Made by a program: the position numbers and the translations under genes | Part shown: piece by piece, positions 1 through 20,633 of the stretch | Layout of the letters: each line of letters starts with the position of its first letter | Numbering within the stretch: the first letter of the stretch is position 1 | Virus record (IMG/VR): IMGVR_UViG_3300007344_000340 | Coordinates: 1 to 20,633 of that record | Origin: a virus | Direction: 5' to 3' (one strand) | Length of the DNA: 20,633 nt | The notes under the pieces: generated by a model | Seen by the model: the letters and a program-made list of their open reading frames with translations, nothing else | Told to the model about the DNA's origin: nothing | Database searches by the model: none

Positions 1-19
1 ATTTTTTGTCAGAAAAGAG

Positions 20-46
20 TTTACATTTAGATTAGTTGAATATAAT
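20..46 (+). promoter_or_regulatory. Early-type promoter for the modification operon
   Basis: TTTACA at 20-25 is followed after 15 nt by TATAAT at 41-46, a near-consensus sigma-70 pair. It lies about 33 nt upstream of the first gene, whose ribosome binding site is the GAGAGGAG run near 64-71. It belongs to the TTTAC-type promoter family seen at five or more other places here. It is the only clear promoter before the long overlapping gene chain that ends at 5583, so it may drive the whole set. Confidence 0.6.
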
Positions 47-78
47 ATAAAGTTATATTCTATGAGAGAGGAGACAAT

Positions 79-477
79 ATGACACAAAATTGGGTAAAAG
101 ATATTGCAGATATGCATACAAAATATGGAGTTAATGAAAAGGTCAGAGAATTTGATGATGAAAAGCTTAAAACGTTTTTAGAGTTTCGTATTAATTTTCT
201 ACAAGAAGAATTGGATGAACTGAAAGCTGCCGCCGCTTCAAGCGATAGTGAAGAAATTGTAGATGCATGTATTGATCTATGTGTTGTAGCAATTGGAACT
301 CTTAATGCATTTGATGTAGATGAGTATAAAGCTTGGGATGTGGTGCATGATGCTAATATGTCAAAAGAGGTCGGTATTAAAGAAAGTCGGCCAAATCCAC
401 TTGGTTTGCCAGATCTCATTAAACCCAACGGTTGGGTTGGACCTTCCCATGAAGGTAATCATGGATTATTAAAATGA
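79..477 (+). CDS. MazG-like nucleoside triphosphate pyrophosphohydrolase
   Basis: This 132-residue protein resembles the all-alpha NTP pyrophosphohydrolase (MazG / phosphoribosyl-ATP pyrophosphatase) superfamily, which hydrolyses (d)NTPs to monophosphates and pyrophosphate using Mg bound by acidic clusters. The first cluster is EELDE at residues 43-47. The second is EEIVDACID around 58-66. The C-terminal half has the phage-type tail with HDAN near 90 and a KPNGW stretch near 116-120. A GAGAGGAG Shine-Dalgarno supports the ATG at 79. The stop overlaps the next start by ATGA. In a hydroxymethyl-dCMP operon an enzyme of this type could supply or clean up dNMPs, by analogy with T4 dCTPase, but substrate specificity cannot be read from sequence. 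Confidence 0.75.
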   Translation: MTQNWVKDIADMHTKYGVNEKVREFDDEKLKTFLEFRINFLQEELDELKAAAASSDSEEIVDACIDLCVVAIGTLNAFDVDEYKAWDVVHDANMSKEVGIKESRPNPLGLPDLIKPNGWVGPSHEGNHGLLK

Positions 478-1034
478 ATAACTCACTTCTATCTTATATA
501 GAAAATATTTTTAATGATATTGGTAACTTAGTTATTGATGAAGAATTCATTTCATTACGCAACAAAATGAAAAATCGGCTTGGTCAAGGCGATCGGAGTG
601 ATATTAAGTTTACAAAGGACGTAGATTGTCTTGTATTAGAAGAGTATTTAATTAAAATGGGTTTAGTTAATGCTCCACTTAAAGAACATATTCATAGAGG
701 TGGAGCGTGTGTTTATGATGCAATAGTAAAGACACAAGATAAAAATTCATATATAGACTTTAAATGTATACCATCATCTTCAAGCTATTATAATGTATCA
801 AAACATAAAATGAAAACCCATGAATGGGTTCAATCGGGTATAAATTCTGGTATATTGACACACTACTGTTTTTATAAAATGCATCGACCATTTGATAAAC
901 CGCTTATGGTTGGTGATGATGTTAGGTTTGAACTTATTAATGTTGTCCAAGCCCAGCACGTAATGAATAATTTAACGCCGTCAAAATATGGCGGAAAATA
1001 TTGGAGGGTACCGAAATATGCCAGAACAACGTGA
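474..1034 (+). CDS. PD-(D/E)XK-like putative nuclease
   Basis: I do not recognise a named family for this 186-residue protein. The middle carries the layout of a PD-(D/E)XK nuclease core: an acidic helix with E56-E57, then a strand with D82 (VYDAIV), then a strand D95-F-K97 (YIDFK) separated by a short loop, followed by a helix with W118-Q120. This fold covers restriction enzymes, Holliday resolvases and phage exonucleases. It is translationally coupled to the MazG-like gene upstream (ATGA) and overlaps the next gene by 17 nt. It sits at the head of a cytosine-modification operon, so a nuclease that discriminates modified from unmodified DNA is an attractive guess, but that is inference. Confidence 0.4.
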   Translation: MNNSLLSYIENIFNDIGNLVIDEEFISLRNKMKNRLGQGDRSDIKFTKDVDCLVLEEYLIKMGLVNAPLKEHIHRGGACVYDAIVKTQDKNSYIDFKCIPSSSSYYNVSKHKMKTHEWVQSGINSGILTHYCFYKMHRPFDKPLMVGDDVRFELINVVQAQHVMNNLTPSKYGGKYWRVPKYARTT

Positions 1035-1350
1035 GTCCGTGAAGGTTCTACAAGAATGTGTGGAATTACAAATCAGTAAATCTAAGGATTATCAAAACCC
1101 AAATTCTAATGTGAAACAAGCTATGCATTATCGACGCGGGGTAGATTCTATTCATGATACTATGCATGGGAAGATGTTGCGCGCCCAAAGTTTGCTTGAG
1201 TCTGGAGAGACTGCTAATTTTGAGTCGTTAGAAGATACATATAAAGATCTTATTAATTATGCAAGCTTTGCAGTATCATATATCAGAGGTAAAATGGAAG
1301 GGCAAGACCCCGATCTAGATTATCTTAATAGACCAATTGAAGGTGAATGA
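1018..1350 (+). CDS. DUF1599/Nmad1-like nucleotide-modification-associated protein
   Basis: The start at 1018 is chosen over an in-frame ATG at 988 because GGAGGG at 1003-1008 is correctly spaced for it. The product is 110 residues. It shows an all-helical pattern I associate with DUF1599 (nucleotide modification associated domain 1, MazG-like fold): an SKSKDY motif near the N-terminus, then GVDSIHDTMHGKMLRA in the middle, and a late helix ESLEDTYKDLINYASFAVSY. In this family the His/Asp/Glu positions are thought to bind metal and a nucleotide. Placement directly before dCMP hydroxymethylase fits a role in the modified-nucleotide pathway. The family call comes from memory of the pattern and is moderate. 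Confidence 0.55.
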   Translation: MPEQRESVKVLQECVELQISKSKDYQNPNSNVKQAMHYRRGVDSIHDTMHGKMLRAQSLLESGETANFESLEDTYKDLINYASFAVSYIRGKMEGQDPDLDYLNRPIEGE

Positions 1351-1997
1351 TGCTAAACGTAAATGATATACGAAACCATTTTATAGGTGAATTATCATCT
1401 GGTAATACTATTACGGATAAAACCGGTGTAGAAACCATTGAAATGATAGGTGCAACATTTGAAGCTGATGAACCAATGATTTTTGGTGAAGTCAATGAAG
1501 ATTATGTTGAGCGCGAGTTGGAATGGTATAAATCAATGTCATTGTGTGTAGACGATATTCCGGGCAAAACGCCTGCCATATGGAAAGACGTGGCATGCAA
1601 CGATGGTAAGATCAATTCTAATTATGGTTGGGTTATATGGTCTGACGATAATTTTAATCAATATGAAAATACTCTAGAAGAATTGAAAAATCACCCAAAC
1701 AGCAGACGTGCTGTAATGATTTATAACCGACCTAGTATGTGGAAAGATTATAATGTTAACGGCAGAAGCGATTATATGTGCACAAACGCCGTACAATATA
1801 TGATCCGCGGAGATGAATTGATTTCATTAGTAAACATGAGATCTAATGATGTAGTGTTCGGATACCGCAATGATTTTGCTTGGCAAGATTATGTCGTTAA
1901 ACTATTAGCTAACGATCTGGGTATCAATAAAACAAAAATTATTTGGAATGTTGGTAATCTTCACGTGTATTCACGCCATTTTGATTTGGTAAAATGA
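1347..1997 (+). CDS. 42: dCMP hydroxymethylase (T4 gp42-like)
   Basis: This enzyme of the thymidylate synthase superfamily converts dCMP to 5-hydroxymethyl-dCMP using methylenetetrahydrofolate. It resembles T4 gp42 along its length: KTGVETIEMIGA (25-36), the ERELEWYKS block, INSNYGW (89-95), the SRRAVMIYNRPS segment, SDYMCTNAVQY with catalytic Cys145, and MRSNDVVFGYRND. Asp176 in the last motif occupies the position of T4 Asp179, where thymidylate synthases have Asn; this residue marks cytosine rather than uracil specificity. At 216 residues it is about 30 shorter than T4 gp42 and stops just after HVYSRHF, so the usual C-terminal extension is missing. It starts by ATGATG overlap with the previous stop. 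The phage therefore probably carries hydroxymethylcytosine DNA. Confidence 0.93.
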   Translation: MMLNVNDIRNHFIGELSSGNTITDKTGVETIEMIGATFEADEPMIFGEVNEDYVERELEWYKSMSLCVDDIPGKTPAIWKDVACNDGKINSNYGWVIWSDDNFNQYENTLEELKNHPNSRRAVMIYNRPSMWKDYNVNGRSDYMCTNAVQYMIRGDELISLVNMRSNDVVFGYRNDFAWQDYVVKLLANDLGINKTKIIWNVGNLHVYSRHFDLVK

Positions 1998-3163
1998 TGG
2001 AAGCTACTAAATATTATGATGAATATCTAAGATATTTTAGTCTAGCAAAAGAACAACAATCAAAATGTAATGTGTCAAGTGAACCTCCATATGGTATGAT
2101 TAAACACATCGACAGCAATGTTGGTGATGATCTTATGGAAAATGTTGAATTATATGATGTTGTTGAACGCAAATATGCTGGCTTCTCACAAATAATTCAT
2201 GATGTATTTTATGGATGGTGCGATAATCATCCATACTGGAAAAAGATGGAAGCAGGCCTGGCATCTAGGCCTAGAAAGCAAATTGCCAAAGATTGGACTG
2301 GCAAACATGCAGATTTTGATTTGCCTGAATGGTTGTATGTATTTCTTTTACACCGCGTAACTGGTTCAGCTATTAATTATGCAAAAAAACCATCTGGATA
2401 CTATAACACTATATTATATCACTTGCACCATCATAAGAGCATTGAAGAAATAGTAAATTTCATAAATCACTATACATCTACATTTTATACGTCAGTTGGT
2501 TATCAATTTCCTGCATTCCCTAAACCACCGGCTGGGTCATTATATAAACGCGGTGGGGATTATTACCTATCAGAATTTGCACCACGTTTATGTAGAGAAT
2601 TGGCTGAATGGCTACACAAAAGTAATGCAAAAAAAGACTTCCGTGAAGTCGGTGAGTGGATGTTCGAATGGAATAAAAATAATGGGTTGAGAGCTTATAG
2701 ATTTCAGTATGCTGCATTCTTGGCTGATATTGCTGATTGGTATCCACAATACATCAACCTAGAAAGCCCGTTTTATTATGGCACAAACGCAGTAGAATGT
2801 ATTTCTTATTTGGCTGTTAATTCTAATAAACTTAAAAGAGAAAAATTTCTAGATAGCGTAATGGATCAGATATATACTGATACTGGTGCATATCCATATA
2901 ATGCAGAAGATGTTTGTTGTGATTTTATTAGATGGGTTGAAAACTATATTAAGCCGGGCCATGACTACAATAATTTATGTTTTGACTCGGTATGGTCATC
3001 ATGTAAGATTAAAGATCATCCATACGGCCGCCAGAAAGCAATGATTGATATAGGTATAGTAGAAAGTTTTAATGGTATAACTAATCATCCAGCTGACGAT
3101 ACTATTATTAAAAAGGCTGGAATGAGTGTATGTGAATATAAGAGGGCAGTGAATGGCACATAA
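1994..3163 (+). CDS. Putative base-hypermodification protein (amino acid:DNA transferase / alpha-GPT pyrophosphorylase-like)
   Basis: This 389-residue, mainly helical protein is rich in Trp and Tyr. The central segment RAYRFQYAAFLADI, then the YYGTNAVECI stretch, and the C-terminal NAEDVCCDFIRWVE helix resemble, to my eye, the amino acid:DNA transferase and alpha-glutamyl/putrescinyl-thymine pyrophosphorylase group. Those proteins have a DNA-glycosylase-like helical fold and attach amino acids or polyamines to an activated hydroxymethyl base in DNA. I am not certain of this assignment. Strong circumstantial support is position: it is coupled to dCMP hydroxymethylase (ATGA overlap) and overlaps the PLP enzyme, a pairing known from hypermodified thymidine phages. 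If right, the target here would be hydroxymethylcytosine rather than hydroxymethyluracil. A plain conserved phage hypothetical is the alternative. Confidence 0.45.
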   Translation: MMEATKYYDEYLRYFSLAKEQQSKCNVSSEPPYGMIKHIDSNVGDDLMENVELYDVVERKYAGFSQIIHDVFYGWCDNHPYWKKMEAGLASRPRKQIAKDWTGKHADFDLPEWLYVFLLHRVTGSAINYAKKPSGYYNTILYHLHHHKSIEEIVNFINHYTSTFYTSVGYQFPAFPKPPAGSLYKRGGDYYLSEFAPRLCRELAEWLHKSNAKKDFREVGEWMFEWNKNNGLRAYRFQYAAFLADIADWYPQYINLESPFYYGTNAVECISYLAVNSNKLKREKFLDSVMDQIYTDTGAYPYNAEDVCCDFIRWVENYIKPGHDYNNLCFDSVWSSCKIKDHPYGRQKAMIDIGIVESFNGITNHPADDTIIKKAGMSVCEYKRAVNGT

Positions 3164-4055
3164 TAAACACGTTGTAGATGGTATTAACAAAGATGTTGGT
3201 ATTTTAGGGTGGCAAAAGGCAAAAGAGTATTATCTTAGTATAGCTGAGAATTGGACTGATCCACATCCTGACCCAGTTGTAACTGTACATGATGGTGTTC
3301 TATGTGTTAGAGATGACCTTATTACTGGAACAAAATGCCGTGGCGGCGATTGCTTGATATCTGGGTCTAATGCATCTACTATAGTATATGTTCAACCGCG
3401 AACTGGTCTAGCAGGCGTATCTATTATTGATGTAGCAAAGCGTCACAATAAGAAGGTTAAACTTTTTATGCCGTCATCTCGTAGGATTTCACACCACCAA
3501 GCATGTTGCATAGAGCAGGGTGCCGATGTAGAATTTCATAGAATTGCAGCGATGCCTAATCTTAATAGAATTGCACAAAGGTGGGCCGAAGAACATGAAG
3601 ATTCATTTTTTGTTCCATTGGGCCTTAGGCATGAATTAGTAACTGCCGGAATTGTAAAGGCTGCATCTACGATAGAAGAACCAGATGAGGTTTATGTAGC
3701 TATTTCTACTGGGGTTCTTTCTAGGGCTTTACAAATCGCTTGGCCTAATGCTAAATTCCATTCGGTCGCCGTGTCCCGCAACCTTAAAGCCGGTGAACTT
3801 GGCCGCGCGGAAGTTATTTCAGATCCGATGTTATTTAAACAGAGCGAGAAACCAGAAAATCTTCCACCATTTCCATGTATAGATACATATGATGGCAAGG
3901 TTTGGAAATATATTCCTAAGAATACCGGTAAAAAAATTCTTTTCTGGAATGTTGGCAAAGAGCCAGTGTTGCACGATGAAACTATATACGATAAGGTAGA
4001 TAGTTATCGTGACTGGCCAAAAAAAGATGTACAAGCAGGTAAACTCAATATATAA
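3153..4055 (+). CDS. Fold-type-II PLP-dependent enzyme (ACC deaminase / D-cysteine desulfhydrase-like)
   Basis: The 300-residue product looks like a tryptophan-synthase-beta-type (fold type II) pyridoxal phosphate enzyme. The RDDLITGTKCRGG motif (residues 53-65) matches the family's ligand motif, with K61 as the likely Schiff-base lysine. After it come alternating strand-helix elements: TIVYVQPRTGLAGVSIIDVAKR, a Rossmann-like strand KVKLFMPSS, and VYVAISTGVLSRALQ, which could bind the cofactor phosphate. Relatives catalyse deamination, beta-elimination or racemisation of amino acids. In phages with hypermodified thymidine, PLP enzymes trim an amino acid after it is attached to the base. The 11-nt overlap with the upstream transferase-like gene suggests the same here. 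The ribosome binding site is AGAGGG just before 3153. Confidence 0.65.
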   Translation: MAHNKHVVDGINKDVGILGWQKAKEYYLSIAENWTDPHPDPVVTVHDGVLCVRDDLITGTKCRGGDCLISGSNASTIVYVQPRTGLAGVSIIDVAKRHNKKVKLFMPSSRRISHHQACCIEQGADVEFHRIAAMPNLNRIAQRWAEEHEDSFFVPLGLRHELVTAGIVKAASTIEEPDEVYVAISTGVLSRALQIAWPNAKFHSVAVSRNLKAGELGRAEVISDPMLFKQSEKPENLPPFPCIDTYDGKVWKYIPKNTGKKILFWNVGKEPVLHDETIYDKVDSYRDWPKKDVQAGKLNI

Positions 4056-4063
4056 GTAATATT

Positions 4064-5092
4064 ATGAATATTTTGATTACATCTCCGTTCACCCACATCT
4101 CTAAGAACATACATTCACATAGAGCAGCTCAAGCAGCAATTTATGCTGATCAGTTGTCTAATGTTGGTCATAATGTACATCTAGATATAAGTGGTGATAT
4201 TGCCCCAGACCCAAATACATTTGATGAAGTTTATGTCTATCATGGAAATGATTGGGCAGGCTCATTGAACCTTTTTGGCGGCATGAAGAATTATGGTGGC
4301 ATTGATAATTTAATTAGATATTCTAAGATAAAGTCTAAAGTTTACTCTCTGTGGATTGATCACCCTAAATATTCTGAAATGCTTAAATCAAGGATGAATG
4401 GTGATATTCATGATGATTGGAATAAAGTAGATTGGAATAACCTTAATCTAATAGAAAACCAGTCAACTATCATTAGAGAAATTGAAGATACTGACAAAAT
4501 TGTTGTTGGTGATAGTCATGCAATTTCTATGTATCGTCCAGGTTGGTTTGTTAATTCTGTACCGTTTAAAACTCTTCATGGAGCACTTAAGGAAAAGTTA
4601 TCTTCATTTATTGAACCAAATCATAGAATTGCTGAGTTTTATTTTGGTAACATTGATGTCAGACATCATCTTTTGCGTATGAAAAACCCAGAAAAATCTA
4701 CTAGAAATCTAGTTAATGCGTATTATAATCAACTGTTGGAACTTGATTTGGATGAAGTTTCAGTATACGAATTGCTTCCTATTGAAAATGAATGCAGGCA
4801 AATTCCAAAGTCTGGTCATTATAAGAATAAGCCATTTCATGGTAGTTGGAATGAGCGAAACAATATAAGGCTTATTTTTAAAAACGAAATGGAAAAGCTT
4901 TGTGCTAACAGCAAGATTAAGTTTATATCATGGGTCGATTATCTTATAAATGATAAAGGCGAATTAAGTTTTTATCATATGGAAAAGCCAAGGTCAGTTC
5001 ATTTATCTAGAAATTCATACCCACACTGGCAAGGTAGGAAATGGTCGGGTTTAGGCGAAACCTTTGCAACATTAGATAAGTTCTTTAAATGA
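4064..5092 (+). CDS. Two-part protein with an SGNH/GDSL-like C-terminal half
   Basis: I do not recognise the full-length family (342 residues). The N-terminus (1-140) begins with a hydrophobic strand MNILITSPF and reads like a Rossmann or glycosyltransferase-type domain. From about 145 there are SGNH-hydrolase-like blocks: VVGDSHA (147-153, with S151 as possible nucleophile), LHGAL (171-175), EFYFGNIDVRHH (191-202, the Gly/Asn block) and PRSVHLS (309-315, H313 as possible catalytic His). The usual Asp three residues before the His is not present, so catalysis is unproven. SGNH folds include esterases and acyltransferases. It lies between the PLP enzyme and dCMP deaminase, and overlaps the latter by ATGA, so it may act on the modified nucleotide or base. 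Confidence 0.45.
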   Translation: MNILITSPFTHISKNIHSHRAAQAAIYADQLSNVGHNVHLDISGDIAPDPNTFDEVYVYHGNDWAGSLNLFGGMKNYGGIDNLIRYSKIKSKVYSLWIDHPKYSEMLKSRMNGDIHDDWNKVDWNNLNLIENQSTIIREIEDTDKIVVGDSHAISMYRPGWFVNSVPFKTLHGALKEKLSSFIEPNHRIAEFYFGNIDVRHHLLRMKNPEKSTRNLVNAYYNQLLELDLDEVSVYELLPIENECRQIPKSGHYKNKPFHGSWNERNNIRLIFKNEMEKLCANSKIKFISWVDYLINDKGELSFYHMEKPRSVHLSRNSYPHWQGRKWSGLGETFATLDKFFK

Positions 5093-5583
5093 AATTAAGC
5101 GAAATATTTACAGACGTAGTTTCTATATCTAACTCAGATCCAAAATATAAATGGACTAATAGGTATATGAATATTGCACGGGAAGTTTCTACTTGGTCAA
5201 AGGATCCAAATACTCAGGTTGGTGCGGTGTCTGTGATTGATGGTCGACCGCTATCATTTGGTTATAATGGATTTCCTAGGGATATAGAAGATACAGATGA
5301 ACGGTTGCATAACCGGGAATTAAAATATGAACTAGTAGTTCATGCAGAAAAGAATGTTATATATAATGCCTGTTATAATGGCATTTCATTGAAAGACTCG
5401 GACCTATATGTACATGGTCTTCCTATTTGTAATGAATGTGCCAAAGCTATTATCCAAGTAGGCGTTAAGAATGTTTATATGGAAGATGTAGAATATACTT
5501 CTGAAGTGTGGTTGAAAAGTTTCTATTCATCGTTAGGTATGTTTATTGAGAGTAATATCAATGTATATGCATTGGAAAATTAA
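5089..5583 (+). CDS. cd: Deoxycytidylate (dCMP) deaminase
   Basis: This zinc-dependent enzyme deaminates dCMP to dUMP, feeding thymidylate synthesis. The signatures of the cytidine/dCMP deaminase family are clear: KDPNTQVGAV (38-47), GYNGFPR (58-64), the catalytic VHAEKN with H85 and E87, and the zinc-binding LPICNECAK with C114 and C117. At 164 residues it is close to T4 Cd (about 190) but slightly shorter. The start overlaps the previous stop. Having deaminase and hydroxymethylase in one operon lets the phage divide the dCMP pool between dTMP and hydroxymethyl-dCMP, as in T4. It is the last gene of the first chain; a 125-nt gap follows. Confidence 0.92.
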   Translation: MKLSEIFTDVVSISNSDPKYKWTNRYMNIAREVSTWSKDPNTQVGAVSVIDGRPLSFGYNGFPRDIEDTDERLHNRELKYELVVHAEKNVIYNACYNGISLKDSDLYVHGLPICNECAKAIIQVGVKNVYMEDVEYTSEVWLKSFYSSLGMFIESNINVYALEN

Positions 5584-5607
5584 TTTATAAAAACCCGCAT
5601 TTTTGTG

Positions 5608-5635
5608 TATACTTTTGAAATCAGCGCGTTATTAT
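5608..5635 (+). promoter_or_regulatory. Early-type promoter upstream of the DUF6745 gene
   Basis: TATACT at 5608-5613, then a 16-nt spacer, then TATTAT at 5630-5635 running on into AATAGTATAAGGTTTGAAA. The same block occurs at 9038 and 18353 with the same spacing. The rest of the gap (5636-5708) holds an unpaired GGAGG near 5656 with no suitable start codon after it, and a GGAG near 5695 that serves the ATG at 5709. Confidence 0.65.
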
Positions 5636-5708
5636 AATAGTATAAGGTTTGAAACGGAGGAAATAGTTCGTTAACTGAAACTCATATCAACAATGGAGAT
5701 TTTATATT

Positions 5709-6602
5709 ATGAGTAAAATTGAGTCACTAACCTCAGAACAGGAAGCACTGTTGCCGGTCTATGCCCAAGAAGGTATTAAGATTGGTATGTCAACAGAGCC
5801 TCTTGATTTTGATAAGGCTAAGGTAGCAGTTGAAATGGCTTATAAGGCCGTTGATCTTGATCCGCCCGCCAATTTCCATGTAGCGGATAGCCCCATGCAT
5901 GCGATTGACATGATTTCAAAAATGGACTCATCACAATCTAAGAATGATATTCTTAATAACATGTGTTATGGGTTCCAAGATATCCCATGGCTTCAGTTTT
6001 ATAAATACTTCCGAGATGAACTTGACATTGAAGAATGTCATAAGCTTGACGGATTGATTGAGCTCGCTAACCATTGTGGTTGGTGGTCTCCATATGATAC
6101 TGATGCAATTCTTCAGCACCGCCCTACTGCCATTATGACTGATGAAGAAGGTCGTGCACACTGTGACTTCGGACCAGCCATTGAATATCGTGATGGTTTT
6201 GGTGTATATGTCTGGCACGGTGTTCGTTTCCCAGGTGATTGGGTTGAAAAGCCTGAAACCCTGACACCCGAAGTTGCCCTTACGTGGGAAAATATCGAAC
6301 AGCGCCGGGTGGCATGTGAATTGCTTGGTTGGAACAAAATCCTTGATGAATTGGGTTATGTGACAATCGACAAAGATGAAGACCCAGAAGTTGGTATGCT
6401 TGTTGAAGTAGACTTGCCTGACTCTGGTAAGGAACGGTTCTTGTTGGTACAATGTGGTACCGGCCGTGAATTTGCTCTGCCAATTCCACCTGCCCGAGAT
6501 TACCTATCAAGTGACCAAACCGATACTGCTTTGGCTGCCAATATGTGGTCTTATGGTATTGACGATGTTAACGACTACATTGTTCCCGAGGTAAGAACTT
6601 AG
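5709..6602 (+). CDS. DUF6745-like protein
   Basis: The 297-residue product matches the pattern I recall for DUF6745: a helical N-terminus, then GFQDIPWLQFYKYF (about 87-100), ELANHCGWWSPYDTDAIL, the RPT segment, DEEGRAHCDFGPAIEYRDG, and VYVWHGVRFPGDW. The later part contains LTPEVALTWENIEQRR, which in relatives pairs with a conserved Arg-rich helix. Family members occur widely in actinobacteria and some phages and have no established function. It is expressed from its own early-type promoter, and the next gene follows after 15 nt with a good Shine-Dalgarno. Codon use here is somewhat more GC-rich than in the flanking genes, which may indicate separate acquisition. Confidence 0.6.
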   Translation: MSKIESLTSEQEALLPVYAQEGIKIGMSTEPLDFDKAKVAVEMAYKAVDLDPPANFHVADSPMHAIDMISKMDSSQSKNDILNNMCYGFQDIPWLQFYKYFRDELDIEECHKLDGLIELANHCGWWSPYDTDAILQHRPTAIMTDEEGRAHCDFGPAIEYRDGFGVYVWHGVRFPGDWVEKPETLTPEVALTWENIEQRRVACELLGWNKILDELGYVTIDKDEDPEVGMLVEVDLPDSGKERFLLVQCGTGREFALPIPPARDYLSSDQTDTALAANMWSYGIDDVNDYIVPEVRT

Positions 6603-6617
6603 AAAGGAGAAAATAAG

Positions 6618-6959
6618 ATGAAAACCTTTAATCGTGTAGCTGCACAGGGTGATGTGATGTTCATCCGTATCAACAGTGTTCCTGAAGGGTTCACCGAGGT
6701 AAAACCAGAAGCTGATGGTAAAGTCATTGTGACCCATTCAGAAACTGGGCATCATCACTGGATGGACTCAGGTGCGGTGACTATGTTCGCCAATCCAGAA
6801 GACCCCCTTGAAGCTGTTCTTGAAGTTAAGAGCGGTACCAAGGTAACTCATGAACGGTCTTATGACACTCATGAGCCAATCTTCTTCGATCCAGGTGTAT
6901 ACCGAGTTCGCCGCCAGCGCGAATACAGCCCTGAAGGTTGGCGCCGCGTAGCGGACTAA
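6618..6959 (+). CDS. Small conserved partner of the DUF6745 gene
   Basis: I recognise no named function. The 113-residue product starts with AAQGDVMFIRINSVPEG, has a central VTHSETGHHHWMDSG with a His cluster that could bind metal, and ends with PGVYRVRRQREYSPEGWRRV. The layout suggests a small all-beta, cupin- or SH3-like protein. My recollection is that similar short proteins accompany DUF6745 proteins in bacteria and phages, which would make this a conserved two-gene unit. AGAAAGGAG immediately upstream is a strong Shine-Dalgarno. The gene ends 21 nt before an intrinsic terminator, so the pair forms a closed transcription unit with the promoter at 5608. Confidence 0.55.
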   Translation: MKTFNRVAAQGDVMFIRINSVPEGFTEVKPEADGKVIVTHSETGHHHWMDSGAVTMFANPEDPLEAVLEVKSGTKVTHERSYDTHEPIFFDPGVYRVRRQREYSPEGWRRVAD

Positions 6960-6980
6960 CCACCATTCAACTTGACTTTG

Positions 6981-7013
6981 AAATAAGGGCTGCCCGGGCT
7001 GCCCTTATTTTTT
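6981..7013 (+). terminator. Intrinsic terminator after the DUF6745 unit
   Basis: A perfect 10-bp stem is formed by AAATAAGGGC (6981-6990) and GCCCTTATTT (7001-7010), with a 10-nt loop containing the palindrome GCCCGGGC. The descending arm runs into six T residues (7008-7013). This is the clearest rho-independent terminator in the window. Confidence 0.9.
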
Positions 7014-7033
7014 AATGAAGTGTTTAAGCAAAC

Positions 7034-7264
7034 ATGAAACCTCTACATAAGAAAATAGATAAAAATATTATGACCCCCACTTCTGATAAATTTAAGCTTA
7101 ATTATCTACACCAGGTTCATGACCTAGGTGTAGATAAAATTGGCAACAAAGTTTATCAAAAGGTGATCTTTGGTGATTTTGACTCAATTTGGGTTCTGAT
7201 TGCCAATATACTGAGTGATAGCATAGAAGGTGAATGCTATGATAGGTTGCAAGAAATTAATTAA
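7034..7264 (+). CDS. Hypothetical protein
   Basis: The 76-residue product is unrecognised. It is basic at the N-terminus and contains a predicted beta stretch VYQKVIFGDFDSIWVLIANIL. There is no convincing Shine-Dalgarno for the ATG at 7034 or for the alternative in-frame ATG at 7070, so the start is uncertain. It lies between the terminator at 6981-7013 and the promoter at 7274, with no promoter of its own that I can see. Confidence 0.45.
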   Translation: MKPLHKKIDKNIMTPTSDKFKLNYLHQVHDLGVDKIGNKVYQKVIFGDFDSIWVLIANILSDSIEGECYDRLQEIN

Positions 7265-7273
7265 AAATAAGTG

Positions 7274-7301
7274 TTTACTTTTGAGTTAGGTGTGGTATTA
7301 T
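7274..7301 (+). promoter_or_regulatory. Early-type promoter touching the next start codon
   Basis: TTTACT at 7274-7279, a 16-nt spacer and TATTAT at 7296-7301, continuing as AATAGTATG. The final ATG (7308-7310) is the start of the next gene. A transcript beginning about seven bases after TATTAT would start at or next to that ATG. Confidence 0.65.
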
Positions 7302-7307
7302 AATAGT

Positions 7308-7658
7308 ATGATTGAATTAAAAAATAAACATGCTGATATTTGCAATACACCCTATAGTATTGGTGAGGGTTGGTATGATTTGGTTGATCAAGCTTTTAAT
7401 CAAATTAAAGAACTTTTAGAGAATGGTGCTGGTAGTATTACCATCACTGAAATTAAAGAAAAGTTCGGCGAATTGAGGATATACTATATCCTTGAGGATG
7501 TACATGATACTGATGCTTTTGCAGTAAGTCAATTTATAACTGAAGCAGAAACTTTATCAACACGTACATGTGAAATTTGTGGTGAACCTGGTAAGACCAG
7601 AGATTTACCATATATTGTCACATTGTGTGACAAACATTATTCGGAAACTGATAAATAA
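7308..7658 (+). CDS. Conserved phage protein with a Cys pair; possibly leaderless
   Basis: The start is set at 7308 because the in-frame GTG at 7290 lies inside the promoter. The product is 116 residues. It belongs to a phage family I recall but cannot name, with IGEGWYDLVDQ near the N-terminus, EIKEKFGELRIYY in the middle and a C-terminal small zinc-like knuckle CEICGEPGKTR followed by TLCDKHY. The Cys and His residues could form a zinc site (C-x2-C ... C-x2-H). No Shine-Dalgarno is present upstream and the promoter is immediately adjacent, so translation may be from a leaderless mRNA. Confidence 0.65.
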   Translation: MIELKNKHADICNTPYSIGEGWYDLVDQAFNQIKELLENGAGSITITEIKEKFGELRIYYILEDVHDTDAFAVSQFITEAETLSTRTCEICGEPGKTRDLPYIVTLCDKHYSETDK

Positions 7659-7721
7659 AAAAGCTACTCTTCGTATACGGTAGGCTACTAATGCTGCACA
7701 CTGCAAGGGGACTTACGCTAA

Positions 7722-8369
7722 ATGAAACTAGAGAAGACATTATGGCGGCTTAACCATGATGGCTATTGGGATAAACCGGTAGACGATACTCATTATACTA
7801 AACGTGATTCACTAAAAACTTTCGATCAAAATGGTTATGCGCTCTGTGGGCTAGAACGAGAGCATGCTAAAACTAATAATTACGAAGCCCGGTTAGGTCA
7901 GCATCAAGTTGGTGAATGGTCTATCAGGCTTCCTTGGTATTGGCAGACTGACCAGCAATACGGAGCCCATCTTAATCATGCAATCCTAGTAGAAAGAAAA
8001 GGATATACTGATGAGGCTCTTAGAAGGCTTAATGACTTTACATATGTTAATCCCCTTATCTGGAAGATGATAAAAATGAAACCTAAATGGGGAATTGATA
8101 TAAGTGTAGATTATGTTGATGATGATGGAGTAGTATTTGAAGTATTCCATCATGAATGGGACTCATTTAACTTCACTGAAGTAATAGATATGAAATGCAT
8201 TATTGAAGAGTTTGTTGAGTTAGCAGACTTTGAAGATATTGCAAAGAAATTGTGGAATAAAAGAGATGAATGGACACATCTTAGTTACGATAAGATGAGT
8301 GAATATAAATGTGACTTTGTAGGTGTACCAAGAGAAAGATATAAGATGGCTAATTGGCATGACGGGTAA
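7722..8369 (+). CDS. Conserved hypothetical phage protein
   Basis: The 215-residue product has no assignable function. The segment KPKWGIDISVDYVDDD followed by VFEVFHHEWDSF resembles a conserved hypothetical I associate with marine T4-like phages. The C-terminal third is helical, with an acidic stretch then KKLWNKRDEW. A Shine-Dalgarno AAGGGG precedes the start at moderate distance. The 63-nt gap before it (7659-7721) holds no recognisable promoter or RNA gene. Confidence 0.6.
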   Translation: MKLEKTLWRLNHDGYWDKPVDDTHYTKRDSLKTFDQNGYALCGLEREHAKTNNYEARLGQHQVGEWSIRLPWYWQTDQQYGAHLNHAILVERKGYTDEALRRLNDFTYVNPLIWKMIKMKPKWGIDISVDYVDDDGVVFEVFHHEWDSFNFTEVIDMKCIIEEFVELADFEDIAKKLWNKRDEWTHLSYDKMSEYKCDFVGVPRERYKMANWHDG

Positions 8370-8387
8370 TTTTAAGGATAGATTATT

Positions 8388-8597
8388 ATGAATCAGAGAG
8401 CAGGTAAAACTTATAAAGCTTCAGGTATGGACAATGGTTTTGCTATGAAGCAGTTGCAGTTCTTTAAAGCTTGTAAGCAGCAATTAGAAGCTGCTGGGTA
8501 TGAAGATGCTGCTTTCTACTTTGAGCAATGTGAAGATTGGTTGAGGGAGGGCAAGTCTCTCGATGCAGGTAAAGCAGCTTCTATATTAGGTCTATGA
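8388..8597 (+). CDS. Small hypothetical protein
   Basis: The product is 69 residues and largely helical: MKQLQFFKACKQQLEAAGY and AAFYFEQCEDWLREGK look amphipathic, consistent with a small helical hairpin. I do not recognise a family. An AAGGATAG sequence a few bases upstream of the ATG can act as ribosome binding site. It precedes the tRNA-Gln gene with about 40 nt between them. Confidence 0.55.
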   Translation: MNQRAGKTYKASGMDNGFAMKQLQFFKACKQQLEAAGYEDAAFYFEQCEDWLREGKSLDAGKAASILGL

Positions 8598-8637
8598 TAT
8601 GTCTAAAACCGTTTCCAAGGTTAAATAACCTAACAAA

Positions 8638-8711
8638 TGGGGCTTAGTTTAATGGTAGAATAACGGACTTTGAATCCGTCGGTCCTGGTTCGAATCCCGG
8701 CGCCCCAGCCA
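8638..8711 (+). tRNA. tRNA-Gln (anticodon UUG)
   Basis: Starts TGGGGCT and ends with encoded GCCA. The D arm pairs GTTT with GAAT, and the anticodon stem ACGGA/TCCGT holds loop CTTTGAA with anticodon TTG (reads CAA). The T loop is TTCGAAT. Acceptor pairs 1-6 are good and resemble bacterial tRNA-Gln with U1-A72. There are mismatches at 7-66 (T-C) and at 51-63 (T-C), so the gene may be slightly degenerate. Confidence 0.85.
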
Positions 8712-8717
8712 ATTAAG

Positions 8718-8789
8718 GTGAAATATGAATACAATCCAGTCTTTTTAATGAATGATGAGCAATGGTGGATACATAAGGAGAATATTTGA
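8718..8789 (+). CDS. Possible 23-residue ORF before the MazG-like gene
   Basis: A GTG at 8718 opens 23 codons ending in TGA at 8787-8789, overlapping the next ATG (TGATG). The peptide begins MKYEYNPVFLMNDEQWWIH. It carries the next gene's AAGGAG. The stop/start overlap suggests it is translated and couples to the MazG-like gene, but a poor upstream ribosome site makes this tentative. Confidence 0.3.
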   Translation: MKYEYNPVFLMNDEQWWIHKENI

Positions 8790-9034
8790 TGAATAAACTT
8801 GAAGAAACTTTGGTTATTCTAATGGAAGAATGTTCTGAAGTTAGTATTGAAGCCAGTAAACTTATGAGGTGGTCTCTCGATGGCCATACTGATAAGTTAC
8901 AAAGAGAATTGGGTGACTTACTTTGCATGTATAATTTGGTGCATGAGTTCTTAGACCTAGATCAAGAACTTACTAAGAAGTATTCAGGTGAAAAATTAGA
9001 AAAATTAAAAAAATATTCAAAAATCGTAAATTAG
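8789..9034 (+). CDS. Short MazG-like pyrophosphohydrolase domain protein
   Basis: The ATG at 8789 is preferred to the TTG just before it because AAGGAG (8775-8780) fits. The 81-residue product has the core MazG helices: ILMEECSEVSIEASKLMRW, in which EEC-E is the first acidic cluster, and LQRELGDLLCMYNLV, in which ELGD is the second. It is smaller than the gene at 79 and is probably a minimal homodimeric domain. Related short MazG proteins are frequent in T4-like phages and are thought to hydrolyse dNTPs or alarmones. It ends immediately before the promoter at 9038. Confidence 0.75.
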   Translation: MNKLEETLVILMEECSEVSIEASKLMRWSLDGHTDKLQRELGDLLCMYNLVHEFLDLDQELTKKYSGEKLEKLKKYSKIVN

Positions 9035-9037
9035 TTG

Positions 9038-9065
9038 TTTACTTTTCAAACCAGTGTGTTATTAT
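9038..9065 (+). promoter_or_regulatory. Early-type promoter with conserved leader
   Basis: TTTACT (9038-9043), a 16-nt spacer, then TATTAT (9060-9065) continuing AATAGTATAAGGTTTGAA. The sequence from here to the start codon at 9100 is nearly the same as that at 18353-18418. Confidence 0.75.
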
Positions 9066-9099
9066 AATAGTATAAGGTTTGAACAAAAGGAAACATACC

Positions 9100-9549
9100 A
9101 TGTCAAACACCTATACCGTAGAATACAAATATGCAACCCAGATGGTTGTAGCGTCTGATTCTGACATGGCAGTCATTGCCGCTAATGCTCTTAATCAAGA
9201 GGCTGGTATTGAAGATGCTGGCGAATTGTATTCTATCACTCTGCATGATGAAGATTCGTCCGATATTGTTATGAAAGCGGCTGCACACCCTGATAATCAG
9301 GAACCTCTTCCTTCACGTCGCCAACGTGGTATGGCTCTGTCAATGTGGTATTGTGAAGATAATGAAGCTTGGCAGTTTGATGTAATTCGGTTTAAGTGCA
9401 GTTCATCACTTGAATTTGCATATCACGAAGAAGAATTGCAAGGCTATAATAAGTCTTATATGCTGAATGATAAGGATATGGAAGTTATTCAGCAATGGAT
9501 TGACAATACAGAACGTTATATTGAACTGATGGAAAGCAAAGGTAAATAA
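9100..9549 (+). CDS. Hypothetical protein
   Basis: The start at 9100 has AAAAGGAAA upstream; an in-frame TTG at 9079 is rejected. The product is 149 residues, acidic, and starts with YTVEYKYATQMVVASDSD, which looks like a beta-alpha-beta small domain. The second half (after a PSRRQRG linker) has a Trp-containing strand region and a helical C-terminus ending EVIQQWIDNTERYIELMES. No known motif is seen. It is followed within two bases by the GTG-started paralogue gene. Confidence 0.6.
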   Translation: MSNTYTVEYKYATQMVVASDSDMAVIAANALNQEAGIEDAGELYSITLHDEDSSDIVMKAAAHPDNQEPLPSRRQRGMALSMWYCEDNEAWQFDVIRFKCSSSLEFAYHEEELQGYNKSYMLNDKDMEVIQQWIDNTERYIELMESKGK

Positions 9550-9550
9550 A

Positions 9551-10213
9551 GTGAATATCTTTGAACTTGACCGAGTGACGACTACGGCTGCCAAATACCA
9601 CAATGACAAGCATGTGGTCAAGATGAATATCGAGTATGCTCAATTGCTGTCCACTGCACACCGTATGCTGGACGGCACCGAGTATTATGACCAGACTGCA
9701 AATGGTCGCAAGATTAAGCGTTGGCGCCATCCAGACGCAGTGCTAGAAGACAATCTATACAAGGCTACTCATCCTAATCATCCATCTGCAATCTGGGCTA
9801 GACATAACAAACAAAACTACCAGTGGCTTTTCAGTCTATGGGTTGCATTGCTAGAAGAATACACGTTTCGGTATGGCAAAGTCCATGGTTGTGCCAAGTT
9901 GATTCCATATCTCAAGTCTGCACCAAAGAATATCAAACCTGGTGCCAGAACTCCTGTTACACCTGCAATGCCAGATGCATACAAGATTCCAGGCGATACG
10001 GTAGAGTCTTATCGTAAATACTACAACCATGACAAGATTAAACTAGCCGCATGGAAAAACAGAGAGGTCCCATACTGGTGGTCTCCCTCTACACTGCCGC
10101 CAGAGCCAAAGGAAGAAGTCTCTATTGTGAAAGACGAGCCAATGGAATTCGTTGAGAAGAATGCTGGTGTTGTTAGAGGTATTAGAACGGAGGAATACGA
10201 TGTCACTGACTAA
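9551..10213 (+). CDS. Conserved phage protein, first paralogue (possible Pyr_excise-like fold)
   Basis: The 220-residue product starts at GTG 9551 with AAAGG about 10 nt upstream. It is paralogous to the gene at 19760: both have MNIF-LD at the N-terminus, then DKHVVKM, the AQLL-TAHR block, NGRK, LYKATHPNHPS, WAR, EYT-RY, PxAMP and a YRxYY motif near the C-terminal core. The DKHVVKM...AQLLxTAHR segment reminds me of pyrimidine-dimer DNA glycosylase-like (Pyr_excise / endonuclease V) proteins, but I cannot confirm this and the T4 DenV catalytic N-terminus is not obvious. This copy has an extra C-terminal tail of about 40 residues, acidic and Pro-rich, absent from the other. Confidence 0.65.
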   Translation: MNIFELDRVTTTAAKYHNDKHVVKMNIEYAQLLSTAHRMLDGTEYYDQTANGRKIKRWRHPDAVLEDNLYKATHPNHPSAIWARHNKQNYQWLFSLWVALLEEYTFRYGKVHGCAKLIPYLKSAPKNIKPGARTPVTPAMPDAYKIPGDTVESYRKYYNHDKIKLAAWKNREVPYWWSPSTLPPEPKEEVSIVKDEPMEFVEKNAGVVRGIRTEEYDVTD

Positions 10214-10388
10214 TCCACAATATAGTAAAGCTACTTCGATTAAAGAACTTATTCAAGGACTTAAACTAGAAGCTAAAGCATTAGAAGATGATGATTTTGA
10301 ATCTACTAGAGGTCAATATCGTAACATAGCAATTGCCAGATATCTGATTGATGTTGCAAATAAATTGAAAGAACTTGATGAAGATTGA
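10200..10388 (+). CDS. Small helical hypothetical protein
   Basis: ATG at 10200 is chosen because ACGGAGGA is at 10187-10194; a longer reading frame upstream has no support. The 62-residue product is highly charged and helical, with IKELIQGLKLEAKALEDDD and a second helix IAIARYLIDVANKLKELDED, probably a coiled-coil hairpin. It overlaps the previous gene by 14 nt and the following short frame by 11 nt. No family is recognised. Confidence 0.6.
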   Translation: MSLTNPQYSKATSIKELIQGLKLEAKALEDDDFESTRGQYRNIAIARYLIDVANKLKELDED

Positions 10389-10464
10389 ATATAGAATTGG
10401 CAACCTAGTTGATACAGATATTAATTGTATTGCCCATGGTTGTACAGAGGATGATCTAAAATGA
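10378..10464 (+). pseudogene. N-terminal fragment of a macro-domain protein
   Basis: A 28-codon frame encodes MKIEYRIGNLVDTDINCIAH followed by GCTEDDLK and a stop. The first 21 residues match the beginning of macro domains (ADP-ribose binding or ADP-ribose-1''-phosphate phosphatase), which typically read IGDL...VIVHGCN and continue with a Gly-rich loop. The match stops just before the ligand-binding loop. The stop overlaps the next start by ATGA, and the frame contains the next gene's GAGGAT ribosome site. It may be a decayed gene kept for translational coupling. Confidence 0.55.
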
Positions 10465-10613
10465 AGTCTAATCTTAAGAATGCAAAAAAGTGGTTGATTT
10501 ATCTTAACGGTCTTGATGATGATGAATTAGAAAAGACTTACCTTGAAGTTAAACGCAATAAAAAACTTCATGGTACGATTTCATATTTAGCCAAAAACGG
10601 AGATCTAGAATGA
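10461..10613 (+). CDS. Small hypothetical protein (50 residues)
   Basis: This frame is open from ATG 10461 to TGA 10611-10613 and overlaps both neighbours by ATGA, so it sits in a tight translational chain. The product is basic and helical: KNAKKWLIYLNGLDDDELEK, then TYLEVKRNKKLHG. An AGAGGAT sequence lies 9-15 nt upstream. I recognise no family. Overlap on both sides and clean codon use make it likely to be real. Confidence 0.6.
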   Translation: MKSNLKNAKKWLIYLNGLDDDELEKTYLEVKRNKKLHGTISYLAKNGDLE

Positions 10614-10984
10614 AGAAACTACTATCTGCTCTATGTATTACTGCTATGTTAGCTTTGCCCACACAGGCTATAGCTGATCCTGGCCATGGTCATAGATACA
10701 ACAAACACCATTATAATCATTATAATAATTATAATAAGCGTGGTTATCATCGCTATGGGTCGCACCACAGGCGACATAAGCGGCATAATAATGCACCTTT
10801 GTATCTAGGAATGGGTTTACTTCTTGGTACTATGTTATATAATAAGAATTCAAACCGAACCGTGTATTCTTCTAGCAATGCAACCCAATGCTTTGAACGT
10901 CAAGTCTACATGACTGATAATTACGGTAATACATGGACAAGAATGGAAACTGTTTGCAATGATCATAAACGCTTCAACCGATAA
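10610..10984 (+). CDS. Secreted His/Tyr-rich protein with a central hydrophobic segment
   Basis: The 124-residue product has a classic Sec signal peptide: KK at 2-3, a hydrophobic core LLSALCITAMLALP, and an AIA cleavage site at 20-22. The mature part (23-60) is packed with His, Tyr, Asn and Arg and could bind metal or nucleic acid. A hydrophobic stretch LYLGMGLLLGTMLY (about 64-77) may anchor it in a membrane. The C-terminus has two Cys, in QCFERQVY and METVC, that could form a disulphide in the periplasm. It resembles small bacterial envelope proteins more than virion proteins. The role could be superinfection immunity, envelope modification or lysis; none is shown. Confidence 0.65.
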   Translation: MKKLLSALCITAMLALPTQAIADPGHGHRYNKHHYNHYNNYNKRGYHRYGSHHRRHKRHNNAPLYLGMGLLLGTMLYNKNSNRTVYSSSNATQCFERQVYMTDNYGNTWTRMETVCNDHKRFNR

Positions 10985-11393
10985 GTATAATGAAGTACTA
11001 ACATTTTATGCAAATCAGTTATTGCACCCGAGAACAGTAAAAAATATTACAATTGATCTAGAGATAGACACCAAAGCCGATTTCATGGCTCATTGTGTTA
11101 ATGAAGATGGCACTAAAAATCCTAGATGGTTTACCATTACTATTAACCCAAACAACGTACACAGACAAGAATTATTGACTGCTCTCGCACATGAAATGGT
11201 TCATGTGAAGCAGTATTGTAAGAATGAATTGTCATATATTGGTGACGGCCATGCTTGGATGGGGGAGGTATGGAAACCTAAGAAGAAACAAAATGCATAT
11301 TATGATGCACCATGGGAAGTAGAAGCTTATGGTATGGAGGTTGGCCTGATTTATAAATTGAAAGAAGCAGGTATACATAAATTGAATACCTAG
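10959..11393 (+). CDS. SprT-like zinc metallopeptidase domain protein
   Basis: The 144-residue protein carries the zincin motif HEMVH at 78-82 within ALAHEMVHVKQY, with E79 as catalytic base and H78/H82 as zinc ligands. A downstream PWEVEAYG (118-125) gives a candidate third ligand, E122. The spacing is compact, like SprT/Spartan and other small phage zincins. SprT relatives cleave DNA-protein crosslinks, but other small zincins are structural-protein proteases, so the target is open. It overlaps the secreted protein gene by 26 nt. A 233-nt gap with late-promoter boxes follows. Confidence 0.75.
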   Translation: MIINASTDKYNEVLTFYANQLLHPRTVKNITIDLEIDTKADFMAHCVNEDGTKNPRWFTITINPNNVHRQELLTALAHEMVHVKQYCKNELSYIGDGHAWMGEVWKPKKKQNAYYDAPWEVEAYGMEVGLIYKLKEAGIHKLNT

Positions 11394-11430
11394 GTATCAA
11401 TAATGATATAACAAAATTCGGTAACATAAT

Positions 11431-11438
11431 TATAAATA
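11431..11438 (+). promoter_or_regulatory. T4-type late promoter box
   Basis: A perfect TATAAATA in an AT-rich intergenic segment, 38 nt after the metallopeptidase stop. T4 late promoters consist only of this -10 box recognised by gp55. It would transcribe the tiny ORF at 11476 and the Hsp20 gene. Confidence 0.65.
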
Positions 11439-11475
11439 TTATTGATATTAACCTCTAACATGAAAGGAAAAAATT

Positions 11476-11556
11476 GTGGTTAACTTCGAATTTGAATCAA
11501 TCAAGAATCTTTTTTGCATTTCTTTGGTAACTTTATCACTATTCTGTGTAGTTTAG
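11476..11556 (+). CDS. Possible 26-residue hydrophobic peptide
   Basis: A GTG at 11476 lies six bases after AAAGGAAA (11463-11470) and opens 26 codons. The peptide starts MVNFEFESIKNLF and continues CISLVTLSLFCVV, a single short membrane-like segment. It lies downstream of the TATAAATA box at 11431. Small hydrophobic peptides are common in phage late regions, but nothing identifies a function, and chance cannot be excluded at this size. Confidence 0.4.
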   Translation: MVNFEFESIKNLFCISLVTLSLFCVV

Positions 11557-11557
11557 T

Positions 11558-11565
11558 GATAAATA
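11558..11565 (+). promoter_or_regulatory. Possible second late promoter box
   Basis: GATAAATA followed by C, one base off the TATAAATA consensus, directly after the small ORF stop and 62 nt before the Hsp20 start. Transcription from here would begin just before the CUUCGG hairpin. Confidence 0.35.
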
Positions 11566-11572
11566 CATGTGA

Positions 11573-11593
11573 GGATACGACTTCGGTGTATCC
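11573..11593 (+). other. CUUCGG tetraloop hairpin in the Hsp20 leader
   Basis: GGATAC (11573-11578) pairs with GTATCC (11588-11593). After a bulged G, AC pairs with GT and closes a TTCG loop, giving a C(UUCG)G tetraloop. This loop type is exceptionally stable and is typical of T4 mRNA leaders, where it stabilises transcripts. No T-run follows, so it is not a terminator. Confidence 0.6.
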
Positions 11594-11626
11594 CATTAAC
11601 ACTCGCTTATAAAAGGAGAACTTAAT

Positions 11627-12088
11627 ATGAACACGAGTAATAACTATAATATAACAACATCTACTTTCCCAGCCAGCATTGTTGATACCTTAATTGGATT
11701 TGATAATGTTTTTGAATATGCTGGTTCTACAAAACCCCAAAAATATCCCCCATATAATTTCATCAAACGAGATGATGACTCTAGCTATGTCGAAATGGCT
11801 GTAGCAGGATTCAGTGAAGATGAACTTACAATTACGCTAGACCCTAAAACACGTACACTTGCTATCAAAGGCTCATCTTCAAAAGAAGCTGAAAGTGATA
11901 AAGTGTATGTTCACCGTGGTCTTGCCGCCCGAGATTTTACACGAGAGTTTATCTTAGGTGAGTATATGCAAATTGACAAAACATCACTTGTGAATGGTAT
12001 ACTTACAATTGAGTTTGTAAGAGAAATACCCGAAGATGAAAAACCAGTTGATATTCCAATTGGATCAACACAACTACTTACTGAATAA
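11627..12088 (+). CDS. hsp20: Small heat shock protein, Hsp20/alpha-crystallin family
   Basis: The 153-residue protein has the alpha-crystallin domain at roughly 45-135: YPPYNFIKRDDDSSYVEMAVAGF opens it, then LTITLDPKTRTLAIKG, then the VYVHRGLAARDFTREFIL block that resembles IbpA, and a C-terminal LVNGILTIEF strand. The flexible C-terminal tail PVDIPIG contains an I-x-I-like anchor. Phage-encoded Hsp20 proteins are well known in marine T4-like phages and are thought to hold denaturing proteins during late infection or assembly. A strong AAAAGGAG precedes the start. The leader has late-promoter boxes and a CUUCGG hairpin, and the gene is followed by a GC-rich hairpin. Confidence 0.9.
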   Translation: MNTSNNYNITTSTFPASIVDTLIGFDNVFEYAGSTKPQKYPPYNFIKRDDDSSYVEMAVAGFSEDELTITLDPKTRTLAIKGSSSKEAESDKVYVHRGLAARDFTREFILGEYMQIDKTSLVNGILTIEFVREIPEDEKPVDIPIGSTQLLTE

Positions 12089-12096
12089 TTTATACC

Positions 12097-12117
12097 GGGG
12101 GAGTTCAATACTCCCCC
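12097..12117 (+). terminator. Strong hairpin after hsp20 (possible terminator)
   Basis: GGGGGAGT (12097-12104) pairs with ACTCCCCC (12110-12117) around a 5-nt loop TCAAT. The stem is very stable, but on the + strand it is followed by A residues, not T. It may end transcription weakly or protect the 3' end of the hsp20 mRNA. Confidence 0.45.
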
Positions 12118-12124
12118 AAAAAGT

Positions 12125-12152
12125 ATTTACTTCCTATCCATAGTAGTATATA
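12125..12152 (+). promoter_or_regulatory. Promoter for the DNA polymerase gene
   Basis: TTTACT at 12125-12130, 16-nt spacer, TATATA at 12147-12152: the same geometry as the other early-type promoters. A late-like TATAAATG overlaps at 12149-12156, so dual early and late use is possible. Confidence 0.5.
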
Positions 12153-12180
12153 AATGTAATATATTGCAAGCGGAGAGTAA

Positions 12181-14667
12181 ATGAACACTGAATTTTATAC
12201 TAATGTAAAGCTAAACTTCAACAAGATCTTGCTCATGGGATATGATAAACATGGGCATCGTATTAAGAAAAAAGTACATGTCAACCCATATTTGTTTGAA
12301 CCAGACCCATATGGCGACTATAAAACTATTCACGGTGATCCAGTCTCAAAAAAGACATTCGAGCGAATCACTGATGCACGAAATTATCTAAATGAATCCA
12401 AAGAAATTGTAAACCGCAAAGTATATGGCTTTGATCGGTGGCAGTATGCTTGGATCAACGATACATATCCTACCATCAATCCTGAAATGAATAGGATCAG
12501 AATAGCCTCACTTGATATTGAGGTTATTTCACATGATGGTTCTTTTCCTGATGCTTCCAGGGCTGAATATGAAGTAACATCCATTACGGTTTATTATCGA
12601 AACAAATACTATGTCTTTGCATATCATGATTATAAGGCAGCCGATAATGTAGTTTATGAGAAGTGTAAGAATGAAGTAGAGTTATTCCGTAAGTTCATTG
12701 TCTTTTGGCAACGGATTGATATTGATGTAGTCACTGGTTGGAATGTAGAACTGTTTGACTTTGCATATCTCATTAACCGTATGCAACGCCTGTTTGATGA
12801 TGAAAGCTATATGAAGCTATCACCGTGGAATAAGGTAGAAGGACGTGAAGTTAAATTAGGACACAACACTGAAATTTCTTGGGACTTAGCAGGTATTACT
12901 ATTCTTGATTATCTTCAAGTCTATAAAAAGTTTAATCTGAATCCAAGAGAGTCATATAAACTTGACTATATTGGGGAAGTAGAACTAGGGGTCAAGAAAT
13001 TAGATTACTCAGAGCATGGTAGCCTTCATAATCTATACAAGAATGACTTCCAAAAGTTCATTGACTATAACATTCGAGATACAGAACTCATTTTCCTATT
13101 AGAAGAAAAATTGGGTTATCTCATGCAGGTCTTTACTATTGCTTACGATGCCAAGGTTAACTTTGCCGATACATTAGGCTCGGTACTTATCTGGGATGTT
13201 ATTGTCCATAACCATCTTATGGAGAGTAATACAGTAGTTAATCTCAAGAAAGCAGTCACCAAAAGATCAAGTTATGCTGGCGGCTTTGTGAAACAATCAC
13301 TTGTGGGTATGCATGAGTGGGTGGCATCATTTGACTTGAATAGTCTATACCCTCATCTTATTCAACAATATAATATTGGACCTGATACTAAACTTCCCCC
13401 TATTGAGACTGATATAGGTCATGTGACAGTTGATAATCTATTATCTCGGGAAGTTGATACAAGTGATTTACATGATCAGAATATTACCATGACACCCAAT
13501 AGAGTTTTTTACTCAAAAGAAAAACAAAGTTTCTTCTCTGAAATTATGGAGAGGATGTATAATGATCGGACTAAATATAAGAATGAACTCAAGAAGGCAA
13601 AAAATGCATATGAAGTAGACCCATCTGTAGAAAATGCAAATGCAATAGCTAGGTTCCATAATCTTCAACTTGCCAAGAAAATTCAATTGAACTCGGCATA
13701 TGGTGCCATGGGTAATGTAGCATTCCGATGGTTTGATATTGATAACGCCGAAGGTATTACTTTAGCAGGCCAATTATCTATTAGGTTCATAGAAGGTAAA
13801 ATTAATGAGTATATGAATAAGATACTCAACAGTGACAAAGACTATGTTGTAGCGGTTGATACTGACTCTACTTATGTGTGTTTGGATGATCTTATTAAAC
13901 AGGTCTTTGATGATACATCTGATACTGACAAAGTTATCAACTTCATGGATAAAATCTGTGATACTAAATTACAAGATATGATAGATAATTCATACCAAGA
14001 CTTGGCTGATTATGTAAATGCATATGATCAGAAGATGGTTATGAAACGTGAAGTGCTAGCATCGAAGGGTATCTTCACAGGTAAAAAGCGGTACATTCTT
14101 AATGTATGGGACAATGAAGGCTTCAGATATAAAGAGCCCGAATTGAAGATGATGGGTATTGAAGCCATTAGATCATCAACCCCTAGTGCTTGCCGCGACT
14201 ATATTAAGAAATCACTGAACATTATCATTAATGAAAGTGAAGAAGCAATCCAGTCTTATATCAAAGAAATTAGAGACGAGTTTAAAAAACAGGACATTGA
14301 TGCAGTTTGCTTCAACCGAGGTGTAAACTTCTCTGAGTACCTTAAACCTGATTGGTCATATATCAAAGGTACACCAATTGCTGTCAGGGCTGCGGCTCTG
14401 CACAATAAATATGTAGTTGATCATGGTCTTACCAAGGAAGTAGAACTGGTGAAAGACGGTGATAAGATCAAATTCAGTTACATGAAAATGCCCAACCCAG
14501 TGGGTGAGAATGTTATGGCTAACGTATCATCATTACCTGCCTTGCTAGATTATGTAGATTATGATGAGCAATTTGAGAAGGGCTATTTGAAACCCATTGA
14601 TATCATTCTAACATCTATGGGTTGGTCTCATAAAAAAATATCAACGCTGGAAAGGTTTTTTGTATGA
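12181..14667 (+). CDS. 43: Family B DNA polymerase (T4 gp43-like)
   Basis: This 828-residue replicative polymerase has both 3'-5' exonuclease and polymerase domains. ExoI is SLDIE with D112 and E114, the same numbers as in T4 gp43. ExoII is TGWNVELFDFAYLINR (N188, D193) and ExoIII is YNIRD (Y296, D300). The YxGG-like site is YAGG (365-368). Polymerase motif A is FDLNSLYPHL (D385), motif B is KKIQLNSAYGAMGN (499-512) and motif C is VDTDS (D560, D562). The C-terminal tail ends LERFFV, a plausible sliding-clamp peptide. It is about 70 residues shorter than T4 gp43. GGAGAG upstream fits the ATG. The stop overlaps the next start. Confidence 0.96.
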   Translation: MNTEFYTNVKLNFNKILLMGYDKHGHRIKKKVHVNPYLFEPDPYGDYKTIHGDPVSKKTFERITDARNYLNESKEIVNRKVYGFDRWQYAWINDTYPTINPEMNRIRIASLDIEVISHDGSFPDASRAEYEVTSITVYYRNKYYVFAYHDYKAADNVVYEKCKNEVELFRKFIVFWQRIDIDVVTGWNVELFDFAYLINRMQRLFDDESYMKLSPWNKVEGREVKLGHNTEISWDLAGITILDYLQVYKKFNLNPRESYKLDYIGEVELGVKKLDYSEHGSLHNLYKNDFQKFIDYNIRDTELIFLLEEKLGYLMQVFTIAYDAKVNFADTLGSVLIWDVIVHNHLMESNTVVNLKKAVTKRSSYAGGFVKQSLVGMHEWVASFDLNSLYPHLIQQYNIGPDTKLPPIETDIGHVTVDNLLSREVDTSDLHDQNITMTPNRVFYSKEKQSFFSEIMERMYNDRTKYKNELKKAKNAYEVDPSVENANAIARFHNLQLAKKIQLNSAYGAMGNVAFRWFDIDNAEGITLAGQLSIRFIEGKINEYMNKILNSDKDYVVAVDTDSTYVCLDDLIKQVFDDTSDTDKVINFMDKICDTKLQDMIDNSYQDLADYVNAYDQKMVMKREVLASKGIFTGKKRYILNVWDNEGFRYKEPELKMMGIEAIRSSTPSACRDYIKKSLNIIINESEEAIQSYIKEIRDEFKKQDIDAVCFNRGVNFSEYLKPDWSYIKGTPIAVRAAALHNKYVVDHGLTKEVELVKDGDKIKFSYMKMPNPVGENVMANVSSLPALLDYVDYDEQFEKGYLKPIDIILTSMGWSHKKISTLERFFV

Positions 14668-14900
14668 CTAAATTAAATGATTTTGGATTCACTCATATGA
14701 GTGAAGATGATATTTTTGATATAAAAGCAATTGATGAAGAAGCTAAAGATTGGCAAACTCGAGCTCATGCATTATATGATTCATTCCTACCTCTATTAAA
14801 TAATCTTAGTTCATCTGAAAAGGAATATATCTATTGGCCAAATAGATCAGAAGATATAGAAAATTTTAAGAAAAAAATGTCGGAGATTCTCTATGATTAA
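14664..14900 (+). CDS. Conserved small phage protein after DNA polymerase
   Basis: The 78-residue acidic protein contains HALYDSFLPLLNNLSS followed by KEYIYWPNRSEDIENFKKK. I recognise the IYWPNR motif as recurrent in hypothetical proteins of T4-like phages, but no function is known to me. It starts by ATGA overlap with the polymerase stop, so it is translated in step with the polymerase. Helical prediction is strong throughout. Confidence 0.7.
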   Translation: MTKLNDFGFTHMSEDDIFDIKAIDEEAKDWQTRAHALYDSFLPLLNNLSSSEKEYIYWPNRSEDIENFKKKMSEILYD

Positions 14901-15027
14901 ATATGCAATTATAGTACTACCATTATTTGCTTGTACACCAACCGAAGAACCTAAGGACTATCACGTACCAGGATATACAGAAATGTGTGAACGGGAACCA
15001 GAGAGTATTCTTTGTAAGGAGGAATAA
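14893..15027 (+). CDS. Small lipoprotein (44 residues)
   Basis: ATG 14893 overlaps the previous gene by 8 nt; TAA is at 15025-15027, and the next ATG follows directly. The N-terminus MIKYAIIVLPLFAC is a short type II signal with lipobox L11-F12-A13-C14, so the mature protein would be a 31-residue lipopeptide beginning CTPTEEP. Two further Cys (C32, C41) may form a disulphide in the periplasm. The lack of D at +2 favours sorting to the outer membrane. Functions of such phage lipoproteins include superinfection exclusion and Rz1-type spanins; this one is not Pro-rich enough to look like Rz1 and sits in a replication operon. Confidence 0.6.
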   Translation: MIKYAIIVLPLFACTPTEEPKDYHVPGYTEMCEREPESILCKEE

Positions 15028-15426
15028 ATGTTAACACTAGACGAAGTTAGAGATATACATAAAGAAGTTCATGGTCTATTCACCTATATCCATGATGATA
15101 AGCAATATGATATGAATGAACATTGGACTTCTCATGCTGATGATGTTATGGCTGGAGAGGAATTCCAAGATGACTGTGATGGCTTTGCTTTGACTTGTGC
15201 TGAATTGTTCATTCATAAAGGACATCCCAGAGAACATGTAAGTGCCATCATTTGTAATACAGAAACAGGTGAAGGACATTTGGTATGTGGTATTCTGATA
15301 GACGGTGAACAGTGGGTAGTTGAAAATCGTTATAAGAAACCATACAAACAGAATAGGCGCCGTGGTTATGACTGGCGCTTGTTTATGACATTTGATAAAC
15401 CAGGTACTTGGCAAGAATATGTTTAA
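15028..15426 (+). CDS. Transglutaminase-like cysteine peptidase (BTLCP-type)
   Basis: The 132-residue protein has the papain/transglutaminase core of bacterial transglutaminase-like cysteine proteinases: DDCDGFALTCAEL with catalytic C50, GEGHLVCGI with H84, and WVVENRY with N100 as the third residue. Relatives act as peptidases; in bacteria LapG of this group cuts adhesins in the periplasm. This copy has no signal peptide, so the site of action is probably cytoplasmic. It directly follows the lipoprotein gene, whose last codons include its AAGGAGG ribosome site. It ends just before the uvsX promoter. Confidence 0.75.
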   Translation: MLTLDEVRDIHKEVHGLFTYIHDDKQYDMNEHWTSHADDVMAGEEFQDDCDGFALTCAELFIHKGHPREHVSAIICNTETGEGHLVCGILIDGEQWVVENRYKKPYKQNRRRGYDWRLFMTFDKPGTWQEYV

Positions 15427-15433
15427 TAAAGTG

Positions 15434-15460
15434 TTTACAACTACACAGTTTTATTATAGT
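15434..15460 (+). promoter_or_regulatory. Promoter for uvsX
   Basis: TTTACA (15434-15439), 15-nt spacer, TATAGT (15455-15460), inside the TTATTATAGTATA context that the other early-type promoters share. It lies 35 nt before the uvsX start. Confidence 0.55.
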
Positions 15461-15494
15461 ATAGACAAGAATTAACCAATAAAGGGAATAATTA

Positions 15495-16541
15495 ATGAAT
15501 GTAATGGACAAACTAAAGAAGAACTCTAAATTAGATCATACATCTATTTTAGCAGAGTCTAAGTTCTTTAATGAAAAAGATTTTATCCCAACAGAAGTAC
15601 CAATGATCAATGTGGCACTATCAGGTGAAGTTGATGGCGGTTTAACACCTGGTCTTACAGTTCTTGCTGGTCCTTCTAAGCACTTCAAGACTTCATTTGC
15701 TCTTATTATGGCTTCGGCTTATCTTAAGAAATATCCTGAAGCAGTCTTGTTGTTCTATGACTCAGAATTTGGGTCACCCCAGACATACTTTGAAACCTTT
15801 GGGATTGATACATCTCGTGTATTGCACACTCCAATTACCAATGTTGAAGAACTCAAGTTTGATCTTATAGCTCAGCTTGACAATTTGGATCGTGACGACC
15901 GAGTATGTGTTGTGATTGACTCAGTGGGCAACCTTGCTTCTAAGAAAGAACTTGAAGATGCTATCAATGAGAAATCAGTTGCTGATATGTCTCGTGCTAA
16001 GGCATTGAAGGGCTTGTTCCGCATGTGTACACCATATCTCAATATGAAGAATATTCCATTGATTGCTGTAAATCATACTTATATGGAAATTGGGCTATTT
16101 CCCAAGGCTATTGTATCTGGCGGCACGGGGATCACATATTCAGCGGATAACATTTGGATTTTGGGTCGGCGTCAACAGAAGACTGGACAAGAAGTCACTG
16201 CATATGAATTTGTCATTAATGTTGAAAAGTCTCGGTACGTTAAGGAAAAGTCAAAAATTCCCATCACGGTATCATGGGACGGTGGTGTTGAACAATGGTC
16301 TGGTTTGCTTGATGTTGCTTTAGCGGGTGAATATGTCGCCAAACCTAGTAATGGTTGGTACTGTAGAGTAAACCGTGAAACAGGTGAATTGGTTGATCCA
16401 AAGGTACGGATAAAAGACACACTTAAGGCTGAATTTTGGGAACCTATTCTTAATGATACAGACTTCAAAGAGTACATTAAAAAGGGCTATCAAATAGGCG
16501 GCGGATCTATTATTGAGTTCGAGGGGGACTTAGTTGAATAA
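15495..16541 (+). CDS. uvsX: UvsX, RecA-like recombinase
   Basis: The 348-residue product is the phage strand-exchange protein for recombination-dependent replication and repair. The Walker A motif is AGPSKHFKTS (58-67), with the GPSK-F-K form typical of T4 UvsX. FYDSEFGSP (87-95) matches the FxDxE-like segment, and VCVVIDSVGNLASKKE holds the Walker B Asp (D142). An ADMSRAKALKGLFR helix follows and later NHTYMEIG and the GG-TGITYSADNIWILGR region that would form the DNA-binding L2 and adjacent strand. It is about 40 residues shorter than T4 UvsX. It has its own promoter, an AAAGGGA Shine-Dalgarno, and an 8-nt overlap with the helicase gene. Confidence 0.94.
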   Translation: MNVMDKLKKNSKLDHTSILAESKFFNEKDFIPTEVPMINVALSGEVDGGLTPGLTVLAGPSKHFKTSFALIMASAYLKKYPEAVLLFYDSEFGSPQTYFETFGIDTSRVLHTPITNVEELKFDLIAQLDNLDRDDRVCVVIDSVGNLASKKELEDAINEKSVADMSRAKALKGLFRMCTPYLNMKNIPLIAVNHTYMEIGLFPKAIVSGGTGITYSADNIWILGRRQQKTGQEVTAYEFVINVEKSRYVKEKSKIPITVSWDGGVEQWSGLLDVALAGEYVAKPSNGWYCRVNRETGELVDPKVRIKDTLKAEFWEPILNDTDFKEYIKKGYQIGGGSIIEFEGDLVE

Positions 16542-17907
16542 TATTGAAGAAATTATTCTCAATAAACTTATTAATGATGATAACTTCATACGAAAAACTT
16601 TACCTTATATCAAACTAGATTATTTCACAGGTGATCATAACAAGCTAACTTTTACACTCATTAATAAATATTTTGAAAAGTATAATAACAGACCATCTTC
16701 TGAGGCTCTATTAATTGACTTGGATGATATTAGTGTTAATCAACAGGTTTATGATCAAACAGTAGATGTTATCAAAAAGTTAGACCAAAAGCTTAATGTA
16801 GAAGATGATTGGCTAATAGATAAGACTGAAGAATTCTGTAGAGATAAAGCAATCTATAATGCCATTATGAAATCAATTGGTATCATAGATGGTGAAGGTG
16901 ATGAATCTCGTGGTTCTATACCTAATCTATTACAAGATGCTTTGGCTGTTTCGTTTGATAATCACATCGGTCATGACTTTATTGATGATGCTGAGGCTAG
17001 ATATGACTTTTATCATAGTGTTCAGAGTAGAATACCACTTTCATTAGAATGGCTCAATAAAATTACTCGAGGCGGTTTCCCTAGCAAGACACTAAATCTT
17101 ATCATGGGTGGTACTGGTACCGGTAAGACTTTGATTATGTGCAATGAAGCTGCAAATAATCTAATGGATAACAAAAGTGTTCTTTATATCACATTGGAAA
17201 TGGCTGAAGAACGAATTGCCGAACGAATTGATGCTAATCTGATGAATGTTCCATTGGATAAGCTTGAAGACCTGGATAAAGATCAGTACATAAGAAAACT
17301 TGAAAAGATTAATGCAGGTAAAATTGGTAAGCTTATTATCAAGGAATATCCTACGTCTTCAGTTGGTGCTAATCATTTCAGACATCTTTTGAATGAATTG
17401 AAGCTTAAGAAGAAGTTTGTACCTGATATTATCTATATTGACTATATCAACATCTGTGCTTCATCTAGAATTAAGGCTGGTTCTACCGCTAATTCATATA
17501 CTATTATTAAGGCAATTGCAGAAGAATTACGAGGGTTGTCTGTAGAGTTTAATGTACCTGTTGTAAGTGCTACTCAAACAAACAGAACAGGCTTTTCAAA
17601 TTCTGATGTAGATCTTACTGATACTAGTGAAAGCTTTGGTCTTCCCCAGACGGTTGACTTTATGATTGCGGCTATAACAAGTGATGAATTAGAAGAACAA
17701 GGTCAAATCCAATTCAAACAGTTGAAGAATAGATATAGTGATATATCAACCAACAAGCGATGTTTGATAGGTATTGATAAATCTAAGATGAAACTATATG
17801 ATATTGAAGATTATGCACAAGAGGATATACCAGTAATGGATAATACAACATTTGTAGAAGAAAATATTCATAGGCATAAGAAAACAGTCTTTGAGGAGTG
17901 GAACTAA
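16534..17907 (+). CDS. 41: Replicative DNA helicase (T4 gp41-like, DnaB family)
   Basis: The 457-residue hexameric helicase unwinds DNA at the phage fork with primase. The N-terminal domain resembles T4 gp41 (ILNKLINDDNF, TLPYIKLDYF). The RecA-like core begins near 165 with RIPLSLEWLNKITRGGFPS, Walker A is MGGTGTGKT (191-199), then LYITLEMAEERIAERIDAN, and Walker B is IIYIDYINI around 305. SYTTIKAIAEELR and ATQTNRTG match helicase motifs H3 and H4. It uses a TTG start at 16534, supported by GAGGGGG 8-14 nt upstream and by alignment of the N-terminus to gp41. No primase gene is seen in the window. Confidence 0.93.
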   Translation: MNNIEEIILNKLINDDNFIRKTLPYIKLDYFTGDHNKLTFTLINKYFEKYNNRPSSEALLIDLDDISVNQQVYDQTVDVIKKLDQKLNVEDDWLIDKTEEFCRDKAIYNAIMKSIGIIDGEGDESRGSIPNLLQDALAVSFDNHIGHDFIDDAEARYDFYHSVQSRIPLSLEWLNKITRGGFPSKTLNLIMGGTGTGKTLIMCNEAANNLMDNKSVLYITLEMAEERIAERIDANLMNVPLDKLEDLDKDQYIRKLEKINAGKIGKLIIKEYPTSSVGANHFRHLLNELKLKKKFVPDIIYIDYINICASSRIKAGSTANSYTIIKAIAEELRGLSVEFNVPVVSATQTNRTGFSNSDVDLTDTSESFGLPQTVDFMIAAITSDELEEQGQIQFKQLKNRYSDISTNKRCLIGIDKSKMKLYDIEDYAQEDIPVMDNTTFVEENIHRHKKTVFEEWN

Positions 17908-18113
17908 TGGAATTCATCCAAGCAAGTGAAAGCTATATCCTTATCTTTAATGATGGTGTATATACAATCATTGAAAAGTCTCAGGATATAGCAGTGTTTA
18001 GATGTACCGACAGGGAAGAAGCCGAAGATGTTTTCGATAATATAGATGAAACATCATTTGAAGGTTTCACTCCTAGATTTATTTTAGAGGATATACCAGA
18101 TATTACTGAGTAA
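17907..18113 (+). CDS. Small acidic hypothetical protein
   Basis: ATG at 17907 shares one base with the helicase stop (TAATG) and has GAGGAG 9-14 nt upstream; an in-frame GTG at 17898 overlaps that site and is rejected. The 68-residue product is acidic. ILIFNDGVYTIIEKSQDIAVF looks like a beta meander, followed by a helix TDREEAEDVFDNI. It does not match a family I know. Coupling to the helicase suggests co-expression with replication proteins. Confidence 0.6.
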   Translation: MEFIQASESYILIFNDGVYTIIEKSQDIAVFRCTDREEAEDVFDNIDETSFEGFTPRFILEDIPDITE

Positions 18114-18120
18114 AGAATGA

Positions 18121-18323
18121 GTCAGGGATCAAGTCGAAAAACAAATACATGAAACCACTTAAAAGTCAAGTTAGTAATCAAGTCAAGAATAAAGTCTTGA
18201 ATCAAGTCTGGTATCAAGTTTATGATCAAGTCTGGTATCAATTCAGGGATCAAGTCAGGTGGCAAGTCAAGGATCAAGTCGAGTGGCAAGTCTGGGATCA
18301 AGTCAGTGATCAAATACATGAAA
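18121..18323 (+). repeat. Degenerate 12-nt tandem repeat (x-x-Gln-Val coding)
   Basis: The unit is two variable codons followed by CAAGTC, repeated about a dozen times from 18169 to 18312 with an isolated earlier piece at 18121-18150. The variable codons are mainly GAT, TGG, TAT and AGG/AAG. The two ends carry a matching CAAATACATGAA sequence (18142-18153 and 18310-18321), one on each side of the array, suggesting an internal duplication or slippage event. Confidence 0.8.
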
Positions 18324-18349
18324 AAAATATTTTAAAAAATGTAAAATAG
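18149..18349 (+). CDS. QV-repeat protein
   Basis: The 66-residue product is built from four-residue units ending in Gln-Val, for example NQVWYQVYDQVWYQFRDQV, with a charged C-terminal tail. Such xxQV runs occur in hypothetical proteins of bacteria and large phages; regular spacing suggests an amphipathic beta or helical stack, function unknown. No good Shine-Dalgarno precedes the ATG at 18149. A short frame from ATG 18117 stops at TGA 18150-18152, overlapping the start (ATGA), and could couple translation. A third frame upstream (18121-18162) encodes VRDQVEKQIHETT, a remnant of the same repeat protein's C-terminus. The gene may therefore be a rearranged remnant. Confidence 0.5.
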   Translation: MKPLKSQVSNQVKNKVLNQVWYQVYDQVWYQFRDQVRWQVKDQVEWQVWDQVSDQIHEKNILKNVK

Positions 18350-18352
18350 TTG

Positions 18353-18380
18353 TGTACTTTTCAAACCAGTGTGCTATTAT
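18353..18380 (+). promoter_or_regulatory. Early-type promoter with conserved leader
   Basis: TGTACT (18353-18358), 16-nt spacer, TATTAT (18375-18380), running into AATAGTATAAGGTTTAAAC. This block is nearly identical to the one at 9038. Confidence 0.75.
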
Positions 18381-18415
18381 AATAGTATAAGGTTTAAACA
18401 AAAGGACAACCTACC

Positions 18416-18709
18416 ATGACTAACTTCACCAATGAAAACATCCTGAAAGATGGTAACTCTATCTATTATGCACCGGATGGCTGGAACACTCCTTGGTCAG
18501 AACGGATGTTCCTTGGCCGCTTTAAGTATTCCACTAGCCCTTTTACAATGGGTAAGTTTAAGGCCCAATTGAAAAAGCGGTTTACGGTTGAAGCATACGC
18601 TGCTAAGCGTGAACTGGGTCTTGCTCCTCTGGAAATTCTTAAGGAAGATGATCCGGTTTGGTATGACAAAATTGTTTACAAATTTAAAGAGAAGCATAGT
18701 AATTATTAA
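18416..18709 (+). CDS. Hypothetical protein
   Basis: The 97-residue basic product begins MTNFTNENILKDGNSIYYAP and contains DGWNTPWSERMFLGRFKY, then a helical, Lys-rich part FKAQLKKRFTVEAYAAKREL. I know no family. The leader from promoter to start codon repeats that of the gene at 9100, with AAAAGGA as ribosome site. The codon use is slightly richer in GC than that of the repeat gene before it. It is followed by tRNA genes after a 16-nt gap. Confidence 0.6.
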   Translation: MTNFTNENILKDGNSIYYAPDGWNTPWSERMFLGRFKYSTSPFTMGKFKAQLKKRFTVEAYAAKRELGLAPLEILKEDDPVWYDKIVYKFKEKHSNY

Positions 18710-18725
18710 AGGGTTAATAAATTAA

Positions 18726-18808
18726 GGGCACGTGGCGAAATCGGTAAACGCATCAGACTTAAAATTTGACGGGAAACCTTGCGGGTTCGAGTCCCGCCGT
18801 GCCTACCA
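18726..18808 (+). tRNA. tRNA-Leu (anticodon UAA)
   Basis: Acceptor GGGCACG pairs with CGTGCCT (G1-U72 wobble), D stem GCG/CGC, anticodon stem TCAGA with TTTGA, loop CTTAAAA giving anticodon TAA (reads UUA). A class II variable arm follows, then T stem GCGGG/CCCGC with loop TTCGAGT. CCA is encoded. The gene is 83 nt long. Confidence 0.9.
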
Positions 18809-18814
18809 GTTTAA

Positions 18815-18890
18815 GGTCCCTTAGTTCAGTAGGTAGAACAACGGACTTTTAATCCGTGTGTCGCTGGTTCGAGTCCAGCAGGGATCACCA
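18815..18890 (+). tRNA. tRNA-Lys (anticodon UUU)
   Basis: Acceptor GGTCCCT pairs with AGGGATC. The anticodon stem ACGGA/TCCGT (with loop CTTTTAA) gives anticodon TTT (reads AAA). The T stem GCTGG/CCAGC has loop TTCGAGT, and CCA is encoded. All stems pair well. It lies 6 nt after tRNA-Leu. Confidence 0.92.
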
Positions 18891-18894
18891 TTTT

Positions 18895-18926
18895 ACTCCC
18901 GTAGCTCAATGGTTAGAGCTGGCTTA
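18895..18926 (+). pseudogene. 5' half of a split tRNA
   Basis: ACTCCCG (18895-18901), TA, D stem GCTC with GAGC, then T and GGCTT read as positions 1 to 31 of a tRNA. The sequence then leaves tRNA structure at the anticodon loop (AATTTG...) and becomes the leader of the GIY-YIG gene. The acceptor partner CGGGAGT followed by ACCA is found at 19542-19552, about 610 nt downstream. Confidence 0.7.
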
Positions 18927-18938
18927 ATTTGTTTATTT

Positions 18939-18947
18939 TATAAATAC
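18939..18947 (+). promoter_or_regulatory. Late promoter for the GIY-YIG endonuclease
   Basis: A perfect TATAAATAC lies 18 nt before the coding start and just after the tRNA break. T4 homing endonuclease genes are likewise often under late promoters placed with the inserted gene. AAGGAG at 18952-18957 is the ribosome site. Confidence 0.7.
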
Positions 18948-18964
18948 GTGTAAGGAGTTCTTTC

Positions 18965-19447
18965 ATGTATACAGTTTATAAAATAACAAATATAGAAAAT
19001 ATGAAAACATATATTGGAGTTCATAAAACCGACAATCCAAATGATTCATATATGGGAAGCGGTATAGCAATTAGAAATGCCATAAAAAAATATGGTAAAG
19101 ATTCTTTTACTAAAGAAATTTTATTTGTTACTGATGTTAAAGAAGATGCTTATCGTAAAGAATTTGAACTAACAGAAGATTATAATTCAAGTTCTAACTA
19201 TAATATGAAGCAAGGTGGAGTCGGTGGATTTACTGCAGAAAATGCTAGAAAAGGTCATATTGCTAGATCTAGAAAAGGCGGCCAGAAAGCAGTAGAGCTT
19301 GGAAAAGTTTGGAATCAGGAAACTGCTAAAATATCAGGTTCTAAAGGTGGTAAAGCCAACAAAGGCAAAGCCAAATCAGAAGAACACAAACAGAAATTAC
19401 GTGAAACATGGATTCGTAAGAAACAAAAAAATACCCCACCCGTGTGA
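18965..19447 (+). CDS. GIY-YIG homing endonuclease (Seg-like)
   Basis: The 160-residue protein has the GIY-YIG fold at its N-terminus: VYKITN (4-9) and TYIGVHKT (15-22) supply the two tyrosines, YMGSG (29-33) follows, and E67 in RKEFEL is the likely metal-binding Glu, with NYNMKQGG near 78-85. The C-terminal part is Lys/Gly-rich; NKGKAKSEEHKQKLRETW resembles the NUMOD3 DNA-binding motif. Free-standing T4 Seg proteins are similar and spread their own genes by cutting relatives that lack the insertion. It sits inside a broken tRNA gene, with its own late promoter. The intron-like boundaries expected for self-splicing are not visible. Confidence 0.88.
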   Translation: MYTVYKITNIENMKTYIGVHKTDNPNDSYMGSGIAIRNAIKKYGKDSFTKEILFVTDVKEDAYRKEFELTEDYNSSSNYNMKQGGVGGFTAENARKGHIARSRKGGQKAVELGKVWNQETAKISGSKGGKANKGKAKSEEHKQKLRETWIRKKQKNTPPV

Positions 19448-19478
19448 CATCCTAAGAATGATGTGAAACTGCTTGTCT

Positions 19479-19552
19479 TGCCCCATCGTCTAAAGGTAGG
19501 ACAACGGATTTTGATTCCGTTTGTGTTGGTTCGAGTCCTCTCGGGAGTACCA
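19479..19552 (+). tRNA. Chimeric tRNA-Gln (UUG) with a foreign 3' end
   Basis: The 5' part is a good tRNA-Gln: TGCCCCA, D stem GTC/GAC, and anticodon stem ACGGA/TCCGT with loop TTTTGAT (anticodon TTG). The 3' part does not fit. The T stem is GTTGG against CCTCT, and the acceptor TGCCCCA faces CGGGAGT. The 3' acceptor matches the 5' half at 18895 instead. The join lies in the shared GGTTCGAGTCC T-loop sequence. It is probably non-functional as a normal tRNA. Confidence 0.65.
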
Positions 19553-19593
19553 ACATCAAAGGACAGTGGGTTCGATTCCCACCGTCCGCTCCA
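19553..19593 (+). pseudogene. 3' fragment of a tRNA
   Basis: The T stem GTGGG/CCCAC with loop TTCGATT, then acceptor arm CGTCCGC, discriminator T and CCA, is a complete tRNA 3' end. The matching 5' acceptor GCGGACG is absent from the preceding sequence. The AACATCA at its left could be the end of a D arm, with the anticodon arm deleted. The acceptor sequence recalls tRNA-Gly, but that is a guess. Confidence 0.6.
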
Positions 19594-19607
19594 GATAAGG
19601 ATATAAT

Positions 19608-19760
19608 ATGCAAGAAGAAGCTGTGAAAATTGTTGATATGAATCAGCGGCAATTTGTTGAATTGCTCCGTATAGTATCCAAATATAAGGGTATTCATCCT
19701 GATGAAGAAGTTTATGATGTAGCTGAAGAAATAATCGAGATGATTAAGGATGGACTATAA
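19608..19760 (+). CDS. Small helical hypothetical protein (50 residues)
   Basis: The frame opens at ATG 19608 after ATAAGGA and closes with TAA at 19758-19760, sharing one base with the next start (TAATG). The acidic product contains NQRQFVELLRIVSKYKG and DEEVYDVAEEIIEMIKDG, a two-helix layout. I know no family. Good ribosome site and coupling to the next gene make it likely to be real. Confidence 0.6.
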   Translation: MQEEAVKIVDMNQRQFVELLRIVSKYKGIHPDEEVYDVAEEIIEMIKDGL

Positions 19761-20290
19761 TGAACATATTCTATCTAGATGAGTCACCTAACGTATCTGC
19801 TCAATGGTTGGTAGATAAGCATGTAGTAAAGATGATACTAGAAACTGCCCAACTATTATGTACTGCCCACCGAGTATTAGATGGTAAACAAATAGATAGT
19901 ATTAAGAATGGTAGGAAATACAAAAATTACATACTTGAAGATTTTAGGGATGATATTTTATATAAGGCTACTCATGTTAATCATCCTAGTTCGGTTTGGG
20001 CCAGGGAATCGGTTGAAAACTATCTTTGGTTGGTAGAACACTTCTTTGCTCTAGGTGATGAATATACTCACCGATATGACAAGAGCCATAAAAGTATTAT
20101 CAAATTAGGTCTTACTGTACAGAATCCTCCTCATGGTTTACGTGATTGGGATATGACTAAAATGCCATGTGCTATGCCAGAAGAGTATATAGTGAGTGAT
20201 GATCCGATTACAAATTACAGAGAATACTATTCTAAAGGTAAAACAGACTTACATACTTGGACTAATAGGGCCAAACCAGATTGGATATAA
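19760..20290 (+). CDS. Conserved phage protein, second paralogue (possible Pyr_excise-like fold)
   Basis: This 176-residue protein is the second copy of the family found at 9551. Shared blocks include MNIFYLDESP, DKHVVKMILETAQLLCTAHR, LDG, LYKATHVNHPSSVWAR, YLWLVEHFFAL, EYTHRYDKSH, PCAMPEEY and NYREYY. It lacks the long acidic tail of the other copy and ends shortly after a Trp-containing segment. The conserved Lys/His (DKHVVK) and Arg residues could form a DNA-glycosylase-type active site, but this is a weak inference. The gene is coupled to the small gene before it. Its stop codon lies within the late-promoter box at 20286. Confidence 0.65.
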   Translation: MNIFYLDESPNVSAQWLVDKHVVKMILETAQLLCTAHRVLDGKQIDSIKNGRKYKNYILEDFRDDILYKATHVNHPSSVWARESVENYLWLVEHFFALGDEYTHRYDKSHKSIIKLGLTVQNPPHGLRDWDMTKMPCAMPEEYIVSDDPITNYREYYSKGKTDLHTWTNRAKPDWI

Positions 20291-20294
20291 ATAC
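20286..20294 (+). promoter_or_regulatory. Late promoter before the last gene
   Basis: A perfect TATAAATAC overlaps the stop codon of the paralogue gene and lies 27 nt before the ATG at 20321. It matches the T4 late consensus, indicating that the next gene is late. Confidence 0.65.
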
Positions 20295-20320
20295 ATTTAA
20301 AAAAAGAGTAATTATATCCC

Positions 20321-20633
20321 ATGGCTACATTAAATACTAAAACAACATCAGGTTTACCAGCTTGGCAAAAATACATTAGTAATAACCCAAAGTGGTCAGA
20401 TTTAGTATTAAAAATAGAAAACAAAATGAATGCAACCATGCTTGATCCTTCAGGCAAAAAGGATCTTTTTGTTTTGAAAGAAAAAGAAGAAATAACATTA
20501 ACTTCAAACAAGACTAAAACTATAGGTAAATTACAATATGCCGCTATAAAATATAATGGTAGATCTGGTTTAGTACCTATCAACAAAATACGTAAACCAA
20601 CTAACACAGATGTGTTGAAAGAGGAGACAATTG
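20321..20633 (+). CDS. Hypothetical protein, 3' end outside the window
   Basis: An open frame of 104 codons runs off the right edge with no stop. The N-terminus is MATLNTKTTSGLPAWQKYIS, followed by a helix WSDLVLKIENKMNA and then a beta-rich part KEEITLTSNKTKTIGKLQYA. The stretch IKYNGRSGLVPINKIRKPT looks like an SH3-like fold end. It is not recognised. Codon use matches the phage, and a late promoter precedes it, so a virion-related or late-acting protein is possible. The Shine-Dalgarno is weak (AAAGAG about 13 nt upstream). Confidence 0.6.
   Translation, partial: MATLNTKTTSGLPAWQKYISNNPKWSDLVLKIENKMNATMLDPSGKKDLFVLKEKEEITLTSNKTKTIGKLQYAAIKYNGRSGLVPINKIRKPTNTDVLKEETI

Follow-up and report, generated by a model that had tools for sequence, protein, structure and literature searches.

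Organization of the locus

The DNA analysed here (the window) is a stretch of 20,633 nucleotides from a virus, positions 1 to 20,633 of IMG/VR record IMGVR_UViG_3300007344_000340. Five genes on its + strand form a chain from 1347 to 5583, with two further genes upstream on the same strand:

79..477, + strand: MazG/PRA-PH nucleotide pyrophosphohydrolase (PF01503, E 5.4e-11; phrog_671, E 5.3e-23)
988..1350, + strand: DUF1599, 'nucleotide modification associated domain 1' (PF07659, E 4.4e-7)
1347..1997, + strand: dCMP hydroxymethylase of the T4 gp42 type, 216 aa (1b49, E 1.8e-84)
1994..3163, + strand: 389-aa helical protein with a predicted amino acid:DNA transferase fold (HhH-glycosylase-like)
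3153..4055, + strand: PLP enzyme, fold type II, 300 aa, phage M6 gp52 family (phrog_7093, E 2.7e-39)
4064..5092, + strand: BGT-like/SGNH chimera, 342 aa (hhalign and AF2 fold match)
5089..5583, + strand: dCMP deaminase, 164 aa (PF00383, E 3.9e-18; phrog_174, E 1.2e-37)

Neighboring genes in the chain overlap by 4, 11 and 4 nt. The initial annotation described the chain as overlapping, and its open reading frames are as given there, except that the overlap is broken once by an 8-nt gap (4055 versus 4064). The T4-type hydroxymethylase, fold-type-II PLP enzyme, SGNH-like protein and dCMP deaminase that it named are all borne out by the matches above and those described below. The DUF1599 gene shares 4 nt with the start of the hydroxymethylase gene and lies upstream of the module in most relatives, and the MazG gene adjoins the module in many of them; its product is possibly a remover of unmodified dCTP. 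The deaminase, whose role would be nucleotide supply, is encoded by a gene that is optional among relatives.

A cytosine-type hydroxymethylase

Residues 4–215 of the hydroxymethylase match the T4 gp42 structure, and the homology thus extends over the whole enzyme. Both the catalytic Cys145 (T4 Cys148) and the cytosine-selecting Asp176 (T4 Asp179) are present in 92 of 92 sequences, and from its sequence the enzyme is predicted to make 5-hydroxymethyl-dCMP. A thymine pathway, with a uracil-type hydroxymethylase, is rejected because the enzyme carries this cytosine-specific Asp.

The 389-residue protein and the PLP enzyme

Profile searches and hhalign gave neither a family match nor a PDB link for the 389-residue protein, and 18 family members searched at E 10 matched neither Pfam ADDT (PF18724) nor HMUDK_hel (PF18723); no match to either profile was found in the module contigs. 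The protein is tied to the transferase group by fold comparison only. Its AF2 model is of moderate confidence (pLDDT 72, pTM 0.75, with 70 residues below pLDDT 50), and its top structural match is PDB 8z2n (Z 10.0, rmsd 4.1 over 207 residues, 6% identity), followed by HhH glycosylases at Z 7.8 and below. The transferase likeness first proposed for 1994–3163 is therefore upheld by the AlphaFold model, and a sequence-profile link to ADDT or HMUDK_hel is not. Neighbors in BFVD (A0A6J5L8T5, at 61% identity, A0A6J5LCY1, and PhiW-14 C9DG43) carry the labels amino acid:DNA transferase and 5-hmdU-kinase helical domain, and the UniProt protein with 61% identity bears the ADDT domain name. We regard the protein as a candidate amino acid transferase acting on hydroxymethylcytosine DNA, as the modelled fold suggests. 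We note that for a helical protein a Z of 10 is not exceptionally high, which we count against the pathway proposed below.

The PLP enzyme belongs to the same PHROG as gp52 of phage M6, which is part of the M6 thymine-hypermodification cassette. Comparison with the gp52 family by hhalign gives 98.2% (E 4.8e-14), the two share the C-terminal signature PFP..YD.K.W....FWN.G, and the PLP-binding Lys61, in an SxKxRG-like motif, is invariant (19/19). In phage R6L a member of this family is fused to a ParB-like/methylase protein. Family membership makes the enzyme a candidate decarboxylase or lyase of a DNA-bound amino acid.

A chimera of BGT-like and SGNH halves

Residues 1–111 of the 342-residue protein share homology with the N-terminal domain of the T4 enzyme beta-glucosyltransferase (BGT; hhalign 96.0%, E 4.2e-9), and the confident alignment stops at residue 111. 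The UDP-glucose-binding C-terminal domain of BGT is not present in the chimera, and an SGNH fold takes its place (approximately residues 95–319; AF2 model pLDDT 82), matching 2hsj with Z 13.7 over 167 residues and the PatB O-acetyltransferase 8tlb with Z 11.7. The initial annotation saw no T4-type glucosyltransferase; a homologue of the N-terminal domain of one is in fact here, although the donor half has indeed been replaced.

The invariant residues of the chimera are GDSH (149–152), Gly173, GxID (195–198) and His313, with Ser151 of SGNH block I, Gly173 of block II and His313 of block V each present in 34 of 34 sequences. By motif reading, the block III Asn is replaced by Ile197 (34/34), and the position of the block V Asp, 310, is K, Q, S or R. 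The absence of these two residues makes the chemistry of the SGNH half uncertain. The chimera is nonetheless a candidate acyl-transfer enzyme for activation of hydroxymethylcytosine.

Linkage, selection and distribution

Among loci flanked on each side by 3 kb of sequence (n = 27), the genes for the 389-residue protein, the PLP enzyme and the chimera occur together in all 27, joined by the hydroxymethylase gene in 25, and the chimera is the constant partner of the 389-residue protein even as gene order is shuffled among relatives. Module genes have median dN/dS values of 0.04–0.13, indicating strong purifying selection, and these values together with the linkage argue that the association is not due to chance. 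The 389-residue protein is encoded on at least 585 environmental virus contigs and has no relatives among isolate phages; the full module has so far been seen solely in uncultured viruses. Many relatives carry an extra gene between those for the transferase and the PLP enzyme, orf335, whose product is a second helical protein with a faint likeness to M6 gp55. A collinear motif recalls HMUDK_hel, but the match is statistically weak (hhalign 0.8%) and we do not claim it.

Relatives of the chimera are found in 43 records of cultured phages, infecting Aeromonas, Stenotrophomonas and Tenacibaculum. In Aeromonas phages 44RR and 31 (PHG31ORF233c, phrog_17781) the N-terminal ∼320 residues of a 795-residue protein correspond to the chimera at 31–32% identity. 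The C-terminal region fused to it in 44RR has a weak match, below the curated cut-off and hence a hint only, to HMUDK_hel, the helical partner of the 5hmdU DNA kinase. Phages 44RR and AS-gz encode the chimera together with a gp42-type enzyme, and no PLP enzyme, ADDT or kinase was found in either. Their gene content therefore suggests that the chimera can act on hydroxymethylcytosine directly and alone.

Absence of a recognizable activating kinase

In the thymine pathway a P-loop kinase creates the leaving group on the hydroxymethyl base. As initially annotated, the window holds no hydroxymethyl-base kinase: the 5hmdU DNA kinase PF18748 is absent here, in the other module contigs searched and in the complete phages 44RR and AS-gz, with M6 as a positive control. 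Two relatives of 160–164 kb (contigs that are possibly incomplete) were scanned with the Walker A pattern [GA]xxxxGK[ST] only, and no kinase candidate was found; the ORFs recovered resembled gp41 helicase, PhoH, gp46, gp44 or chance motifs, as judged by motif, size and N-terminus. The suggestion that activation comes from elsewhere is less likely because the kinase is missing from these ∼160 kb relatives too. With the kinase missing, the chimera is the prime candidate for the activating role. A T4 gp1-type deoxynucleotide monophosphate kinase is absent from the module contigs searched and present in T4 and 44RR, an observation that we count against the pathway.

M6 uses a radical-SAM isomerase to form a carbon-linked aminoethyl group, while the groups of PaMx11 and ViI are N- or O-linked. 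Near-complete relatives have no M6-type radical SAM enzyme, and for want of such an isomerase a group of the PaMx11/ViI kind is likelier than a C-linked aminoethyl.

A proposed pathway and its alternatives

We infer an amino-acid-derived form of hydroxymethylcytosine as the final base, and hold this to be somewhat probable. Whether the module as a whole is a post-replicative cytosine-hypermodification pathway in which the chimera takes the kinase's role seems to us evenly balanced. The initial reading holds in part: its gene assignments (hydroxymethylase, transferase fold, PLP enzyme, SGNH protein and no kinase) were each borne out independently, and a hydroxymethylcytosine derivative with an amino-acid or acyl group is the best-supported candidate product.

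In the first step of such a pathway the gp42 homologue would make 5-hydroxymethyl-dCMP, which would be converted to the triphosphate and incorporated into DNA in place of cytosine. The BGT-like half of the chimera would hold the flipped-out hydroxymethylcytosine while the SGNH half esterifies its 5-hydroxymethyl oxygen, providing a leaving group. The 389-residue transferase could then put an amino acid (glycine or serine, for instance) in the place of this group, and the PLP enzyme may decarboxylate or otherwise trim the attached amino acid to an aminoalkyl-type group. We offer this kinase-free route, in which a PUGT-fold transferase and a PLP enzyme swap an ester for an aminoalkyl group, only tentatively; esterification by the chimera, taken as a single step, is slightly easier to credit, albeit still short of an even chance.

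A different order of events, which we consider rather unlikely, would leave the product class unchanged: a host or unrecognised kinase activates the base, and the chimera comes in at the end to acylate or de-acylate either the amino group or a hydroxymethyl group that is left over. Known thymine pathways are described as proceeding via a phosphorylated base (PMC6449724) and SGNH folds include both O-acetyltransferases and esterases (PatB 8tlb, 2hsj), but the negative PF18748 and Walker A searches speak against it, as do the Aeromonas phages, which use the chimera and a gp42-type enzyme without the transferase or the PLP enzyme. It is improbable that the product is a simple hydroxymethylcytosine ester whose acyl donor is made or loaded by the PLP enzyme and the 389-residue protein, with neither modifying DNA. 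The chimera does unite an acyl-transfer fold of the SGNH type and a half that resembles a hydroxymethylcytosine-binding domain, and carbamoylation of hydroxymethylcytosine is a proven O-acyl precedent (PMC8670742); however, the fold of the 389-residue protein (DNA-base transferase or DNA glycosylase), the DNA-hypermodification family of the PLP enzyme and the R6L fusion all point to DNA as the substrate.

It is very improbable that the chimera works as a glycosyltransferase whose donor domain has diverged, placing a sugar on DNA as in T4, RB69 and Thanatos. The BGT homology of its N-terminal half would fit, as would the galactose transporter or UDP-galactopyranose mutase genes that adjoin its relatives in Aeromonas phages, but in place of the donor half there is an SGNH fold in which GDSH and His are conserved, which also disfavors a plain glucosyltransferase, and no BGT scored above the family cut-off in the 12 records searched. 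That these are unrelated neighbors in an ordinary nucleotide-metabolism operon, as the MazG enzyme, DUF1599 and deaminase might suggest, is hardly credible given the invariant linkage of three rare families on many contigs in shuffled order and under purifying selection.

Comparison with known systems

Thymine is known to undergo hypermodification of the amino-acid type, and sugars or carbamoyl are known on cytosine; the literature searched yielded no account of phage DNA with a cytosine derivative of the amino-acid type. If the kinase-free pathway is correct, both the base and its activation chemistry are new, offering a novel way of activating a hydroxymethyl base and a tool enzyme that adds amines to 5-hydroxymethylcytosine, and accounting for proteins of unknown function in the 43 cultured-phage records. 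The product should protect phage DNA from restriction and CRISPR nucleases, and because the transferase is so widely encoded the base may rank among the commoner unknown DNA bases of environmental phages.

A close parallel is the thymine cassette found in the Pseudomonas phages M6 and SN1 (5-aminoethyl-dU), which has a hydroxymethyl pyrimidine maker, the same PLP family (gp52) and a member of the transferase fold group (gp51, aGPT-Pplase2). The module differs in its cytosine-type hydroxymethylase, in lacking a P-loop kinase and radical-SAM enzyme, and in its BGT/SGNH chimera, which is not seen in M6. The PaMx11 5-PmdU glycinyltransferase gp46 (PUGT, 8z2n) is the closest solved fold to the 389-residue protein, in spite of the low sequence identity; its substrate is phosphorylated hydroxymethyluracil, and the module lacks a kinase that would supply this. 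Pairing of a PLP enzyme with aGPT-Pplase2 is described for M6-like cassettes (PMC9476957).

T4 supplies homologues of the hydroxymethylase (gp42) and of the N-terminal half of the chimera (BGT), although BGT has a UDP-glucose half where the chimera has an SGNH fold. The 795-residue protein of 44RR and 31 shares the chimera at its N-terminus, and 44RR the gp42-type hydroxymethylase, but the protein has its C-terminal extension and 44RR lacks the PLP enzyme and ADDT. The hydroxymethylcytosine carbamoyltransferase found by MetaGPA is an unrelated enzyme that adds a carbamoyl group in one step; it likewise places a non-sugar group on the hydroxymethylcytosine oxygen, and its neighbors include, as here, a thymidylate-synthase family member, a MazG-type PRA-PH and a deaminase (PMC8670742). 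The deoxypentose-cytosine of Shewanella phage Thanatos is a sugar modification involving a sugar-nucleotide enzyme and glycosyltransferase-fold proteins, unlike the base proposed here, but it too is a hypermodified phage cytosine of a new type, and it protects against restriction and Cas nucleases (PMC12838424).

Gene layout, distribution and neighbours

The initial annotation had placed a candidate base modification module in five plus strand genes at 1347-5583, and the open reading frames agree with these boundaries:

1347-1997, plus strand, hydroxymethylase (216 aa)
1994-3163, plus strand, 389-aa protein
3153-4055, plus strand, PLP enzyme
4064-5092, plus strand, 342-aa chimera
5089-5583, plus strand, dCMP deaminase

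The overlaps between them are 4, 11 and 4 nt, and the only gap, of 8 nt, is upstream of 4064. The 20,633-bp record also carries T4-like replication genes (DNA polymerase, UvsX and a DnaB-like helicase) and is probably a genome fragment. Further features in it are:

5709-6602, plus strand, DUF6745 protein (E 6.3e-31), immediately 3' of the module
9551-10213 and 19760-20290, plus strand, two phrog_624 'DNA binding protein' paralogues
18149-18349, plus strand, 66-aa ORF built from 12/24-nt tandem repeats (nearly six copies of 24 nt; peptide DQVWxQV-like)
18965-19447, plus strand, homing endonuclease gene of GIY-YIG type (PHROG match), adjoining the tRNA cluster
19480-19549, plus strand, fourth tRNA by Rfam (31.5 bits), absent from ARAGORN output and opposite a minus-strand ORF

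The module is real, widespread and conserved. Genes for the 389-aa protein occur on at least 585 virus contigs and in none of the isolate phage records searched. Among the 27 such loci that are flanked by 3 kb in each direction, every one also has the PLP and 342-aa genes, and 25 have the hydroxymethylase. Gene order varies among 118 fetched loci, which include some contigs twice (HMase-389-PLP-342, HMase-342-PLP-389, 389-335-342-PLP and others); the deaminase and orf335, an extra gene of ~330 aa, are optional, and a C5-methylase gene is adjacent in some. All five module genes have a median dN/dS in the range 0.04-0.13.

The orf335 gene adjoins the transferase gene and occurs in 70 of 120 module loci (e.g. 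L002:3559-4566, L167, L196, L198, L222, L223 and L225); it is absent from the window. The dCMP deaminase is mostly missing where orf335 is present (the deaminase is found in 14 of 70 such loci, versus 38 of the 50 lacking orf335). A C5-cytosine DNA methylase gene (L002:6507-7730; PF00145, E 1.5e-16) shares the chimera locus, as it does in L200, L213, L219, L220 and L222, and adjoins the chimera gene in L002 and L222. Several T4-like relatives have a glycosyltransferase-like gene (phrog_1574; L186:11572-12423) shortly 3' of the module, with similar proteins at L167:12399-13316, L198:4736-5698 and L222:13927-14772; sugar-nucleotide enzyme-like genes in L002 are also downstream.

Hydroxymethylase, candidate transferase and PLP enzyme

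The 216-aa protein aligns with T4 dCMP hydroxymethylase of known structure (E 1.8e-84), as expected from its earlier reading as a cytosine enzyme. In an alignment of 92 sequences, catalytic Cys145 (T4 Cys148) and cytosine-selecting Asp176 (T4 Asp179, whose role in base selection has been described; PMC8670742) never vary; on these grounds the enzyme most likely acts on cytosine rather than uracil.

The proposed resemblance of the 389-aa protein to amino acid:DNA transferases holds for its fold and not for its sequence, which has no meaningful match in Pfam, PHROG, NCBIfam or PDB. An AlphaFold2 model built from 18 relatives is largely helical and of moderate confidence (pLDDT 72, pTM 0.75). Its best structural match (VIA-align) is PUGT, the 5-PmdU glycinyltransferase of phage PaMx11 (8z2n; 207 residues), at Z 10.0, a value that for helical proteins is supportive and not conclusive, followed by the AGOG and Ogg DNA glycosylases (Z 7.8-6.4). 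The assignment leans partly on genomic context and on annotated viral-model neighbours: one, 61% identical, is named an amino acid:DNA transferase domain protein, and weaker matches include an ADDT-domain protein and a PhiW-14 5-hmdU-kinase helical domain protein.

The PLP enzyme belongs to phrog_7093 (E 2.7e-39), the family of gp52 of Pseudomonas phage M6. Profile comparison with that family (98.2%, E 4.8e-14) reveals a common C-terminal signature, PFP..YD.K.W....FWN.G, and PLP-binding Lys61 is invariant among aligned members. In M6-like cassettes its partners are a hydroxymethylase, aGPT-Pplase1, kinase, radical SAM and aGPT-Pplase2 (PMC9476957). Erythrobacter phage R6L, which has no gp42-type hydroxymethylase, carries an M6 gp52-type PLP domain within a ParB-like/N6_N4 methylase fusion protein (L009:6867-9289; 'ParB-like' from its N-terminal sequence and the annotation of Microcystis phage neighbours), and this fusion likewise points to DNA as substrate.

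Kinase searches and the 342-aa chimera

The M6, ViI and PhiW-14 pathways include a 5hmdU DNA kinase that adds a phosphate to the base ahead of further modification (PMC6449724). No hydroxymethyl-base kinase had been seen in the window, and wider searches extend this: with M6 as positive control, PF18748 was found in none of the module contigs searched, nor in the complete phages 44RR and AS-gz. A Walker A scan of two relatives, on possibly incomplete contigs 164 and 160 kb long, gave no candidate, the proteins recovered resembling gp41 helicase, PhoH, gp46, gp44 or chance motifs. The hydroxymethyl group should therefore be activated by something else, or other chemistry is in use.

The chimera is a constant partner in the module. 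Its model (pLDDT 82) contains an SGNH fold at about residues 95-319, matching PAF acetylhydrolase-like 2hsj (Z 13.7) and the peptidoglycan O-acetyltransferase PatB (8tlb; Z 11.7). Its first 111 residues share homology with the N-terminal domain of T4 beta-glucosyltransferase (BGT; profile comparison, 96.0%, E 4.2e-9) in an alignment that pairs LNLFGG with INFFGG, and weak BGT matches recur among chimera relatives. GDSH (149-152), Gly173, Gly195, Ile197, Asp198 and His313 are invariant in 34 diverse members, which, judging by sequence, lack the canonical Asn of block III and Asp of block V. These features suggest a fusion in which one half, descended from a hydroxymethylcytosine glucosyltransferase, binds the acceptor, and the other is of acyl-transfer type with altered chemistry.

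The chimera is encoded in 43 isolate phage records. Aeromonas phages 44RR and AS-gz pair it with a gp42-type enzyme, and neither PLP enzyme, ADDT nor kinase was found in them; hydroxymethylcytosine itself is thus the chimera's most likely substrate. The 44RR protein joins the chimera to a region that matches HMUDK_hel, the kinase's helical partner in thymine systems, with a score below threshold.

Proposed pathway

In the pathway that we infer beyond hydroxymethyl-dCMP formation, this nucleotide would be incorporated into DNA, the chimera would esterify the base hydroxyl there, the 389-aa transferase would exchange the ester for an amino acid, and the PLP enzyme would trim the latter. The M6 radical SAM enzyme was not found in near-complete relatives, which makes a carbon-linked aminoethyl product unlikely; the expected group on the base is an aminoalkyl attached through N or O. 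The module would thereby represent amino-acid-type base hypermodification of a known kind, here shifted to cytosine, with an activation step that is possibly new.
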